Shown here piece after piece: positions 1 through 64,000 of a stretch of 64,000 bases of DNA. The DNA lies in contig JAKAGV010000002.1 of NCBI GenBank assembly GCA_021815405.1, positions 186,001 through 250,000 on the forward strand, in the 5' to 3' direction. The notes beneath the pieces are model-generated. The model searched no databases, was not told the DNA's origin, and was given only the letters and a program-made list of their open reading frames with translations. This DNA is from Bacteroidota bacterium. GTDB lineage: Bacteria; Bacteroidota; Ignavibacteria; Ignavibacteriales; Ignavibacteriaceae. Every line of letters begins with the position of its first letter. Position 1 is the first letter of the stretch. A program made the translations under genes and the position numbers.

Positions 1-823
1 TCTCTTTGTCGCTTATTATCTGCATCCGCTTAATGGCTTTAATTATATCCTCCCGCCTTACCTCTGCCCGCTTATCATTCTCCTTCGGTATTACGGATCC
101 ATAAGTGGGGAATTTTTCTCCTATCACTCTCGTTATAAATATCTCATGCGGCTTAGCTATCTTTACCATCTTGCCGTCAAAAAATACATCTATAAACTCA
201 TCCGGCACATCGTTTATAAATGCCTCTAAAGCACTAATTGAATCAAAGGGAATTACTATATTCCTGTGTCCGAAGTTTCCCGCAATAGTAAATTTAGAAA
301 GTACTCTTCCGTCCGTTGCTACTAGCGCCATCTCCGTTTCCGTTTCTTCCAGTAATATCGCGTGCATCGCCGGCCTTATATCCTCTTTTGACATAAAATG
401 CTTTACAAACTCTATTCCCTCCCTTAACACAATAGAAGATGTCTTCGCCGCCGTTATCCCATCAAAATGCGGGAATGTAGGAAAGTCATCAATTACATTG
501 CTTATAGATAATTGATATTTCCCCTTCTCTGTTTTTACGGCTAACTTATCCTTGCCAAAATTAAGTTCAATATTTCCCGTAAGTGACGAAATCAAATCAT
601 CAAGCAGCCTTCCCGGTATCAAGGCAGCGCCTGCGCCATCTCCCTGCGCCTCTAATGCTACAAGCTGCATCATCTCCATATTGCTCGTCATCATCTCAAT
701 TTCCCCGCTGTTATACCTAAAAAGAATATTTTCAAGTACAAACACTGGGGTTCTCCTCGGTAGAGCCGGCATAATCTTCTTAATCCCTTCCCCAAACTTC
801 TTTGCATCAATGATTATTTTCAT
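1..823 (-). CDS. dnaN: DNA polymerase III beta subunit-like sliding clamp (3' end cut by window)
   Basis: This is a phage-encoded processivity clamp, which would tether a DNA polymerase to DNA as a ring. The reading frame is open from ATG at 821-823 to base 1, giving 274 codons without a stop. Clamp landmarks are visible: DDFPTFP at about residue 112, EDIRPAM at about 154, LVATDGRVLS at about 177 and EKFPTYGSVIP at about 239. These match the family's DFPxLP, ETRPALxG, LVATDGHRL and FPDYxxVIP positions. The C-terminal clamp domain is off the edge. A copy of the recurrent TTAACATATA motif and an AAGGA ribosome site lie just upstream. The host should have its own dnaN; this copy sits in the prophage replication block. 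Confidence 0.88.
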   Translation of the reverse strand, partial: MKIIIDAKKFGEGIKKIMPALPRRTPVFVLENILFRYNSGEIEMMTSNMEMMQLVALEAQGDGAGAALIPGRLLDDLISSLTGNIELNFGKDKLAVKTEKGKYQLSISNVIDDFPTFPHFDGITAAKTSSIVLREGIEFVKHFMSKEDIRPAMHAILLEETETEMALVATDGRVLSKFTIAGNFGHRNIVIPFDSISALEAFINDVPDEFIDVFFDGKMVKIAKPHEIFITRVIGEKFPTYGSVIPKENDKRAEVRREDIIKAIKRMQIISDKE

Positions 824-834
824 ACTAATTCCTT

Positions 835-846
835 TATATGTTAATT
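835..846 (-). promoter_or_regulatory. Recurrent AATTAACATATA motif, copy 1
   Basis: Read on the minus strand this is AATTAACATATA, 11 nt before the clamp ATG and followed by AAGGAATTAGT. The same 12-mer, or one differing slightly, stands ahead of several other element genes. It is a candidate phage promoter or regulatory site. Confidence 0.5.
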
Positions 847-1482
847 AAATTGGTTTCGATTAGTTAATACTTCCTTAAAGTATCTTTTCGCCTGGTTAAT
901 TGAATAATATCCCAAAATCCGGTAAATCAAATAAAAATCAAGTCCCCAGCTGTATTGCTTCTGTAAATTCAAAATAGCATCCTTATATAATTCAAATAAT
1001 GATATTCTCTTCCCCGTTTGGATCCCCCCGGCTAATGATGAGGGCGTATTCAAAAAGCCCCAATAATAAATATTAGCTAGTGCGCTCCCGTAAATCGTAG
1101 TCCATCTAATATTTTCAATTCTTCGCATTATCCGTTCTAACTCGTTATCTTGTCCGGTATATGAGAAAATATTCCATAATCTATATTTAAAATTTTCTTT
1201 AAGGTTTGGATCCGGAACGCTCCCGTTAAGAATTCCGATACTATGAATTTCAGGATTGCCAAACTCTATTTGATGCGCAAGCTTTCTCCATCCGCTTAAT
1301 TTATATTCAATCACTATCATTTCTTTCTTTGCTGTATTTATAATCAGCATATCTGAATGATTATTAAATGCACTTCTCGGTACCTCGGGAATGGTCTTAT
1401 ATTTTCCGCCTCTATTCCCCAAACCCCCGATTATCATTTGGGTTAAGTCTTCACAAAATTTCCATTCGGCATTATATTTCAA
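841..1482 (-). CDS. Hypothetical protein with possible PD-(D/E)XK nuclease-like core
   Basis: This 213-residue soluble protein is not one I recognise. Around residues 43-60 it has a hydrophobic strand beginning DMLIIN, a turn, then a strand MIVIEYKL. An Asp followed about 15 residues later by E-x-K is the layout of PD-(D/E)XK nuclease cores. The rest is helical and rich in aromatic residues. Its start overlaps the end of the next upstream gene by 4 nt (ATGA), implying translational coupling. The nuclease suggestion is inference from one motif. It could equally be a non-enzymatic protein of the same fold. Confidence 0.7.
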   Translation of the reverse strand: MKYNAEWKFCEDLTQMIIGGLGNRGGKYKTIPEVPRSAFNNHSDMLIINTAKKEMIVIEYKLSGWRKLAHQIEFGNPEIHSIGILNGSVPDPNLKENFKYRLWNIFSYTGQDNELERIMRRIENIRWTTIYGSALANIYYWGFLNTPSSLAGGIQTGKRISLFELYKDAILNLQKQYSWGLDFYLIYRILGYYSINQAKRYFKEVLTNRNQFN

Positions 1483-1817
1483 ACTTTTTCCAGCTCCTTA
1501 ATCCTTCGTTTTAACTCTTTATTCTTCACTTTTAAATGAATTACATACCTTATCAAATTCTCAATCGCTGCCGGTATCCACTTTATTAACCAATCCCTTT
1601 CCGGCTGATTCTTATAATGATCCTCTGCATTTACCGCCGCGCCTAACAAATCCGTACTTTTAAGCCCATGCACACTGCTGCATACATGATGAAAAGTATC
1701 CCCGGCCCTATCCTTCATTACAAACTCTATAAATTCCTTATCCCTCTCCCCGCTGAACTTCAAAGCAACATTTTTAATCCGCTTAAACAATATATCGGAA
1801 TCATCGTTCTTTAGCAT
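1479..1817 (-). CDS. Hypothetical protein, C-terminal coiled coil
   Basis: This is a 112-residue protein of unknown function. The middle part (FHHVCSSVHGLKSTDLL) and the Trp-rich stretch near residue 75 look like a folded helical domain. The last 25 residues, rich in K and E with heptad-spaced L and I, look like a short coiled coil. It overlaps both neighbours by 4-7 nt, so it is translated as part of the leftward operon. Confidence 0.65.
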   Translation of the reverse strand: MLKNDDSDILFKRIKNVALKFSGERDKEFIEFVMKDRAGDTFHHVCSSVHGLKSTDLLGAAVNAEDHYKNQPERDWLIKWIPAAIENLIRYVIHLKVKNKELKRRIKELEKV

Positions 1818-2314
1818 CCCAATTCTTTCATAAATTCATACATTCCGTTTGGCTTCTTGGTTTCTAATTGTTCCTCTAGCATTTCCGTTAATTTATCCCA
1901 GTTATCAACAAGCCTGCTCCAAGCCTCTGACACCTCTTTCATCTTACTAAGTTTCGCCCTCCATTCCGGCACCATTTGAATCAGCAAATAACATCTCCTA
2001 AAATCATCTGGATCTAATGGATGACAGTAATTATTTTTTGCGCGAACAGGTAAGTATAATTCACTAAAAATAGTCTCGCTCGATATCCCCCTATCCCCAT
2101 TCCTTAACCAAAACTGAGCCTTTTCGTATTCGCTAGCTCCTCCATCCGGCATTGGCTGTGTCCATGTCTTCTTACAAAATCTGTGTTGCTCGTCAAAATC
2201 CTCGCAATATGCCGTAAATACTCTTGTGCTTATAGGTAACGGCAATGATTTTGTTCTACCACAATGCGTACAAAACAAATCTCCATTTCTAAAAGTTGTA
2301 TGATTGTTTTTCAT
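1811..2314 (-). CDS. Conserved phage protein with N-terminal zinc-ribbon-like cysteines
   Basis: This 167-residue protein opens with a CTHCGRTKSLPLP segment followed by two further cysteines, which suggests a small metal-binding knuckle. The centre has RNGDRGISSETIFS and HPLDPDDFRRCYLLI, then PEWR and a Trp-rich helical C-terminus. I recall this arrangement from proteins of unknown function in many tailed phages. No function can be assigned. Its stop overlaps the following start, and its ATG overlaps the end of the DUF1064 gene. Confidence 0.75.
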   Translation of the reverse strand: MKNNHTTFRNGDLFCTHCGRTKSLPLPISTRVFTAYCEDFDEQHRFCKKTWTQPMPDGGASEYEKAQFWLRNGDRGISSETIFSELYLPVRAKNNYCHPLDPDDFRRCYLLIQMVPEWRAKLSKMKEVSEAWSRLVDNWDKLTEMLEEQLETKKPNGMYEFMKELGC

Positions 2315-2748
2315 TTTTCCTCTCTCTTTATAATTCTATACCTTATATCCTTATGCGTCTGCAGAAACAATTTCTTCTTTAACCTAAAAGCTGCCGTCTC
2401 CTTCCCCTTTATCTCAATATATTCTTCCTTCCCGTTAAAATGAATAATGCAAAAATCAATAACATACTTACAAATTTTCTCTCCCTCCACTTTAAGCTCA
2501 AAAGGAACCTGTCTTTTCCAATCCTTTATCTGCCCGAACCTCTTCCATAAATCCAATTTCTGCGCAAACTCCGCCTCAAATTTGCTGTCATATGTTACAC
2601 CGTTATATATAGTCTTAATATTCCTATATTTATTCTCTTTCTTTTTAGTCCCCTTAATCTTCTTTCCGGTCAGTTTCTCCACCGATTCCGCTGTCCATCC
2701 CTTAAATCTGCTCAAATCATTATTCCTTTTATTATAAAATATCCTCAT
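2311..2748 (-). CDS. DUF1064 family phage protein (PD-(D/E)XK nuclease fold)
   Basis: This 145-residue protein carries the DUF1064 pattern. A KYRNIKTIYNGVTYDSKFEAEF segment gives the conserved 'Y-DSKxEAxxA' helix. Next come a strand pair ending VIDFCI and then YIEIKGKE, the D...E-x-K catalytic layout. Members occur in phage genomes and are believed to be nucleases or Holliday-junction-like enzymes, but the role is not firmly established. The ATG is nested in the last codons of a small upstream membrane-protein ORF (2732-2839), so the two are probably coupled. Confidence 0.85.
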   Translation of the reverse strand: MRIFYNKRNNDLSRFKGWTAESVEKLTGKKIKGTKKKENKYRNIKTIYNGVTYDSKFEAEFAQKLDLWKRFGQIKDWKRQVPFELKVEGEKICKYVIDFCIIHFNGKEEYIEIKGKETAAFRLKKKLFLQTHKDIRYRIIKREEK

Positions 2749-2839
2749 CCTCCGGCATTATCGGCCTGCCGTCAAGCTTCTTCCTCAAATAAATTACTCC
2801 CCCAATTCCGATAACCAAAAATACAAATAAAATTATCAC
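2732..2839 (-). CDS. Small single-pass membrane protein (35 aa, GTG start)
   Basis: A short frame starts at GTG (2837-2839), 6 nt after a GAGGG ribosome site. It encodes a hydrophobic stretch (IILFVFLVIGIGGVIYL) followed by basic RKK and an acidic tail ending PEDEDIL. That is one membrane helix with a cytoplasmic charged tail. Its TAA lies 12 nt inside the DUF1064 gene in another frame. A copy of the recurrent TTAACATATA motif sits 11 nt upstream of the GTG. The function is unknown. Confidence 0.55.
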   Translation of the reverse strand: MIILFVFLVIGIGGVIYLRKKLDGRPIMPEDEDIL

Positions 2840-2850
2840 GTTGTACCCTC

Positions 2851-2862
2851 TATATGTTAATT
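2851..2862 (-). promoter_or_regulatory. Recurrent AATTAACATATA motif, copy 2
   Basis: An exact 12-nt copy on the minus strand, 11 nt before the GTG of the small membrane protein at 2839. The spacing to the start is the same as at copy 1. Confidence 0.5.
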
Positions 2863-2873
2863 ATATAAAATAT

Positions 2874-4355
2874 TTATATTGCCCGTCTTATTTCTAAGCC
2901 TTTGTTCATTTTTAAGTTCTCTATATATAAAGCTTCAAATATCTTTTGCGGAAGTACGGGAGGAACTGCGTTTCCTATGAATTTTTTCCTTTCGCTCTGA
3001 GTTCCTTCCAGATAATAATCATAATCAAAGCCGGTAATGAGTTTTAGCTCATCTATTGTCAGCATTCTCATGTATATATCTATGATTCCATAAGCAGCCA
3101 TGAATCTTTTAAGCAGTTTCGTATATTCAGAATCATCCTGATTTATCTTTATGACCAGCTCCCCGGATTCTGTCGTAATCAAATAATGATTTTTTCTATT
3201 AGCGGTTATAACCGGCGAAGGTTCCTCAATGGATCTGCCAACGTTATTATATTGAGTATCCATAATCCACTGATTAACCGTTACCAGATTGAATTTAGGA
3301 TTTGCAGTAAGTGTACCTATGGGCCTATCAATCGTTATCGGGTTGGATTGGCCGTATTGCTGATCGAGAAATTGACATTTAATTAGCCCTAACTTGTCAT
3401 GTGTAAGTAATGTCGGTGAAGCATCATCAATGCTATTGCATTTTGAAGAGTGATTATAATTTATTATAAATTCGGGCTGTATCAATGAGAATCTGTTAGA
3501 TGTTGTAATTGTGTTCGCGGGATTATTTTCACTTATAACCCTGTGATTATCAGATCCGCTGTTATATTGAGCCAGGAATGAAGTATCGCCCAAAGCAATA
3601 TATTTAATGCAGCCGGTATATATCCTGCGCAGTGTGTTTTCGCTTAATGGAATATGCCTCTCAAATATGCTTTGTCCTTTATTATTTAAGTTTAATACTT
3701 CTTTAACCGGTTTCCATTTAAGAAGTCCATTAGCGCCGTTTTTATTGTGTGTCGCTTCCGGCCATGCAATAGGCATTCCAGCCTTTGAGAATATTATGAA
3801 TAATCTTCTCCTGGATGTATAGGCGCCAAAATCAGCTGCGTTTAATATTTTATATTCATATTCATAGCCAAATGATTTAATAAGTTTAATCCAGCGTATA
3901 TAATCCTTGCCCTTATCTTTACTAACGGGTTTACCATTCTTATCAAGAGGCCCCCAGCTCATAAATTCTCTTACATTCTCAATAAGTATATAATCTGGAT
4001 TTACTTTTTCGATATATCTCGGCAAATGATCTGCCAATGTTCTAGAATCCGCAACTCTTGGTAATCCGCCCTTTGCATTGCTAAAATTTGTGCATTCTAA
4101 ACTGGCCCAAATGAATGTGCGGGTAAAATCATCAGAGATTATTTCCGGTAGCTTGTTTACGTCAAATGTCTTTATGTCTTCAACAAAATGCTTAACATGT
4201 GGGTGATTTTTCCAGTGAGATTCAATAGCGTTATAATCATGGTTTATTGCAGCAACAATCCGTGCAATTTTATAACCTTCGAATTTTGCCTGTTCGATTC
4301 CTGTTGTAACGCCTCCCGCTCCCGCAAACAGGTCAATTCCTTCAAATTTTAACAA
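2874..4355 (-). CDS. DNA (cytosine-5) methyltransferase with tandem-repeat target region
   Basis: This 493-residue enzyme would transfer methyl from S-adenosylmethionine to C5 of cytosine in a specific site. Motif I is DLFAGAGG at 8-15. Motif IV reads SLECTNFS (Cys88 as nucleophile) in place of the usual PCQxFS. Motif VI is ENV at 126-128, motif VIII SRRRLFII at 181-188, and motif IX/X FIGNAVPP at 459-466. Residues about 260-394 form four tandem units of about 34 residues, each with a PxxTxT...LI core, where the target-recognition domain should be. No partner restriction gene is adjacent, so it is probably an orphan phage methyltransferase that protects the phage genome from host restriction. 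Confidence 0.93.
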   Translation of the reverse strand: MLKFEGIDLFAGAGGVTTGIEQAKFEGYKIARIVAAINHDYNAIESHWKNHPHVKHFVEDIKTFDVNKLPEIISDDFTRTFIWASLECTNFSNAKGGLPRVADSRTLADHLPRYIEKVNPDYILIENVREFMSWGPLDKNGKPVSKDKGKDYIRWIKLIKSFGYEYEYKILNAADFGAYTSRRRLFIIFSKAGMPIAWPEATHNKNGANGLLKWKPVKEVLNLNNKGQSIFERHIPLSENTLRRIYTGCIKYIALGDTSFLAQYNSGSDNHRVISENNPANTITTSNRFSLIQPEFIINYNHSSKCNSIDDASPTLLTHDKLGLIKCQFLDQQYGQSNPITIDRPIGTLTANPKFNLVTVNQWIMDTQYNNVGRSIEEPSPVITANRKNHYLITTESGELVIKINQDDSEYTKLLKRFMAAYGIIDIYMRMLTIDELKLITGFDYDYYLEGTQSERKKFIGNAVPPVLPQKIFEALYIENLKMNKGLEIRRAI

Positions 4356-4404
4356 TTTAACTCCTTAATATTTGTTTGATGAATAAATAACATATTATAA
4401 TTTC

Positions 4405-4416
4405 TATATGTTAATA
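4405..4416 (-). promoter_or_regulatory. Recurrent TTAACATATA motif, copy 3
   Basis: Reads TATTAACATATA on the minus strand, 49 nt before the methyltransferase ATG. It overlaps the last codons of the terminase large subunit gene. An AAGGAG ribosome site lies between it and the start. Confidence 0.45.
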
Positions 4417-6297
4417 ATTATAATTCTCCTTAACAAACCTTTCCAACTTATCTATCACCTCAACTTGTACGCCCAAAGCCTCGGCTAACCTGCTCTTTAT
4501 CAGCCCTGCCGGAGTATTCGCCGCCTCAAGCTCCGCCTTCTTATCCATAAACCGCTCCGCTAGATCCCTTAGCTTTTCCTCTGTTAATAACTCAAGATTG
4601 CCGGTAGCCGCCATTGTTCTCTCCGCCTCTAGTGACATTAAATCATAATTTAGTATTACACTTCCATCTTGGCTATCCTTGCTTCCGTGTGCTGGATGAT
4701 CTATTTTGTTCCCGTCCTTTATTAGCCGCTCGCCCTCATATACCCAAAGTTCGCTGCTCGTCATATAGTTGCTGCCTATTTTTAGCTTATGCGTCTCTCC
4801 CTCATCTTTGCAAACCATATAATTATTATTCCAGATATTAGCCCTGAGCAAAGTATAAAATTTTAACTGCTGCATTTGACTAAAATTATAAGTCTCGCTC
4901 TTTACTCCCTTTGCAATAATTTCCTGCCTGAATTTTTCGTTCTGGAAGTGATCGCTGTTTATGCTTCTAGTGTTCGGGAATGCCTTTAATAATATCGTCC
5001 ATAAATCCCCTATCGCTAAATAGTCAATTGGATATCCTTCTTTCGGCTCTATTACAATTACAATATCCTCAACCGGCCTCTTGTTGGTTAGTATTACCTC
5101 TGCCGTATCCCCAACAAAATAATCAATCTTTAGCGGGTCAATCGTCTCATTATATCCCCCCTTAATAACATACCTATCCTTTACCTTACTTGCATCATGC
5201 GTAAAAACTCTTTCCCTATTATCTCCAACAATATTCAAAATCTCAACCGTAGTAAATGTATATTTTTTCCCTTCGGCTGTACGGGTTATATTAATTATCT
5301 TATAATCAATTTTATTCTTAACCTCCGCCGTTACCGCTTCTCTTAATTTCTCCACATAAGGCTGGTAAAAGTTATCCCGGCTTATCGGTTTAATACATTC
5401 ATAAATTCTCTTGGCCGTTATAGGGTCCGCCTTATACTCATCAGCAAACATCTCCTGCCGCCTTGCCGGGTTAAATTGCCATGTGGCCAGTCTTCGTGCA
5501 TAGATAAAATCAAACTCCGCTGCGTGGTCGTATCTTTCATGCGTAAGGTCGTAGTCTGTATCATTTGGATAGCTCCATCCGCAAACCTTGCCTACTCTAT
5601 TCGGGAATGAAGCTGCCGTATTCTTTAAGCCTAACTCATAAAGCGCCTTGGCGTTAATATATTTTGGCTTCGTGTCTGCCCTCGAAAGTTCATCCGCATA
5701 ATATCTTAAAATGTGTATTCCTTCTGGTGCTGATTTTGTACTGTTGAATGATAAAAGCCTTATGCCTCCAACTCCCTGTCCCGAAACCGGAAATATAACC
5801 TCCGTTTTCTTAAAGTCTCCGTGCTCTTCCCTTAAATCAAGTCCTGCATATTTCTCAAACCAATTATCCCCGCTCTTGCTCTTAGGATCCTTCGTTAATT
5901 TTAATACTTTCTTTACGCTGTCAAAAAAGGCATGCCTGGCCTGCGCCTCATCAACTGTACTTACATTGACAAAATCAAAGGTTTTCTCTTTAGTGTATGG
6001 TATCGGTATTTTTGTAACCTTAGAAAAGTAATTATGCGGATCTCTTAAATGACTAATGAAATATGTTGCAAATGCTACGTCTCCCTCGCTCCAAAAGTTT
6101 TTTCCGCCCTTCATGCCTACTTCAAGCAATATCTCCCTGTATGTTGTATCCCAAACGCCCGGCTTCTCTCCCCATGCTGCCAAATAAGCGTCTTTTTGCT
6201 CTCCTTCTACGTGCCTGCCTAAGAATTCACGTAAAAAAGAAACTATATCCGCTATATCACCCAGCTCCCAGCGGAAGTCACTATTTTTGCTCGTCAC
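4411..6297 (-). CDS. Phage terminase large subunit (packaging ATPase/nuclease)
   Basis: This motor cuts and packages phage DNA into the capsid. The ATPase half has a Walker A-like VGMKGGKNF, a VSTVDEAQAR segment, a Walker B strand ending YYADE and a coupling motif WSYPND. The nuclease half has VGDTAEV followed by acidic strands and the hallmark HPAHGSKDSQDG near the C-terminus. The frame is open to an ATG at 6388-6390, but that would overlap the small subunit gene by 110 nt and add a Ser/Pro-rich segment. I therefore prefer GTG at 6295-6297, which gives 628 residues and a 17-nt overlap. Neither start has a strong ribosome site. Confidence 0.9.
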   Translation of the reverse strand: MTSKNSDFRWELGDIADIVSFLREFLGRHVEGEQKDAYLAAWGEKPGVWDTTYREILLEVGMKGGKNFWSEGDVAFATYFISHLRDPHNYFSKVTKIPIPYTKEKTFDFVNVSTVDEAQARHAFFDSVKKVLKLTKDPKSKSGDNWFEKYAGLDLREEHGDFKKTEVIFPVSGQGVGGIRLLSFNSTKSAPEGIHILRYYADELSRADTKPKYINAKALYELGLKNTAASFPNRVGKVCGWSYPNDTDYDLTHERYDHAAEFDFIYARRLATWQFNPARRQEMFADEYKADPITAKRIYECIKPISRDNFYQPYVEKLREAVTAEVKNKIDYKIINITRTAEGKKYTFTTVEILNIVGDNRERVFTHDASKVKDRYVIKGGYNETIDPLKIDYFVGDTAEVILTNKRPVEDIVIVIEPKEGYPIDYLAIGDLWTILLKAFPNTRSINSDHFQNEKFRQEIIAKGVKSETYNFSQMQQLKFYTLLRANIWNNNYMVCKDEGETHKLKIGSNYMTSSELWVYEGERLIKDGNKIDHPAHGSKDSQDGSVILNYDLMSLEAERTMAATGNLELLTEEKLRDLAERFMDKKAELEAANTPAGLIKSRLAEALGVQVEVIDKLERFVKENYNY

Positions 6298-7012
6298 TAT
6301 TACCGGCGGCGTTCTCCACTTTCTCGTGGGCGGAGAATATGTTTCTAATAGCCGGGTAAAGCTCGATTGCTCTTGCTCTGACTCTTTCATAGTCTTTGTC
6401 GTCTAGTACATTTAATGATTCAAATATTGCATCCAACAAATCTTTTATATCTTTTAATGCCTTGGCTTCTAACTCTAATTTTACAAATGTTGTTTGGCTC
6501 TCTCTAAATTCCTTTGCTGCCTTAATGATTATATCCTGAGCTGCATGAAAGTTCCCTACATAACTTAGTGCCTTGCGTATTGCCGTAATCACCTTCTCTT
6601 GGTCATATATCTCGTCTTTATCCTGCGCCTCTATCTGTTCCCTGGCTATCTCTTCTACCCGCGAAAGTCCGTCCATTATCTCCTGTATCTTCCCCTCGCT
6701 CTTATCAACTATCCCAACCATCTTCTCTGCAATATATTGCATGTTGTATGCAAGGTTTAGCAGATTTCCAGCAACCGCATCCCCTCTCTTCACAAGTCCT
6801 ACCCGTATCGCCGCTTCTGAAAGTTTTCGCCTCCGGCTCACCGATACCTGGTCGTTTTTCGGAATAGTAATTAAATTCGTGTTCCGATTTTTAACCCTTG
6901 ATATTGTGGGTTTGCTCACACCGGTTATCTTTGCTATCTCGGAATAACTCTTTTTCGCCTTTAATAGCCCCACTATCTGATCTTCGATTTCCTTTGATGA
7001 CTTGCTTGCCAT
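6281..7012 (-). CDS. Terminase small subunit-like protein with N-terminal HTH
   Basis: This is a 243-residue protein immediately upstream of the large terminase. Residues about 18-43 (KKSYSEIAKITGVSKPTISR) are a helix-turn-helix of the resolvase/Hin type used by small terminases to bind packaging sites. The central and C-terminal parts are long amphipathic helices fitting oligomerisation. Function is inferred from the HTH, the size and above all its place next to TerL. Tandem palindromes lie 50-85 bp upstream of its ATG and could be its binding site. Confidence 0.75.
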   Translation of the reverse strand: MASKSSKEIEDQIVGLLKAKKSYSEIAKITGVSKPTISRVKNRNTNLITIPKNDQVSVSRRRKLSEAAIRVGLVKRGDAVAGNLLNLAYNMQYIAEKMVGIVDKSEGKIQEIMDGLSRVEEIAREQIEAQDKDEIYDQEKVITAIRKALSYVGNFHAAQDIIIKAAKEFRESQTTFVKLELEAKALKDIKDLLDAIFESLNVLDDKDYERVRARAIELYPAIRNIFSAHEKVENAAGNSDEQK

Positions 7013-7500
7013 TATCCCTGCAGATTCTCTGTTTCTGTTATCATCTTTATGCCGTTTCTATGTTTCAATGAAACGTTACGGCGTTTCAATGAAACGGTTT
7101 CAATCCCAAATACTCTAAAATCTAAGGCTTTTCTAAATAATCCCTTAATACTATTAATTATTACGCTTTCACTTTGCATTGGTGCGGGTTTTATCCTGGT
7201 ATTTGCAAACTGTTCCAAATTCATTCCTCCTCCTATTTGCTTCACCTTCTTACTTGCAAATATTTTCTTTGTGAACTCTACCCTATCTTTAAGTGTGGTA
7301 AATCCAAGCGAAATGCTGTCCCCGCTCTTTCTGTGAATTATTTTAAGCCCGTTATCATATTTAAGCTCCTCAATATCCCACTCGCTGCTGAATACCGCAT
7401 ATTCTACACTAACCGGATTGATTAAGTCGCAGCTAGGATCCTCATACTGCTTCATGTTATATTGGCTTAAATCAATATTAAGTTTTCGTCTTTTTTTCAC
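7012..7500 (-). CDS. Hypothetical phage protein upstream of terminase
   Basis: This 162-residue protein of unknown function starts KKRRKLNIDLSQYNMKQY. A predicted mixed alpha/beta part is followed by a helical region near residue 110 and a C-terminus rich in K and R. The C-terminal coding DNA contains two 13-bp palindromes, so the VSLK tetrapeptide repeats there may be shaped by a DNA site rather than by protein function. The stop codon abuts the terminase small subunit ATG. GGAGTTAGAGAG is the ribosome site. Confidence 0.65.
   Translation of the reverse strand: MKKRRKLNIDLSQYNMKQYEDPSCDLINPVSVEYAVFSSEWDIEELKYDNGLKIIHRKSGDSISLGFTTLKDRVEFTKKIFASKKVKQIGGGMNLEQFANTRIKPAPMQSESVIINSIKGLFRKALDFRVFGIETVSLKRRNVSLKHRNGIKMITETENLQG
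7062..7104. repeat. Tandem GTTTCAATGAAAC palindromes upstream of terminase
   Basis: GTTTCAATGAAAC, a palindrome with a central A, occurs at 7062-7074 and again at 7083-7095. The second extends to 15 bp with flanking C and G. A further half copy GTTTCAAT lies at 7097-7104. The two full sites are 21 bp apart, two helical turns, as expected for a protein binding both on one DNA face. The location just before the terminase small subunit suggests a packaging (pac) or regulatory site. Confidence 0.6.
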
Positions 7501-7522
7501 TCTCTAACTCCCTAAATGTTTG

Positions 7523-7534
7523 AAATGTTAATTT
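7523..7534 (-). promoter_or_regulatory. Recurrent TTAACAT motif, copy 4 (weaker)
   Basis: Reads AAATTAACATTT on the minus strand, 22 nt before the ATG at 7500. It keeps the AATTAACAT core but not the final ATA. Confidence 0.35.
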
Positions 7535-7950
7535 TTATTCGAATAATTATTATAAAATCCGCGGAAGAATCCTCCTGGTGCTTTATTATTACCCTCTGCA
7601 GGGGATGTCTCTTTGTCTTGGGAAAACATTACCGCTTCAAAAGGCGTTTGTATTACCCATATCGTAGCTATATAATACCATCCAAAACTCGCGAACAGTA
7701 AACCAACCACAAAATCATAAAGTATGTCAAACTTAACTGGTACCAATTTCTTTTCTGATAACTGTCGGCTTTCCTCTTTATGATTTGCATAATATATCCC
7801 CCCAATTATTGCGAGCACAACCTGAATATTTGAATAAAATATTATTAAATTATTAGCCCATGATATATTATTAAATAATGCAAGATAAATTATATATCCT
7901 ACGCCTCCGTTCAACAAAAGCCAGCGAATCCATGCTATTATTTTTTTCAT
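7528..7950 (-). CDS. Membrane protein with about three helices
   Basis: This 140-residue hydrophobic protein has stretches at about 6-25, 31-52 and 75-101 long enough to span the membrane, with a charged loop (NHKEESRQLSEKK) between the second and third. The C-terminal 40 residues are polar and rich in Asn and Gly. The type of function is unknown. Phage holins are usually shorter and I see no lysis gene next to it, so I do not call it a holin. Confidence 0.65.
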   Translation of the reverse strand: MKKIIAWIRWLLLNGGVGYIIYLALFNNISWANNLIIFYSNIQVVLAIIGGIYYANHKEESRQLSEKKLVPVKFDILYDFVVGLLFASFGWYYIATIWVIQTPFEAVMFSQDKETSPAEGNNKAPGGFFRGFYNNYSNKN

Positions 7951-7960
7951 CTTTTTGCCC

Positions 7961-8674
7961 CTAATCCATTATTACGGTTTCTTTTTGTTTAATTTCCGCC
8001 GCTTCTTTCTCAGTCTCTTCCTTATCCAGTTCAACTAATTTTAGCCCTTCGGTACGCTTCTTCGTATCTACATTATCCAATACCCTATTTTCGTTTGCCT
8101 TAATCCAATAAGGTTTTACCGCATCCAAATACCCAAATATCAGAATATTAAACAATTCTGAATGATTTAACCTTTCCTTATACTGCGCTCCGATTATCAG
8201 TTCTGTCATTACCATTGTTTGTATCTTCTCTATTAACCCGGGTTCTTTCTTCCTGAGCAGCACCCTTCCTAAATCAAATATGGCTTTCTTCTCGCCCTCC
8301 TCTCCAAACTTTGTAAGGTCACACATATATTCATCAAATAGTTTATAATCATCGTATAGCCTGCATAGCAGCGTTTCTTTTCCCTGGTTATACATTACCT
8401 CTATTTTTAGCTTCTTCTCTACCGCAAGGTTAAGCGCGTGGCCTGCTAGGTTAATCAACATTGGCATGTTTGGCTTTTGTATAAGCCTGGTTAAAAGCAT
8501 ATTCGTATTGTTGTTTTGCTGCGCAATTTGCGCTTTTAGATCCTCAACTGCTTTAAGCAATCCATTTTGCAGTTCTGGAATCCCCAATACCTCGCGGAAG
8601 ATACCTGCAATAAAAATTATAAGGGTTCCAAATGTGTTTTTTATTCCGTTCCCGATTTTTTTGAATATTTTCAT
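7961..8674 (-). CDS. Hypothetical protein with N-terminal hydrophobic helix and coiled coil
   Basis: This is a 237-residue protein. After a basic start (MKIFKKIGNGIKN) comes a hydrophobic helix (FGTLIIFIAGIF). A Gln/Asn-rich linker with heptads (AVEDLKAQIAQQNNN) follows, then a long mostly helical domain, ending in an E/K-rich tail. It may be membrane-anchored. It shares the operon with the membrane protein at 7528-7950, 10 nt away. I do not recognise the family. Confidence 0.65.
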   Translation of the reverse strand: MKIFKKIGNGIKNTFGTLIIFIAGIFREVLGIPELQNGLLKAVEDLKAQIAQQNNNTNMLLTRLIQKPNMPMLINLAGHALNLAVEKKLKIEVMYNQGKETLLCRLYDDYKLFDEYMCDLTKFGEEGEKKAIFDLGRVLLRKKEPGLIEKIQTMVMTELIIGAQYKERLNHSELFNILIFGYLDAVKPYWIKANENRVLDNVDTKKRTEGLKLVELDKEETEKEAAEIKQKETVIMD

Positions 8675-8695
8675 CTCTTTACTTCCTTAAATTAT

Positions 8696-8707
8696 TATAT
8701 GTTAATT
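8696..8707 (-). promoter_or_regulatory. Recurrent AATTAACATATA motif, copy 5
   Basis: An exact 12-nt copy on the minus strand, 21 nt upstream of the ATG at 8674 and followed by AAGGAAGTAAAGAG as ribosome site. Confidence 0.5.
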
Positions 8708-8713
8708 ATTTAA

Positions 8714-9106
8714 TTAGCTTCTTTTATTCCCGTGCCAGTAGCTTCTCGTCTTATTAAGCCAGTGCTTTCTTATCACTGCATCCTGAATATTTACATTAAG
8801 TTTCTTGCAATTATCTAATACCCGGATTATTATATCCGCAAATTCTTCCTCTATGCAGGTCAGTGGCGCAATCCCCAGCTCAATCATCTTATCTGATTTA
8901 TCGCATAATTCGTGCAGTTTATTATTTCTCCACGCCTCATGCAATTCGCTTACTTCATCGTGCAGATTATTGCAAGCCCTTTCGATAAACTCATCCTCGG
9001 TTTCGTGTTCATTATGCCATCCTTTTTCCCATGCCAACCTATGCACTTCGTCTGCAATTTGATTAAGCGAAGGCTCTAAAGCCGTGGTTCCGCATTCTCC
9101 GTTCAT
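8714..9106 (-). CDS. MazG-like nucleotide pyrophosphohydrolase
   Basis: All-alpha NTP pyrophosphatases of this class hydrolyse nucleoside triphosphates to the monophosphate and pyrophosphate, with Mg held by EExxE and ExxD motifs. Here LHDEVSELHEAW gives the first and EEEFADIIIRVLD the second. The C-terminal WLNKTRSYWHGNKR matches the 'NKxRxxxHGGK' tail of phage MazG-like proteins. An upstream ATG at 9112 is possible, but the AGGAG site is only 2 nt from it and 8 nt from the ATG at 9106, so I take 9106. In phages such enzymes are thought to alter nucleotide or alarmone pools during infection. Confidence 0.85.
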   Translation of the reverse strand: MNGECGTTALEPSLNQIADEVHRLAWEKGWHNEHETEDEFIERACNNLHDEVSELHEAWRNNKLHELCDKSDKMIELGIAPLTCIEEEFADIIIRVLDNCKKLNVNIQDAVIRKHWLNKTRSYWHGNKRS

Positions 9107-9142
9107 ATACATTTCTCCTAATTTTTTACATTAATTATTTAC

Positions 9143-9571
9143 TTAAAATGGTAAATCGTCATTTTCTTCCGGCATTTCCGGCTCATGCTGTGTCGCTGTA
9201 TGTTCTTCGGTTGCCGTCTGTTGTCCTGCTGCCGTTCCATCCGCTTTTTCTAGGGGAATTATCGTGTCTGCCATTAGTTTAATTGCAGTAACTTCTTTCC
9301 CTTCTTTATTTGTATATTTTTCCACCTTGGGCCGTCCGCTTACATATACTTTTTTGCCTTTTTTCAAATAGTTTGCAAGTCCCTCTAGCTTTTCTCCGAA
9401 CCTGACTACGTTATGCCAATCCGTCTCATTTACCCATTCATTGTTTTTTTTGTAGCTGTTTGTGGTTGCTACGCTGAAATTCAGTACCTGATCGCCGTTT
9501 GTTAGGAATCTTACCTCTGCATCCCTTCCAATCAGCCCAATTATTTCCTGTCTGTTTAATGAAAATGCCAT
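9143..9571 (-). CDS. ssb: Single-stranded DNA-binding protein
   Basis: This 142-residue OB-fold SSB coats single-stranded DNA during replication and recombination. The N-terminal region has the family pattern GRDAEVRF, NFSVATTNSY and TDWHNVVRFG (residues 14-58), then KKGKKVYVSGR. A Gln/Thr/Glu-rich linker leads to the acidic tail NDDLPF, the peptide through which SSB recruits partner proteins. It is the phage's own copy, sitting in the replication block. Confidence 0.95.
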   Translation of the reverse strand: MAFSLNRQEIIGLIGRDAEVRFLTNGDQVLNFSVATTNSYKKNNEWVNETDWHNVVRFGEKLEGLANYLKKGKKVYVSGRPKVEKYTNKEGKEVTAIKLMADTIIPLEKADGTAAGQQTATEEHTATQHEPEMPEENDDLPF

Positions 9572-9581
9572 AACTTTTTCC

Positions 9582-9953
9582 TTAATTTAATTGCCAAATT
9601 TGTGTTAATCCGCTGTCTTTTATTATAAAATTCCCCTCTTTCCTGTAAACCGATTTTATGTATCCCCCCGATATCTCCAGCACAAACCAGTGCGTTCCCG
9701 TATATTCCCTTCTGAATTTATGACTAATCATAAGTATTTCCTCCAAGGAATACTGCGCCTCTGCTATGTTGGTTTTGCCTGTTATATCTTCGTGGTTTAT
9801 TTCAATGTAGGTGAGCTTTCCCCGCTTCCATATGCTCTTTATCTCTATGCTGCCGTTTACTACGGCTTTGTAATGCGAATTATCAGGAATGATCTGCTTA
9901 ATGTTCTTCGCAACTACATCAGGATTAAACTTTACTACCGGTTTTATTGCCAT
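9582..9953 (-). CDS. Hypothetical protein, possibly replication-associated
   Basis: This 123-residue protein is placed 10 nt before ssb. It is predicted to be mostly beta strands (IEIKSIWKRGKLTYIEI, THWFVLEISGGYIKSVY) and lacks cysteines and membrane segments. Beta-rich structure and linkage to ssb would fit a small nucleic-acid-binding protein, but that is only a guess. GAGAGGAGTT is the ribosome site, and the recurrent motif lies 33 nt upstream of the ATG. Confidence 0.65.
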   Translation of the reverse strand: MAIKPVVKFNPDVVAKNIKQIIPDNSHYKAVVNGSIEIKSIWKRGKLTYIEINHEDITGKTNIAEAQYSLEEILMISHKFRREYTGTHWFVLEISGGYIKSVYRKEGNFIIKDSGLTQIWQLN

Positions 9954-9986
9954 AACTCCTCTCTATTATTTTCTTATTGAAGTTTC

Positions 9987-9998
9987 TATATGTTAATT
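9987..9998 (-). promoter_or_regulatory. Recurrent AATTAACATATA motif, copy 6
   Basis: An exact 12-nt copy on the minus strand, 33 nt upstream of the ATG at 9953, in the short non-coding gap ahead of the ssb gene pair. Confidence 0.5.
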
Positions 9999-10018
9999 TA
10001 ATTTATTTAATTTTTATT

Positions 10019-10192
10019 TCAAAGCTCTTTTTTATCTTTTTCCTCTTTTTCTTCCGATATTTTTTCAAGCAGCGCTGAATCGTTCCTTGCCTTTAACACT
10101 AGCCGGGAATCCCTTACCGATCTTAATGTTAATTCCCCGTCTATTTCCTCGATTACCTCATACAAGCATCCCGCATATTTTATCCTTTTCAT
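10019..10192 (-). CDS. Small charged hypothetical protein (57 aa)
   Basis: The ATG at 10190-10192 overlaps the preceding gene's TGA (ATGA) and has AAGGAAGG about 8 nt upstream. The product starts KRIKYAGCLYEVIEEIDGEL, then RDSRLVLKARND, and ends in a Lys/Glu-rich helix. The strong ribosome site and coupling argue that it is real. The function is unknown. Confidence 0.6.
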   Translation of the reverse strand: MKRIKYAGCLYEVIEEIDGELTLRSVRDSRLVLKARNDSALLEKISEEKEEKDKKEL

Positions 10193-10434
10193 TTATTATC
10201 CTTCCTTTCTTCCATTAATTGTTTAATAAAATCCCCAATATCCTTCAAACATCCCGCGCTGTATTTCGCCGGTGTTGTATCCAAATAAACGTATTGCCTC
10301 CATCCGCCGTCCCACTTAATTACTCCAAGCTGCTCATTATGTTTTTTGTTTCTGCAGCTGTACCTGCTCGTTTTCCCCGCGCTCGGCATCTCTACGAATA
10401 TTAAATATTCATATTCCGTCTTCAATATCTCCAT
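10189..10434 (-). CDS. Small conserved phage protein
   Basis: This is an 81-residue protein. The pattern KTSRYSCRNKKHNEQLGVIKWDG followed by WRQYVY and then SAGCLKDIGDFIKQL resembles a small family I recall from phages. Members share an xIKWxxxWRQYxF core and a C-terminal CLxDIxDFI helix. The role is unknown. Its start overlaps the preceding gene by 26 nt. Confidence 0.7.
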   Translation of the reverse strand: MEILKTEYEYLIFVEMPSAGKTSRYSCRNKKHNEQLGVIKWDGGWRQYVYLDTTPAKYSAGCLKDIGDFIKQLMEERKDNK

Positions 10435-10609
10435 TACTATTCTCCTTTTTTAATATTTCGTCAATCAGATAATCTGTAATTTCTTCCTTGTAATTCTCTT
10501 GAAACTCTGTTTCCTCTGCATATTTTAACAGTTTGGCCCTCTCGTTGGTAGTAAGCCATAGGTTATTACTAACCGTATGAATATATTCTGCTATCTTACT
10601 CTCTATCAT
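10409..10609 (-). CDS. Small acidic hypothetical protein
   Basis: This 66-residue helical, acidic protein (ENYKEEITDYLIDEILKKENSNGDIEDG at the end) has no recognisable domain. It overlaps the preceding gene by 14 nt and the following one by 26 nt, fitting the compact leftward operon. Confidence 0.55.
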   Translation of the reverse strand: MIESKIAEYIHTVSNNLWLTTNERAKLLKYAEETEFQENYKEEITDYLIDEILKKENSNGDIEDGI

Positions 10610-11213
10610 TTGCCTTTAACTCTTCCTCAAATTCTCGCTGCGCTTTTTTATAATCATCCGTATTTTTATAATCCCCCGTATATTTTCTTTTTTTCTTATG
10701 CTTAACTTCTGCTTCCGGCACTATCTTTTCTCCCGCTATTGAATTTAAAACCTCTCTCAATACCTTTGCTGTCTCTTCTGCCTCCGGCCTGCTTTCGTCC
10801 ACTATCAAAACTTTTTTCTTTTTATGTTCTTCCGGCTTCCAAATCTTTAATCCATATTTTTCAGCATTTCCGGCGGCGGTATAAAAAGGCTTTCCCTCTA
10901 TCTCCACAATCTCATAATAATTCCTAATTCCCGCTCCCTCGATATTTGCTTTCTTGGTCATTTCATATTCAGTCATCAGCTCAATTTTTTTATCAAAGCT
11001 TAGAAATTCCCCATAATTAGGAACGGTCCCGTGCGTATGGGTTCTGATAACATTGTCTATCGCCGCAGCTAATCTTTTCCCCGAGAATTTATTTGCAATT
11101 ACCGCCTCTCCAAACGTATCTAGCCAATTCTTATTCACCGGAAAGGCCTTAACAATCCGTATGCTCTGTATTAGCCATGCCTCATATGTTAAATTATCGC
11201 TAAATATGCTCAT
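10596..11213 (-). CDS. Probable replication accessory protein
   Basis: From ATG at 11213 this is a 205-residue protein. The N-terminal half (FPVNKNWLDTFGEAVIANKFSGKRLAAAIDNVIRT then VPNYGEFLSFDK) is a helical domain of a type I associate with phage replication genes in Bacteroidota. The second half is highly charged, ending in a Lys/Glu tail. The frame stays open to an ATG at 11336, but that would overlap the upstream gene by 119 nt. I prefer the ATG lying 5 nt after the upstream stop. An AAGGGA before the 11336 ATG leaves some doubt. It may help load the helicase, given its partner, but this is inference. Confidence 0.6.
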   Translation of the reverse strand: MSIFSDNLTYEAWLIQSIRIVKAFPVNKNWLDTFGEAVIANKFSGKRLAAAIDNVIRTHTHGTVPNYGEFLSFDKKIELMTEYEMTKKANIEGAGIRNYYEIVEIEGKPFYTAAGNAEKYGLKIWKPEEHKKKKVLIVDESRPEAEETAKVLREVLNSIAGEKIVPEAEVKHKKKRKYTGDYKNTDDYKKAQREFEEELKANDRE

Positions 11214-11217
11214 TGCG

Positions 11218-12114
11218 TTATCCGTTATTTGCGGCTCTGGCTTTGTCAAGCACTCCCGTAACGCTGCTAATGAATTCTTCCTCCGTGATTCCAGCTCTTC
11301 CGTGAGACTTTTTATCAGTTTGTCCGTTGTTTCCATTATAAATTATTCCCTTCCACTGGTTGCCGTGTGCTATTTTAATTATTCTTATTGCGTTTTCTGC
11401 CGTGAATTGCTCTAAATATTCAAGCTGTTCCTTTGCTACCGATGGCAGCATATCCGTTCCTCTTTCCGAGTTAAACACTACCCAGTTTTTCCATGCGGTT
11501 ATAAATTCCTCTGATTCAGCTAAGTGATGCGGAATTATTTTACCGTAATATCCCCTTAATTCTACAGCGTCCTCTTTTTCAAAACCCTTCGCTCTTTTAA
11601 AATCATTAATTTCATTTACAGTTTCATTTTCATTTTCAGAAGCATCCCTCTGAAACTCCTTCGGAATACCATACGTCAGTAGTTTTTCCGTATAGCTTCC
11701 CGTATCTTTTTTGTTAATCTTTCCGTAACGAATCTGTATAGCTATTATAGCTTGTATGCGTTTTTTGATTTGTTTAAGCCTTTCCTTTAGCAGCCTCCGA
11801 TTATAATACCTCCCCTTATATTCAAAAAACATACTTAGTAATTCGTCCTCAATTTTAGCAAAATCTTCCTGCGGAATATTCGAAAGTCTTACCAAACGCC
11901 CTACGTCAGTAGGTAATCCACAATCTTCCTCATTCCACTCCCTTACAAGAAGCTTGATGTAAGCGGCAAAACATTCCGGCCCCATCATAAGTACCCTGTT
12001 GGATCCAAGTATATCATTCACATAAAGCTGAAACGCCGGACTCTCAAAATTATTATGCACTCTGGCTATTTGTGCCAATTGCTCATTCGTATATTCAAAA
12101 TTCTTTTTACTCAT
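11218..12114 (-). CDS. DUF1376-containing phage replication initiation-like protein
   Basis: This 298-residue protein has an N-terminal domain (about 20-115) that follows the DUF1376 pattern: FQLYVNDILGSNRVLMMGPECFAAY, then LLVREWNEEDCGLP, LVRLSNIPQEDF, and YNRRLLKERL. This domain occurs at the N-terminus of phage replication and DnaD/DnaT-like proteins. A charged linker leads to a C-terminal helical domain (LAESEEFITAWKNWVVF, ENAIRIIKIAHGNQWKGI) like those of primosomal loaders. It is probably the initiator or loader for element replication, paired with the gene downstream. Confidence 0.8.
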   Translation of the reverse strand: MSKKNFEYTNEQLAQIARVHNNFESPAFQLYVNDILGSNRVLMMGPECFAAYIKLLVREWNEEDCGLPTDVGRLVRLSNIPQEDFAKIEDELLSMFFEYKGRYYNRRLLKERLKQIKKRIQAIIAIQIRYGKINKKDTGSYTEKLLTYGIPKEFQRDASENENETVNEINDFKRAKGFEKEDAVELRGYYGKIIPHHLAESEEFITAWKNWVVFNSERGTDMLPSVAKEQLEYLEQFTAENAIRIIKIAHGNQWKGIIYNGNNGQTDKKSHGRAGITEEEFISSVTGVLDKARAANNG

Positions 12115-12323
12115 TTTTCCTCAAATAAATTCAGCTGATCTGGATTATGCCTTATCATATTTATTGCCGCCCTAGCCGTTGCCTTTATCTCTTCCCTTGC
12201 CCTGCATTCGTCGCTGCATAAATAATACAGGTATGCAAGCGGAAGCGTAGCCCAGGCATAACCCTTATAAGGCCCAAACTCAATCCTGCCTAAGTCTATG
12301 CCGTTTTCGATAATTTCTTCCAC
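12111..12323 (-). CDS. DUF3820-like small protein
   Basis: From GTG at 12321-12323 this is a 70-residue protein with RIEFGPYKGYAWATLPLAYLYYLCSD. That resembles the FGKYKGxxxxxIPxxYLxWL pattern of DUF3820-type proteins. AAGGAAG stands 10 nt upstream of the GTG. A longer frame reaches ATG at 12416, but its first part lies over the neighbouring gene and looks non-coding. The C-terminal NLFEEK resembles the QLxLF-type clamp-binding peptide (DQLNLF), which is notable because the element encodes its own clamp. Confidence 0.6.
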   Translation of the reverse strand: MEEIIENGIDLGRIEFGPYKGYAWATLPLAYLYYLCSDECRAREEIKATARAAINMIRHNPDQLNLFEEK

Positions 12324-12604
12324 TTCTCTAGATCTTCCTTCGCAATAATCTCCCAATGCGCTGCATCTTTCCACCAAAACAGCGTCCCGCATCCGCACTC
12401 GTAAATTTCCGGGCATATATCCACTAATTCGTGATAAACCATGTGGTCATTTCCTTTCGGGCACCTAGGTGTCTTTCCATAATTCTCCGGCGGCTCTCCG
12501 TCATGATACCCTGATTGATCTTCATATCCCATTTTTGCCGTTACCATTTCATAAATCAAAAATGCCCAGACGATCATCCCTATCGCAATTAATGAAATCA
12601 GCAT
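12296..12604 (-). CDS. Membrane-anchored protein with Cys-rich domain
   Basis: This 102-residue protein has an N-terminal membrane helix (MLISLIAIGMIVWAFLIYEMV). A soluble part with RCPKGNDH and ICPEIYECGCG follows, four cysteines that could bind zinc. Function is unknown. It overlaps the upstream gene by 7 nt. Confidence 0.6.
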   Translation of the reverse strand: MLISLIAIGMIVWAFLIYEMVTAKMGYEDQSGYHDGEPPENYGKTPRCPKGNDHMVYHELVDICPEIYECGCGTLFWWKDAAHWEIIAKEDLEKWKKLSKTA

Positions 12605-13023
12605 AATTCTTTCTCCTCTAAGAAAGTTAATTGATTGTCGTTGAATTCTTTTTTCTTCTTTTGAAAAAACATCTCCTGTATAACCTTGTATAAGGTCTTA
12701 TTCTCGCACTTTGCTATATCCTCAATCATGCTCTTTGCTTTGCTTCTCAGCGGCCCGTATTTATAATTATTCCATTCCTCTTCCGTCTCTGCTATGTGGA
12801 ATCCCTGATTATTCCTAATTATCTTTAACCCTCTTCCTGTTAATGTACTTATCCAATGCCTCGTCTGCCTGTCGAAATGTGCAAAGCTTTTGGGCTTTTC
12901 GTCCTCCGCTGCGCATAGCCTTATATATTCACTATACAGCTGCTTCCTTGTTATTATTTTATCTGTCCGAAGCTTCTGTATGATAAAAGCAGGACTGATT
13001 ATCAGATCAATGCTCTTAGCCAT
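12598..13023 (-). CDS. Hypothetical protein, possible winged-helix fold
   Basis: This is a 141-residue basic protein. Its N-terminal half (AFIIQKLRTDKIITRKQLYSEY followed by HWISTLTGRGLKIIRNNQGFHIAE) has the helix-helix-strand rhythm of a winged helix. The second half is a long Lys-rich helix. It might bind DNA, but this is only a structural impression. No family name can be given. Confidence 0.6.
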   Translation of the reverse strand: MAKSIDLIISPAFIIQKLRTDKIITRKQLYSEYIRLCAAEDEKPKSFAHFDRQTRHWISTLTGRGLKIIRNNQGFHIAETEEEWNNYKYGPLRSKAKSMIEDIAKCENKTLYKVIQEMFFQKKKKEFNDNQLTFLEEKELC

Positions 13024-13411
13024 TTCTTCCCGGCTTCTTTGCTGTATTCCCGTCTAATTGCTTTATTATAACCGTTTCCTCTGGAATACGCTTTATTTCA
13101 ATTTTAAGATATTTCATTATTAGTGAAATAATCTTGTAAATAGAATATTTTCTTATATCCGTATGGTCGATAATTAGTAAACTCGATAAAGATCCAGGGC
13201 TAATTAAATCCGGTCTCCAGCCCATAACCAATGCTATTCTTTTTATCCGTTCTTCGTTTGTTTTATTAGCTTTTTTAAGCATGCCTATTTCGGCTTTTAA
13301 TTCAGTATTTTCATTAGTAAGCTTTCCAATCTGTTCCCAAAAATCCTCCCTTGTATTGTCTAATCGCTCGCTAATCCTCGATATATCTCGTCTGGCAGCA
13401 CTATCCTTCAT
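13016..13411 (-). CDS. Coiled-coil hypothetical protein
   Basis: This is a 131-residue protein. The first 60 residues form a clear coiled coil (ISRISERLDNTREDFWEQIGKL, ENTELKAEIGMLKK). A C-terminal part with hydrophobic strands (SLLIIDHTDI, YSIYKIISLIMKYLKIEI) follows, ending in a basic tail. The family is unknown. It overlaps the following gene by 8 nt. Confidence 0.6.
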   Translation of the reverse strand: MKDSAARRDISRISERLDNTREDFWEQIGKLTNENTELKAEIGMLKKANKTNEERIKRIALVMGWRPDLISPGSLSSLLIIDHTDIRKYSIYKIISLIMKYLKIEIKRIPEETVIIKQLDGNTAKKPGRNG

Positions 13412-13429
13412 TTTAGTTCCTTTCTCTTT

Positions 13430-13747
13430 TTAATCTTTAATAGAATTATCTTTTAGCTCATTCTGCTTCTGCACAATCTCAAGCCTTATTCCGCTGCTTT
13501 GTTCAATGGAATCTTGTATTGTCTTTATTGTTTCTGGCGCAATCACCTTTGGAACAATTGAGCTCTCTTCTACTGAAATGTTAGCCTCTAATTGGGGCTG
13601 TTCAAATAATATTCCAGGCAACTCCATCTTGATTTTCATTGCTATTTCTTTCCTGTCTAATGAAGGGCAGCCTTTTGTTAGCCTAACCGTAGGTGTTGCA
13701 TACCTTGTCGGCTTCTTGAAAATTAAATAAAATGCGATCCTGTCCAT
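13430..13747 (-). CDS. Hypothetical protein
   Basis: This is a 105-residue protein preceded by a strong AGGAGG site 9 nt before the ATG. The N-terminus (DRIAFYLIFKKPTRYATPTVRL) looks like a beta hairpin. The C-terminal half is an amphipathic helix ending ELKDNSIKD. I recognise no family. Confidence 0.55.
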   Translation of the reverse strand: MDRIAFYLIFKKPTRYATPTVRLTKGCPSLDRKEIAMKIKMELPGILFEQPQLEANISVEESSIVPKVIAPETIKTIQDSIEQSSGIRLEIVQKQNELKDNSIKD

Positions 13748-14439
13748 TATATATTACCTCCTATATTTTTTATTTTTTCAAATTCTATGACCCAAACCCA
13801 GGGGTTTTTACTCCATCCAAAACCACGTTTCTCGTTTAATCTATTCCAAATTTCTATAAACCTTAGCCATGCACTAGTTGGGCTGTGGTCTAATTCGGTT
13901 TGCATGCCTTCTTTTTTAGCATCTTCCTCGTTTATCTCCTGTAGTCTCTCAACTCTGATATTTTTTATTTCTAATAAAATCCTGCTTGCCCATCGCGGCA
14001 TAAATATGCTTGGCTTCCATTTTGTTGGCGGCTCTCCCTTAATCATAAAGCAATTATCATCTCCTGGTTTTAATCCGGCTGAAATACATTCATTATTGCA
14101 TTGAATCGAATAGTTTTCCGCTTTCTCATCCTCGCAAGGCTCCGCATACCAAATTCTTTCTCCGTCCCTATATTGAATTCTAAATCCATCCTCGTTCCAT
14201 CCTCTAATTTTCCAGCTTTCTCTTACCCATAACATATCCCCTATTTTCCCGAATGGACTTTGCTCTCTCACTCCTCCGCGGAATTGTTCCTCTGTACAAG
14301 GATAAACATGGTTTTTATATTGGAATGAATATTCATCTTGCGTTGGCTGGGGGTTTATTACCCTTCTCGTCATGGTCTTCTTATCCTGCAATATCGCCTT
14401 AACCATTTCGGTGCTAAAAAGTATCGGCATCTCTTTCAT
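13747..14439 (-). CDS. ASCH/PUA-like phage protein
   Basis: This 230-residue protein has the layout of a common phage family of ASCH (PUA-like) proteins. It shows ILFSTEMVKAILQDKKTMTRRVI at the start, then GDMLWVRESWKI, FMPRWASRILLEI, a helix with ERLQEINEEDAKKEG, and a C-terminal NPWVWVIEF strand. The fold suggests RNA or modified-nucleotide binding, but no role has been proven as far as I know. Its end abuts the next start, and its own ATG overlaps the stop of the DUF5131 gene. Confidence 0.85.
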   Translation of the reverse strand: MKEMPILFSTEMVKAILQDKKTMTRRVINPQPTQDEYSFQYKNHVYPCTEEQFRGGVREQSPFGKIGDMLWVRESWKIRGWNEDGFRIQYRDGERIWYAEPCEDEKAENYSIQCNNECISAGLKPGDDNCFMIKGEPPTKWKPSIFMPRWASRILLEIKNIRVERLQEINEEDAKKEGMQTELDHSPTSAWLRFIEIWNRLNEKRGFGWSKNPWVWVIEFEKIKNIGGNI

Positions 14440-15518
14440 TTCACCTCCGGGTATTCATTATGGATCTGCCCGTCAAGCATTCTACCGGCGTTTTTCTTCC
14501 CAATTTTTAAAGTAATAAGTTTACCGCTGTTTTTATCTGTGTGTGTTCCAAAATTATCGCGTTGATAATTTCGTGTTGTAGAATAAATCTCTCCATTATC
14601 ACATCTCCTGTAAGTAGAATCCCCCTCAATTCGTTCACCCGGTAGCCATTCTCCCCATTGCTTAAACATGAAAGGTATTCCGGCAGATTGACATTGATCT
14701 CGTATTGACCTTACCCAGTCCGGATGCATTGGCCTAGCCCTTGAACCGGATTCACCGCCGACTATTATCCAATGGATTTCAGGTTTTCCTGGGTGATGAT
14801 TTATCATATAATATTCATATCCTTCAGCATCTGGATTTTGTTCTATCCAATTATCAAAGTCTTTTTCATCATGTGCACAGTAATAACTACAAGGACTAAG
14901 CCATTTAGTTAAATCAATAGCACCTAGCATGGGTTCAATACTTACAAACCTTACTGCTGCCGGAGTTTGTAAGAGAATTGGAATTCTTTCATCTGCTGTC
15001 TTTTGATCTTCTACTGATACGCCTAGCCAAACGTTTTTATATTTCCAACCACAAGCATTAAAATAAGATTTTATAATTTGGCTATTTGAAAAATATTCTA
15101 ACATTCGTCCCGGCCTTTTAGTTAATATTTGGTAAATATGTCTCGGGGTTGAATAAATTATTAAAAAGACTTTATCCACAAAATCAAAGGGCACATCTTC
15201 ATGGAATAAGTCTGACATCGAATTAACGAAAATCTTACTAGGTTTTTTGATATGTAGCGGCTGATCTAATCTGTTATACATCAGCTCAACTTTACCGTTA
15301 AATTCCTTCGCTTTCCCATTCTCGCTGTCTGAATAATCGAATTTCAATACGTTTGAACATGAAGCCCAAAGATCGTTATTCCCGTTTGCCTGCGCCATAG
15401 CGTTTAGCCTTACCGTCATTTTTTCAGCATAGCAATTTCTGCAGCCTTCGCTTACATGCCGGCATCCCAAAACCGGGTTCCATACCCTATCTGTCCAATT
15501 TATGTTTGTCTTCTGCAC
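14436..15518 (-). CDS. Phage Gp37/Gp68 (DUF5131) family protein, radical-SAM-like
   Basis: This is a 360-residue protein. The N-terminus INWTDRVWNPVLGC then SEGCRNCYAEK matches the family signature. It holds three cysteines in a C-x6-C-x2-C spacing that could ligate an iron-sulfur cluster. Further motifs are FVNSMSDLFHEDVP, QILTKRPGRM, NVWLGVSVEDQ, FVSIEPMLG, IIVGGESGSRARPM and FMFKQWGEW. The family is spread among phages and is distantly related to radical SAM enzymes. Its reaction is unknown. It is coupled (ATGA) to the ASCH-like gene, a recurring pairing that hints at nucleic-acid modification; that last point is inference. Confidence 0.9.
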   Translation of the reverse strand: MQKTNINWTDRVWNPVLGCRHVSEGCRNCYAEKMTVRLNAMAQANGNNDLWASCSNVLKFDYSDSENGKAKEFNGKVELMYNRLDQPLHIKKPSKIFVNSMSDLFHEDVPFDFVDKVFLIIYSTPRHIYQILTKRPGRMLEYFSNSQIIKSYFNACGWKYKNVWLGVSVEDQKTADERIPILLQTPAAVRFVSIEPMLGAIDLTKWLSPCSYYCAHDEKDFDNWIEQNPDAEGYEYYMINHHPGKPEIHWIIVGGESGSRARPMHPDWVRSIRDQCQSAGIPFMFKQWGEWLPGERIEGDSTYRRCDNGEIYSTTRNYQRDNFGTHTDKNSGKLITLKIGKKNAGRMLDGQIHNEYPEVK

Positions 15519-15584
15519 CTTTTACCCTTCCAATTATTTAACGTTTACCAGTTACAACTATATTTGATTTCTTTGTTTGGCTCT

Positions 15585-16010
15585 TCATTTCAGCAAATCC
15601 CCATTTTCATAGGTATTGCCTATAATTTCAAAATCATACATCTCAAAGCGGTCCACCAATGAAATGAATTTTTTCATAGATGCCCAATATTGCTGAGGCT
15701 CAAAACAAGCAAGATTTTCATTATAAACTATTTTCACTATAAGCGGCGAAGGAATCTCATAGAACTTTTGATATGTTTTGCATATATCCCCCTCACACAT
15801 CTCTAAATTGTTTTTATCTTTCATACCTATAAATTCCCCCACTGAATCAGGATATACTTTAATTAGCTTACCAATTCTTTCGTCGTCAACCCTATATCCT
15901 ATTCCTATAGATATATAGGTAAATGGATCAATTATAGAGTTTTTTATTAAATCTCCAATTAACCATTCGCCATTATAAATTGCTTTAGCTCTAAATTTCG
16001 ATTCTCTCAT
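15585..16010 (-). CDS. YopX family protein
   Basis: This is a 141-residue protein. The pattern ESKFRAKAIYNGEWLIGDLI, PDSVGEFIGMKDKNNLEMCEGDICK and FEIIGNTYENGDLL is the YopX family signature, common in phages of Bacillota and Bacteroidota. Function is unknown. A 66-nt gap separates it from the DUF5131 gene downstream. Confidence 0.9.
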   Translation of the reverse strand: MRESKFRAKAIYNGEWLIGDLIKNSIIDPFTYISIGIGYRVDDERIGKLIKVYPDSVGEFIGMKDKNNLEMCEGDICKTYQKFYEIPSPLIVKIVYNENLACFEPQQYWASMKKFISLVDRFEMYDFEIIGNTYENGDLLK

Positions 16011-16012
16011 TT

Positions 16013-16444
16013 CTAACCTTTTAACTTTTGTTCAAGCTGCAATATGAAGTTTTTAGCATAATCAAGCGCCTGCTGCATTTCTTCCCATCCATGCCCGTCA
16101 TAATCTTTTTTATGTAATAAAATATCTGCGGCCTCTGATAGCTTTTCTAAAATTGTAAATAAATCATAAGGACGGTCTGACATAACCACCCCTCTAACAC
16201 CCTTCTGATAGGCTTCGGTTAGGCATTGCTCAAAATGTTTCCAAATTATTTCTGGATTATCTTTTGTCCAAATCCAAAGTCTATTAAAATTATGAAAATC
16301 TAAAAATAATTTTTTCTTTTCTTCAATGAATAATCCTAACTCTACCGGACACTTTTTGTGGGTTATTATTTCATCTTTCCAAAGAATATATTTTTCGTTA
16401 TCCTTAATTTCTTGACCGCAATTTTCGCAAATAAAGGGATTCAT
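16013..16444 (-). CDS. Zinc-ribbon hypothetical protein
   Basis: This is a 143-residue protein. An N-terminal treble-clef/zinc-ribbon half is seen in FICENCGQEI and, about 20 residues later, HKKCP. The rest is helical and ends in an Gln/Glu/Lys helix. Function is unknown. It abuts its neighbours by 2 nt (upstream stop within start) and 2 nt (downstream). Confidence 0.65.
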   Translation of the reverse strand: MNPFICENCGQEIKDNEKYILWKDEIITHKKCPVELGLFIEEKKKLFLDFHNFNRLWIWTKDNPEIIWKHFEQCLTEAYQKGVRGVVMSDRPYDLFTILEKLSEAADILLHKKDYDGHGWEEMQQALDYAKNFILQLEQKLKG

Positions 16445-16641
16445 TATTTTCCCTCCACCACCCTTTTCCTAATAAACTTTACTTCCTTATCTGTCGAAAT
16501 CTGCTTAGCTAATTGTTTTAAAATATCTTCTTTCTTTAATTCCAAAACTCCAATTATATCCAATGCAGTCATGCCCTGTACTTTTGTATCTATTTTTAAT
16601 CTATCTTCGTTTTCAGTAGCTATCATTATAAGTTTTTTCAT
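16444..16641 (-). CDS. Small conserved phage protein (65 aa)
   Basis: Begins MKKLIMIATENEDRLKIDTKVQGMTALDIIGVLELKKEDIL. I recall small phage proteins of this general build (a strand pair, then a helix 'DIIGVLEL') from Bacteroidota, but the role is not known. The TAA overlaps the next ATG (TAATG), coupling the two genes. Confidence 0.6.
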   Translation of the reverse strand: MKKLIMIATENEDRLKIDTKVQGMTALDIIGVLELKKEDILKQLAKQISTDKEVKFIRKRVVEGK

Positions 16642-16659
16642 CTCTTATCCGTTATGTTT

Positions 16660-16681
16660 GGGCGGGAATGTCTACCCGCCC
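16660..16681. terminator. GC-rich hairpin in the 16642-16799 gap
   Basis: GGGCGGG (16660-16666) and CCCGCCC (16675-16681) form a perfect 7-bp stem with an 8-nt loop in otherwise AT-rich non-coding DNA. Neither side is followed by a clear T tract, so it may be a pause, processing or protein-binding site rather than a strong intrinsic terminator. Confidence 0.4.
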
Positions 16682-16799
16682 ATTGTTTGTTACAGAAAAA
16701 TATTTAGAGAAATTCAAATCTTTTTACTATCTCATTAAGCCTTCTCCTTTCCTTTGTTTGTTGTTAATTAACTCCTTGCATTTTACTTTTTGAGAGTAT

Positions 16800-17057
16800 T
16801 TAATATCTTAACTTAATTTTATTGTCATGCCTTCTGCCTGCTGCGCCGCCTAATCCTAGACCCTTCATCGCGCTTTCATATATCTCATCTTTCAAAAACG
16901 ATACCTGCCCCGGGCTGAGCTCGCCGGTTTCTTCAAACTGCTCTTTGTATGCCTTAAACATTATTGCCTTTGCCGGATCCTCTTTCCTCAATGCCTTTAT
17001 GTTTTCCCCGATAAATTCGATAATATCTTTTATGCGCCTCTTTTCTCCTTCGCTCAT
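16800..17057 (-). CDS. Hypothetical protein downstream of SbcC-like gene
   Basis: This 85-residue helical protein (IIEFIGENIKALRKEDPAKAI, FLKDEIYESAMKGLGLGG) has a basic C-terminal end. It overlaps the SbcC-like stop by 4 nt (ATGA), so it is likely co-translated. The family is unknown. Confidence 0.6.
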   Translation of the reverse strand: MSEGEKRRIKDIIEFIGENIKALRKEDPAKAIMFKAYKEQFEETGELSPGQVSFLKDEIYESAMKGLGLGGAAGRRHDNKIKLRY

Positions 17058-19813
17058 GCCGCTTCATTCCTTACCGTTACTTTGCCGTCTTCTAACACAA
17101 TCTGCTGCGGGATATATTCTAGTAGCTCCTGCCTGTGTGTTATCAAAAAGGTATTGTAAACTCCAATCCTCTTATGCGCGTTCTCTATCATCTCTATAAA
17201 ATGCTTTGCGTTTCCTGCGCTCAAAGCTCCGTCTCTCTCATCCAGGAATATTGCCGGTATATTAAATCCTCTTTCCTTTTGGTAAAAGATAAGCGCAAGC
17301 TGCAATGCCGTCTCAACCCATATCTGCTCGCCTCCGCTCTTCTTCCTTATGTCCGCCGCCCTATTGGGTCCAATTACATTGATATCAAATATTTCTTTCA
17401 GCTTCTTCCTATCCTCTGTCCATTCTACCGTCTGCATTGCTATCCTGAACTTATTCTCGAAGAATTCTAGAAACTCATTCGCAATTTTTGTTATCGGCAC
17501 TCCTGCATTTTCCAGCTTCAATACCGGTATTCCGGTCTTGTCAAACGCCCTTATTAAAAAGTTTCTGTCGCTTATCTCTCTCTGCGCAAACTGTATCTCG
17601 GCTTCTTTTGCTGCGAGCGTGTCCTTATTCTTCTGAAGCCTCGTTAGGCTGGCTTGCTTTTCTGCTATATCCTTTTGTAAGTTAAGTATATCGCTTCTCA
17701 GTCTGTTAATGGTTTCAATTAAGCCTGTTAAATCCCTTTCTTTTAGGTAAATATCGTCTTTTAGGCTCTTAACCTTTTGAGAAGCTTCTTTATCTAGTTT
17801 TAGGTTTAGTATGTTAATTTCTTCGTCTAGTGAATTTATTTTAGGTGTATATTTATCTTTAACGCCTAAAGCCCTATCGTCGTAAAGCTTTTTAATCCCT
17901 TCCCTCACCGTCTGGATTAAGTGTTTGTTGGTATTTATTTGCTCATTAATAAAATGCAACTTATCTGATAAAGTCTTTTGTATGTTAATAAGCTTATCGT
18001 CATATTCAATAAGGCTTTTCTTCTTCTCCTCTAATAATTTATTAGAGTTAGAAATATTATTCCTTAATAATTGAATCTGCTGCTGTGCGTTTTTTGCGTC
18101 TTCCTGCAGCTTCTCCCAGTTGCTCTTGTTTATCTCTGCTAGCTTTCCCGCAATCTCTTTAATCGCTAGTGATAGTTTTTCCCTGTCCAATTTTAGGTTC
18201 GTAAAACTTCCGTTGTATTTTCTGGATATGTCCGCCGTCTTTTCGCCCATTACCCTCTGCGCTTCCTCATATTCTGCGCCTAGCTTCGTCCTGTGCTCAT
18301 CTGCCTCCCTTATTCCCGATTCTATTGCCGCGGCTTCTTCTGCAAATTTCTTTTCTACCTCCGCCTTAATCCGGTTGTTTTCGTATGCCCTCTTCAAAAA
18401 TATGCAGCTGGCGCCTACCTCCGGTGAGCAGGGTACCTTATTGATCGTCTCTATTGCTTCGTTAATCGTTGTCATGGTCTGATTGTGCGACCTTTCTAAT
18501 CCTTCCTTATCCTTACACAATAGGTCATATTTGCTTTTTGCTTGCTCTACATCCTTGCTTAACCTCGCCGTCTTATCCTGAAGCGCTTTCAGGCCTTCTT
18601 TCTCTTGCTTTTCGCTTTCCTGAAGTTCGGCTACCCGCTGCATTAATTCTTTTTCTTCTGCTAATTTGCCGTTTATCTCCTCCGTTAATTGTTTCTTCTC
18701 CTGTAATTTCTGCTCGATTAAATCTTTGTTCTCCAATATTTTTTCATACCGCGCAATCGAACCGGCCTCTTTATGTATATCATCATTAAGGCTCATTATT
18801 TCAATCTCTACTTTCTCTTTCTCTACTTTTATTGCGCTGCTTTGTAGTCTTTCTGCGTCGTTTTCTTTTTCAAGTTCTTTATTCAGGTTCTCAATTTTTA
18901 TAGCATATTCATTGTTGCGGTCAAACTGTATTAGCTTCTGCTCTTTGTCATTGTTGGCTCCCCATAAATCTGCCTGCATCTCCCGCTCGGCATTGTATTT
19001 CTCTAGCTTTTTTCCATCTATTGATTTTTGTACTCCGTCGTTGCCCTTCTCTATCTCTTCTAGCTTTGATAGCTCAATCTTCTTATCCTGAATATCTCTT
19101 CTTGTGCTTTCAATTGTCTTTTCCGTCTCATCAATAGCGTATTTTAATTTCTCTTCCTCAATCCGCTTTTCGTTTATCGCTGTCTCTGTCCCGGATAAAA
19201 TTTCCAGATCTTCTTTTATTATTTTAACCTCTCCCTCAAGGTTAGCAAGCTTCGTTTCCTCTGTTTTACAAATGTCTTTTTGCTGCCTGCAGAGTTTTTC
19301 ATATTTAATATACCGCAATAGCTCATAAAATATCGCTCTGCGATCCGCCGGCTTTAATTTTGCTATTCCTGAGCTCTTCTGTGCGGCAAACACAGTGTTG
19401 AAATACAGATCCTCGCTTCCAAATAGTTTAATTACTTCCTTATCGTAGGGGCCTTTTTTCCCGTCTAATTCTTTGCTTAGGATAATTCCGTTTTTGTAAA
19501 TATAAGGCTCGCTGTTCCCGCTTAGCCCATCGATTAGAATTTTAAACTCGTAAATATCTCCGTCAATTTCCTTTTTAATTATCCTCCATGAATCCTTCAA
19601 AAAGAAACTATCCTCAAGTTTGCCATCATAAGATACCATGCGCCGATATTCATGCAGGTTCTCAATTAGCGTTGTCTTTCCCCGTCCGTTATCTCCTACA
19701 ATCGCAACTAGCCCCGGCTTTAACCTGGACAAATCCAGATCAACCTGGTCCAGCCCTATCCCGTCATGTATTCCTATCGCCCCCCTCAAACTAAATGAAA
19801 GATATCTCTGCAT
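17054..19813 (-). CDS. sbcC: SbcC/Rad50-like AAA ATPase nuclease subunit
   Basis: This 919-residue SMC-like ATPase would pair with the SbcD-like nuclease at 23037-24242 to process DNA ends and hairpins. Walker A is VGDNGRGKTT at about 39-48. Long coiled coils span about 170-450 and 480-740. The turn between them has PCSPEVGASC in place of the usual CxxC zinc hook. The C-terminal lobe has the signature KKSGGEQ, a Walker B strand AIFLDERDGA and the H-loop ITHRQE. In phages such pairs assist replication and recombination. SbcC and SbcD are separated by five genes, including a helicase. Length is typical. Confidence 0.9.
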   Translation of the reverse strand: MQRYLSFSLRGAIGIHDGIGLDQVDLDLSRLKPGLVAIVGDNGRGKTTLIENLHEYRRMVSYDGKLEDSFFLKDSWRIIKKEIDGDIYEFKILIDGLSGNSEPYIYKNGIILSKELDGKKGPYDKEVIKLFGSEDLYFNTVFAAQKSSGIAKLKPADRRAIFYELLRYIKYEKLCRQQKDICKTEETKLANLEGEVKIIKEDLEILSGTETAINEKRIEEEKLKYAIDETEKTIESTRRDIQDKKIELSKLEEIEKGNDGVQKSIDGKKLEKYNAEREMQADLWGANNDKEQKLIQFDRNNEYAIKIENLNKELEKENDAERLQSSAIKVEKEKVEIEIMSLNDDIHKEAGSIARYEKILENKDLIEQKLQEKKQLTEEINGKLAEEKELMQRVAELQESEKQEKEGLKALQDKTARLSKDVEQAKSKYDLLCKDKEGLERSHNQTMTTINEAIETINKVPCSPEVGASCIFLKRAYENNRIKAEVEKKFAEEAAAIESGIREADEHRTKLGAEYEEAQRVMGEKTADISRKYNGSFTNLKLDREKLSLAIKEIAGKLAEINKSNWEKLQEDAKNAQQQIQLLRNNISNSNKLLEEKKKSLIEYDDKLINIQKTLSDKLHFINEQINTNKHLIQTVREGIKKLYDDRALGVKDKYTPKINSLDEEINILNLKLDKEASQKVKSLKDDIYLKERDLTGLIETINRLRSDILNLQKDIAEKQASLTRLQKNKDTLAAKEAEIQFAQREISDRNFLIRAFDKTGIPVLKLENAGVPITKIANEFLEFFENKFRIAMQTVEWTEDRKKLKEIFDINVIGPNRAADIRKKSGGEQIWVETALQLALIFYQKERGFNIPAIFLDERDGALSAGNAKHFIEMIENAHKRIGVYNTFLITHRQELLEYIPQQIVLEDGKVTVRNEAA

Positions 19814-19834
19814 CCTTAACTCCTGATATTATTT

Positions 19835-20227
19835 TTATAAAAAACTTATCTCTGCCTCTGTTTTAAAATCTAACCAGTTATCACCGATACCGCGTTGAAT
19901 CGTGCGCGTAACTATATCTACCAAGTGATCTGCACCGCCGCACATAGAAGATCCCGGGCAATAACTTCCCGCCTTATATAGTCGCATAGTTTCAATAATT
20001 TCTATCCGCTCTCGCCCATTTAATGGTTCGGCATCTCTGTATTTAATTTTAGATAATTCATAATCGTCTTTCCACGCTATATGATTATATTCGCCCTGGG
20101 TAAAAGCCTTATAAATTTCGTCAACGGCATGTTTCTTTGTGCATATATTGTAGCGGCTGGATGTCCATCTTAAAAAATCTGAAATTGCCTTTTTGGTAAG
20201 TTTCTTTTTAGAAGTTTTCTCTTCCAT
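19835..20227 (-). CDS. Hypothetical protein with Cys pair
   Basis: From ATG at 20225-20227, with GGAG 8 nt upstream, this is a 130-residue protein. A Lys-rich start precedes a helical region (AISDFLRWTSSRY) and a segment YCPGSSMCGGADHLV that holds two cysteines. An in-frame TTG at 20239 is possible but has no ribosome site. A long stable hairpin ends about 25 nt upstream of the ATG. The family is unknown. Confidence 0.6.
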   Translation of the reverse strand: MEEKTSKKKLTKKAISDFLRWTSSRYNICTKKHAVDEIYKAFTQGEYNHIAWKDDYELSKIKYRDAEPLNGRERIEIIETMRLYKAGSYCPGSSMCGGADHLVDIVTRTIQRGIGDNWLDFKTEAEISFL

Positions 20228-20252
20228 AACCAACTCCAATTAAAAATAAAAA

Positions 20253-20329
20253 GCCCCGCCAGAGAAGCGAAACATCTAAGAGTATAAGGTAGGGGAGGAC
20301 CTTATAAAGGATGTTTTCTCTAACGGGGC
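20253..20329 (-). ncRNA. Multi-stem hairpin, candidate small RNA or attenuator
   Basis: Four successive stems nest in 77 nt: GCCCCG/CGGGGC (20253-20258 with 20324-20329), AGAGAA/TTCTCT (20261-20266 with 20316-20321), AAACATC/GATGTTT (20270-20276 with 20310-20316) and TATAAGGT/ACCTTATA (20283-20290 with 20299-20306). An 8-nt loop closes them. On the minus strand the last arm runs straight into TTTTTATTTTT, a terminator-like tail. A copy of the recurrent promoter-like motif lies about 85 nt upstream on that strand. This would make an RNA of roughly 150 nt. Exact ends are unknown. Confidence 0.55.
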
Positions 20330-20414
20330 GTGTAATATTTAATTTCTTCTGCGACAACCTAACTCCTTAATGTTTCGCTTCACTAACTTAAAAATATTTT
20401 CTGATAAAAGCAAT

Positions 20415-20426
20415 AGTATGTTAATT
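20415..20426 (-). promoter_or_regulatory. Recurrent TTAACATA motif, copy 7
   Basis: Reads AATTAACATACT on the minus strand (10 of 12 matches) at the end of the helicase gene and ahead of the hairpin element at 20253-20329. Confidence 0.4.
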
Positions 20427-22061
20427 TTTTTCTAACATTTTTTCAAAATGCTTCTTCCTTTTCTCCAGCTCAAATAGTGTCTCTATGCTTATCGGCTTCC
20501 CTCCCGCTCTCATGTATTCTTTATGCGCAATGTCCCAGTCAATCTCGCCCCCGTTCTTTCTCTTTATTGCAATCTTCTTTGCCAGCTCGTTTATCTCATC
20601 CCTTATCTTATTCTTTCTAACGTAAATCGGCACTGCATCTTCTTCCTGCGCCTTCCTCTTTGCCGTGGACACCGCAATCTTATTGGCGTATGCTATCGGA
20701 AGATTAAACATAGATGTCAGCTTATCGCTTAATCCTAATTCCAATTGCACTTTGTCTGTCACTATGCTGCTCACCGCTGCAAATTCTTTCTTCGCCCTCT
20801 CCTTCTCTTCTTCCTTTGTCTGCTTTTCTTTCGGCGGCTTATTCCCGCTCTCGGCTTTGTCTAAAGCATGCTCTCTCTCTTCTTCTATCTTCGCCGCATA
20901 TTCTACTAACCCGCTGTCCTTCGGTACAAATAAATAGGCATCCTGCGCCTGCAGAAAATTTAATATCCTTACAAACCTTCCTACCGCCTGCCTAAAAAAT
21001 AATTCGCTTCTTATGTTTGTGGCATATACTCCTACCCTTAGCCTCGGAATATCCACCCCCTCGCTTATCATCTTTACGCATACTATCCACTTCGTCGCCG
21101 TCTCCCGGAATTCCTTTATCTTCTTGCTGCTCTCTTTATCGTCGCTCAAAACTACTACAGGTATCTCACCCGTCATGCCTGCAATTAAATTTCCTATCTT
21201 CCTTGCATGTTCCTGGTCTATTGCAAATACAAGCCCCGCCGCGTCTGTGTGGAATTCCTTCTCTCTTATCTCAAGTAGCTTCTCGTGTGCATCCGATATC
21301 ATATGCCTTAAAAATTCACCGTTGGGATCTAGTGCCGTTTTTAGCCTCTCGCTGCTTTGAGAAGCATCCAGCAAATCTTCAAAATTATGCTTGTAATTTA
21401 CTCCGTCTGTTATCCATTCCATTATTCCGTCGTAGGCCGGGAAGTGGACCGCTCTGCATACATTATCCATAATTGCATCCTGGTATGAATAAGCATAATC
21501 CGCCTTACTTACATTGTGCTCATCATAAGTAACAAACGGAATCGGGTTATCATCTCTCCTAAACGGCGTTCCCGAAAGTCCTAATCTAAAGTAAGCATTC
21601 TCAAACGCAAACTTTACCGCATCTCCCCATGTCAGGCTGTCTCCCGCATGGTGGATCTCATCTAGTATAACAAAAGCCTTTTTCCCATCCGTTAATCTTC
21701 TGTAAACCTCCGCATTCATCCCTACCGCCGCATACGTTACCACAATACCATGATAATCATTTGTCTCTGCTCCCTGGTCGTTGCTAAAATTGGGATCCAA
21801 ATCAACTCCGTAAAGAAAAGCATCCTCCGCCCATTGCTTCTTTAGGTGATCCGTCGGCACTACTATAATAAGCCTCTCTGCAAATCTAAGTGACAAGAAT
21901 TTATGTGCAATCCTCATAGCCGCTCTTGTCTTCCCTGCGCCCGGCGTAGCCATGCTCAAAAAGTCCTTCGCCCCTGCGTCATACTTCTTCATGCACTCCG
22001 TATAATTCTCATCCTGCCATCTCCTCAGCGGGTGAACCCATATATTATGCAGCTGCCTCAA
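20421..22061 (-). CDS. SF2 DEAD/DEAH-box helicase
   Basis: This 546-residue ATP-driven helicase has all the key SF2 motifs. Motif I is SMATPGAGKT at about 37-46, motif II (DEIH) appears in VILDEIHHAGD, motif III-like LGLSGTPFRRDD, and motif VI QAVGRFVRI. The middle (VSKADYAYSYQDAIMDNVCR, GLVFAIDQEHARKIGNLI) is typical of phage UvsW/restriction-type helicases. A charged Lys/Glu segment follows motif VI. It probably remodels branched DNA during replication or recombination, fitting its position between the SbcC- and SbcD-like genes. The ATG overlaps the upstream stop (ATGA). Confidence 0.92.
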   Translation of the reverse strand: MRQLHNIWVHPLRRWQDENYTECMKKYDAGAKDFLSMATPGAGKTRAAMRIAHKFLSLRFAERLIIVVPTDHLKKQWAEDAFLYGVDLDPNFSNDQGAETNDYHGIVVTYAAVGMNAEVYRRLTDGKKAFVILDEIHHAGDSLTWGDAVKFAFENAYFRLGLSGTPFRRDDNPIPFVTYDEHNVSKADYAYSYQDAIMDNVCRAVHFPAYDGIMEWITDGVNYKHNFEDLLDASQSSERLKTALDPNGEFLRHMISDAHEKLLEIREKEFHTDAAGLVFAIDQEHARKIGNLIAGMTGEIPVVVLSDDKESSKKIKEFRETATKWIVCVKMISEGVDIPRLRVGVYATNIRSELFFRQAVGRFVRILNFLQAQDAYLFVPKDSGLVEYAAKIEEEREHALDKAESGNKPPKEKQTKEEEKERAKKEFAAVSSIVTDKVQLELGLSDKLTSMFNLPIAYANKIAVSTAKRKAQEEDAVPIYVRKNKIRDEINELAKKIAIKRKNGGEIDWDIAHKEYMRAGGKPISIETLFELEKRKKHFEKMLEKN

Positions 22062-22336
22062 TCCTTGTGCTCTCTTTCGGTTTTAACTCGCTCATCTGTG
22101 CTTTTTAATAACTCTAATAATGACTGCAGTCTAATTTTTATTATTGGATCAGTGTTCTCTTCTTTTAAAATTTCCTCTAAATCAAGAGCATATCCCAAAC
22201 AGTTGTCTCCCCTTATAAATAATCCCCGCCAATCATCTCCAAATTGTATTATTCCTGTTTCTACTCTCGGATCTTGCATTGCTAAACTTCTTATACCATT
22301 TTCCGTCTTAATTTCCGTATATATTATCTTTTCCAT
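22058..22336 (-). CDS. Hypothetical protein
   Basis: This is a 92-residue protein. A beta-rich N-terminal half (IIYTEIKTENGIRSL, GIIQFGDDWRGLFIRGD) precedes a helix (DLEEILKEENTDPIIKIRLQSLLELL). It is coupled to the helicase by a 4-nt overlap. I know no family. Confidence 0.55.
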   Translation of the reverse strand: MEKIIYTEIKTENGIRSLAMQDPRVETGIIQFGDDWRGLFIRGDNCLGYALDLEEILKEENTDPIIKIRLQSLLELLKSTDERVKTEREHKD

Positions 22337-22345
22337 AAATAACTC

Positions 22346-22777
22346 CTATTTTTTGCTATCATCTTCTATCGCATAAGTCTTAATCAAGTCCCAGCGCTTT
22401 CCAGGTTGCGCTATCTCCCTAGCTCTTTTTAAGGCCTCTTCCTCACCCAGTTTGTTAATATTAAAATTCTTTTCGTGAACATTGCCGGTAGCGTCATAAT
22501 AAGTTGCCCGGTAATACCTAAAGATTTTTCCTTCTTTTGACCTAATTTCTCTATACTTTAAATTTTCACAAATATAATTCTCTTTGAACTCTCTATAAAT
22601 TAATTTGTAGTATTTATCTCGAAATTTTACTGCCATCTCATATGCTTTTTCTTTGCTGCCATATTGGGCAGCACTAAATGATTTTGTTAGGTGTACAGTC
22701 CATTCGCCCTGTTCGGTTCCTTTTTTATTCCGGTTTCTTTTCCGCCAAACCAAATTCCTTGTTTCAGGTCTCTTCAT
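22346..22777 (-). CDS. AP2-like DNA-binding domain protein
   Basis: From ATG at 22777 (overlapping the upstream TGA) this is a 143-residue basic protein. Two segments follow the AP2-like rhythm of three strands plus a helix with aromatic and Ala/Arg positions. The first is GEWTVHLTKSFSAAQYGSKE with KAYEMAVKFRDKYY. The second is YYRATYYDATGNVHEKNF with EEALKRAREIA. Phage AP2-like domains bind DNA and are often found in homing endonucleases and integrases, but no nuclease domain is seen here. The assignment rests on pattern only. Confidence 0.6.
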   Translation of the reverse strand: MKRPETRNLVWRKRNRNKKGTEQGEWTVHLTKSFSAAQYGSKEKAYEMAVKFRDKYYKLIYREFKENYICENLKYREIRSKEGKIFRYYRATYYDATGNVHEKNFNINKLGEEEALKRAREIAQPGKRWDLIKTYAIEDDSKK

Positions 22778-23037
22778 ATTTTGTCCCCCCAAATTTTTTC
22801 AGCATAGAACCCTCGGTGCTTGAATTTCCTACCGCAACCATTACACACCAATACCGCCGTCCATCCAGGTATTCCCCCTTCGTCCCTATCGCCTTTGGCT
22901 CCCCAGTGCTCGTCTTTCATAATAGCAACTCTATGTAGATGCTTGTCTATAAATTCAGGATTAGAACACTCCGCCTTAGTTCTTTTAGGACTATCCCAAC
23001 CAAAATCCGGCGTAATATTATTTATAAATCCTTCCAT
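22774..23037 (-). CDS. Hypothetical protein with small zinc-knuckle-like motif
   Basis: This is an 87-residue protein. The C-terminal half contains TAVLVCNGCGRKFKHRGF, with a CxxC, and a cysteine and several histidines lie earlier. It may bind zinc. It overlaps the SbcD stop by 1 nt and is coupled to the AP2-like gene downstream. Confidence 0.55.
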   Translation of the reverse strand: MEGFINNITPDFGWDSPKRTKAECSNPEFIDKHLHRVAIMKDEHWGAKGDRDEGGIPGWTAVLVCNGCGRKFKHRGFYAEKIWGDKI

Positions 23038-24242
23038 TATCCCTCTGCCTCCGCCGTCTCTGCCTCAAATATTTTCTTCTCAATGCTTCTTGTTATCTCC
23101 TCCCCCGTTACCTTCCCGTATTCCTTTACTTCCTCCAGTAAGTTCCTAGCCTCCATTATAGCCTCGCTCCTGCTTTCCCTCTGGACCGGAATCACCGTCG
23201 GGTCTATCTTTACATCCTCTCCAAATATCTGCCTTATTTCTGCTTCCTTCTCTTCCGTTATTAAATTCTTTTCATTCTCCGGTATTGTGTATTTGAACCT
23301 AACCTCTGCATTCTTCGGAATGTGGTTTTCATAAACAAATTTTCCGTCCTTAAACTCTGCCGTTACATCTACCATTGGCCTTGCTGCTATAAGCGGGATA
23401 TGCTCTGGAATTACCGCCCCGCCCTCTATATTCAGCACTGTGAAATATTTCTGTTCTATTTCCCCCCAGCTTTTGTTGTAAGGGCATCCTAGGTACCCCA
23501 TAATCGGAGTTATATCCTGCGCTAAATGTATATGCCCTAAAGCATAATAATTAGCTTTTGCCCTCATCAAGCTAAGGGGTGAAATAATAATATCCTGCCC
23601 CTTAATTGACTGCCCGGTACTAATCCTGGCGCCCTGCACATTCAGGTGGGCCGCCATAATTTTGGCGCAGCTGTATCTATCATTCAGCAAACCAAAAACA
23701 TCCATAAGCCCGTCAAATGCCGCTCCATAATCAAAATTATTCTCGTCAATACTCTGCTCTTTCACTAGCATTGCCTTATTGGGGTAAGGCATCATATTAA
23801 ATATTATCTCCGGCATTACTCCGTCTTGTATTATTTTCGCCGGCTCTTCCCTTAATAAATCCACATACTTAATCTCTGGCTTTCCCTGGTAAATCCCGGT
23901 TTCATAAAAAGCCAAACTAACAGGATCTTCAAAGGCTAAAATGTTCGGCGCAAGTTTATGCAGTAAAGATACACTCCCTGGTGCATCATGCTGGTTATTA
24001 CCCTTCGTAATAACTACATACTTTACAAGTTGTGCAAAACCTCTTAGATAATGATGTATCAGCTCTACGCCCGTATCGCTCTTATAGTTCTGTACTGAAT
24101 CCAATATGTCTCCCGCAATCGCCATATAATCAATTTTTACTTCTGCCGCATATTCCATTATCTGATCCAGTGATCTTCCAAGCTTCTCCTGGTGCTTCGG
24201 ATTACTGTCTGAATGTAAATCCGCTAATGGTATTATTCGCAT
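23037..24242 (-). CDS. sbcD: SbcD/Mre11-like metallophosphoesterase nuclease
   Basis: This 401-residue calcineurin-like nuclease is the partner of the SbcC-like ATPase. Metal-binding motifs occur in order: ADLHSDSN (D-x-H) at 7-14, AGDILD at about 44, TKGNNQHD (the GNHD position with an inserted residue pair) at about 79, AAHLNVQGA at about 190 and LGHIHLAQ (GHxH) at about 225. The C-terminal part is a capping domain with a charged helical end that would meet the SbcC coiled coil. It overlaps the YkgJ-like gene by 10 nt. Confidence 0.9.
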   Translation of the reverse strand: MRIIPLADLHSDSNPKHQEKLGRSLDQIMEYAAEVKIDYMAIAGDILDSVQNYKSDTGVELIHHYLRGFAQLVKYVVITKGNNQHDAPGSVSLLHKLAPNILAFEDPVSLAFYETGIYQGKPEIKYVDLLREEPAKIIQDGVMPEIIFNMMPYPNKAMLVKEQSIDENNFDYGAAFDGLMDVFGLLNDRYSCAKIMAAHLNVQGARISTGQSIKGQDIIISPLSLMRAKANYYALGHIHLAQDITPIMGYLGCPYNKSWGEIEQKYFTVLNIEGGAVIPEHIPLIAARPMVDVTAEFKDGKFVYENHIPKNAEVRFKYTIPENEKNLITEEKEAEIRQIFGEDVKIDPTVIPVQRESRSEAIMEARNLLEEVKEYGKVTGEEITRSIEKKIFEAETAEAEG

Positions 24243-24682
24243 ATCACTAACTCCTTTTCTTCTTTTAATTGAACTTCTTTTGGTGCGGCCACTATCCTTT
24301 GGCAGTTTTTATACCAACATTTATATCCATAAGGAAACTTGCTGCACATCTGTGGTCTATATTCGTATATTTTGCAATCTCCGCTTACCTCATCAAAATT
24401 TTTACAAGTATAATGATGTAGTTGCTCTCGAACTAAATTTCCATTTACATCGCAATTAAACTCGCCTAGATAAATCACCATTTCCGGGACAATCGATATA
24501 TCTGATTTTAACCATTTTATATTCTCCGCCGTCCTTTCGGCACTGGATGAAAACCGCCTTACCCATTTCCGGTGCTCTTTCAATGATGCTGCTTTTCTTG
24601 CTTTCATCTCCTCGGGTGATTCCGGTAGCGTAAAGTCCCTGCAGCAATGCCCCGCGCATCTCTTTATCTCAGTTTCTTCCAT
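24233..24682 (-). CDS. YkgJ-like cysteine-cluster protein
   Basis: This is a 149-residue protein. CAGHCCRDF near the start and YTCKNFDEVSGDC then YEYRPQMCSKFPYG give the C-x3-CC ... C ... C-x-x-x-x-RPxxCxxFP pattern of the YkgJ family. That pattern is believed to bind zinc or an iron-sulfur cluster. The biochemical role is unknown. Such genes appear in phages as well as in chromosomes. Confidence 0.85.
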   Translation of the reverse strand: MEETEIKRCAGHCCRDFTLPESPEEMKARKAASLKEHRKWVRRFSSSAERTAENIKWLKSDISIVPEMVIYLGEFNCDVNGNLVREQLHHYTCKNFDEVSGDCKIYEYRPQMCSKFPYGYKCWYKNCQRIVAAPKEVQLKEEKELVICE

Positions 24683-25777
24683 TTATTTTACCGGCCTCAT
24701 ACATCGAAGCTTAAAAATAAGTTCTATCTGCCTATGTACCGGGTATTGCTCAATCGGAGTATTGTTAACTCTTTTATACTCCCGGCTCTTTATCAGCTTT
24801 TCTATTGCCTCGGTTCGTTCTTTTTGCGTTACATCTTTGAAGTTTTCTGCCTGTATCTTGTGCCATTCCTTTACGTCAAATCCTTCCGGCATATTCGGGT
24901 CTATCCAAATTTCCTCTCCGTGCAATTCGTCTTTTATCTTATCCGCCGTAGTTTCCGTAAACTGCGCTTCCTCAACCTCCTTATTATCTGCTTTTGGTTC
25001 CTCATTCACTGGCTCTTTTTCGTAATCTTCATGCGCCTTGTGTATCTCGTTCGATAACTGCTCTGGCGTACTCATTAGGAATCCCGCTAATCCGATTTTC
25101 TGCGCAATATAAGCCTTCTCCATCTCGGGATACTTCTTTAACATCTCTGAATAATCCTCAATTACGCACGGCACTAAAAACGGCTTCTTTAATTCTGTTA
25201 AAGTAAATGACTGGGGCAGCTTAGATATTGCCTTGTTTATTACTCTGGCCATGCAGTTGCTCTCTGCCAAACTTCCGGCAAAGTTTCTGCGTTTATTGAT
25301 CTGAGCTTCTTTAAAGTTCCTGTGCTTATCTTCCTCATATGAATATTCACCTGTAACAGCACCGCTCTTTATGGATCCGTCAATAGCCCTAAGCTCCCAT
25401 TTCATTTGATGCTTAATAAATGATACTCTTCCGTCTTTCGGGTCGTTCTGCCTCTCTATTGGCTTGCTGTCAGTTATCTTTAATCCCGCTGCCTGGGCTA
25501 TCTCGTTTAATTTTGATAAGTGAAGCGAATATCTTCCGCCGTCAACCTCATAAATGTCTCTATTACTTTTTTGCTTTCGTTTAGTGCCCCCTCCATCGGT
25601 ATATTCACCGAACGTAGTCTCAACGGTGATTTTCTGAAATCCAAGTTTAAGCTCCGGCTTTACAAAGTTCATCATCTCCGGCACTAGCGGTATCATAGTC
25701 TGCTTTACCGTGTCCAGAAATTTTGTTAATTGATTGTTTTCTTTTATTACTGGTAGATTAATTAATGCTGTTGACAT
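24683..25777 (-). CDS. Conserved phage protein, possible recombination (annealing) protein
   Basis: This is a 364-residue protein. The N-terminal 220 residues form a compact alpha/beta domain (SLHLSKLNEIAQAAGLKI, VSFIKHQMKWELRAIDGSI, VTGEYSYEED). A helical segment with AESNCMARVINKAISKL and then LKKPFLVPCVI follows. I recall this 'tAAgl ... AESgAxxRVIrklL ... KPFVV' build from phage proteins near recombination genes. A Rad52/RecT-like annealing role fits the SbcCD and SSB context but is not shown. The rest is acidic and ends in a helical domain. The gene overlaps its upstream neighbour by 20 nt. Confidence 0.65.
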   Translation of the reverse strand: MSTALINLPVIKENNQLTKFLDTVKQTMIPLVPEMMNFVKPELKLGFQKITVETTFGEYTDGGGTKRKQKSNRDIYEVDGGRYSLHLSKLNEIAQAAGLKITDSKPIERQNDPKDGRVSFIKHQMKWELRAIDGSIKSGAVTGEYSYEEDKHRNFKEAQINKRRNFAGSLAESNCMARVINKAISKLPQSFTLTELKKPFLVPCVIEDYSEMLKKYPEMEKAYIAQKIGLAGFLMSTPEQLSNEIHKAHEDYEKEPVNEEPKADNKEVEEAQFTETTADKIKDELHGEEIWIDPNMPEGFDVKEWHKIQAENFKDVTQKERTEAIEKLIKSREYKRVNNTPIEQYPVHRQIELIFKLRCMRPVK

Positions 25778-26105
25778 ATTCTGCCTCTCCTTCCTGCATT
25801 TCTCCCATAAAGTAGGCTTCGTTTAAGCTCCTCGGGAATAGGTTTTCTCTTTCTATTTTAATTTCTCTTAGCCTTTCTCGAATATATTCCCTGTCTTCTA
25901 GGCTAATATCTGCATTTTTATCTGCTAAAAGGCTCTGTAAGATAATCCTATCCGCTTCGATTCTCCTCATTTTGCGGATTCTTTTCTGTAGGTTTTCTTT
26001 TAGTTTTGCGCAATCATAGCAGCCGCAATCCTTCTTCCAGCTTACGAAGTCCCTCTCTTCGCTGCCGCAAACTGCCTGCCCGTTGCCGTTATTATAATGT
26101 GCCAT
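25758..26105 (-). CDS. Hypothetical protein, Cys motif and coiled coil
   Basis: This is a 115-residue protein. The N-terminal part has WKKDCGCYDCAKL, where three cysteines may bind metal. A long charged coiled coil follows (LQKRIRKMRRIEADRII, YIRERLREIKIERENL). The function is unknown. Confidence 0.6.
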   Translation of the reverse strand: MAHYNNGNGQAVCGSEERDFVSWKKDCGCYDCAKLKENLQKRIRKMRRIEADRIILQSLLADKNADISLEDREYIRERLREIKIERENLFPRSLNEAYFMGEMQEGEAEYVNSIN

Positions 26106-26129
26106 GACTAACTCCTGTGTGAAATAATT

Positions 26130-26348
26130 TTAAATTTTTTCTGTTATTAAACTTTTTAATTCCCTGTATCCTATATTGTCTTTCAATAATCCAAGCTTTG
26201 CAATCTTATCTAGCTTGATAAGATTAGTTAAAAATATCTCAAAATCGTCCCGGCTCTCTTCTATCAGCGCGTCCGCTTCTTCGTGTTGAAGCGAAATACA
26301 GTCTGCAAGCGCCGTCAAAAAGCTGTTAATATATCTCAATAACTCCAT
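26130..26348 (-). CDS. Small helical hypothetical protein
   Basis: A 72-residue all-helical acidic protein (LTALADCISLQHEEADALI, DFEIFLTNLIKLDKI). There is no recognisable family. It directly follows the HTH gene at 26349-26585 with no gap, so the two are in one transcript. Confidence 0.5.
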   Translation of the reverse strand: MELLRYINSFLTALADCISLQHEEADALIEESRDDFEIFLTNLIKLDKIAKLGLLKDNIGYRELKSLITEKI

Positions 26349-26585
26349 TTAATTTTCTCCCAGTAATTGATTTATTTTTCTCTTATTTTCTGTTTCTTGT
26401 TTTGTCTTAATTAAGATCGCTTCAACCTCCCGCCTGTCATATACGGGATATTTTTTCCCTGGCAAATAGCTTGGGGTTATTAGCCCCGTATTAACACAAT
26501 TAGTCCTAAATCTTCTCGCATTCTTGTAATCCAGCATCCTCGCCGCCTGCGTCTCTGATACTATTATTTTCTCTACCTTCGCCAT
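26349..26585 (-). CDS. Excisionase-like helix-turn-helix protein
   Basis: This is a 78-residue protein. IIVSETQAARMLDYKNARRF, then TGLITPSYLPGKKYPVY and DRREVEAIL, give a MerR/AlpA-type winged helix: recognition helix, a basic wing, then a C-terminal helix. This is the usual build of phage excisionases (Xis) and small regulators. It is therefore a candidate directionality factor for the integrase, although it lies 4 kb away in the leftward transcript. Confidence 0.7.
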   Translation of the reverse strand: MAKVEKIIVSETQAARMLDYKNARRFRTNCVNTGLITPSYLPGKKYPVYDRREVEAILIKTKQETENKRKINQLLGEN

Positions 26586-27178
26586 CAGCAGTAAATTCCC
26601 TTCGCGGACTGTATTAAATTCGACGTCCCTAGCTTAAATCTTAAATTCTGAAATTCTTTCTTTATAGTGTGAACCGATTTGAATTCTTTGTCTGCAATCT
26701 CACTTGGCTTAGTAATACCCTTTTTTATGTATCTAACTAGCTTTAATTCTGTCGGCGTTAAATTCTTTTCATCTTTCCTATTTATTATCTCAACTAGGTA
26801 CTTCGGCATGTCTACCGGCGATCCGCTTAATATTATTTTTATTCTTTCCAGAATCCTTCTCGAATTCTCCGGCCTCTTTAATAAATAATCGTCAACATCA
26901 TCTAATAAAGCATCAAGTAAATGTTTTTCCTCATGCACGGTTAATACTATTATTTTTACTTCTTTGTCCTTGCTGCGTATAATTTTTATAGCATCTTCTC
27001 CGCTTATTTCCGGCATTTCAAGATCGGTAATTATCAGTTCCGGCTTCTCTTCTTCAAATTTTTCTAATAGCTCATTTCCGTTCCGCGCCTCAGTTGTTTC
27101 ATATCCCTGGCTCCGCAAATCTTGTGCTAAATACATCCTTAATACTCCGTCGTCTTCCGCGATCAAAACCTTACACAT
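26585..27178 (-). CDS. Orphan response regulator (REC + LuxR/NarL-like HTH)
   Basis: This is a 197-residue two-component regulator. The receiver domain is intact: acidic pair D9-D10, phospho-acceptor D52 in ITDLEMP, T80 in VLTV and K101 in YLLKR. The C-terminal domain (LTPTELKLVRYIKKGITKPSEIADKEFKSVHTIKKEF...) follows the LuxR-type four-helix HTH. No histidine kinase gene is in the window, but two membrane protein genes are directly upstream in the same transcript. It may tap a host kinase or act without phosphorylation. A regulator of this type is unusual in an early phage operon. Confidence 0.88.
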   Translation of the reverse strand: MCKVLIAEDDGVLRMYLAQDLRSQGYETTEARNGNELLEKFEEEKPELIITDLEMPEISGEDAIKIIRSKDKEVKIIVLTVHEEKHLLDALLDDVDDYLLKRPENSRRILERIKIILSGSPVDMPKYLVEIINRKDEKNLTPTELKLVRYIKKGITKPSEIADKEFKSVHTIKKEFQNLRFKLGTSNLIQSAKGIYC

Positions 27179-27383
27179 TTTTAACCTCCACTTTCTTTAT
27201 AATTTCATCTAGCTTTTTATCCATCTCGCTCATAATATGCGCCGTTATATCCTTTTTAAACTCACTGTTATTCATATCATGTATCTTTTTTCTAAGATAA
27301 AAGACATAGATTCCAGTAGTTACCATACCTGCAACAAATACTATTGCTGCTATAATTATAATTACAGCGGTTTCGATACCCAT
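27171..27383 (-). CDS. Small membrane protein with coiled-coil tail
   Basis: From ATG at 27383 (GTGGG upstream) this is a 70-residue protein. One membrane helix (AVIIIIAAIVFVAGMVTTGIYVF) is followed by a charged helix (KKDITAHIMSEMDKKLDEIIKKVEV). A GTG at 27395 is a possible earlier start. It overlaps the response regulator start by 8 nt and the upstream membrane gene by 22 nt. Function is unknown. The overlaps tie it to the regulator. Confidence 0.6.
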   Translation of the reverse strand: MGIETAVIIIIAAIVFVAGMVTTGIYVFYLRKKIHDMNNSEFKKDITAHIMSEMDKKLDEIIKKVEVKNV

Positions 27384-27976
27384 ACATATACCCACAAACT
27401 TATTGCATAAAAAATGTTGATAATTAAATTTGTAGCCGCATAAATGTAGTAACCCGCGGCTGCATTCGAAATCATCAATAATGCGCTCTCTAATGATACC
27501 AGCGCATATAAAAGAATAAATATTACTATTAAATATTTGTAATTTTTAAGTGGGTATTTAGTAGTAGTTAAAACAATATTCCTTAACGCAAACATAGACA
27601 TCATCGCAAGCACTATATATTCAAAAATGCTCGCATAAATTTCTAACTCATTCATTGCAGAATAGATTAAATCTAAAGCCTCACAAATAATCGCAATCCC
27701 TATACTAACTCTAAAAGCCACTCTCTTCTCTATATTGTAGATCAGAAAATAAAATAAAAATCCGCCCTCGATTGGTGTGTAAAGGTGACTAATTATTACG
27801 CTGTCGCCAAATATCCATTCACTCATATATTGCATAATCGTTACTGCTGTGGCAATCGCAATAAACCTGATAAACACTTTCAAATCCTGCTCATACCATC
27901 GGTTATATCTGACATACATTCCAAGTAAAAAAGGAATTATAACCGAAAAGTCACTTATCAATTTTAGGCGGATCAT
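27362..27976 (-). CDS. Polytopic membrane protein (about 7 helices)
   Basis: This 204-residue protein is nearly all hydrophobic, with about seven predicted membrane helices. Short charged loops (RYNRWYEQDLKVF, TTTKYPLKNYKY) separate them, and there is a conserved-looking LYTPIEGGF motif between helices 2 and 3. It lacks a kinase domain. Because it is co-transcribed with the response regulator, a sensory or signal-input role is conceivable but unproven. A superinfection-exclusion protein is an alternative. Confidence 0.65.
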   Translation of the reverse strand: MIRLKLISDFSVIIPFLLGMYVRYNRWYEQDLKVFIRFIAIATAVTIMQYMSEWIFGDSVIISHLYTPIEGGFLFYFLIYNIEKRVAFRVSIGIAIICEALDLIYSAMNELEIYASIFEYIVLAMMSMFALRNIVLTTTKYPLKNYKYLIVIFILLYALVSLESALLMISNAAAGYYIYAATNLIINIFYAISLWVYVWVSKPL

Positions 27977-27997
27977 CTCTCTGCTTCCTTATTCTAG

Positions 27998-28405
27998 TTA
28001 CTTGTTTGGTGGTGAAAAACTATTAGCCGTTTCCGTACAGAATGGCGGGCACATAGCCTTTTCAAGCGCCCAGTTTCCGATTATCCCTCCCTCACCGTCT
28101 CTTGCAGTTAATATTCTTACTACTGTCCCGTCTGTTAGGGCTCCGGGACTGTCATAAAGATATACCGCTCCTTTCTGGCTTAGCATTTCTATTACGCTTT
28201 CTTTGCTCCATCTCTCATCCAGATTTACGTTGATCAAGGTTTTGTATTTTAGATGTCCTGCATAATTAGCCTGTAGCTCGCCCATCTGCGCTAGCGTTAT
28301 TTTATGCTGGTCCGTCCGTACCTTATCTATGTGTGTTATCGATAAAGCTGTCACCGTAACAAACACAATCAAGATAATCGGCAAAAAGATTTTTAGTAAC
28401 TTCAT
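27998..28405 (-). CDS. Membrane-anchored or secreted hypothetical protein
   Basis: This is a 135-residue protein. The N-terminal hydrophobic segment (LLKIFLPIILIVFVTVTALSI) is a signal anchor. The rest is soluble, with DERWSKESVIEMLSQKGAVYLY and a short Cys-containing end (MCPPFCTE). The family is unknown. The gene lies downstream of the leftward HTH gene of the switch and could be a lysogenic-conversion or exclusion protein (inference). Confidence 0.55.
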   Translation of the reverse strand: MKLLKIFLPIILIVFVTVTALSITHIDKVRTDQHKITLAQMGELQANYAGHLKYKTLINVNLDERWSKESVIEMLSQKGAVYLYDSPGALTDGTVVRILTARDGEGGIIGNWALEKAMCPPFCTETANSFSPPNK

Positions 28406-28421
28406 TTTTACTCCTTATGTG

Positions 28422-28691
28422 TTAGTTGTTTAATCCCGGAGTATTATTTACTCCGGCTGTATTGTTATTTAAGTTTGAATCAGTAATTAATTTTTTTAAC
28501 CAGGATGATTTAATGATGTTTTTTAATAATTTTTTATTTCCGTTGTTGATGGCATATGAAATGTTTGATTTTACTGTGCGGTGTATGCGGGCTAAATCTG
28601 TAAATAAAACCCCCCGCTCTTCTAAAAATATTTTTCTCTCTCGCGGGCTTAGCTTGATAAATTCTTCTTGATTTGCTATGTTAATTATCAT
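28422..28691 (-). CDS. Small HTH-like regulator, first leftward gene of the switch
   Basis: This is an 89-residue protein. A helical N-terminus (FIKLSPRERKIFLEERGV) is followed by FTDLARIHRTVKSNISYAINN, which reads as a helix-turn-helix. The tail is Asn-rich. It is transcribed divergently from the CI-like gene across the operator region, the usual position of a Cro-type regulator. The ATGATAATTAACATA at its start resembles the recurrent motif but is coding. Confidence 0.65.
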   Translation of the reverse strand: MIINIANQEEFIKLSPRERKIFLEERGVLFTDLARIHRTVKSNISYAINNGNKKLLKNIIKSSWLKKLITDSNLNNNTAGVNNTPGLNN

Positions 28692-28707
28692 TTTGTTTTT
28701 TGAATTT

Positions 28708-28804
28708 GTTCAACTTATTGAACTTGTTAAACTCACAAGTAAAAATAAGTATAATTATACTTGTTGTCAAGTATATTATTTGAAATTTATACTTGATTAT
28801 ACTT
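28708..28804. promoter_or_regulatory. Switch operator region with TATACTT/AAGTATA palindromes
   Basis: The 148-bp gap between divergent regulator genes holds a perfect 16-bp palindrome AAGTATAATTATACTT (28747-28762). It also has a left half-site CAAGTATA (28768-28775) and right half-sites TATACTTG (28788-28795) and TATACTT (28798-28804). A separate inverted repeat GTTCAA-cтта-TTGAAC lies at 28708-28723. Repeated half-sites of one sequence are expected of a repressor/Cro operator set. AT-rich promoter elements overlap them, but I cannot pick exact -10 boxes. Confidence 0.7.
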
Positions 28805-28839
28805 TCTGTTTCTTATAAAAGGTTATTTTTATTGGGCTT

Positions 28840-29289
28840 ATGGCTAAAGAAAAAATTAAAAAATTTTTTACTCGGGAAGAAATAATGAGGGCAATTTATA
28901 AAGCGGGCTATCCTTCTCTTAATGAATTGTCTGAAATAATTGGCGGTACTCCGCAGAATATATCTGATAAGATCAACCGCCAATCCCCTGCATTTATGGC
29001 CGCACTAGAAAATGCAAATGTGTTTCCGGTGAAAAATGATAATTCAAAACAAATAGCTAAAGGTCATCACAACAATATAGCGCATGACATAAAAGAATTA
29101 AAAATAGATTATGGAGAAAAATCAAATGACTTAGAACTACTGAAATCAGCTGTAATCCGGCTCTCTAAGGACATAGAGAACTGTATGAGGGATGTAGAGG
29201 GATTAAAGACAGAAGTCCATCGGTTAAGGGAGAAATATGGGTCATCACAACATAATAGTGGAAAACGTTCAGCAGCTAAAGGTGAATAA
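28840..29289 (+). CDS. CI-like phage repressor (HTH, no peptidase domain)
   Basis: This is a 149-residue protein. Residues about 9-47 (TREEIMRAIYKAGYPSLNEL then IGGTPQNISDKINR) match the N-terminal HTH of CI-type repressors. There is no S24 peptidase domain, so RecA-stimulated self-cleavage is not expected. The second half has a KGHHNNIAHDIKEL segment followed by a coiled coil for oligomerisation. It is the first rightward gene and probably the lysogeny repressor acting on the 28747-28804 sites. The final 50 nt overlap the next gene in another frame. Confidence 0.75.
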   Translation: MAKEKIKKFFTREEIMRAIYKAGYPSLNELSEIIGGTPQNISDKINRQSPAFMAALENANVFPVKNDNSKQIAKGHHNNIAHDIKELKIDYGEKSNDLELLKSAVIRLSKDIENCMRDVEGLKTEVHRLREKYGSSQHNSGKRSAAKGE

Positions 29290-29455
29290 TGAGAACAATG
29301 ACAAATTACTTATATACTTAAAAACATTAGATTTATTGCTAAAGAAAGTGGAACGGCTTGAAAAAATCATTATCGAACAGCAATCCTCTATTCAGTCTCG
29401 TGATGAAGCAATCTTTCAATTGCATAATTATATTAAAGAAATAACAAATATTTGA
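29237..29455 (+). CDS. Small coiled-coil protein resembling the repressor C-terminal half
   Basis: This 72-residue protein, MGHHNIIVENVQQLK plus a coiled coil (LLLKKVERLEKIIIEQQ), starts inside the repressor gene in another frame. Its N-terminus mirrors KGHHNNIAHDIKELK of the repressor, and the DNA around GGTCATCACAACA is repeated at about 29053 and 29238. It looks like a duplicated oligomerisation module. It could co-assemble with the repressor, or be a remnant of a once longer repressor now out of frame. Confidence 0.55.
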   Translation: MGHHNIIVENVQQLKVNNENNDKLLIYLKTLDLLLKKVERLEKIIIEQQSSIQSRDEAIFQLHNYIKEITNI

Positions 29456-29497
29456 TTCTTGGCACAATAAGATTTGAAATAATTAGTTCGTTTTATA

Positions 29498-29509
29498 AAT
29501 TAACATATT
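29498..29509 (+). promoter_or_regulatory. Recurrent AATTAACATAT motif, copy 8 (plus strand)
   Basis: AATTAACATATT on the plus strand (11 of 12 matches), 33 nt ahead of the ATG at 29543. It points with the rightward recombinase gene, so the motif follows gene orientation. Confidence 0.45.
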
Positions 29510-29542
29510 AAAATTTTCATATAATAATTTGGAGTTAGTATT

Positions 29543-30517
29543 ATGGAACCGGTAAAATCGCCCGGCGGCGTTCCCCCCTTCGGGTATCAATGGAATATCG
29601 CCGAAAAACATCTTGAAGTAAACAAGTGGGAAAGGAATATAGTTCTTTTAATCTTCAAATATGCGCTAAAAGATAACCTCTCCCCCTACAATATTGCAAA
29701 GTCACTAAATAAGTATAACCTCAACTCCTCCCGCAAGGGCAAGCTCTGGACATATAAATCCGTCTCATATTTATTCGCTCCTTCGCGGATTGATTTTTAT
29801 GCTGGTTATCAGCATGATCAAAAAGGCAGCTGGGAACCAATTATTACAAGCTCTATGGCTGCAGAACTAAAAAAGAAAAATATAGTTACCAAAACCGGAT
29901 CCCGCCCGCACAAAAATAAATACCTGCTTACCGGCGGTATCGCTCATTGTGGTTACTGTCAGGGGCACATCAAATCAGCTTATTATAAATCCGCTGCCTC
30001 CATCAATGCTTATTATTACTGCTCAACTCGTAGTGTATACGGCAAAGATAAGTGTCCCGATAGCAAAACCATTATTCAGGGTATAGCCGATAATATAGTC
30101 ATCCAAACTATTAAAGCCCAGGTTCAAAACTTAAATAATATACAGAAATGGACGGCTAAATATTATTCCCAGCAGGCCCGGGATATCAGCAGTAAAGTCA
30201 ACGAAATTGATACTAAAATCTCATCCCTCCTTAAAGGCCTTAATTCAATTAAGTCCATCGACGGAGTATCTAAAGCAAATAAGGAAATAGCGGATCTCCT
30301 GGCGCAAAAAGAAAAATTATTGAACCTCAAGCTGGACCGCTTTGATTTTAACAAGCTGCTTGCTGCACGTAATATTGAAAAGAAAAATATCGATCAGCAA
30401 AAAGAACTTCTCTCATCAATCATAAAAAAGCTTGATCTCTTTGGTGATAAAATAGTAATTGAATTTCCCTTTGTTATCTCATCCCAGGGCAGCAGCAAAT
30501 TAGAAAAGGAGTTTTAA
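29543..30517 (+). CDS. Large-serine-recombinase-like protein lacking the catalytic domain
   Basis: This is a 324-residue protein. The start GGVPPFGYQWN and following region to about 95 match the 'Recombinase' DNA-binding domain of large serine recombinases. A zinc-ribbon domain follows with C136, C139, C160 and C171, and then a coiled coil (about 205-270). The N-terminal resolvase domain with the catalytic serine (about 150 residues) is absent. The preceding 250 bp do not encode it in any frame I could read. GGAG lies 10 nt before the ATG and the recurrent motif is upstream, so it appears to be an intentional free-standing gene. Its stop is 1 nt before the integrase ATG. Possible roles: att-site binding, integrase helper or regulator. 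Confidence 0.85.
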   Translation: MEPVKSPGGVPPFGYQWNIAEKHLEVNKWERNIVLLIFKYALKDNLSPYNIAKSLNKYNLNSSRKGKLWTYKSVSYLFAPSRIDFYAGYQHDQKGSWEPIITSSMAAELKKKNIVTKTGSRPHKNKYLLTGGIAHCGYCQGHIKSAYYKSAASINAYYYCSTRSVYGKDKCPDSKTIIQGIADNIVIQTIKAQVQNLNNIQKWTAKYYSQQARDISSKVNEIDTKISSLLKGLNSIKSIDGVSKANKEIADLLAQKEKLLNLKLDRFDFNKLLAARNIEKKNIDQQKELLSSIIKKLDLFGDKIVIEFPFVISSQGSSKLEKEF

Positions 30518-30518
30518 T

Positions 30519-31610
30519 ATGGCGTCTATATATGTCCGCAAAAATTCAAAATATTTATGGATTAAGTGGTATGATAAATCCATACATGGCTTTAGATATG
30601 AATCTACAGAATTCGAAAACACTCCCAAAGGGAGAGATGATGCTAAGGAATTTAAAGAAGAGTTTGAAGCTAATTTAAAATTAAAAAATAGGAATAAACG
30701 CTTTAGCATGACCGGCGACGTCTCACTACAGCAAGCTTTCAATCATTTCCTCAAAAACAATACCGGGAAAAGCGATAAAACTATCTATGAGTATAAACAT
30801 TGGTTTGAAAAATTAAAAGAAGAGTTCCCCGGCAATACTCCTGCTCGGAAAATTAATAAATTAGATATTGAGGACTGGCTCAACTCGGTTAAAAAGTGGC
30901 CTGTTCAAGATAACACAAAATATAATATCTGCAAGAATACAAAAAAATTTCTCTCATTCCTTTTTGAATATAATTACACAAATCCATTCGTCATAAATAA
31001 GGATGTACTCACAAAGCCCGAGATAAAAGAAAAAATCTTATTTACTGAAAATGACTGGATTAAAATATTTCATCATCTAAATGAACAACCCAGACATTTT
31101 AAAGTTATGATTTATTTGCTTACATATTCCGGGCGCCGTCCCTCTGATATTATGGATATTACGGTAGATAGAATTGATCTTCACCGAAAAACCTTCTCTT
31201 TCTACGTACCGAAGAATAAAAGATATACTATTCTGCCTCTCCATAGCTCGCTTATTCCAGTATTGCAAGAACGGATTAACGAAATCGGTAGTGGAAGACT
31301 AATCTCATACAAAAACCTCAGCAACATGGGCCAGGCGCTTCGTAAATACCTAAAAAAGTTAAAACTATACGGGAAGGGATATAACCTTCGAACATTTCGA
31401 AAAACGTTCGATTCCCTCGCTTATGAAAACGGAATGGAAGTCATGTCAGCTGCCGAACTTCTCGGGCACTCTGCCGCCGTCGCCCAAAAACATTATCGTA
31501 AAATCAGCATGCAGCGTATGCGGGACGAGCTCGAAAAATTCCAAATACCTCAAAAACCAGTGACATTATCAGTGACAGAAGACGGAAAACTAATAGAATC
31601 AAACAAATAA
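30519..31610 (+). CDS. int: Tyrosine recombinase / phage integrase
   Basis: This 363-residue site-specific recombinase would insert the element at tRNA-Asp. An N-terminal arm-binding part (ASIYVRKNSKYLWIKWYD) and a SAM-like core-binding domain (about 68-160) precede the catalytic domain. Active-site residues are R207 (SGRRPSD), K234 (KNKRY), R294 (FRKTF), H317 (LGHS) and Y326 (HYRKI). The His usually three residues before the second Arg is R291 here, a substitution tolerated in some families. The ATG is 1 nt after the stop of the serine-recombinase-like gene, so both are probably made together. A terminator follows directly. Confidence 0.93.
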   Translation: MASIYVRKNSKYLWIKWYDKSIHGFRYESTEFENTPKGRDDAKEFKEEFEANLKLKNRNKRFSMTGDVSLQQAFNHFLKNNTGKSDKTIYEYKHWFEKLKEEFPGNTPARKINKLDIEDWLNSVKKWPVQDNTKYNICKNTKKFLSFLFEYNYTNPFVINKDVLTKPEIKEKILFTENDWIKIFHHLNEQPRHFKVMIYLLTYSGRRPSDIMDITVDRIDLHRKTFSFYVPKNKRYTILPLHSSLIPVLQERINEIGSGRLISYKNLSNMGQALRKYLKKLKLYGKGYNLRTFRKTFDSLAYENGMEVMSAAELLGHSAAVAQKHYRKISMQRMRDELEKFQIPQKPVTLSVTEDGKLIESNK

Positions 31611-31611
31611 A

Positions 31612-31644
31612 AAAGCCTTATAAGTTTTTCACCTATAAGGCTTT
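31612..31644. terminator. Intrinsic terminator after integrase
   Basis: AAAGCCTTATA and TATAAGGCTTT form an 11-bp stem around a TTTTTCACC-type loop, starting 2 nt after the integrase stop and bracketed by A and T runs. It would work in both directions, also for transcripts leaving tRNA-Asp. Confidence 0.85.
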
Positions 31645-31652
31645 AACTCAAG

Positions 31653-31726
31653 CGGGGCCGACGAGACTCGAACTCGCGACCTCCTGCGTGACAGGCAGGC
31701 GTTCTAACCAACTGAACTACGACCCC
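31653..31726 (-). tRNA. tRNA-Asp (GUC)
   Basis: The minus strand begins GGGGTCG and ends CGGCCCC plus discriminator G, pairing as a 7-bp acceptor stem with one T-G pair. The D-loop sequence AGTTGGTTAGA is present. The anticodon arm CTGCCTGTCACGCAG gives GTC, and the T-arm has GTTCGAGTC. CCA is not encoded (CT follows). The 3' end faces the integrase, the usual arrangement when an element uses the 3' part of a tRNA as attachment site. Confidence 0.97.
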
Positions 31727-31838
31727 AAATTACAATTTTTATTCAATAAGAACTTAAAAATTCGGTGGTCAAATATATATTTAACCACCCGCAAAATCAA
31801 CTTAAGATTTGGATTTTTTTCAGTTTAAAAAAGAATTT

Positions 31839-32936
31839 TTATTCACCGAAAGAAATTCCTACTGCTTTCGCCGCAATTACATTCTGATTGTTTGGCTGTA
31901 CAAGTTTCTGATGAGAAATCGCATCTTCAATCCTCACGTTCTTTATCATATCTCCCTTAAGTGCAACCATCCTTCCGAACTTATGACGTGCTGCCAGATC
32001 TATTGCAAACGTACCGAACTTGGTTGATAAAATTCTATCAAAAGGTGTCGGGCTGCCGCCTCGCTGCAAATGCCCCAGTACCGTAACTCTTGTTTCTCTT
32101 CCAGTATTCTCTTCAATCCTTTTTGCAACCAATTCACCAATTCCACCAAGCTGTGTTGGATCATGACGCTTTATATCAGTTCCCTTAATTACCATTTCAC
32201 CATCCATCGGCTTTGCGCCTTCAGCAACACAAACAAGACTAAACTTCTTTCCCTGTAACTCTCTTTTCAAAATTTTATCATAAACCTTTTCCCATGAAAA
32301 AGGTATTTCCGGGATAAGAATAATATCCGCACCGCCGGCTAATCCGCCGTTCAAGGCAATCCATCCAGCATATCTTCCCATTACTTCCATTACTATAACT
32401 CTATGATGAGATGAAGCAGTTGTATGCAATCTGTCCAAAGCTTCTGCAACAACATAAACTGCAGAATCATGTCCGAATGTAAGATCAGTAGCTTCAAGAT
32501 CGTTATCAATTGTTTTGGGAACACCGATCATATTCATTCCCATCTGACCGAGTTTATTGCAAATGTGCATTGTACCGTCGCCGCCAATTGCAATTAGCGC
32601 ATCAAGGTTCCATGCCTGATAATTTTTTAATGCTGAATTGGCGCGGTTTACAATCTCAATCTTACTATCTCTTAATTCAGGCCAATGGAATGGATCACCC
32701 TTATTTGAAGAGCCTAAAATCGTACCGCCTCTGCCAAGTATACCAGAAACGTCATCGTTCTTCAGTTCACGGGCTCTTCCCTCAACCAGACCTTCAAAGC
32801 CGTCTATAATTCCTAGTACCGACATGCCGTAATCCTGTGCAGGCTTTGTTACGCCGCGAATCACGGCATTAAGCCCGGGACAGTCACCGCCGCCTGTTAA
32901 TATTCCTATTCTTTTTACTTTAGAGTTTCCTGCCAT
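31839..32936 (-). CDS. pfkA: 6-phosphofructokinase
   Basis: This 365-residue enzyme phosphorylates fructose 6-phosphate in glycolysis. The N-terminal ILTGGGDCPGLNAVIRG is the nucleotide site, IAIGGDGTMH the Gly104-type loop, and PKTIDNDL carries the catalytic Asp. Later come MEVMGRYAGWIAL and LGHLQRGGSPTPFDR. Gly at the GGDG position points to ATP rather than pyrophosphate as donor. Lys in PKTIDND is the variant seen in actinobacterial ATP enzymes and in PPi enzymes, so donor choice should be tested. It lies 28 nt from the rnhC gene. Confidence 0.92.
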   Translation of the reverse strand: MAGNSKVKRIGILTGGGDCPGLNAVIRGVTKPAQDYGMSVLGIIDGFEGLVEGRARELKNDDVSGILGRGGTILGSSNKGDPFHWPELRDSKIEIVNRANSALKNYQAWNLDALIAIGGDGTMHICNKLGQMGMNMIGVPKTIDNDLEATDLTFGHDSAVYVVAEALDRLHTTASSHHRVIVMEVMGRYAGWIALNGGLAGGADIILIPEIPFSWEKVYDKILKRELQGKKFSLVCVAEGAKPMDGEMVIKGTDIKRHDPTQLGGIGELVAKRIEENTGRETRVTVLGHLQRGGSPTPFDRILSTKFGTFAIDLAARHKFGRMVALKGDMIKNVRIEDAISHQKLVQPNNQNVIAAKAVGISFGE

Positions 32937-32964
32937 GTATATTCCTCTTTAACATTGAATATAG

Positions 32965-33909
32965 TTAAATGATTTTTTTTGTTGTTTTGAAATGAATCTT
33001 TACCAGCTCTTTCAACTTAGCTTCACCGAACCTGTTTTTTATTTCATTGGCAGTTGTTTCAACCATAACCGAGGCACCTTTTGGAAGCTCGATTCCCAAG
33101 ACACGTTTTTGTAATTCAAACCAATCCGAGAATTTTTCTCTTGCTAAAATTGAAGCCGCAGCTACCGCCGTATAGCGTTCTGCTTTTGTTAATTGATGCA
33201 GTAAAATATTCTTTCCTTTTTCTTGTAATGAATTTCTAATATAACTTTCGTCACCGAACTTATCGCTTATCGCTTCTCCTGCCGGATAGTGAACAAGCAA
33301 ATTCTCAAGTACCTTTGCATGTCCCCAACCCAATATTCTATTTACATTCCCAACTCGTTCATGAAGCTGATTGTATTTTTCAGGATTTATTACGATCAGA
33401 TTGAATTTTCCCTCGGATATCTTTTTTATTTCTGAAGAGATTTTTCTGATAGAATTATCAGACAGTTCTTTACTGTCTTTTACGCCGATCTTCTTTAATC
33501 CCGCTGAAGTTTCTTTATCGACATAAACACCGCAGATAACTAGTGGACCAAAATAATCGCCTTTACCAGATTCATCCGTACCAATATATCTTACCGGTTC
33601 TTGAATCTCCAATGGCTGTTTTTCAAATAAATTCTCACCAAAAAGTAATTCGTTGACCTTTCCGTAAAAGTCTGTATCTTTATTGCCTTGCAGTACTATT
33701 TTTATTCCTTTGCTGCCGAAATAAACCAGCAGCTTTAACTTTTCCTGATTATTTCTTAAATCAACTTCAAAATTATATTGCTTGCGTACGAAATTTCCGG
33801 TTTCAAATCCATTTTTTTTTATTAGATCAACGTACGAAGCAATTAAATTCTCAGCTTTTTGTTCTGACGTATTCATCCAAACTAATTTTTTCGCTGCAAA
33901 AATACTCAA
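32965..33909 (-). CDS. rnhC: Ribonuclease HIII
   Basis: This 314-residue enzyme cleaves RNA in RNA-DNA hybrids. A TBP-like N-terminal substrate-binding domain (about 1-95) is followed by the type 2 RNase H core. Key elements are YIGTDESGKGDYFGPLVI (first acidic pair), KDSKELSD, and the C-terminal KAERYTAVAAASILAREKF. The GTDESGKGD form and the N-terminal domain separate RNase HIII from HII. It is co-directional with pfkA. Confidence 0.93.
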   Translation of the reverse strand: MSIFAAKKLVWMNTSEQKAENLIASYVDLIKKNGFETGNFVRKQYNFEVDLRNNQEKLKLLVYFGSKGIKIVLQGNKDTDFYGKVNELLFGENLFEKQPLEIQEPVRYIGTDESGKGDYFGPLVICGVYVDKETSAGLKKIGVKDSKELSDNSIRKISSEIKKISEGKFNLIVINPEKYNQLHERVGNVNRILGWGHAKVLENLLVHYPAGEAISDKFGDESYIRNSLQEKGKNILLHQLTKAERYTAVAAASILAREKFSDWFELQKRVLGIELPKGASVMVETTANEIKNRFGEAKLKELVKIHFKTTKKII

Positions 33910-34315
33910 ATCCCTTATAATTATAAAATATTTGAGAAATTTGCTTTAATTATTTTCGTTTTTCAGTAAGAATTTAATCAAAAGCACAAAGTCTAAGTTT
34001 TTTTTATGCAGATTAAAGAACGGTTAATTCATTTTCAGGATTTTTACCCCGTGGTAATAATTTTTTAGATTAAATATCTATTAGAATTTTTCTTCCCCCA
34101 AGACAGTGTAATAACTCAATCAAAGCAAAACTATTTCAAGATGAAAATATAATCTAGTTCGCCTACTGATTTAATTATGAGGTTGACCAAAAAGTAAATT
34201 ATCGCGGTGGCTGAACTTGTCGAAGCAACTGTTACGATCCCAAAAGAGTATCTCGACAAGCTCTTTGCCCGGTTATACTAACTTTTGGGTCAGCCTCGTT
34301 TTGGAATTAATTCAG
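33910..34315. other. Non-coding gap holding an inverted-repeat element
   Basis: There is no open frame of note on either strand. The region is AT-rich and contains the inverted-repeat unit at 34179-34297 described separately. It separates rnhC from the T9SS protein gene and probably contains the rnhC promoter. Confidence 0.6.
34179..34297. repeat. MITE-like inverted-repeat element (about 119 bp)
   Basis: GAGGTTGACCAAAAAGTA (34179-34196) is an imperfect inverse of AACTTTTGGGTCAGCCTC (34280-34297), matching at about 15 of 18 positions. Inside, CTTGTCGA near 34216 is the inverse of TCGACAAG at 34253-34260. Nested inverted repeats with no coding content resemble small non-autonomous repeats of Bacteroidota/Ignavibacteria genomes. 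Only one copy is in this window. Confidence 0.5.
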
Positions 34316-35179
34316 TTACTTCAACAAAATAAATTTTTTCGTTGATACATAATTTCCGGCAGTCATTCTATAAAGATAAACTCCGCTTGCCAGTCTCTTT
34401 TCGGCTGCTGAAAGCTCCACACTGTAATTTCCAGGTTGTCTTTCTCCGTTTACCAGTACTGCAACTTCTTTTCCTAATACGTCATACACTTTTATCGTAA
34501 CAAAATTTGTTTGCGGTACAGAATAGTTTATTATAGTCGTTGGATTAAAAGGATTAGGATAATTCTGCGACAGATTAAATCTGTAAGGAACTTTTGTTCC
34601 TTTTACCGAAGTGGCGGTTGAAAGAGATAAATTATCTATCAATGCATATGAACCAATATGAGGTGGCTGACTGGAATCGCTGTTTGCAATTGCAAAATAT
34701 ATTACACATGTATCCGGCACATTAACTGAAGCGTACGCAATGTTTACGTTGAATTGTGTATACGCTGAAGCGACTGTAGATATATCTATTGCACCCGCTC
34801 CAATTACAGCAGTGTCTTTCAACATTGCTACAATCACAGAAAATACATCGGTCTGAGTTGGAGAAAACTTATAGAATCCGTTCAAACTGCTGTATCTTTG
34901 CGAAACTGCAAAGCCTTGTTTTCCAAGAGTACCGCTCCATAGAAGCGGTCCAAAAGCAAATCCTGCAAAACTTGCAACAGATATTTTTGCTGCGCTAGAT
35001 CCACTTTCTGCATCACTTGATTGACTTACGGTAATTAAGCTTTGAACTGCAATGTTGTTTGTTAACCAACCATCAGGCGCACCGTTAGACCAGGTTTCAA
35101 AGCTTGCATTTGGTATCTGTGCACTTATTGTTGCAATCGAAATTAAAACTAGAAACATCGAAATTGTAATAGTTCTCAT
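34316..35179 (-). CDS. Secreted protein with type IX secretion sorting domain
   Basis: This is a 287-residue protein. The signal peptide (MRTITISMFLVLISIATISA) ends at about residue 20. A beta-rich domain (PNASFETWSNGAPDGWLT onward) resembles carbohydrate-binding jelly rolls. The C-terminal 85 residues form the sorting domain, with SQNYPNPFNPTTIINYSV, then VYDVLGKEVAVLV, LASGVYLYRM and a basic KKFILLK end. Such proteins cross the outer membrane by type IX secretion and are often anchored at the surface. AAGGAGG lies 5 nt before the ATG. The native ligand is unknown. Confidence 0.9.
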   Translation of the reverse strand: MRTITISMFLVLISIATISAQIPNASFETWSNGAPDGWLTNNIAVQSLITVSQSSDAESGSSAAKISVASFAGFAFGPLLWSGTLGKQGFAVSQRYSSLNGFYKFSPTQTDVFSVIVAMLKDTAVIGAGAIDISTVASAYTQFNVNIAYASVNVPDTCVIYFAIANSDSSQPPHIGSYALIDNLSLSTATSVKGTKVPYRFNLSQNYPNPFNPTTIINYSVPQTNFVTIKVYDVLGKEVAVLVNGERQPGNYSVELSAAEKRLASGVYLYRMTAGNYVSTKKFILLK

Positions 35180-35646
35180 AGAACCTCCTTATTTTGAATT
35201 TATGTCTTCTTGTTAATCATTATTTCCCCTCATATTTCATTCCTGGACTATCACAAATTAATTTATGTAAGCAGTGTTCAACATCCCCTATAAAGTAAGA
35301 TAGGCGTAACAAATAGATGTAGTATTAAAATAGAATTTATTTATTCAAAATCAAACAAAATTTCTATCAAATTTACATTTTGAAAAACTACCATTTCCCT
35401 GATTTGCTATTAAAATTGCAATCTCTTCATAATCCACAGTTCTTAGAAGCATATAAGATGTATTTGCATTGGTATAATTATTATACGCATCGTAAATATT
35501 TTTTTCTTTGAACTAACTTTCCAGATTCATAAGATATTTATGGTTTTATTTTGTTCGCATCACTTTAGGAGCAACCGATATTTACAAAATAAATTTGTAC
35601 GGAAGTAAATTCTGAACATATTCGAGATATCAGCACAAGAATTTGA
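35180..35646. other. Intergenic region without visible genes
   Basis: This is AT-rich DNA with many stops in all frames. I found no terminator-like hairpin with a T run, tRNA or repeat here. It must hold the promoter of the leftward T9SS protein gene. Confidence 0.5.
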
Positions 35647-36594
35647 TTAGATTTTGTCTTTATGTTCAACTGTTATTACTACATTTCCTTTTTTATGTCC
35701 TTTGTCAACGTACCTGTGAGCCTCTACTATTTGTTCCATCGGATAGCGTCTGTCTATCACTGTTCGCAGATTACCTGTTTCACAAAGTTGTTTTAGTGAG
35801 TAAAGATCTTCAACCTTTAACTTAATGTTACCCTTCGGAGAAAGTACGTTGAGATAATGACCTGACTTAGAGAGAGACTTTTTCCGTTTTGAAGATTTAA
35901 TCTTTCCAACAGCATCATAAACAACATCGTAAGTCTCTCCATTCTGTGTGAAATCTTCTTTAGTGTAATCAATTACTTTATCCGCACCAAGAGATTTTAC
36001 CAATTCCAGATTCGAAGTGCTGCATACAGCTGTAACATCTGCACCAAAATATTTAGCAATCTGTATTGCATAGGTACCAACACTGCCAGAAGCTCCATAT
36101 ATTAATACTTTCTGACCTTTCCGGATATTTGCTCTTCTGAGATGGATCAATGCGGTTATTCCACCGTTAGAAATAGGTGCTGCTTCTTCGTGTGTCATAT
36201 TAACTGGTTTGATAGCAAGAATCCCTTTTTCAGGAATACAGCAATACTGCGCATAAGCTCCAAAGCGAAATCCAGTAGATGCAAAGACGGGATCACCTAT
36301 TTTAAAGAGCGTAACATTTTTTCCTGTTGCTTCTATTTCCCCGGAAAGTTCCATCCCAAGTATTTTTTTCCTTGGTCCTGTAAAGCCGACTATAATTCGC
36401 ATCAGCGGCTTGAAGAAAAAATCTTCAACCGGTCCTAAACCGGGTTCAAATCGACGTATCTTTGTGTCCCCTATGTGCACTGTTGTAGCAATTACTTTTA
36501 TCAGTACTTCATTATCCTTAGGAAAAGGTTTTTCCACCTCCCTAATTTGAAGAACCTCTGGAGGTCCGTATTTTGTACATATCACAGCTTTCAT
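35647..36594 (-). CDS. NAD(P)-dependent oxidoreductase, quinone-oxidoreductase type (MDR family)
   Basis: This 315-residue medium-chain reductase has a GroES-like N-terminal domain ([46 protein letters not shown]). A Rossmann domain follows with [22 protein letters not shown], containing the AxGxVG nucleotide motif. The structural and catalytic zinc cysteines of alcohol dehydrogenases are missing, as in quinone oxidoreductase-like members. The natural substrate is unknown, perhaps an enone or quinone. It stands alone between non-coding stretches. Confidence 0.85.
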
Positions 36595-37045
36595 AACTAT
36601 CCTTAAATTAATTTAATAAATAACACCATATAGTTCTAAATAAGTCGTGACAAGTTGTTCAAATTCAATGCCGGCTTAGTTCTCGATTTATTTCATCTTA
36701 CACAAGTTTACCACTTTCATTTGCAAACCCTTAAAACGGTTCTATTTCTTAACTCCTTTTTTAATAATCCACAGATTAATTCGTGGGTTAATGAAGCTAA
36801 TAGCTCCTTTATATAACCTTTTCAACGGTTTTTTAACAACTGCTAATTTAGGCGGTCAACTTGAGTCATCTTATTTATTAAATAATTTTTAACCTCGATT
36901 CATCGAAATTATCCGTCATCTTGTCCTCTCCCTTTTATGCCTATATAATGACAATCAGCAGAACATACCAAACAGTTTGGTTATGTATTACCACAAATGT
37001 TTTCTTGGTGGTTATTCGCATTAATGGATTAGTTATAATTATATT
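36595..37045. other. Intergenic region, decayed DNA
   Basis: No gene can be supported. Short inverted repeats such as AACCTTTTCAACGGTT near 36825 are present, but none is a convincing terminator. With the pseudogenes that follow, this looks like a region losing genes. Confidence 0.4.
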
Positions 37046-37529
37046 CTAAATACTAATAATTACTTTTGATAAATTAGTAAATTCTATTTTCGCATGTTCA
37101 TTAAGTTCATGTTCCAGATCCTTTGGAAGCAGAAACAAAATTAGCGGATCTAGTAATTTGCCAATCCCATTATATCCAATAGAAAGTTGATGAATCAAAT
37201 TTAGACCTTCTTCTAATTCTTCAATGTATAAATTCAACCAAACAGGAAGCATTATAATTTTCTTCATCTGCCATTGAATTATTTTACTGGGAATATATTT
37301 AGTAATCTTAGCCCGAAGGCAGAGTCGAGTTTTGCCAACATATTCATCAAAAAAAAACAAGATTGCCAACCTTTTGTGAATATTCGCGTAAAGTATGAAA
37401 GGATAAATGCGTACCAGACCACCTTCGTTTATACTGATTATCTGTACAATTGACCATAAAATTGGTATGCTGCTCGCCCTTAATTCCTTTTATTAATATT
37501 TTAGTTTTAAATATTATCATTATTCTCAA
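37046..37529 (-). pseudogene. SRPBCC family protein, frameshifted
   Basis: Two overlapping frames make one protein. The first (from 37529) reads LIKGIKGEQHTNFMVNCTD, GTHLSFHTLREYSQKVGNLVFF. The second continues DEYVGKTRLCLRAKITKYIP, WQMKKIIMLPVWLNL, and HQLSIGYNGIGKLLDPLI ending HAKIEFTNLSKVI. Together they follow the START/SRPBCC layout of about 160 residues, a helix-grip fold that binds hydrophobic ligands. The break is at a run of nine A (37349-37357); eight would restore the frame. It is either a recent pseudogene or a homopolymer sequencing error. Confidence 0.75.
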
Positions 37530-37750
37530 GAGTTAATTTTTGAGAAACTCAAAATTGTATTGCCTAATAGCGCAACCAATAAACAATCACTTCAGAATAG
37601 TAATAACGAAATAAAAAACCACTGACAATGACTTCTAAAAAGGTTATTTAATAGTATAATCTTTCTTGCAATACTTACCTTTATGATCAGCGCAACAAAC
37701 TGTAACTCTACTTTATTGAATGTTCAGGCGTAAAAGTTGTTTTGGTTCTG

Positions 37751-38058
37751 TTATAATCTAAATTCTATATACCAATCACCATTTGAAAATAATTTGCCAT
37801 CTTTTGTAATAAAAACACGATAACCTTTTTCTAAACCCAATCCAACTAACTGTGCATAATCCAATAAAGAATAATAAGCTCTCATTGCCATTGGACCTGC
37901 ACCAACTATTTGAATGCCATTATTTGTTACTCCGGCTCAATAAAGTGATAATTTATTAATCAAATTTGGTTGAACAATTATTCTTACTTCTTCAATGCAC
38001 TTATTGACGATTAACCCCACTTCTTCTTTGTTTTGTAATGTCAATATAATTAATTCTC
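37751..38058 (-). pseudogene. Remnant of an unidentified gene with in-frame TGA
   Basis: One minus-strand frame reads NKEEVGLIVNKCIEEVRI, then a TGA at 37937-37939, then AGVTNNGIQIVGAGPMAMRA, LGLEKGYRVFITKDGKLF and NGDWYIEFRL before a normal TAA. The TGA stands where TGG (Trp) would give LYWAGV. The coherent reading after the stop suggests a decayed gene. I do not recognise the family. The upstream part is not recoverable. Confidence 0.45.
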
Positions 38059-38451
38059 AATATTGTTAATCCAATACAACAGACTTACCGCTAACCGCCA
38101 GTCAAGCCCTCCTGGTTGAGCGGCTAAAAATCAAGCCGCAGTCAACAAGCTAATAGATGATATTGAACAGAGACAAGTAACATTAACGAATTATTTTGAA
38201 TCTTTTTCATCGAAGATTTTTATTGCTTCTTGAATTTTATCCTTTAATAGATGTTAAGCATTTTCTTTATATGAGCAAAATTATTTTTTAATCTCTGTAA
38301 AACTATTGGCTTAAATTCGGTAAAAAAATAAACTCCGCTTGTAAACCTGTGAATGTCAACAGCTTAATTATATTTTTATGTACAGGCTATAGCTTATAAT
38401 TAAACTTTTTCTGTTATGTAATTGGCAGTAGCTTAAAATAATTATTTTTTT
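38059..38451. other. Intergenic region with an imperfect hairpin
   Basis: No gene can be supported. An imperfect hairpin CCGCTAACC ... GGTTGAGCGG lies near 38090-38126. The rest is AT-rich with many stops. It may be further decay of the neighbouring remnant. Confidence 0.35.
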
Positions 38452-38763
38452 CTAAATATTATCAATAAAAACCGAAGGCGATACAGAAAATTTTTTACTT
38501 AAAGCAACAATTTGTCTTAAATTTAATTTTCTTTTCCCATTTAATATTTCAGAGACAACTCCTTGACTTCTCATCTCCTGAAGGTCGCTTTGATTTAGCC
38601 CATGCTCTTCTAATAAATATTTTAATACACTAATTGGATCGCCCTTAGGTTCCTTTATATTTCTATCTTCATAATCTTTTATCAAAGTCCCGAGAGTATC
38701 AATAAGAGATTCTTTAACCAGATCGCTCCTTTTATTTACCTCGTCAATTAATCTATCAAACAT
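38452..38763 (-). CDS. HigA-like antitoxin, XRE-type HTH (orphan)
   Basis: This is a 103-residue protein. The N-terminal helix (LIDEVNKRSDLVKESLID) is followed by PISVLKYLLEEHGLNQSDLQ, then VVSEILNGKRKLNLRQIVAL and FSVSPSVFID. This is the HigA/HTH-XRE pattern of antitoxins that repress their own operon and neutralise a HigB ribosome-dependent RNase. No HigB frame is present on either side within 250 bp, so the antitoxin seems to be left alone, or acts as a chromosomal anti-toxin. Confidence 0.75.
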   Translation of the reverse strand: MFDRLIDEVNKRSDLVKESLIDTLGTLIKDYEDRNIKEPKGDPISVLKYLLEEHGLNQSDLQEMRSQGVVSEILNGKRKLNLRQIVALSKKFSVSPSVFIDNI

Positions 38764-38919
38764 ATGGACAGCTTGATTATATTATTTCTCAGTATGAATT
38801 GTTGAAACGAACTTTGAAACCGTAGACTATATTCTTATAGTGTTATTTATTTCATCTTTCTCATTTATCATTTTTATGCCTTCCGATTTACTTTATCATA
38901 TTCCGAATGAACCTCGCTG

Positions 38920-39440
38920 CCGCAGAGCGGACGGGGTATCGAAAAGGTCAAAACAAAGTTAATTGCTCTGCTTTATGCAATACCTTATAATTCTTTTCTT
39001 TCCCTTGGCTCTTGACATATTTTGAAATTGTTTCTTCATCTCCAAACTTACTTACCATGTTTACAAAATATCCATCGCTTCAGAATTCCCCTCCCCATAA
39101 TTGTCTCTTCACCACTGGGTGTGTTCTAAAGATTTCCTTTGCTATTATACTTTTTATCTTTGTTACTATCTGTGTGGGACTATACCTTGGTATTGATTCC
39201 ACTAGAAAATGAACATGATCTGTGTCTGTGCCTATTTCTAGAAAGTATATTTGAAACCTTTTTTCTATCTCCAGACAGATATTTTTTTTGTTTTATCCAC
39301 ATTTTCATTTATTACTGCTCTTCGATATTTTGCTGGTAATACTAAGTGATATATCAATACTGACACATTATGCGGTTTGTGTATGTGCTCGCTTTTTCCT
39401 ATACACCAATATAACATTTTTCGGCGCAGAGCGGTGGGGA
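38920..39440 (-). mobile_element. IS200/IS605-type insertion sequence remnant
   Basis: A decayed Y1 transposase gene is bracketed by small hairpins that share GCAGAGCGG: CCGC-AGA-GCGG at 38920-38930 and CGGCGCAGAGCGGTGG at about 39422-39437. Subterminal hairpins of this kind are the ends recognised by IS200-type transposases. There is no TnpB gene and no terminal inverted repeat, as expected for IS200 alone. Confidence 0.65.
38948..39415 (-). pseudogene. IS200-like TnpA transposase, disrupted
   Basis: The reading is EHIHKPHNVSVLIYHLVLP, AKYRRAVINENV, then in another frame NICLEIEKRF, IGTDTDHVHFLVESIPRYSP (HUH motif HVH), VVKRQLWGGEF, stop, SDGYFVNMVSKFGDEETI with the catalytic Tyr, and KYVKSQGKEKNY. 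Lesions are a frame change at a T8/A8 run (39282-39289) and a TGA at 39080-39082 where TGG would restore FWSDGYF. It would have cut and joined single-stranded DNA at the element ends. It is now inactive. Confidence 0.8.
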
Positions 39441-39584
39441 ATTTGACTTTTAGAGATTAAATTCTTTGAGTATTCCATATACCGCTCATATAAGATCATT
39501 AGTGGCAAGAATTAGATAACTCAGTTTGTTTTATTTAATCTTGCATGCATTCTTGCACAACAAGGTCTCTGAGTAATCCCGATT

Positions 39585-39631
39585 TCTCTTCGTGTTGCGC
39601 CGGTATATAGGGATGTATCGAAGAGACCGGC
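39585..39631. repeat. Interleaved inverted repeats
   Basis: TCTCTTCG (39585-39592) pairs with CGAAGAGA (39619-39626), and GCCGGT (39599-39604) pairs with ACCGGC (39626-39631). The pairs cross rather than nest, so an RNA could form an H-type pseudoknot. The site lies just after the stop of the leftward reductase gene at 39647, where a 3' element would be. Confidence 0.4.
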
Positions 39632-39646
39632 ACAATAGAAATAATA

Positions 39647-40360
39647 TTATTTCGGATTCGTTGGTCTAATATCAATCTCGCTAATCAATGCTCTCGGCGG
39701 GAGCTTCATTATAGCGATAACTGTTTCTGCAACATCTTCCGGTTTTAATATCTTATCTGCATTCTTGTTTTGTATTTCTCCGTGCGAGAATTCAGTATCA
39801 ACCGAGCCCGGACAAATTGCTGCAGTGCGTATATTGTATTCTCTTACTTCAAGCATTAAAGATTTTGTAAACCCCAGCGCTGCATGCTTGGTTGCAGAGT
39901 ACATCGCTCCGCCTACAAAAGGATTCTTTGCCGCAAGCGAAAGTATATTTATTATTGAACCGTTATGTCTTTTAATCATTGAAGGAAGGACAGCACGAGT
40001 GAAATTAAAAATGCCGTAAAGGTTAGCATCCACCTGTTTTCGAAAATCATCAAATGATGCATCAACAACTTTTTTCATTATCCCAACTCCTGCATTATTG
40101 ATGAGATGATCTATCTTTCCGTATCTCTTTAATATCGATTCAACTGATTCATTTACAAAATTCTCATTTGCAACTTCTCCGGCGAAAGAATCAGTTTCAA
40201 CGTCGAACTCTCTTAATTCTTTTTCAACTTTTTTTAATGCCGCAACATCTCTTCCGAAAATCATTATGTCATGCTTTTCTTTTGCAAGTCTATGAGCAAT
40301 TCCTCTTCCAATTCCCCTGCTTGCACCGGTTACTATTGATATTATTTTTTCATCTGCCAT
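39647..40360 (-). CDS. Short-chain dehydrogenase/reductase 2 of the pterin cluster
   Basis: This 237-residue Rossmann-fold reductase has TGASRGIGRGIA (cofactor), NNAGVG, catalytic Ser in NILSLAAK and YSATKHAALG (Tyr-x3-Lys). The C-terminus ISEIDIRPTNPK closely parallels the end of the SDR encoded just upstream, so the two are probably duplicates. With PTPS and folE in the same run of genes, a sepiapterin-reductase-like step in tetrahydrobiopterin synthesis is likely for one or both. General FabG-like activity is the alternative. Confidence 0.85.
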   Translation of the reverse strand: MADEKIISIVTGASRGIGRGIAHRLAKEKHDIMIFGRDVAALKKVEKELREFDVETDSFAGEVANENFVNESVESILKRYGKIDHLINNAGVGIMKKVVDASFDDFRKQVDANLYGIFNFTRAVLPSMIKRHNGSIINILSLAAKNPFVGGAMYSATKHAALGFTKSLMLEVREYNIRTAAICPGSVDTEFSHGEIQNKNADKILKPEDVAETVIAIMKLPPRALISEIDIRPTNPK

Positions 40361-40413
40361 TCATGTTCTCTTTTGCATTTATAACCACATTCTTAAAACA
40401 TAACTTGAACTTT

Positions 40414-41130
40414 TTATTTCAAGTCTCCTGTAATAGGTCTAACCATAATCTCTTCAGTTACCAAATTTCCCTTTTGTAAATAAAGCCACACAATAAGATT
40501 GGCAATATCGGCAGTATTCAACATCTTGCCGGCGTTATCTTTTCTAACTTCACTTGACCATATTGCCGTCTCGGTTGCACCGGGAATAACATTAACTATC
40601 TTGATGTTATATTTTCTTACTTCTTCTCTTAACGAGTTAGTATAAGCCATCAGACCGGCTTTTGATGCCGCATAAGCGGTACTGTTTGTAAAAATTTTTT
40701 TTGCTACAACTGAAAGAATATTTATAATTGTTCCGCCTCCCTGCTCAATCATATGTGGAAGTACGTACTTTATTGTATAAATCGCTCCAAGAAGATTTGT
40801 ATTTATAATATCGTTTATTTCCGAAATGGAATTATCTTCCGCTCTTTTAAATGAAGAGATACCCGCATTATTCACAAGGCAGTTAATTGGCGATACCGCT
40901 AAAATCTTTTTAACTGTCTGATCGACATTTGAAGAAGAAGCAACATTGCATGGTAAAATTTCTATTTTAATTTTTTCTTTTGAAAGTTCGTTGTTTAGGC
41001 GTCCCAGTTCTACAGCTCTCCGTGCTGAAGCAAAAACTTTCGTCCCAACTTTAGCAAACTCAATTGCAGCCGCTCTGCCAATACCTGAGCTTGCACCAGT
41101 AATCCATATTCCGGCTTGCTGCTCTTTCAT
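40414..41130 (-). CDS. Short-chain dehydrogenase/reductase 1 of the pterin cluster (sepiapterin-reductase-like)
   Basis: This is a 238-residue SDR. TGASSGIGRAAA binds the nucleotide, CNVASSSNV and NNAGIS follow, the catalytic Ser lies in NILSVVAKK, and YAASKAGLM gives Tyr-x3-Lys. Its ATG overlaps the folE stop, tying it to pterin synthesis. Reduction of 6-pyruvoyl-tetrahydropterin to tetrahydrobiopterin needs such an enzyme. The assignment to that step comes from context, not from a diagnostic residue. Confidence 0.82.
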   Translation of the reverse strand: MKEQQAGIWITGASSGIGRAAAIEFAKVGTKVFASARRAVELGRLNNELSKEKIKIEILPCNVASSSNVDQTVKKILAVSPINCLVNNAGISSFKRAEDNSISEINDIINTNLLGAIYTIKYVLPHMIEQGGGTIINILSVVAKKIFTNSTAYAASKAGLMAYTNSLREEVRKYNIKIVNVIPGATETAIWSSEVRKDNAGKMLNTADIANLIVWLYLQKGNLVTEEIMVRPITGDLK

Positions 41131-41696
41131 TACAAATTCTTTGTAGAGATTAAATTCTGGAACTCCGCTCTTGTACGTGCATCTTCTTTAAATATTCCAT
41201 GCAGTGCGCTTGCAGTTGCGGATGAATTTTGTTTCTCCACTCCGCGCATCATCATACACATGTGGTATGCTTCAGATACAACAGCAACGCCTTTTGGCTG
41301 AAGATATTTATCAATCGTATCTGCAATCTGCTGTGTCATTCTCTCTTGAACCTGCAACCTCCTTGCAAACACTTCTACTATCCTCGGTATCTTGCTCAAG
41401 CCGATTATCTTTCCGTCCGGCAGATACGCAACGTGCACTTTACCATAAAAAGGAAGCATGTGGTGTTCGCATACACTGAAGAAATCTATGTTCTTTACTA
41501 TTACCATTGCATCATATTTCTCTGTAAATACGGCACCGTTCAAAACATCTTCCACATTTTTCCTGTAGCCGGACATTAAGAACTCGTAAGACTGTGCAAC
41601 TCTTTTAGGCGTGTCAATCAATCCTTCACGATTTTTATCCTCACCTATTTCTTCTAATAATTTTGTCACTATATTTTCTAGGTTTTTCTGGTTCAA
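41130..41696 (-). CDS. folE: GTP cyclohydrolase I
   Basis: This 188-residue enzyme opens the imidazole ring of GTP to form 7,8-dihydroneopterin triphosphate. It shows [15 protein letters not shown], the zinc Cys in [44 protein letters not shown] and the second zinc Cys region [14 protein letters not shown]. The length is typical. It sits 2 nt from the PTPS-type gene and overlaps the first SDR, so here it is likely to feed biopterin rather than only folate. Confidence 0.96.
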
Positions 41697-41698
41697 GT

Positions 41699-42106
41699 TT
41701 ATTCTCCTTTGTATTCGAAATAATTATTTTCAGTCTCGTAAATTTTAATTGCATAAAGTTTACCCGATGGAATTTTATTTACAAGCTGCTTATATATTGC
41801 TGCAGCTATATTCTCTGCGGTAGGAATTATCCCTCGCATGAAATCTGTTTCGGTATTTAAATTTTTATGGTCAACTTTCTTAATTACGTTTTCAATTATA
41901 ATTTCTTTCAGCTTCTTTAAGTCAATTACATAACCTGTCTTTCTATCAATTTCTCCAGCTACAACTACTTCAAGAGTATAGTTATGTCCGTGCCAATTCG
42001 GATTGCTGCACTTACCATATATCTGTTCGTTCTCTTCATCGGAAAAATCCGGATTATACAGTCGGTGTGCTGCACTGAAAGTTTCTCGCCTTGTTACATA
42101 ATGCAT
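41699..42106 (-). CDS. 6-pyruvoyl-tetrahydropterin synthase (eukaryote-like)
   Basis: This is a 135-residue enzyme. Zinc histidines are in FSAAHRL and WHGHNY. The catalytic Cys is in [13 protein letters not shown], the form typical of true PTPS (KCNNPNGHGHNY in animals) rather than of Que[15 protein letters not shown] and the C-terminal [13 protein letters not shown] also follow animal PTPS closely. It converts dihydroneopterin triphosphate to 6-pyruvoyl-tetrahydropterin. Linked folE and SDR genes agree with this. A QueD-type role in queuosine is less likely. Confidence 0.9.
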
Positions 42107-42121
42107 TCCATTCCTTTTAAA

Positions 42122-42580
42122 TTATTTTTTAAGAGCATCCATTACTTCTTCGCTGTGCCCATCTACTTTTACTTTATTGAAAATCTTCTTGATCCTTCCA
42201 TCCTTGTCAATAACGTAGGTAGTCCTTTCAACACCCATATATTTTTTACCGTAATTGTTTTTCTCTTTCCATACATCGTAAGCTTCAACAACTTTTTTAT
42301 TTTCATCACTCAACAAAGTAAAAGGAAGCTCAAACTTCTGAGCAAACTTCTTATGCGATTCAACTGAATCAGGACTAACACCTAATATTACCGCATCAAT
42401 CTTTCCAAATCTCGGAAGCTCATCTCTAAAACTGCAAGCTTCTTTAGTGCATCCCGGCGTATCGTCTTTAGGATAAAAATATAGAACTACATTCTTTCCT
42501 TTGAAGTCGCTTAATGAAATTGTTTTTCCATCCTGATCTTTTAATTTGAAATCCGGTGCTTTCTTCCCAACCTCAAGCAT
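42122..42580 (-). CDS. bcp: Thiol peroxidase, Bcp/PrxQ-type peroxiredoxin
   Basis: This 152-residue enzyme reduces hydroperoxides with electrons from thioredoxin. The peroxidatic Cys is in [18 protein letters not shown], where the second Cys five residues on is the usual resolving Cys. [16 protein letters not shown] and a C-terminal [13 protein letters not shown] strand complete the fold. The gene is 15 nt upstream of PTPS and might share its transcript. Confidence 0.95.
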
Positions 42581-42916
42581 TATAATCCTCCCAATAATTT
42601 ATATGTGTATTAAATTTTAGGTTCACTTAGCATTTGAAAATTAAATAAATATCGAAGGACATTCAAGCAACGTCACCTGCTAAGCCATACACAGCACAAG
42701 CTCCAATTCAGTCTTTGTGCTTTTTATATTCTATCTAATGACTGATAATTCTTTCAATGCTTCTGTATGGCGAATTTATTTTCCTTTTAATTAGTTGGAG
42801 AAAAATGCAGAATGATAAATTATAAATTATTTCGATATTGATAAGAGTAACTATTTTTACATAAAAAAAGCCGTGAAGCAATTCACGGCTTTTTAATATA
42901 TCCCGGGATAAAATAA
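42581..42916. other. Intergenic region with a bidirectional terminator
   Basis: There is no coding frame. The terminator at 42864-42895 serves the lipoprotein gene from the left only if read on the plus strand, so in practice it stops transcripts in both directions between two leftward units. Upstream bases must carry the promoter for the bcp-folE cluster's left neighbour, but I cannot identify it. Confidence 0.4.
42864..42895. terminator. Bidirectional intrinsic terminator
   Basis: AAAAGCCGTGAA (42866-42877) and TTCACGGCTTTT (42882-42893) form a perfect 12-bp stem with a 4-nt loop, with A and T runs outside. It lies just after the stop of the PEGA lipoprotein gene on the other side. Confidence 0.9.
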
Positions 42917-43714
42917 TTATTTAAATCTTACGTCAGCAGATGTATTATTATAAATCCATGTAACATCAACCCATGAAGGATCGCCAGGACCGCTGCCGCC
43001 GCCATAGCTTGTAACTTTAAACTTGGAATAATGCCCGTCCTGATCATAAATGAAATAATATTTAGTTGTATCTCGATCAGGAATTTTAGTTACCCATGAT
43101 GACGAAGAGCTGTTATAAACCGGTGATGAAGCACCATCATTTAAATTTCCGCTGCTGCCGGCATAAAAGAATGTATTACGATTTAATCCTGCTGCCAAAC
43201 TAGCACTTCTTAGATCATAAGTAGTAGAAGTGGAATTTGAGTAATAGAATAAATCAACTAAAGCACTGGTAGTAGAAGAAGTACTAATACTTGAAGTGCT
43301 GCCATTCTTTAAAATTAATCCGCTCGGCTGAGATGCAGTTGTTCCTGTAGTTTCATAAATTTTTACAGGTCCGTATGATGAAAGAGAAACATTTGAAGTT
43401 AATGTAACTGAAGATGAAATCTGCGTGCCTGCTAATACCGTCACTGAATATGTGGTATCTTTATATCCGCTTAATGACAATGTAACACTATATATTCCGG
43501 CTGATAAGTTAGTAACACTATCTGGAGTTGTTTTGTTTACGCTGGAACCGTTAATAGATATTGCCGCACCAGATGGGGAAGATTGAATATAAATGCTTCC
43601 TGTAGTCGGTACTGATGGAGTCTCTGGTGTAACTGGATTATTCGACGAATTACTGCATGAATATAACGTAAAAAAAACAAGAACGGATAATACGAATTTT
43701 ATATACTTTATCAT
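42917..43714 (-). CDS. Lipoprotein with PEGA domain
   Basis: This is a 265-residue protein. The signal sequence ends in a lipobox LYSC, followed by a Ser/Thr/Pro-rich linker. Residues about 38-105 (SIYIQSSPSGAAISINGSSV then GIYSVTLSLSGYKDTTY) form a PEGA beta domain, often found in surface proteins. The rest is rich in Ser and Thr with beta strands. It is a probable outer-membrane or periplasmic surface protein. Its ligand is unknown. Confidence 0.85.
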   Translation of the reverse strand: MIKYIKFVLSVLVFFTLYSCSNSSNNPVTPETPSVPTTGSIYIQSSPSGAAISINGSSVNKTTPDSVTNLSAGIYSVTLSLSGYKDTTYSVTVLAGTQISSSVTLTSNVSLSSYGPVKIYETTGTTASQPSGLILKNGSTSSISTSSTTSALVDLFYYSNSTSTTYDLRSASLAAGLNRNTFFYAGSSGNLNDGASSPVYNSSSSSWVTKIPDRDTTKYYFIYDQDGHYSKFKVTSYGGGSGPGDPSWVDVTWIYNNTSADVRFK

Positions 43715-43726
43715 AGATTGTTTTCC

Positions 43727-44239
43727 TTATTTTTTTGTGAAATCAAAACTAAAACTCTGGTGATCCAAATTTTTTGTGAACGTTCCTGATAGCTCTTTAT
43801 AATCTGAAGAAAGTTTTGCCGTATAATTGCCCTGATATCTGCTGTGAAGAAGATCTTTCATTGTTACCTTTAATGTTTTCTCATCGAACTTACCGCTTAT
43901 TTTTTGGTTAATCGGCTGTCTATAATTGATTTTAATGGTAGCATGAAATTCATTACCGCTTTGGTCAGTAATATTTAACAACGCAGCTCTCTGATCAAAT
44001 TTACCTGTCCATGAGCCAACTAAGTTCGGAACTGTACTCTCTTTCTTTAAGCTTGTTGAATCCGTCGCAACAGATTCTGTTTTATTTACTGCAGAGCTTT
44101 GAGGTGCCGCATTTTCCGGTTTATTGGATTTATTTTGACAACCACTTATTATACTTACAGTAAATAAAAATAGTACAATAAAAAAGCCTGATAAAACAAG
44201 TTTAACTAATCTATTGTTTGTTTTTATATTGTTTAACAT
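43727..44239 (-). CDS. Lipoprotein, hypothetical
   Basis: This is a 170-residue protein. The hydrophobic signal ends in IISGC (lipobox), and then a Ser/Lys-rich linker follows. The C-terminal 100 residues (LVGSWTGKFDQRAALLNI, FHATIKINYRQPI, YQGNYTAKLSSDYKELSGTF) look like a small beta barrel of the kind seen in lipocalin-like or 'extracellular TGA-like' domains. It is 12 nt from the PEGA lipoprotein gene, suggesting joint expression. Function is unknown. Confidence 0.75.
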   Translation of the reverse strand: MLNNIKTNNRLVKLVLSGFFIVLFLFTVSIISGCQNKSNKPENAAPQSSAVNKTESVATDSTSLKKESTVPNLVGSWTGKFDQRAALLNITDQSGNEFHATIKINYRQPINQKISGKFDEKTLKVTMKDLLHSRYQGNYTAKLSSDYKELSGTFTKNLDHQSFSFDFTKK

Positions 44240-44469
44240 TTTTTCCTCTTAAAACGTTATTGAATAATTACGTTGTTACAAATTAAATACTTACTAAACT
44301 CTTTTCAAAATTTAATTCAATTATAATTTGTTGATTTAATATTATGCAATAAATAAAAACTGTTTTAGCACTATTCTGTTTCATAAATTATTTTTCTGTT
44401 TTTTAATACACTAATCTTAAATGTTCGGGCTTAGTAACCGTTTGAGATTGTTGACTTGAACTGTAGACG

Positions 44470-45492
44470 TTAGTAAATATTTACTTCTTCGGTTAGTTCG
44501 ATATCAAATTTTTCTTTAACCGACCTATTTATTTCTTTTGCAAGTGAAAGGATTTCCTTTCCGTCGGCACCACCGTAATTAACGAGCACAAGTGATTGTT
44601 TTTCATGTGTACCTGTGTTTCCAACTCTTTTCCCTTTCCACCCACATTTTTCAATTATCCAACCGGCGGCAATTTTGTAATTGCCGTTTTCTTGTTTATA
44701 TGCAATTACATCCGGATAATTATTTTTTATTTCTAAAAATTTCTGCTCTAATACTTCTGGATTTTTAAAGAAGCTTCCGGCATTACCAATTACCGCAGGG
44801 TCAGGTAATTTATTTCTTCTAATTTCGGAAATTACATTGCTAACTTCTCGAACTGTAATTTTTTTCAAATTTAATTTGTCAATCTCATTTTTAACCGAAC
44901 CGTAGCTTATATTCAGATTGGGATTCTTGTTGAGTTTAAGAACAATTGAGGTTATTACAAACTTTCCTTTTAATTCATTTTTAAAAATGCTGTCCCGGTA
45001 ACCAAACTTACATTCATTATTTTGAAATGTTTCTTCTATGATAGAATCGATATAAAATCCTTTTAGTGAAAAAAGAGTGTCTTTAAGTTCCTGTCCGTAA
45101 GCTCCTATATTTTGGATTGGCGCTGCACCTACTGTACCCGGAATAAGTGAAAGATTTTCAATCCCACCGAAGTTTTTCTCAACACAGTAAGTAACTAAAG
45201 CATTCCAAGTTACTCCTGCTCCTGCTTCGATGAATACAATATCTTTATCCTCCTTAATAATTTTTATCCCGCCAATTGAAATCTTAATAACAATTCCGTC
45301 GTAATCATTTGTCAAGAGAATATTGCTGCCGCCACCAAGTATAAGTTTTGGTATATTTTTAAACTTTGTAGAAGAAAGTATTTCTTTCAATTCTCGATTG
45401 TTGAAAACTTGTGCAGCGTATTTTGCTTTTACTTCCAGACCGAAAGTATTAAATTCTTTTAGAGATATATTTTCTTTTATAATCATCTTCAA
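44470..45492 (-). CDS. murB: UDP-N-acetylenolpyruvoylglucosamine reductase
   Basis: This 340-residue flavoprotein completes UDP-N-acetylmuramate in peptidoglycan synthesis. The FAD part has NTFGLEVKA, LILGGGSNILL and GAGVTWNALVTYCVEKNFGGIENLSLIPGTVG. The catalytic region shows FGYRDSIFK and GNAGSFFKNP, where Ser serves as proton donor. The C-terminal part is the longer (type I, E. coli-like) form. It is divergent from the Nudix gene, with about 180 bp between. Confidence 0.95.
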   Translation of the reverse strand: MKMIIKENISLKEFNTFGLEVKAKYAAQVFNNRELKEILSSTKFKNIPKLILGGGSNILLTNDYDGIVIKISIGGIKIIKEDKDIVFIEAGAGVTWNALVTYCVEKNFGGIENLSLIPGTVGAAPIQNIGAYGQELKDTLFSLKGFYIDSIIEETFQNNECKFGYRDSIFKNELKGKFVITSIVLKLNKNPNLNISYGSVKNEIDKLNLKKITVREVSNVISEIRRNKLPDPAVIGNAGSFFKNPEVLEQKFLEIKNNYPDVIAYKQENGNYKIAAGWIIEKCGWKGKRVGNTGTHEKQSLVLVNYGGADGKEILSLAKEINRSVKEKFDIELTEEVNIY

Positions 45493-45674
45493 AAATATTT
45501 TTCATTTAAAAATAATTAAAAGAAAGATGAAATGGCTACAGAATTTTATTTAATATTTGCTTATTTTTTTTGAGTATTAAGAAATTCTTTTTAAGGAGAA
45601 AAATAATAAATAATGCCGGATGATAAATTTACCAATCAACTTTCATTAATCGTGAATAGATAAAAGGGCTCGGT

Positions 45675-46088
45675 TTGAAATTAGAGTTTAATTTTAATCA
45701 GTCGGGCGTAATACCATATCGCAAAACGAGAGTTGGTTTGGAAGTTCTGCTAATAACCTCAATAAAGAAAAAGAAGTGGGTAATACCAAAAGGTTTTGTG
45801 GAATTCAATCTTTCTCCGTTTGAATCCGCAAAAAAAGAAGCAATTGAAGAAGCTGGCGCAGTTGGAACAAATGAAACAATCGAGCTAGGGCACTTCGAAA
45901 ACAAAAGATCAATCGGAATATGTCATGTAAAAGTCTTTGCAATGGAAGTAATCGAAATGCTTGAAGATTACCCGGATAAAACCAGGCGTCAAAGGAAATG
46001 GTTCCCCTTGAAAGAAGCTGCAGCCAATGTTCAAACAAAACAAATTTCGGAAATGATTCTTTCGCTCGAATCAAATCTTAAGAGCTAA
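45675..46088 (+). CDS. Nudix hydrolase
   Basis: This is a 137-residue protein from a TTG start with AAGGG upstream. The Nudix box is GFVEFNLSPFESAKKEAIEEAG (G-x5-E-x7-KE-x2-EE), with K replacing the usual R. VIPYR at the N-terminus and HVKVFAMEV follow the family of diphosphate hydrolases acting on nucleotide or inositol polyphosphate derivatives. The substrate is unknown. It ends 4 nt before the convergent recX. Confidence 0.85.
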   Translation: MKLEFNFNQSGVIPYRKTRVGLEVLLITSIKKKKWVIPKGFVEFNLSPFESAKKEAIEEAGAVGTNETIELGHFENKRSIGICHVKVFAMEVIEMLEDYPDKTRRQRKWFPLKEAAANVQTKQISEMILSLESNLKS

Positions 46089-46091
46089 GGA

Positions 46092-46718
46092 TTATTCTTC
46101 TGCTAAAATTTCCACCGCCCTCTTGCAGATTTCATAATCGTACCCTTTTGAAAGAAGAAATGAATAAAGCTTCGAACGAAGTTTATCAGGATCAATTTTC
46201 CTCATTCGAATCAGCTTCATTTTCTTTCTGCCCAATGCCAATGCATTATCAAGTTCATTCCCTTCCGGAAATTTTTCTTGGATTACCCTTGATATTATTT
46301 CTCTATCAATCCCTTTTTTAAATAGTTCCGATTCAACCTTCTTTTTACCCCAGAATTTATTTTTGATATTTTCTTCCGAGAAAGACATTGCAAACTCATA
46401 ATCATTAAGCAAACCTTTGGAATTAAGTTCAGTAACAATCTGTTCAATGAATTCCGGTTTATATCCTTTTTGCCTCAGCTTAATCTTTAATTCATGAGAT
46501 GAATGATGCCTTCTTCCAAGAAGATGCAGAGCTTTCTGTTTCAAAAAATAAATTTGATTCTGCTCGATCAAAAAAGAAAAACGGCTTTCGGAAACTTCGT
46601 CGTTTTTCCTTAAGCCGTTCTTCAAAAATACTTCGTAAGCTATAATCAGCTTCTCTTCGTTGTCAAAAAAGATAACTACATTCTTTTCATCTTTCTTAAC
46701 AACTTTATCAATTTTCAT
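46092..46718 (-). CDS. recX: RecA regulator RecX
   Basis: This 208-residue protein has three-helix repeats: ALHLLGRRHHSSHELKIKLRQ, KGLLNDYEFAMSFSEENI with FWGKKKVESELFKKGI, and a C-terminal repeat ending LLSKGYDYEI. RecX binds and limits RecA filaments. It follows recA by 18 nt on the same strand, the standard arrangement. Confidence 0.93.
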   Translation of the reverse strand: MKIDKVVKKDEKNVVIFFDNEEKLIIAYEVFLKNGLRKNDEVSESRFSFLIEQNQIYFLKQKALHLLGRRHHSSHELKIKLRQKGYKPEFIEQIVTELNSKGLLNDYEFAMSFSEENIKNKFWGKKKVESELFKKGIDREIISRVIQEKFPEGNELDNALALGRKKMKLIRMRKIDPDKLRSKLYSFLLSKGYDYEICKRAVEILAEE

Positions 46719-46736
46719 CTTTAGATTTCAAAAAAT

Positions 46737-47807
46737 CTATTTAGTTGATTTTTTCGCTGTTGCAGATTTTTCTTCAACCTTCTCTTTTTCTTCTTTGCCT
46801 GAATTTGCAGTCTTAATCATTCCTAACTTTGTCTTAACCTCTTTATCCAGTTTGGCAAATAGATCAGGTAACTCAACAAGCTTTTGTCTAAATTGATCTC
46901 TTCCCTGGAATCTTTCTTCATCATAAGTGAACCATGCACCGCTCTTCTTAACAATCCCGAAATTTGTTGCAAGGTCTAATAGATCTCCGGTTTTACTGAT
47001 TCCTTCGTTATAAAGAATATCAAATTCAACTTCTTTAAATGGAGGAGCTACTTTACTTTTTACAATCTTCACTCTTGTGCGGTTTCCAATTACATCATTG
47101 CCGTCTTTTATTGCCGCAACTCTTCGGATATCCAATCTAACAGAAGCGTAAAATTTTAACGCGTTGCCGCCGGTAGTTGTTTCCGGATTTCCGAACATAA
47201 CTCCAATCTTGCTTCTTAATTGGTTAATAAAAATTACCGAAGTTTTAGATTTTGAAATTGCACCGGTAAGCTTTCTTAAAGCCTGAGACATCAATCGAGC
47301 TTGAACAGCCATTGTTGCATCTCCCATTTCTCCTTCAATTTCGGAGCGAGGTACAAGAGCAGCAACAGAATCAATTACAATAATATCAAGCGCGTTGCTT
47401 CTAACTAATGTGTCCGTAATTTCCAAAGCTTGCTCACCAAAGTCAGGCTGCGAAAGAAGAAGATTTGAAGTATCAACTCCAAGTCTCTTAGCATAATTAA
47501 CATCAAGAGCATGTTCAGCATCGATAAATGCTGCAAGCCCGCCCGCCTTCTGAGCTTCAGCAATTATATGCAAGCACAAAGTTGTTTTACCGCTCGATTC
47601 AGGTCCGAAAATCTCGATTACTCTTCCCCTCGGCACTCCACCGATTCCAAGAGCATAATCAAGTGAAAGAGCACCGGTAGGAATCGATTCAACATCGGTA
47701 ATTACCCCGTCGCCTAATTTCATTATTGAACCTTTGCCGTACGTCTTTTCTATACTTGAAATAGCATCTTCAATTATTTTTAATTTCTGTTCTCTTTCGG
47801 TACTCAT
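46737..47807 (-). CDS. recA: Recombinase RecA
   Basis: This 356-residue enzyme drives strand exchange and the SOS response. Walker A is GPESSGKTT, with [12 protein letters not shown] nearby. Loop regions contain [22 protein letters not shown], and [28 protein letters not shown] is the ssDNA-binding L2. A C-terminal acidic/basic tail ends the protein. I prefer ATG at 47805-47807, because GGAGGAGAA lies just before it. An upstream ATG at 47822 is inside that ribosome site's leader and overlaps thpR. Confidence 0.98.
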
Positions 47808-47818
47808 TTCTCCTCCAA

Positions 47819-48367
47819 TCATTTTAAATGGTAATTTTTAATCTCAGTATATTTTGAGCCGGAAGGAAGCAAATCGCTTTTCATTAGCACAATTTTTCCG
47901 GCTTTAAATTTAATTTCAGGCACTTTGTATTGTTCAAAACTGTCGATAAATTTCTTTCCTTCATCCCCAGTCATTCTTTTTAAAGTAAGATGAGGATTAA
48001 ATATCCTTTTCTCGCTTGGTATTGAAAACTTAACTAATTCTTCATTCAGTCTTTTAACAATATCATCTGCATAATCGTTTAGAGTTAATCCTATCCAAAG
48101 TATTCTCGGCTTTTTGTTTTTGAAGAAAAATCCAAACTGTGTAAGCCTGCAGTCGAAGCAGTTATATTCTTCTACAAACCTGATTTCCTCGGTAATATCT
48201 TCAACTAAATTTTCTCTTACGTCACCGATAAACTTCAAAGTTAAATGAATTTTTTCAATCTGTTCCCATTTATAATTTGCATAATCCGGCTTAGCCTCAT
48301 TCCGAAATGTAATAATTTTTTCCCTAATGTCTCTAGGAATTTTTAAAGCTACAAATAATCTTGGCAT
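47819..48367 (-). CDS. thpR: RNA 2',3'-cyclic phosphodiesterase
   Basis: This 182-residue 2H phosphoesterase has two HxTx motifs: HLTLKFIG near residue 41 and HLTLKRM near residue 131. Family members open 2',3'-cyclic phosphate on RNA ends. It sits between cinA (4 nt away) and recA in one tight run of genes. Confidence 0.92.
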
Positions 48368-48370
48368 TAT

Positions 48371-49636
48371 TTAATCGTCAAATGGTATTCCCAACAACGA
48401 ACGCCTTACCATTTCCAAAGCGGCTTGAGCTGTTCTTTGTTTATTTAAAAGTCTATCTTCTCCGAAAAGAAACTTTTTTGCAGTACAAACTTTATCATCG
48501 CAAAAGCCAATGCAGACTAATCCTACCGGCTTATCAACGCTTGCGCCTGTTGGTCCCATAATACCGGTTACTGCTAATCCCAAATCGGTTCCGCTTATTG
48601 CTCTAATTCCTTCAGCCATTTGCCTGGCAACTTCTAAACTTACAGCACCGTATTTTGATAAGGTATCCTCATTAACTTTCAATAATTCAACTTTAGAAGC
48701 ATTACTGTATGTAATGATTCCTCTTTCATAGAATTTCGAACTGCCGCTAATGTTCGTAAGCATATTTGAAATCAATCCACCCGTACAAGATTCTGCTACG
48801 GATATAGTTAACTCTCTCTCAGTTAAAATTCTTGCAACAACATTTTCTAAATTTTCATCTTGATGTGAAAAAATATATCTGCCGACTTTGCTTCTGATTT
48901 TCTGTTCGATTTCGCTAATAATGTTATTGGCACGTTCTTCATCTTTATCCTGAACAGTAATTCTTAACTTAACTCCAAACTGGCTCGGAAGAAATGCCAG
49001 CTTTGCACCTTTTAATAGTTCGTCTAAATCGCCAAGTCTTTCAAACAAGGTTGATTCAGGAATGCCAGTTGTTAAAAGATTTATTCTCTTCACATAAAAA
49101 TCTTTTTCAGGGATTTTTTCTTGTAATCTAGGAATAATAAATGACCTAATCATTTCTGACATCTCATGTGGAACACCGGGGAGGGCTGCAAAAACTTTAT
49201 TTTCCTTTTCAATCCACATTCCGGGAGCAGTACCGCGGCTGTTTCGAATAGCTTCAGCAATTTTAGGAACAAGAGCCTGGTCTTCATTAATCTTAGTTAT
49301 TTTCCGACCTCTTTTTTTGAAGAAATTCTTTACATCCTCAAGTACTTCCTGATTTGGGATTAGTTCGGTATGAAAGAATTTAATTACGCACTTTCGTGTT
49401 ATATCGTCATGAGTTGGTCCCAGACCGCCGGTAACAATTACAACATCGTTATCGTCAAGGCACGCTTTGAATTCTTTTAAGATAACTTCTTCATCGTCGG
49501 GAACAACAGAAGTCTTTCGAACATTTATTGAAATATTTGAGAGCTGCTCGCCAATAAAGGCAGCATTTGTATTGATAGTTTGCCCGATTAAAATCTCATC
49601 GCCAATAGTAATTACATGAGCATTCATTTCCCTCAT
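48371..49636 (-). CDS. cinA: CinA: competence/damage-inducible protein (NMN deamidase type)
   Basis: This is a 421-residue two-domain protein. The N-terminal MoaB/MogA-like domain has VITIGDEILIGQTINTNA and VVIVTGGLGPTHDDIT. The C-terminal domain (about 260-420) has VAESCTGGLISNMLT and GLAVTGIMGPTGASVDKPVG, the NMN amidohydrolase site. The protein is thought to recycle NAD by-products. Start: ATG overlaps the pgpA stop (ATGA), or a second ATG three codons on. Confidence 0.93.
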   Translation of the reverse strand: MREMNAHVITIGDEILIGQTINTNAAFIGEQLSNISINVRKTSVVPDDEEVILKEFKACLDDNDVVIVTGGLGPTHDDITRKCVIKFFHTELIPNQEVLEDVKNFFKKRGRKITKINEDQALVPKIAEAIRNSRGTAPGMWIEKENKVFAALPGVPHEMSEMIRSFIIPRLQEKIPEKDFYVKRINLLTTGIPESTLFERLGDLDELLKGAKLAFLPSQFGVKLRITVQDKDEERANNIISEIEQKIRSKVGRYIFSHQDENLENVVARILTERELTISVAESCTGGLISNMLTNISGSSKFYERGIITYSNASKVELLKVNEDTLSKYGAVSLEVARQMAEGIRAISGTDLGLAVTGIMGPTGASVDKPVGLVCIGFCDDKVCTAKKFLFGEDRLLNKQRTAQAALEMVRRSLLGIPFDD

Positions 49637-50106
49637 CCAAGTGAAATATTTAAGCGTACAAAGATAAGTAAAATTAAATGAACAAGTACAAGCGAATAAA
49701 TGCCTGCAATTACGTCATCCATCATTATTCCAAGTCCTCCAGGAAGTATTTCTGCCTGTCTTGCAGGTGCCGGTTTAATTATATCCATTATCCGCCAAAT
49801 GATAAATGCAACAATAGCTGTAAATATAGTTTTCGGTACGAGTATAAGAGTAATCCACATTCCTACAACTTCATCTATTGTACATTCTGCTGGATCTTTT
49901 CCATATTGATTTTCAAACTTTGAACCGACATAAATACCATAAATAGTAAAAATAATAATCGTAGGAATCAGAATGATTAACTTTTCGAATCCTGGAATAA
50001 AATAAATTATTAAAGCCGCAAGACTTCCAAAGGTTCCAGAAGCAGTGGGAATATATCCTGTTAAAAAACCGGATCCAACAAATTTTTCGAATGTATTAAT
50101 TTTCAT
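49633..50106 (-). CDS. pgpA: Phosphatidylglycerophosphatase A
   Basis: This 157-residue membrane enzyme removes phosphate from phosphatidylglycerophosphate. GYIPTASGTFGSLAAL, TIDEVVGMWITL and LPGGLGIMMDDVIAGIY match the family, with about four membrane segments. It directly follows pgsA, overlapping it by 11 nt, so both steps of phosphatidylglycerol synthesis are linked. Confidence 0.93.
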   Translation of the reverse strand: MKINTFEKFVGSGFLTGYIPTASGTFGSLAALIIYFIPGFEKLIILIPTIIIFTIYGIYVGSKFENQYGKDPAECTIDEVVGMWITLILVPKTIFTAIVAFIIWRIMDIIKPAPARQAEILPGGLGIMMDDVIAGIYSLVLVHLILLIFVRLNISLG

Positions 50107-50692
50107 GATGAAAAAGATTTTTAATTAAATGTCTGCTCTTATAAAGATAAGTTACACCTGAATGAAATGTAATAAGAGTAATTATTAACATCGAAACATC
50201 GATAAAAGTATTGTTCATTAGAATACCAAATAGTTTTTCATGACCGATATATATTTGCAAGGTATTTTGCCCGACATAGGCTATTAAAAGATAATAAAGA
50301 AAAGTTAACTGAACGAATGTTTTCACTTTGGCATAATAACTCGTTGGGAAAGAATGACCTTTATAATCTGCATAAGCACGCAATCCGGTAATTAGAAAAT
50401 CTCTTACAATAATAATAATGACCATCCAGAGCGGAACGATTTTTACGTAAACAAAACCCAGAAAGGCTGCTGAGGTTAAAATTTTATCCGCCAGAGGATC
50501 CCAGAATTTTCCCCAGTCGGTTATGTAATTAAATTTTCTTGCAAGCCAGCCGTCATACCAATCTGTTAAAGCAGCTATAATAAATACAATTAAGGATATT
50601 TGTTTAAGCAGCGGATCATCAGATAGAAAAAGTACTAGGAATACCGGAGTTAGGACTATCCTTAATATTGTAAGTTGATTTGGAAGTACCAT
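50096..50692 (-). CDS. pgsA: CDP-diacylglycerol-glycerol-3-phosphate 3-phosphatidyltransferase
   Basis: This 198-residue membrane enzyme makes phosphatidylglycerophosphate. The CDP-alcohol phosphotransferase motif is in DWYDGWLARKFN...GKFWDPLADK (D-x2-DG-x2-AR-x8-G-x3-D-x3-D). About five hydrophobic helices are visible. It overlaps pgpA and lies 4 nt from the DUF971 gene. Confidence 0.94.
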   Translation of the reverse strand: MVLPNQLTILRIVLTPVFLVLFLSDDPLLKQISLIVFIIAALTDWYDGWLARKFNYITDWGKFWDPLADKILTSAAFLGFVYVKIVPLWMVIIIIVRDFLITGLRAYADYKGHSFPTSYYAKVKTFVQLTFLYYLLIAYVGQNTLQIYIGHEKLFGILMNNTFIDVSMLIITLITFHSGVTYLYKSRHLIKNLFHHEN

Positions 50693-50695
50693 AAG

Positions 50696-51004
50696 TTATT
50701 TAATCAAATTGCTTGCAAGTGCAATTTGCCGCAGGAGAGGGAATTCATAGATCCCCGTATTATGCCCGTCTTTCCAGGCAATACCTACAGCATAGCTCCC
50801 AACTGCAAAAATTTTCTCTATTTTTATTTGGTCTTCAAAATATAAAGGGATAAAACTTGAGCTTTGATTAATCCTTTGTTCTGAACAAGTTGCACAAGGA
50901 CAAAGCCGCCTTAGTGTTTTCAATTCATTGGTTGTTTCTACATCATCATCCCATTTAATATGGAGCTCTTTGTTTTCGATAACCTTTATTTTCAGCGGTT
51001 TCAT
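50696..51004 (-). CDS. DUF971 family protein
   Basis: This is a 102-residue protein. LHIKWDDDVETTNELKTLR then CPCATC and IFAVGSYAVGIAWKDGHNTGIYEF follow the DUF971 pattern (related to the N-terminal domain of gamma-butyrobetaine hydroxylase). The cysteine pair probably binds zinc. Members are often linked with Mrp/ApbC-type iron-sulfur proteins elsewhere; no such gene is adjacent here. It abuts purC by 1 nt. Confidence 0.87.
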   Translation of the reverse strand: MKPLKIKVIENKELHIKWDDDVETTNELKTLRRLCPCATCSEQRINQSSSFIPLYFEDQIKIEKIFAVGSYAVGIAWKDGHNTGIYEFPLLRQIALASNLIK

Positions 51005-51901
51005 TCAGGCGATTTTTTCTCCGGTCAATTCATACAAAACTTCAAGATATTTTTCACTTGTTTTTTGAATAATCTCATCCGGTAATTTTGGAGCCGGGGG
51101 CTGCTTATTAAAATTAATCGAAAGTAAATAGTCGCGGACAAATTGTTTATCATAGCTTTCCTGGGCACCGCCCTTTTTATATTTACTTGATGGCCAGAAG
51201 CGGGATGAATCGGGTGTCAGTACTTCATCTACTAATATTATTTTGCCTTCATAAAAACCAAACTCTAACTTTGTATCCGCAATAATTATCCCTTTAGTTA
51301 AGGCATAATCCGACGCTTTACTATAAATTTCCAGAGTAGCGTTCTTTATGGTATCAACGTTTTTTTTGTCAGTTATATTCTGAGCTTCTTCAATAGAAAT
51401 ATTTTCATCATGCTGTCCAATTTCGGCTTTTGTGGAAGGAGTGAAAATTGGCTGTGGTAATTTTTCAGATTCCTGTAAACCCGTTGGAAGTTTGTTCCCG
51501 GATATTTCTCCTGTCTTTTTATAATCGTTCCATCCTGAACCGGAAATATATCCTCTGACAATACATTCAATTGGAATTACTTCCGCTTTTTTTACTAACA
51601 TAGTCCTACCGTATAACTCATCCTCATATTCACGACATTCTTGAGGAAAATCCTTTATGTTAGTTGATACAAGATGATTATCAATTATCTGCTTTGAAAA
51701 TTTAAACCAGAACTCAGAAATTTTTGTAAGCACTTGACCTTTATAAGGAATTCCTTGTCCCATAATAACATCGAACGCAGATAGTCTGTCGGTAGAGACA
51801 ATTAAGAAATATTCGCCAGCATCATATATATCTCTAACTTTTCCTCTTTTAACTAGTTTCAATTTTGGAAAATTTGTTTGGAGAACAATTTTAGTCTTCA
51901 T
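51005..51901 (-). CDS. purC: Phosphoribosylaminoimidazole-succinocarboxamide synthase
   Basis: This 298-residue enzyme of purine synthesis joins aspartate to [34 protein letters not shown] and [14 protein letters not shown]-like segments ([18 protein letters not shown]) are seen, then [21 protein letters not shown] and FDKQ-like [14 protein letters not shown] choose ATG at 51899-51901. An ATG at 52000 would add 33 residues with no family match. The gene heads the long run purC to recX. Confidence 0.95.
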
Positions 51902-52203
51902 ATTACTTAACATAATTGTTTTGAAATAGAAAAGTTGATGAGCAAATATAAAAACCCTTGCCCGATAATACAACTTTTCGGGACAAATGTTTTCGGTCAA
52001 CTATAGGGTATAATTTAAGTTTTATTTACGAATTTTGATGTAGAAGATTTTTTAGGGGAAGAAACAGACTTAACTTTGTAAGTAGTTTTTCGATAATAAA
52101 TTATAGCAAAATTATGGTCTTATCAAAATACACTAAAATTATAAGTTGAATAAAACCTGTCCCCAATACTGTATTTTGCTAAATAATAAAAAATGGTGAA
52201 AGT

Positions 52204-52395
52204 ATGTTAACAGTTCTAATATTTTATGTTATTGTATCCATTATCTCTGCGAGTTTTTTACTCTTATTTATGAAAAATGCTCCTTCTGGATGGGAAGACG
52301 AAAATGGTTTTCATATTAATATGAAAAATGTAGGTGATTTCAGAAACATTCTAGCACAGAAAGAAAAAATAAAGTTGCCTGTGAAAAATCTGTAG
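52204..52395 (+). CDS. Small single-pass membrane protein (63 aa)
   Basis: One N-terminal membrane helix (VLIFYVIVSIISASFLLLF) is followed by a short polar tail. GGTGAAAG lies about 4 nt ahead of the ATG. It is short and isolated, and could be chance, but the hydrophobic pattern is clean. Function is unknown. Confidence 0.45.
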   Translation: MLTVLIFYVIVSIISASFLLLFMKNAPSGWEDENGFHINMKNVGDFRNILAQKEKIKLPVKNL

Positions 52396-52418
52396 TTATT
52401 TTCAAATTGTTCATTTAT

Positions 52419-52820
52419 CTAAGAATTCACAGTAGATAACCGAGGATAAAACATTTCTTCAACTGGAGCTACAAAGATTGTCTTAAAGCTTTCAATTGCC
52501 TCCACCTTTGAATCAAAAAGCTCAAAAAGTTTTAAGGAGCTAAGAACATCATCACGCTGATTTGGTACATTTTCAGGTTTTATAACTTTGAGAGTCCCAC
52601 CGATGTTTAGTAATTTTTTGTATGATAAAATAATAGCACCCATAAATGGCGGATCAATTGTACGGCATTTTGATAAATCTACTATTATTTTTCTGTAACC
52701 CAAAGCAAATTCTTTTTGTAGTATGTTCTGCATATAATCTGCTTCCCAAAAAGTTGCCTTGTTAGTTGTAACTTTAATGTAAAACAAATCGCCTATATAT
52801 TCGCTTAAAAAATCCATCAA
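52419..52820 (-). CDS. STAS-domain protein (anti-sigma factor antagonist-like)
   Basis: This is a 133-residue protein. The fold reads FYIKVTTNKATFWEADYM, YRKIIVDLSKCRTIDPPFMGAIIL, then NIGGTLKVIKPENVP. This is the STAS pattern, with DLSKCRTIDPPFMGA at the position where a Ser or Thr may be phosphorylated (here C-R-T-I-D, with Thr available). It may act in a partner-switch pathway. No kinase or sigma gene is adjacent. Confidence 0.75.
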   Translation of the reverse strand: MMDFLSEYIGDLFYIKVTTNKATFWEADYMQNILQKEFALGYRKIIVDLSKCRTIDPPFMGAIILSYKKLLNIGGTLKVIKPENVPNQRDDVLSSLKLFELFDSKVEAIESFKTIFVAPVEEMFYPRLSTVNS

Positions 52821-53050
52821 CCTAGAATAAAAGTTTTTTTCAAACCATATTTATAGCAAAAATTGTACCTTTCCATAACTTATTATTCTCTGTTGGTAAT
52901 ATATTTTGAATCGGAAAGAATTTCCGATGAAAGAGGTAATAGAATAGAAAAATTTACTTTAGCTAATCAAATCTTATTATAAGTAAAATCATAGTTAACA
53001 GAAACATTTTGAGTCATTTGTCTAATATTGAACATGAATTTTTTTGTGCA

Positions 53051-53338
53051 TTATTTAGATGAACCTTCTATATCTTTTAGCTTTCCGTATTTTGATATAA
53101 AATCTGTTAATAATTCTTTTCGATGCTCCGCAAAAAATTCCTCAAATTCTTTCAAAAGTTGTTCTTCACTTTTTCCAGTGCAATTAGTTAGGTTTTCAAA
53201 AACCAAATCTTTTAAAGATGATAAAGTAGCCTGTAGCGATATGACCCTTGAAAACAAATCAAATATAGCTTTAGATGTGTCCGCTTTATAGTTAAACTTT
53301 TCCAATAATTCTTTAAATTCCGGCATTAATATCTCCAT
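53051..53338 (-). CDS. Hypothetical helical protein
   Basis: This 95-residue all-helical acidic protein (FKELLEKFNYKADTSKAIFDL, LLKEFEEFFAEHRKELL) has AATATAATGG-like AT-rich DNA upstream. No family is recognised. It may bind a partner by coiled coil. Confidence 0.55.
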   Translation of the reverse strand: MEILMPEFKELLEKFNYKADTSKAIFDLFSRVISLQATLSSLKDLVFENLTNCTGKSEEQLLKEFEEFFAEHRKELLTDFISKYGKLKDIEGSSK

Positions 53339-53453
53339 TAATTTAATTTTTTTTTGATAAAGTTTTATTTTTTCTTTTATTGAATTTAAATAAATTATTT
53401 CCCCTTGGAAGTGAACTCTAATACCCTTTTACCCTGAACGGAGCATTGGAATA

Positions 53454-54218
53454 ATGAAAAAGAACATTTCGGATCCCTTGATTAGATTTTCTGATCGTGT
53501 AATTGATTATATAAAATCCAGACCTTCTTATCCTGCAGAAATCTTAAATTTATTAGTAAATGAATGCGGGCTTCTTCAATCAGATAGGATCGCAGATATA
53601 GGTTCCGGAACTGGTAAGTTCTCGGAATTATTATTAAAGAACAACAATGTCGTTTTTTGCATTGAACCAAATAAAGAAATGAGAGAAGCTGCCGAAAAAA
53701 TATTTAATGGCTGCACTAATTTCATAAGTATAAACGGCACTGCGGAAGACACAGGACTGGATTCTCATAGCGTTAGGTTTGTTACTTGTGCCCAGGCTTT
53801 TCACTGGTTCAATCACGAAAAGGTTAAAAAGGAATTTTCAAGAATTCTTGTCCCTGACGGTTGGATTATTCTTATCTGGCATTCAAGGATTGTTAACTCG
53901 ACAAGTTTCATGAAAGATTATGAACAACTACTTTTAACTTTTTCATTGGATTATTCTCAAGTCAATCATAAAAATATTGGCGAGGAAATACTGAACAGAT
54001 TTTTCAAAAATTTTAAATTAAAGACGTTCCCATACTCTCAATCGTTTGATTTTGAAGGTTTAAAATCTCGTCTGCTTTCATCATCATATGCACCAAATGA
54101 AGGCAATTCCAGGTATCAGGCGATGATCGATGAACTGAAAAGAATTTTCGATAAAAATAATGTTAGCGGTAATGTCGAGTTTATTTATAATACCGAAGTA
54201 TATTTTGGTAAGTTATAG
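53454..54218 (+). CDS. SAM-dependent methyltransferase (class I)
   Basis: This is a 254-residue protein. IADIGSGTGKFSELLL is motif I, VVFCIEPNKEMREAA motif II, and FVTCAQAFHWFNHEKVKKEF follows as in class I type 11 methyltransferases, then LVPDGWIILIWHSR. The acceptor is unknown. It ends 1 nt before the stop of the convergent PII-like gene. Confidence 0.85.
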   Translation: MKKNISDPLIRFSDRVIDYIKSRPSYPAEILNLLVNECGLLQSDRIADIGSGTGKFSELLLKNNNVVFCIEPNKEMREAAEKIFNGCTNFISINGTAEDTGLDSHSVRFVTCAQAFHWFNHEKVKKEFSRILVPDGWIILIWHSRIVNSTSFMKDYEQLLLTFSLDYSQVNHKNIGEEILNRFFKNFKLKTFPYSQSFDFEGLKSRLLSSSYAPNEGNSRYQAMIDELKRIFDKNNVSGNVEFIYNTEVYFGKL

Positions 54219-54518
54219 CTAAACAATTTTTTCAAGCGGTATTTGAAATAACCGAATCTTATCATCTTCTCTTACAATTTCACTATTTAAATTTAAAACT
54301 TTTTTAGTTAATTCTAGGAGGATTTTCTCTTCCTGGAATGCAATCATTCTTACGGAATTGTAACCTGGAAAAGTTCTTGATCCTAAATGCGCATCAGTAG
54401 AATGCCCTTTTCCTTTTACATTCTCCCATTCAGTAAAGAAGTCAATTTTCAATTCATCCAACAGTTTGGAAATCCTATCATCTAGAATATCGTGATAAAC
54501 CAAAAATACAATTTTCAT
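54219..54518 (-). CDS. PII-like protein linked to RND efflux genes
   Basis: This is a 99-residue protein. FLVYHDILDDRISKLLDELKID then WENVKGKGHSTDAHLGSRTF and PGYNSVRMIAF, ending LFQIPLEKIV, follow the PII-like (ferredoxin-like, trimeric) fold. KGKGHSTDAHLGSRTFPG stands for the T-loop region. Small PII-like genes downstream of RND operons are recurrent and may control pumping through nucleotide or metal binding. It is 42 nt after the RND gene. Confidence 0.75.
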   Translation of the reverse strand: MKIVFLVYHDILDDRISKLLDELKIDFFTEWENVKGKGHSTDAHLGSRTFPGYNSVRMIAFQEEKILLELTKKVLNLNSEIVREDDKIRLFQIPLEKIV

Positions 54519-54560
54519 TTCTGCACCTTTTAAATTTTATTTGAAGGTAAAGAAATCAAG

Positions 54561-57500
54561 CTAACTTTTTCTTATAGGAATAAATCTGAATAATAATTTT
54601 CTTAGTCGTTCAATTGTAAGATCATCAAGCAAAGTATAAACTACCGGAACAATAAACAATGTAAGCATTGTCGATGTTATCAAACCGCCGATAACTGCTT
54701 GCCCCATCGGAGCTCTAAATTCCCCACCTTCGCCTAATCCGAGTGCAACTGGCATCATTCCGAAAATCATTGCAAAGGTTGTCATTAAAATTGGACGAAG
54801 TCTCGTAGGACCAGCTTGGAGCAAGGCTTCAAATCTTGAAAGCCCTCTCCCCCGCAATACATTAGTATAATCAACCAAAAGAATGCCATTTTTAGTAACA
54901 AGCCCCATTAACATTATTATACCAATTAATGAAACAACTGAAACCGAATTACCGAAAATTAACAGCATTAGAACTGCACCAATCATTGACATCGGTAGGG
55001 CAAGCATTATTGAAAATGGATGCATAAAACTTTCAAACTGAGCAGCTAAAACTATATAAACAAATATAATAGCCAAGCCGAATGAAAGGAATATATTGCC
55101 AAATGATTCAGCTTGCATTTCACCTTCTCCAACAACATTGGCGGAGTAGCCAGGCTCAAAATTTATCTTACTTATTTCCTTTTGAATATCAGCTAACGCA
55201 TCACCTAAAAACCTGCCGGAAATGTTAGCATCAATTCTAATTTCCTTCTGTCTTGCATATCTATTAATCTCCGATGGACCAACTCCCTCACTAGCTCTTG
55301 CCACATCGGTAACCGGAATAATTATAGGATCATTGCCATTTTTATTCTTATTACTTTTTAAAGATAAACCTGAAATATCATTCAAACTTGAACGGTCTTC
55401 TTTCTTTAGTCTTACCCTGACATCATATTGTTCATCACCTTCTTGATATTGGGTAGCAACATATCCGTCAACCATCGCTCTTACTGAAGTAGCAATTACT
55501 GCCGGATTTACTCCAAGGTCTGAAGCTTTTTCTCGATCAATTAAAAGCCTAACTTCGGGTTTAGAAGTTTGAAGACTATTTTCAACATCCACAGTTCCAG
55601 GTGTCGAACGAACAATGGTCTCGACTTTTTCAGCATACTTTGTAAGTTTTCCCAAATCGTCGCCGCGTACGCTTAATGCCAAAGGCTTTCCTCCACCGCC
55701 TGGTCCTCCTTGAACACCATAACTGATGTTGGCGCCTGGTAAGAATCTCAAATCTCTTCTAAGTACAGCCATTATTGTTTTATCGCTTTTATCTCTATCT
55801 TTTTTATGAACCAGTTTTACAAGTATAGTTGCCCTGGTAACCGGATTATTGCCGGCACCAATGGTTGTAAGCATGGTTTGGACTTCAGGAAAAGTTCTAA
55901 GCTTATTTTCAACTTGAGCACAAATATTACTTGTCTGTTCCAGAGAACTGCCTGGAGCTGCGTTTATAGTTATTGTAAATTCATTCTCGTCAGTCTCAGG
56001 AAAAAACTGAGAACCTAAGGTTCCCATCAAGAATAAACTAAATATGAAAATTGCAATTGAACCAAAAATGACCGTCTTCCTATGTGTTAAAGCCCATCTA
56101 AGTGCAGATTTATAATTTATACTTATTAACGTAAAGAAATGATTGAAGTAATAAAGTAATCTCTGGAAAATATTTCCTTCCTTAGAAAGGTTTTCATCTT
56201 CCCGGTGCAGCCATCTTGATGAAAGCATCGGAGTTAAAGTGAACGCAACAAATAAAGAAACAAGCACTGCAACAGAAATAGTAATTCCAAATTGATAGAA
56301 AAACCTTCCGACTATTCCCGGCATAAAAGCAACAGGGACAAATACCGCAACTATAGTAAAGGTAGTTGCCATTACTGCTAATCCAATTTCCTGTGAAGCT
56401 GATTTAGCTGCTTCAAATGGAGTTTCTCCTTGATGCATGTGGCGGTAAATATTTTCAATCACCACGATAGCATCGTCTATTAATAAACCTACAGCAAGCG
56501 ATAGAGCCAAGAGCGACATCATGTTCAAAGTAAAGTTGAGAGCATACATAATTATGAAGCTTGCAATTATCGAAGTCGGCAAAGCAAAAGCACTAATAAT
56601 TGTAGCTCTCAAGTTTGCAAGAAAAAGGAAAATAACAATTACGGCAAACAATCCACCGTACAGAATATCAGAAAGGACATCATTGATAGTATCTTTTATA
56701 TAAATACTATTATCCTGAGCGAGATAAATCTGCATACCCGGCGGAAGTGATTTTTCAATCCTTGCCATTTGTTTTTTAACATCATCAGCAACTTTAACAG
56801 TATTGCTCCCGGATTGCTTTATAATATTCAAACCGACAGCAATGTTTCCGTTGACTCTTGTCAAACTAGTTTGTTCTTTTATTCCGTCGGTTACAGCTGC
56901 AATATCGGAAAGGTAAACAACTTTGCCTTTAGGATTAGCAACGATTACATTATTGAAGTCTGCAACATTCTTAAATTTCCCCATTGTTCTTAAAAGAAGC
57001 TGGCGTGGTCCCTTAATTAAATTTCCACCTGGGATTTCAACATTAGCTGCAGCAACGTTTTGAATTACGTCGTTTATTGATAATCCATAAGCTTTAAGTT
57101 TTGCGGCATCAACGGAAATATTTATTTCTCGCTCAGCGCCTCCGACCAAATCCACTGAACCAACACCCGGAATATTTTCAATCCTTTTCTTAACTACATT
57201 CTTTGCATAATCTGTAACTTCTTTTTCGGACTTTGTTCCCGAAACGGTTATCGACATTATCGGAAGGCTCGCCGGATCATAGCGCTGAATAACAGGATCT
57301 TCAATTTCTTGTGGAAGATCAGATCTGACTGCCGATAACTTTTCCCTAACGTCCTGTGCTGCAACTTTACCATCTATTTCAAGTTTGAAAGCAATAACAA
57401 CAATAGAAACTCCCTCACGTGAATAAGATTGAATCCAATCCACACCTTCTATTGGATTCACAGCATCTTCAATTTTTTTTGTAACATCGGTTTCAATTTG

Positions 57501-57671
57501 TTCAGGTCCGGCACCAGGAAGTACAGTAGTTATAATAACGTAAGGTATGTCAATGTTAGGATACAAATCAACATTCAATTTAAAGTATGAGAATAGACCT
57601 AACACTATGAGAGCCAGAATCATCATAGTGGCAAAAACCGGTCTTTGAATCGATACATCTGCTAATTTCAT
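54561..57671 (-). CDS. RND efflux transporter, inner membrane subunit (AcrB/HAE1 family)
   Basis: This 1036-residue proton-driven pump has the family layout of twelve membrane helices with two large periplasmic loops. The N-terminus is [42 protein letters not shown], then the helix region with [13 protein letters not shown] (proton-relay Asp pair in TM4), [17 protein letters not shown] and [18 protein letters not shown] (Lys in TM10), agree with multidrug pumps. It would work with the adaptor and outer-membrane channel encoded just upstream. The substrate is unknown. Confidence 0.96.
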
Positions 57672-57714
57672 ATTTTACCCGCAATTATTTTATTAATAAA
57701 TTATCAGAAGAAAT

Positions 57715-58773
57715 TTAGTTCGAAATATGAACCACGCTTCCATCTTTAAGATTATTGATACCTAAAGTTACAACCGATTCACCTTCATTAACGCCTGATA
57801 TAACTTCTGTAAAACTACCGTTAGTTATTCCGGTCTCAATTTTTCTTACCGAAGCTTTATTACCATTTACAACAAAAATATTTTTTTCGTTTTGAACTAC
57901 GGTTATTGCAGAATTGGGAATCGTTGGAACATTCTTTTTATTTTTTATCTCAACATTCACTCGGCAAAACATTCCCGGCTTAAACCATCTTTCTGACGTA
58001 TTTGGAAATATTGCTCGGAGCTCAAAGCTTCTTGATTGAATGTCTGCCGACTTCGAAATTTGCGAGATTCGTCCTTTCTGAATTAAATCTGATTTTAATT
58101 CGGAAAACACTCCAACACTTTGTCCAATTGCAAGATTAGGAACATCCTCTTCTCCTACATCAAAAATAACTTTCATTTTATTTATGCTAGCAACTACAAT
58201 AAGCGGAATGCCCGGATTGGCAATGTCTCCAATGTTTGGTGAAATAGAAGTTACTATTCCGTTTATCGGCGAAGTGAGTTCAACTGTATTTTTAGCTGCA
58301 TCAAAATTTGCTTTTGCTATATCATAAGCAGTCTTTGTTCCATCGTACATTTGCTGAGAGATAGCACCCGCATCGTAAAGAGATTTCATTCTTATTAATT
58401 CTTTTTCAGCATTTAGGAATCCTGCTTGAGCCTGATAGAATTGAGATGAAGCTCCGGATTTATCAAGTGTAATTAAAATCTGACCCGTCTTAACATTATC
58501 TCCGATGTGCGCTTTTATTGAAGTAATTCTTTCCGGAATTTTTGAAACTATATTTGCTTGTTCTTCCCCTTCCAGAGTTCCGGTGAATGTTTTAGTGAGT
58601 TTAATATCGCTCGACGTTACTCTATAAACCTGCACTGCAACGGTATCAAGCTGAGTTAAAACTTTATCTTGGTTTTTATTTTCTCCTTTACTGCCGCATC
58701 CCGAATTTAGTATGATTGTAACAGACAAAAGGAAAACCCCGAAAATAATCTTATTAATATTTTTAAACATCAT
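57715..58773 (-). CDS. RND efflux periplasmic adaptor (membrane fusion protein)
   Basis: This 352-residue lipoprotein has a signal ending in ILNSGC. A lipoyl/barrel-sandwich part (ANIVSKIPERITSIKAHIGD, VKTGQILITL) surrounds a coiled-coil hairpin (SQFYQAQAGFLNAEKELIRM, ANFDAAKNTVELTSPINGIV). Beta-barrel and C-terminal domains follow. It bridges the pump and the TolC-like channel. 42 nt separate it from the pump gene. Confidence 0.94.
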   Translation of the reverse strand: MMFKNINKIIFGVFLLSVTIILNSGCGSKGENKNQDKVLTQLDTVAVQVYRVTSSDIKLTKTFTGTLEGEEQANIVSKIPERITSIKAHIGDNVKTGQILITLDKSGASSQFYQAQAGFLNAEKELIRMKSLYDAGAISQQMYDGTKTAYDIAKANFDAAKNTVELTSPINGIVTSISPNIGDIANPGIPLIVVASINKMKVIFDVGEEDVPNLAIGQSVGVFSELKSDLIQKGRISQISKSADIQSRSFELRAIFPNTSERWFKPGMFCRVNVEIKNKKNVPTIPNSAITVVQNEKNIFVVNGNKASVRKIETGITNGSFTEVISGVNEGESVVTLGINNLKDGSVVHISN

Positions 58774-58801
58774 TTTTCCCTCGGCAAATTTTAATAGTAT
58801 T

Positions 58802-60172
58802 TTAATTTAAGCTGTTACTAACAGCAAATTCCCAATCCGATTTAGCAATGAGATAATCGTATACTGCTTGAGAATAATTTGTTTGGGCATAAGTTAGTGC
58901 AGCTTGAGTATCAATAATTTCAAGTTGAGTTCCAACGCCGCTTTTATATCTAGTCATCGCAATCTTTAATGCTTTATCAGCCTGCTGCAAGCTCATTCCC
59001 TGTGCAGCAATCCTTTTCTTTGCCTCATCCATTTTCATCTCTGCCTGAATCACTTGAACCTTCAAACCTTCTTCCAACTTTCTTAAGCCAAGACCGATTT
59101 TTTCTTTATCAATAATCGCCTGTTCAATTCTTGCGCTCCTTCCGAATCCATCGAACAATAAATACGATAGCTGTAAGCCAACCATAATGCTATTAGCCCA
59201 CTTATAATCTTTTATTCTGAAATAATTATCCTGCGTCTGGTACTGATATTGTCCAAACAGCGCTAGGGTAGGAAAGTTATCCGCACGTTGAATTATAATA
59301 TTTTTATCAAGAAGAGATTCCTGGATTCTTAGCTGCTTAACAAGAGGATTGTTATCAACTGCATTGCTGCTAACAGTCATTATTTCTTCATGTGGAACTT
59401 CTTTATAAGCAAATTCTCCTTTAACGTCGACCGGCAAGTTTATATCAACAGCAAGAAGATTCTTCAGCGAACTCAATGCTAGATTCAAATTATTCTCTGA
59501 TTGCAGAAGCATTGGTGAGGCATTAGCAACTTGAACTTCTGAGCGAAGATAATCATACTCTGAAGCAGCACCTTGTTTGAACATCTTCTCAACATTTTCA
59601 AAATTTGCTTTTGCCGCATTATAATTCTGCTTGCTTACTTTCACCAATTCTTTTGCAAGTAATATTGTATAGAAGGTTTTTTTTACGGCAAGAGTTATCT
59701 GCTGTTTAGTTGCTGCGTTTCCGGTTTTAGAGTAATCCGAATATTCACCCGCAATTTGAATTGCAGTATTTACTTTTTGACTGTACAGAACTTGCGTTAA
59801 AGTTAGTCCCGCATCAATACTATTCTTTGAGCCAAGCTCGAATGTCTGAGTTTCACTTGAGGGATTGAACGCAGTATTTGGAGGAAGGAATAATACGGGC
59901 AGTTTAATATTTCTCGAATAATTACCGGTAAATTCCAACCGCGGAAAAGCATTTGAATATGTTTCGTTTATTTGCTCTTCTGATTTCTGAATATCCTTTT
60001 GGGAAATCAGGATATCCCAGTTATTTTCCAGTGCCATTGCTATAGCACCGTCTAGAGTTAAAAAAAGTGTATCGCGCTGTTGAGAGAAAGCAAAATTAGC
60101 ATGGATGAATAAAAGTATAATGCCAAAAAAGATTCTCCCTTCTTTAATTATTTTCATAACACCCCGCTTCAA
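58802..60172 (-). CDS. Outer membrane efflux channel, TolC family
   Basis: This 456-residue protein has a signal peptide ending near FAFSQ. Two repeats of long alpha-barrel helices (LDGAIAMALENNWDILISQKDIQ, AAKANFENVEKMFKQGAASEYDYLRSEVQVANA and its C-terminal counterpart ALKIAMTRYKSGVGTQLEIIDTQAALTYAQ) mark the TolC fold. It is first in the efflux operon. Together the three genes form a tripartite exporter. Confidence 0.94.
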   Translation of the reverse strand: MKRGVMKIIKEGRIFFGIILLFIHANFAFSQQRDTLFLTLDGAIAMALENNWDILISQKDIQKSEEQINETYSNAFPRLEFTGNYSRNIKLPVLFLPPNTAFNPSSETQTFELGSKNSIDAGLTLTQVLYSQKVNTAIQIAGEYSDYSKTGNAATKQQITLAVKKTFYTILLAKELVKVSKQNYNAAKANFENVEKMFKQGAASEYDYLRSEVQVANASPMLLQSENNLNLALSSLKNLLAVDINLPVDVKGEFAYKEVPHEEIMTVSSNAVDNNPLVKQLRIQESLLDKNIIIQRADNFPTLALFGQYQYQTQDNYFRIKDYKWANSIMVGLQLSYLLFDGFGRSARIEQAIIDKEKIGLGLRKLEEGLKVQVIQAEMKMDEAKKRIAAQGMSLQQADKALKIAMTRYKSGVGTQLEIIDTQAALTYAQTNYSQAVYDYLIAKSDWEFAVSNSLN

Positions 60173-60373
60173 TCTTAAAATAAAAAAAGTCTGTGTAAAT
60201 ATAAGATTGTCTTCCTTTTCTTACAAGGAAAATAAGTCCTGTTTTTTCTTGAAAAGGAATTCGATATTTACAATTTCAATTGTTACTGGATCTTCATCCG
60301 TCAGATTCAAAATTCCAATCTGCAAATGTTTATAATCCTGCCGCAACAATAAAAGAATAAAGTTGTTAAACTT

Positions 60374-61819
<1,446 letters not shown>

Positions 61820-61919
61820 TTATTCTAAGTGAAATTTGTTTCTTTTCCTACCACATGAAATAATTGTTCATATTTGTCCGGTCTCAGGTAGGTTCTTGCT
61901 TTAATTATTAAAACTAATT

Positions 61920-62789
61920 CTATTCAGATTCTTTCTCTTCCTCTTCAACCAAAGCGGGTTCATGAATCTTCTTTGCGAAATTTTTTAACGCAAGTTCTTC
62001 GTCTTCTCGGTATGTTCTGTTTCTTCTTTCAAGAATTTCAAAGTCAACTTTATGAGCGTCAAACTCTGGTCCGTCAACACAGACAAAAACAGTTTTGTTA
62101 TCGACTGTTGCTCTGCAGCCGCCGCACATACCTGTTCCGTCAACCATTATCGGATTTAAGCTTACCATCGTTTTGATCTTTAGTTTTCTCGTAACCTCGG
62201 CAACAGCTTTCATCATCGGAATAGGACCGATTGCAAGTACAAAATCAATCTGCCTCTTTGCATCGATCAAGTCTTTAAGCTTTTGCGTTACAAACCCGTG
62301 ATAGCCGTAGCTGCCGTCATCAGTTGTTACATAAACTTCGTCGCAGACTTCCTTCATTTCTTTTTCAAGAATAACGTACTCTTTAGATCTGCCGCCGACG
62401 ATAGAGATTGTGTAATTACCGGCTTGTTTTAAAGCTACCGCAGTTGGATATGCGATGGCAGTTCCAACTCCGCCTCCTATACTTACTGCCACTCCGAACT
62501 TTTCAATATGCGATGGCTTTCCCAGCGGTCCAACAACATCATGAATATAATCACCGGTTTCAAGCTCGTTTAACTGTTTGGTAGTTTTACCAACACTTTG
62601 AGCTATTATAGTAATTGAACCTTCTTCTACATTTGAATCTGCAATCGTAAGCGGAACTCTTTCTCCAGTTTCATCAACTCTGATTATCACGAACTGCCCA
62701 GCTTTTCTTTTCTTTGCAATTTTGGGTGCTTCTATCTTGAACTTTTTTACATTAGGTGCTATGAATTCAGCAAATAAGATTTTATACAT
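61920..62789 (-). CDS. nfnA: NfnA / sulfide dehydrogenase-type ferredoxin-NADP reductase subunit
   Basis: This is a 289-residue protein. The FAD part has KAGQFVIIRVDETGERVPLTI, the NAD(P) part VAVSIGGGVGTAIAYPTA and VVGGRSKEYVILEKE-like segments. The C-terminal DGTGMCGGCRATVDNKTVFVC carries the Asp/Cys ligands of the [2Fe-2S] cluster of NfnA. It is directly followed by nfnB after 118 nt. It lies 2 nt from the malic enzyme gene, so redox and carbon steps are co-expressed. Confidence 0.9.
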   Translation of the reverse strand: MYKILFAEFIAPNVKKFKIEAPKIAKKRKAGQFVIIRVDETGERVPLTIADSNVEEGSITIIAQSVGKTTKQLNELETGDYIHDVVGPLGKPSHIEKFGVAVSIGGGVGTAIAYPTAVALKQAGNYTISIVGGRSKEYVILEKEMKEVCDEVYVTTDDGSYGYHGFVTQKLKDLIDAKRQIDFVLAIGPIPMMKAVAEVTRKLKIKTMVSLNPIMVDGTGMCGGCRATVDNKTVFVCVDGPEFDAHKVDFEILERRNRTYREDEELALKNFAKKIHEPALVEEEEKESE

Positions 62790-62791
62790 AC

Positions 62792-64000
62792 CTATACTTT
62801 ATTATTTTGTTTTAGTCTATTGTTTGCGCCAACAACGGCAACCGCTGTCATATTAATAATATCATCAACTGTCGCACCTCTTTGAAGCACGTGAACAGAT
62901 TTTTTCATTCCCATAAGAATTGGACCGATAACCGTTGCTTGCCCAATTCTCGCCATCAATTTATATGCGATGTTGCCGGAGTTCAGATCAGGGAAGATCA
63001 AAACATTTGCCTTTGTTTTGAGATCTGAGAATGGATAATTGTCCTGCAAAATTTCCTGCACCACCGCAGTATCCGCCTGCATCTCGCCGTCAACAATTAA
63101 ATCCGGTCTTAGTTTCTTTACTAATTTAACTGCTTGACTTACCTTAACGGATTCGGGATACTTTGCGCTTCCGAAGTTACTGAATGAAAGCATTGCAATC
63201 TTTGGCTCAACATCAAATGCATGAGCTATGTCCGCTGTCGAAATGGCTATCTCAGCAAGTTCATCCGCAGTTGGATTTACATTTACAGTTGTATCTGCAA
63301 AGAAGAATACATCTTTCTTCGTTATTACAATATACAATCCCGAAACAACCTTAAAACCTTCCTTTACTCCAACACACTGAAGCGCAGGCTTTATTGTATT
63401 TGGATAATGAGTCGTCAATCCGCTTATCAAGGCATCAGCATAACTTAAATCGACCATCATTGAGCCGTAATAAATTGGTAAACGCATTAACTCTTTCGCC
63501 TCTTTTAATGTTGCACCCTTCCGTCCTCTTTTTTGGAAGAATGCTTCGGCAAATTCTTCATGCATTGGATTTGTTTCAGGATCAAAAATTTCGAATTCAT
63601 TTTCATCGAAATCAAGGTCGGAAATTGTAGCTTTTATTTTTTCTAAATTACCTAACAAAATCGGTTTTGCAATTCCATCTGTCGCAACAGCATGTGCAGC
63701 ACGAATTATTTTTTCTTCCTCTCCTTCGGGGTAAACTACTTTTCTCGGATTCTTCTGAGCTTTATGAATCATTACTCTCATTATTTCTTTGGAGAGTCCG
63801 AGCCTTTCTTTCAGCTCATCTTCATATGCATCCCAATCTTCAATTTTGATTCTCGCAACTCCTGTTTCAATTGCAGCCCTAGCAACTGCAGGAGCTACGT
63901 TCCAAAGCACACGCGGATCAAATGGTTTTGGGATAATATAATTCTTACCAAACTCGAATGACTCACCACCGTAAGCGCTCATTACCATCTCAGGAACTTT
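62792..64000 (-). CDS. maeB: NADP-dependent malic enzyme, C-terminal part (cut by window end)
   Basis: The frame stays open to base 64000. It starts within the end of the malic enzyme nucleotide domain ([41 protein letters not shown]). It then continues with the phosphotransacetylase-like domain ([20 protein letters not shown] to [22 protein letters not shown]). This is the MaeB layout: malate to pyruvate and CO2 with NADP. The PTA-like part is normally regulatory. The N-terminal catalytic half lies outside the window. Confidence 0.92.

Follow-up and report, generated by a model that had tools for sequence, protein, structure and literature searches.

The window (the whole 64,000-nt stretch of DNA analysed here) carries, near its middle, a gene whose product corresponds to a large serine recombinase reduced to its DNA-binding half, with no catalytic domain. 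Its stop codon lies 1 nt from the tyrosine integrase ORF that follows it, as the sequence-only reading of this DNA had stated (Table 1). In the 324-aa protein, we found the Pfam families Recombinase (PF07508, residues 32-107, 23.8 bits against a cut-off of 21.1) and Zn_ribbon_recom (PF13408, residues 132-190, 26.8 bits against a cut-off of 25.3), and the resolvase catalytic domain PF00239 was absent from the ORF according to both Pfam and the phrog_95 (integrase) profile. Since the alignment to phrog_95 begins with residue 7 of the protein at position 240 of 651 (E 1e-35), the first ~240 profile positions, which make up the catalytic part, are missing. An AlphaFold2 model with a mean pLDDT of 87 predicts two helices (residues 197-235 and 239-260) at the place expected for the coiled coil, with 10-residue pLDDT means of 90-96 there. 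The zinc-ribbon cysteines C136, C139, C160 and C171 are invariant in all ten aligned copies of the protein described below, three of which (G393, G582 and G648) have a shorter coiled-coil stretch. The recombinase domain, zinc ribbon and coiled coil first read from the letters are thus borne out by Pfam, alignment and structure prediction. No match to the excisionase-type families HTH_17 and TIGR01764 was seen in the 324-aa protein at E <= 1.

Table 1. Features of the window around the gene pair, and loci of the other copies of the protein (window positions unless a locus is named)
Feature	Position	Strand	Basis and remarks
Catalysis-free large-serine-recombinase protein (recombinase domain, zinc ribbon, coiled coil)	29543..30517	+	ATG, 324 aa; ORF list, profiles and predicted structure; integrase 1 nt downstream, tRNA-Asp
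Tyrosine integrase, 363 aa	30519..31610	+	PF00589, 46.1 bits, cut-off 27.1
Terminator-like hairpin between integrase gene and tRNA	31612..31644	-	predicted, minus-strand listing
att repeat, 49 nt (48 identical), 3′ part of tRNA-Asp	31650..31698	.	repeat comparison with the same contig
tRNA-Asp (GTC), integration target, 3′ end toward the integrase gene	31652..31726	-	tRNA search
5′ leader, conserved with two relatives	29495..29542	+	14 identical nt (TAAATTAACATATT), promoter-like TTAACA..AATAAT, GGAGTTA ribosome-site-like motif
72-aa ORF between the repressor-like ORF and the module	29237..29455	+	ORF list, Pfam
149-aa ORF at the position of the G562 repressor-like gene	28840..29289	+	no Pfam family over cut-off here
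Perfect palindrome AAGTATAATTATACTT between two divergent ORFs, repressor-like region	28747-28762		possibly an operator
Response regulator in the prophage	26585-27178		Pfam Response_reg, 83.3 bits; phrog_731
78-aa ORF	26349-26585		no Pfam match; by eye resembles a small DNA-binding protein
SbcD/MRE11-like gene in the prophage	23037-24242		by eye
SbcC-like gene in the prophage	17054-19813		by eye
G562 and G550 copies			integrase 11 nt downstream; tRNA-Val
G747 C6 copy	L122:8105-10512 (module)		4-nt overlap with integrase; tRNA-Met
G747 C8 copy	L123:2090-4369 (module)		integrase overlap 38 nt, or 8 from an inner ATG; 3′ part of tRNA-Met
IMG/VR copy			integrase overlap 29 nt from a GTG start chosen by alignment, 35 from the listed TTG
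G393 copy			in an apparent phage remnant; no adjoining tyrosine integrase
G582 copy			637 nt from the contig end; no adjoining tyrosine integrase
G648 copy			phage-like region on an 8-kb contig; no adjoining tyrosine integrase
G747 C4 copy	L121:7988-9154		stop 145 nt from the tRNA-Phe 3′ end; no adjoining tyrosine integrase

Tyrosine integrases have the catalytic residue pattern R-K-(H/R)xxR-H-Y, and the candidate catalytic residues of the partner integrase (R207, K232, R291xxR294, H317 and Y326) are invariant among the four closest linked integrases. The att repeat in the 3′ part of the tRNA-Asp gene has a second copy beyond the window, on the same contig (G000:C11:125286-125334), and this pair makes the two-gene module the right end of a ~92.4 kb element integrated at tRNA-Asp. 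On the other side of the module, a 149-aa ORF occupies the position held in a relative, G562, by a repressor-like gene with Peptidase_S24 over its cut-off and HTH_3 just under. Genes similar to the SbcC- and SbcD-like genes of the prophage also adjoin the G393 copy (L006:1235-5133).

The gene begins cleanly at the recombinase domain, with an in-frame stop 5 codons upstream of its ATG, and a catalytic domain was not found just upstream. The window's genome (G000) contains the protein once, and the two resolvase catalytic domains found there (E <= 0.001) belong to a different contig, where their open frames measure 504 and 581 aa. The first reading had also seen a copy of a motif upstream of the gene, and this was not upheld: between 28400 and 31800, exact 10-mers from three non-coding stretches recur only as AT-rich scatter or as local palindromes and hairpins, and no att-proximal binding motif was found, which counts against the role proposed below. 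Instead, the leader holds the 14-nt block TAAATTAACATATT, 47 nt upstream of the ATG, which is identical in the G562 and G550 genes of the same genus despite coding DNA that is only about 56% identical in alignment with the window gene. The GGAGTTA motif is likewise common to the three leaders. In the other seven copies, the block is not present, with at best 9-11 of its 14 positions matching.

Extent, boundary and selection of the family

We found ten distinct copies of the protein, 26-52% identical to the window protein: nine in the order, where 7 of 164 genomes searched have at least one and G747 has three, and one in a phage contig of IMG/VR. A search of the phylum with the single protein (395 genomes, E <= 1e-10) returned one relative besides the window, G393, which also lacks the catalytic domain, and with ten proteins (395 genomes, E <= 1e-15), the window and G393 were the only short forms. 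A three-protein profile matched open frames of 307-364 aa in 6 of 391 genomes of the class, with E from 4.5e-159 to 2.1e-34. After a clear gap, the weaker matches (E 2.5e-19 and beyond) fell in frames of 502-614 aa, with the exceptions of G602 (frames of 67 and 96 aa), G444 (229 aa), G448 (275 aa) and G452 (269 aa). A search of 244 genomes of the class at E <= 1e-25 yielded no further copies. The phage terminase, used as bait, led to the IMG/VR contig (92,605 bases) with another copy, overlapping a tyrosine integrase. Single-sequence scans of genome_contigs and viral_contigs confirmed no relative, nor did a scan of genome_contigs with the integrase profile. Profile scans of the viral contigs gave one linked contig and otherwise long forms or nothing; in the viral locus L033, a 273-aa frame stands alongside one of 663 aa. 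Matches by tblastn comprised 46 phage and 5 plasmid records, and the one phage record inspected among them, Mycobacterium phage Reindeer (gp133, MT658803.1, L012), was rejected as a precedent since its 500-aa frame matches the serine-recombinase profile; its annotation as a 'tyrosine homologous recombinase' is probably a misnomer for a serine integrase. The family has so far been seen in one order and one phage contig, which we count against the explanation preferred below.

The ten copies share one boundary. The distance from the start to the PxGY motif, which marks the beginning of the recombinase domain, is under 20 residues in all of them (for G393, whose longest ORF is 347 aa, counted from an inner ATG chosen by alignment), and in each, the frame is closed by a stop 1-47 codons ahead of the start used. 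In a phylogenetic tree, the short forms (11 rows, in which the G393 gene appears twice, whole and cut) lie on one side of a single branch supported at 99/97, opposite 44 long forms defined by open-frame length (>430 aa) and not by a check for the catalytic domain. From this tree, which has no outgroup root, we infer a single loss of that domain.

For the G562-G550 pair, the protein has a dN of 0.074 and a dS of 0.836 (ratio 0.088, NG86), and the integrase a dN of 0.022 and a dS of 0.446 (NG86). These rates come from that one pair, the window gene being without a relative close enough for a rate. In summary, the observation of a serine-recombinase protein freed of its catalytic domain is confirmed, and the protein belongs to a conserved family that is under purifying selection in the one pair tested.

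Linkage to tyrosine integrases and the genes that hold the slot in relatives

Homologues of the protein are not always full-length enzymes apart from tyrosine integrases, since six of the ten short copies immediately precede a tyrosine integrase gene of the same orientation. Five of these six stand beside tRNA sequence, at three tRNA targets in all (Asp, Val and Met). The two integrases linked in G747 are divergent, yet score over the PF00589 cut-off. No tRNA gene was found within the 20 kb of the IMG/VR contig that surround the module, which would fit a non-integrated phage; near this module (L013:15112-18593), a reverse transcriptase of the diversity-generating type and a possible variable protein were recognised by eye. 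Both att copies were found for the window element only.

The coupling that had been read from a single locus therefore recurs, and it is not strict. In subclade A of the protein tree (window, G562, G550, IMG/VR and G747 C6), all five copies are linked, and in subclade B (G648, G747 C8, G747 C4, G582 and G393), one of five is; the four copies without a neighbouring integrase, all in subclade B, count against strict coupling. On contig C4 of G747, the short protein stands alone at the position of an integrase by tRNA-Phe, with no integrase in the 145 nt between them. The C6 and C8 elements of the same genome are different elements with the same tRNA-Met target sequence, and C8 shows the 3′ part of the tRNA only, as if the two lay in tandem. 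The integrase tree puts the linked integrases in two places, the two from G747 forming long branches. A single clade of linked integrases was not rejected (AU p 0.115), and two lineages of partner integrases are not firmly established. The G747 C6 copy falls inside the subclade of the window in the recombinase-protein tree and outside it in the integrase tree; this disagreement hints at an exchange of partners between protein and integrases.

We also looked at what holds the slot upstream of related integrases. A profile of four linked integrases matched 25 of 391 genomes of the class at E <= 1e-20, including the window and its two linked relatives. In the loci of the unlinked integrases, taken with ~1.5 kb of flank on either side as far as the contigs reach (two rows had no locus), the protein was not found. 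The integrase tree has 27 unlinked rows, and the slot was inspected in the 15 nearest. In 14 of them, an ORF of ~100 aa of the helix-turn-helix kind abuts or overlaps the integrase frame, and in the fifteenth, a 400-aa ORF of another kind lies upstream. Pfam, run on 13 of the 14 ORFs, assigned HTH_17 to 11 (ten over the cut-off) and nothing to the other two; NCBIfam, run on seven, one of them outside the Pfam set, assigned the excisionase family TIGR01764 to all seven (five over the cut-off). Twelve of the 14 assignments are thus supported by profiles and two were made by eye.

Conversely, HTH_17 (Pfam, E <= 0.01) was not found on the window contig C11, on the module contigs of G562, G550 and G747 C6 or in the IMG/VR record; this absence from five of the six linked elements holds for the sequence at hand, as no second end of the element was found on the G562 and G550 contigs and the IMG/VR record may be a fragment. 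The search covers the HTH_17 family, and an excisionase of another family could sit in these elements; in the window element, the 78-aa ORF at 26349-26585 has by eye the look of a small DNA-binding protein. We relied on Pfam because a home-made excisionase profile, which found only its two positive controls in the stretches searched, missed the HTH_17 gene of the sixth linked element, G747 C8, where that gene is present alongside the protein. Replacement of an excisionase-type gene in its slot favours, as far as gene order can tell, the accessory or directionality factor proposed in the sequence-only reading, and the C8 element, with both genes, speaks against a simple substitution.

A proposed role and its comparison with known systems

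Serine integrases are unrelated to tyrosine integrases, and the two are described as distinct systems, each with helpers of its own. The explanation we prefer, held with about even confidence, is that the DNA-binding half of a serine recombinase has been kept as an accessory subunit of tyrosine integrases, most likely one that steers excision. The catalytic domain would have been lost, probably in a single event, before one small family diversified. The recombinase domain, together with the zinc ribbon, would then grip a site in or beside the attachment DNA of the phage, and the coiled coil would contact a second copy of the protein or the integrase. Since the slot is of the excisionase type in relatives, we propose that the att DNA so shaped or bridged would direct the tyrosine integrase, with excision as the most likely outcome, in the manner of a classical excisionase; the protein may in addition regulate its own operon. 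More tentatively, the protein may represent a new structural class of directionality factor, in which a freed half of a serine integrase steers a tyrosine integrase, displaces the excisionase and may re-pair with more than one integrase lineage. The interpretation is supported in part, for conservation and coupling; for function, we infer an integrase accessory from an unexpected source, and the binding of DNA at att, the site bound, a contact with the integrase and a bias towards excision are parts of that proposal.

A co-factor on the integration side, which would help in site choice or synapsis at the tRNA and leave excision to another factor, appears rather unlikely. It would suit the nature of the DNA-binding half of serine integrases, which binds attachment sites (PMC3783163), and the tRNA genes beside the linked integrases differ, but the close relatives have excisionase-type genes in the slot and the nearest ones manage without the protein, if their integrases work. 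Slightly less likely again is that a recombinase DNA-binding domain was recruited to regulate transcription, with the int operon or lysogeny under its control. This would account for the copies without an integrase, and the adjoining repressor-like gene in G562 and the leader block common to three relatives point the same way; known excisionases can also do both jobs, such as Apl of phage 186, which acts in regulation too (PMC7498355). A regulator would, however, have no need to abut or overlap int in six elements, and the block is missing from seven copies.

It is highly unlikely that the gene is a relic, left by a serine integrase that began to decay once the phage had acquired a tyrosine integrase: the four copies without an adjoining integrase, with G393 in an apparent phage remnant and G582 near a contig end, could be read in this way, but ten intact frames with the same boundary and four invariant zinc cysteines, a single well-supported branch and a dN/dS of about 0.09 in one pair argue against it, and a broken gene of this kind looks different, as the two short frames in G602 illustrate. 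The case that had been made against decay from the clean start and intact coiled coil is therefore strengthened. Even less probable is a competition factor that would occupy the attachment sites of rival serine-integrase elements. Long serine recombinases do exist elsewhere in G000, G562, G550 and G393, but none was found in G648 or G747, and the linkage with a tyrosine integrase would be left unexplained. A split serine recombinase, whose catalytic domain would come from another gene and join in trans, is improbable in the extreme. The boundary is a true domain boundary, and resolvase sequence does occur in G582 (a domain in a 265-aa open frame of a different contig) and in G393 (a 75-aa fragment); against this, no resolvase catalytic domain (E <= 0.001) was found in G747 (a genome 86% complete, in which a resolvase gene may have been missed), in G648 or in the phage record G395, and those of G000, G562 and G550 occur only in open frames of 504-581 aa. 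An assembly error was set aside along with decay and the split enzyme, given the in-frame stops upstream, the intact family and the dN/dS.

If the accessory reading is true, nature would have made a hybrid out of the two great classes of recombinase: a conserved pair, with the DNA-binding half from one class and the enzyme from the other, would show that parts pass between the classes, and would yield a directionality factor of known DNA-binding architecture. In the open-access literature, at the level of titles and the starts of abstracts (preprints and most subscription journals being outside this scope), we found no catalysis-free serine recombinase paired with a tyrosine integrase.

The closest known structure is a fragment of the A118/LI integrase without its catalytic domain, which was crystallised on a 25-bp attP half-site; it binds the half-site through the same domains, and its coiled coil reaches away from the DNA (PMC3783163). 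The ten-protein profile matches this C-terminal half (PDB 4KIS, 6DNW) from profile position 13 to 306 at E 1.2e-11, with the order of recombinase domain, zinc ribbon and coiled coil being the same. The AlphaFold2 model matches its fold as well: Foldseek aligned the model to 4kis_B at E 2.7e-11 with whole-chain TM-scores of about 0.3 and a large rmsd, presumably because the domains and the coiled coil are set at different angles. VIA-align gave a Z of 13.1 to 4kis_C (rmsd 12.0 over 271 residues) and of 10.8 to the phiC31 fragment 4bqq (rmsd 3.3 over 110 residues), followed by unrelated coiled-coil proteins at Z 8-9.5. This match by profile and predicted fold makes DNA binding by the window protein likely. 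The A118/LI construct was engineered from an active enzyme and retains part of the linking helix, whereas the window protein is a natural gene product, appears to be without the linking helix and has a tyrosine integrase as its neighbour.

With the excisionases of tyrosine integrases (HTH_17, TIGR01764), the protein shares the slot upstream of the integrase frame, often with an overlap, but it has an unrelated fold and about three times the length; at 324 aa, it is far larger than the usual excisionases, which we count against the directionality reading. With the large serine recombinases (phrog_95; TP901-1, phiC31, Bxb1 and YokA of SPbeta), it shares a homologous DNA-binding half, and it differs from them in having no catalytic domain and in lying on a separate side of the tree.
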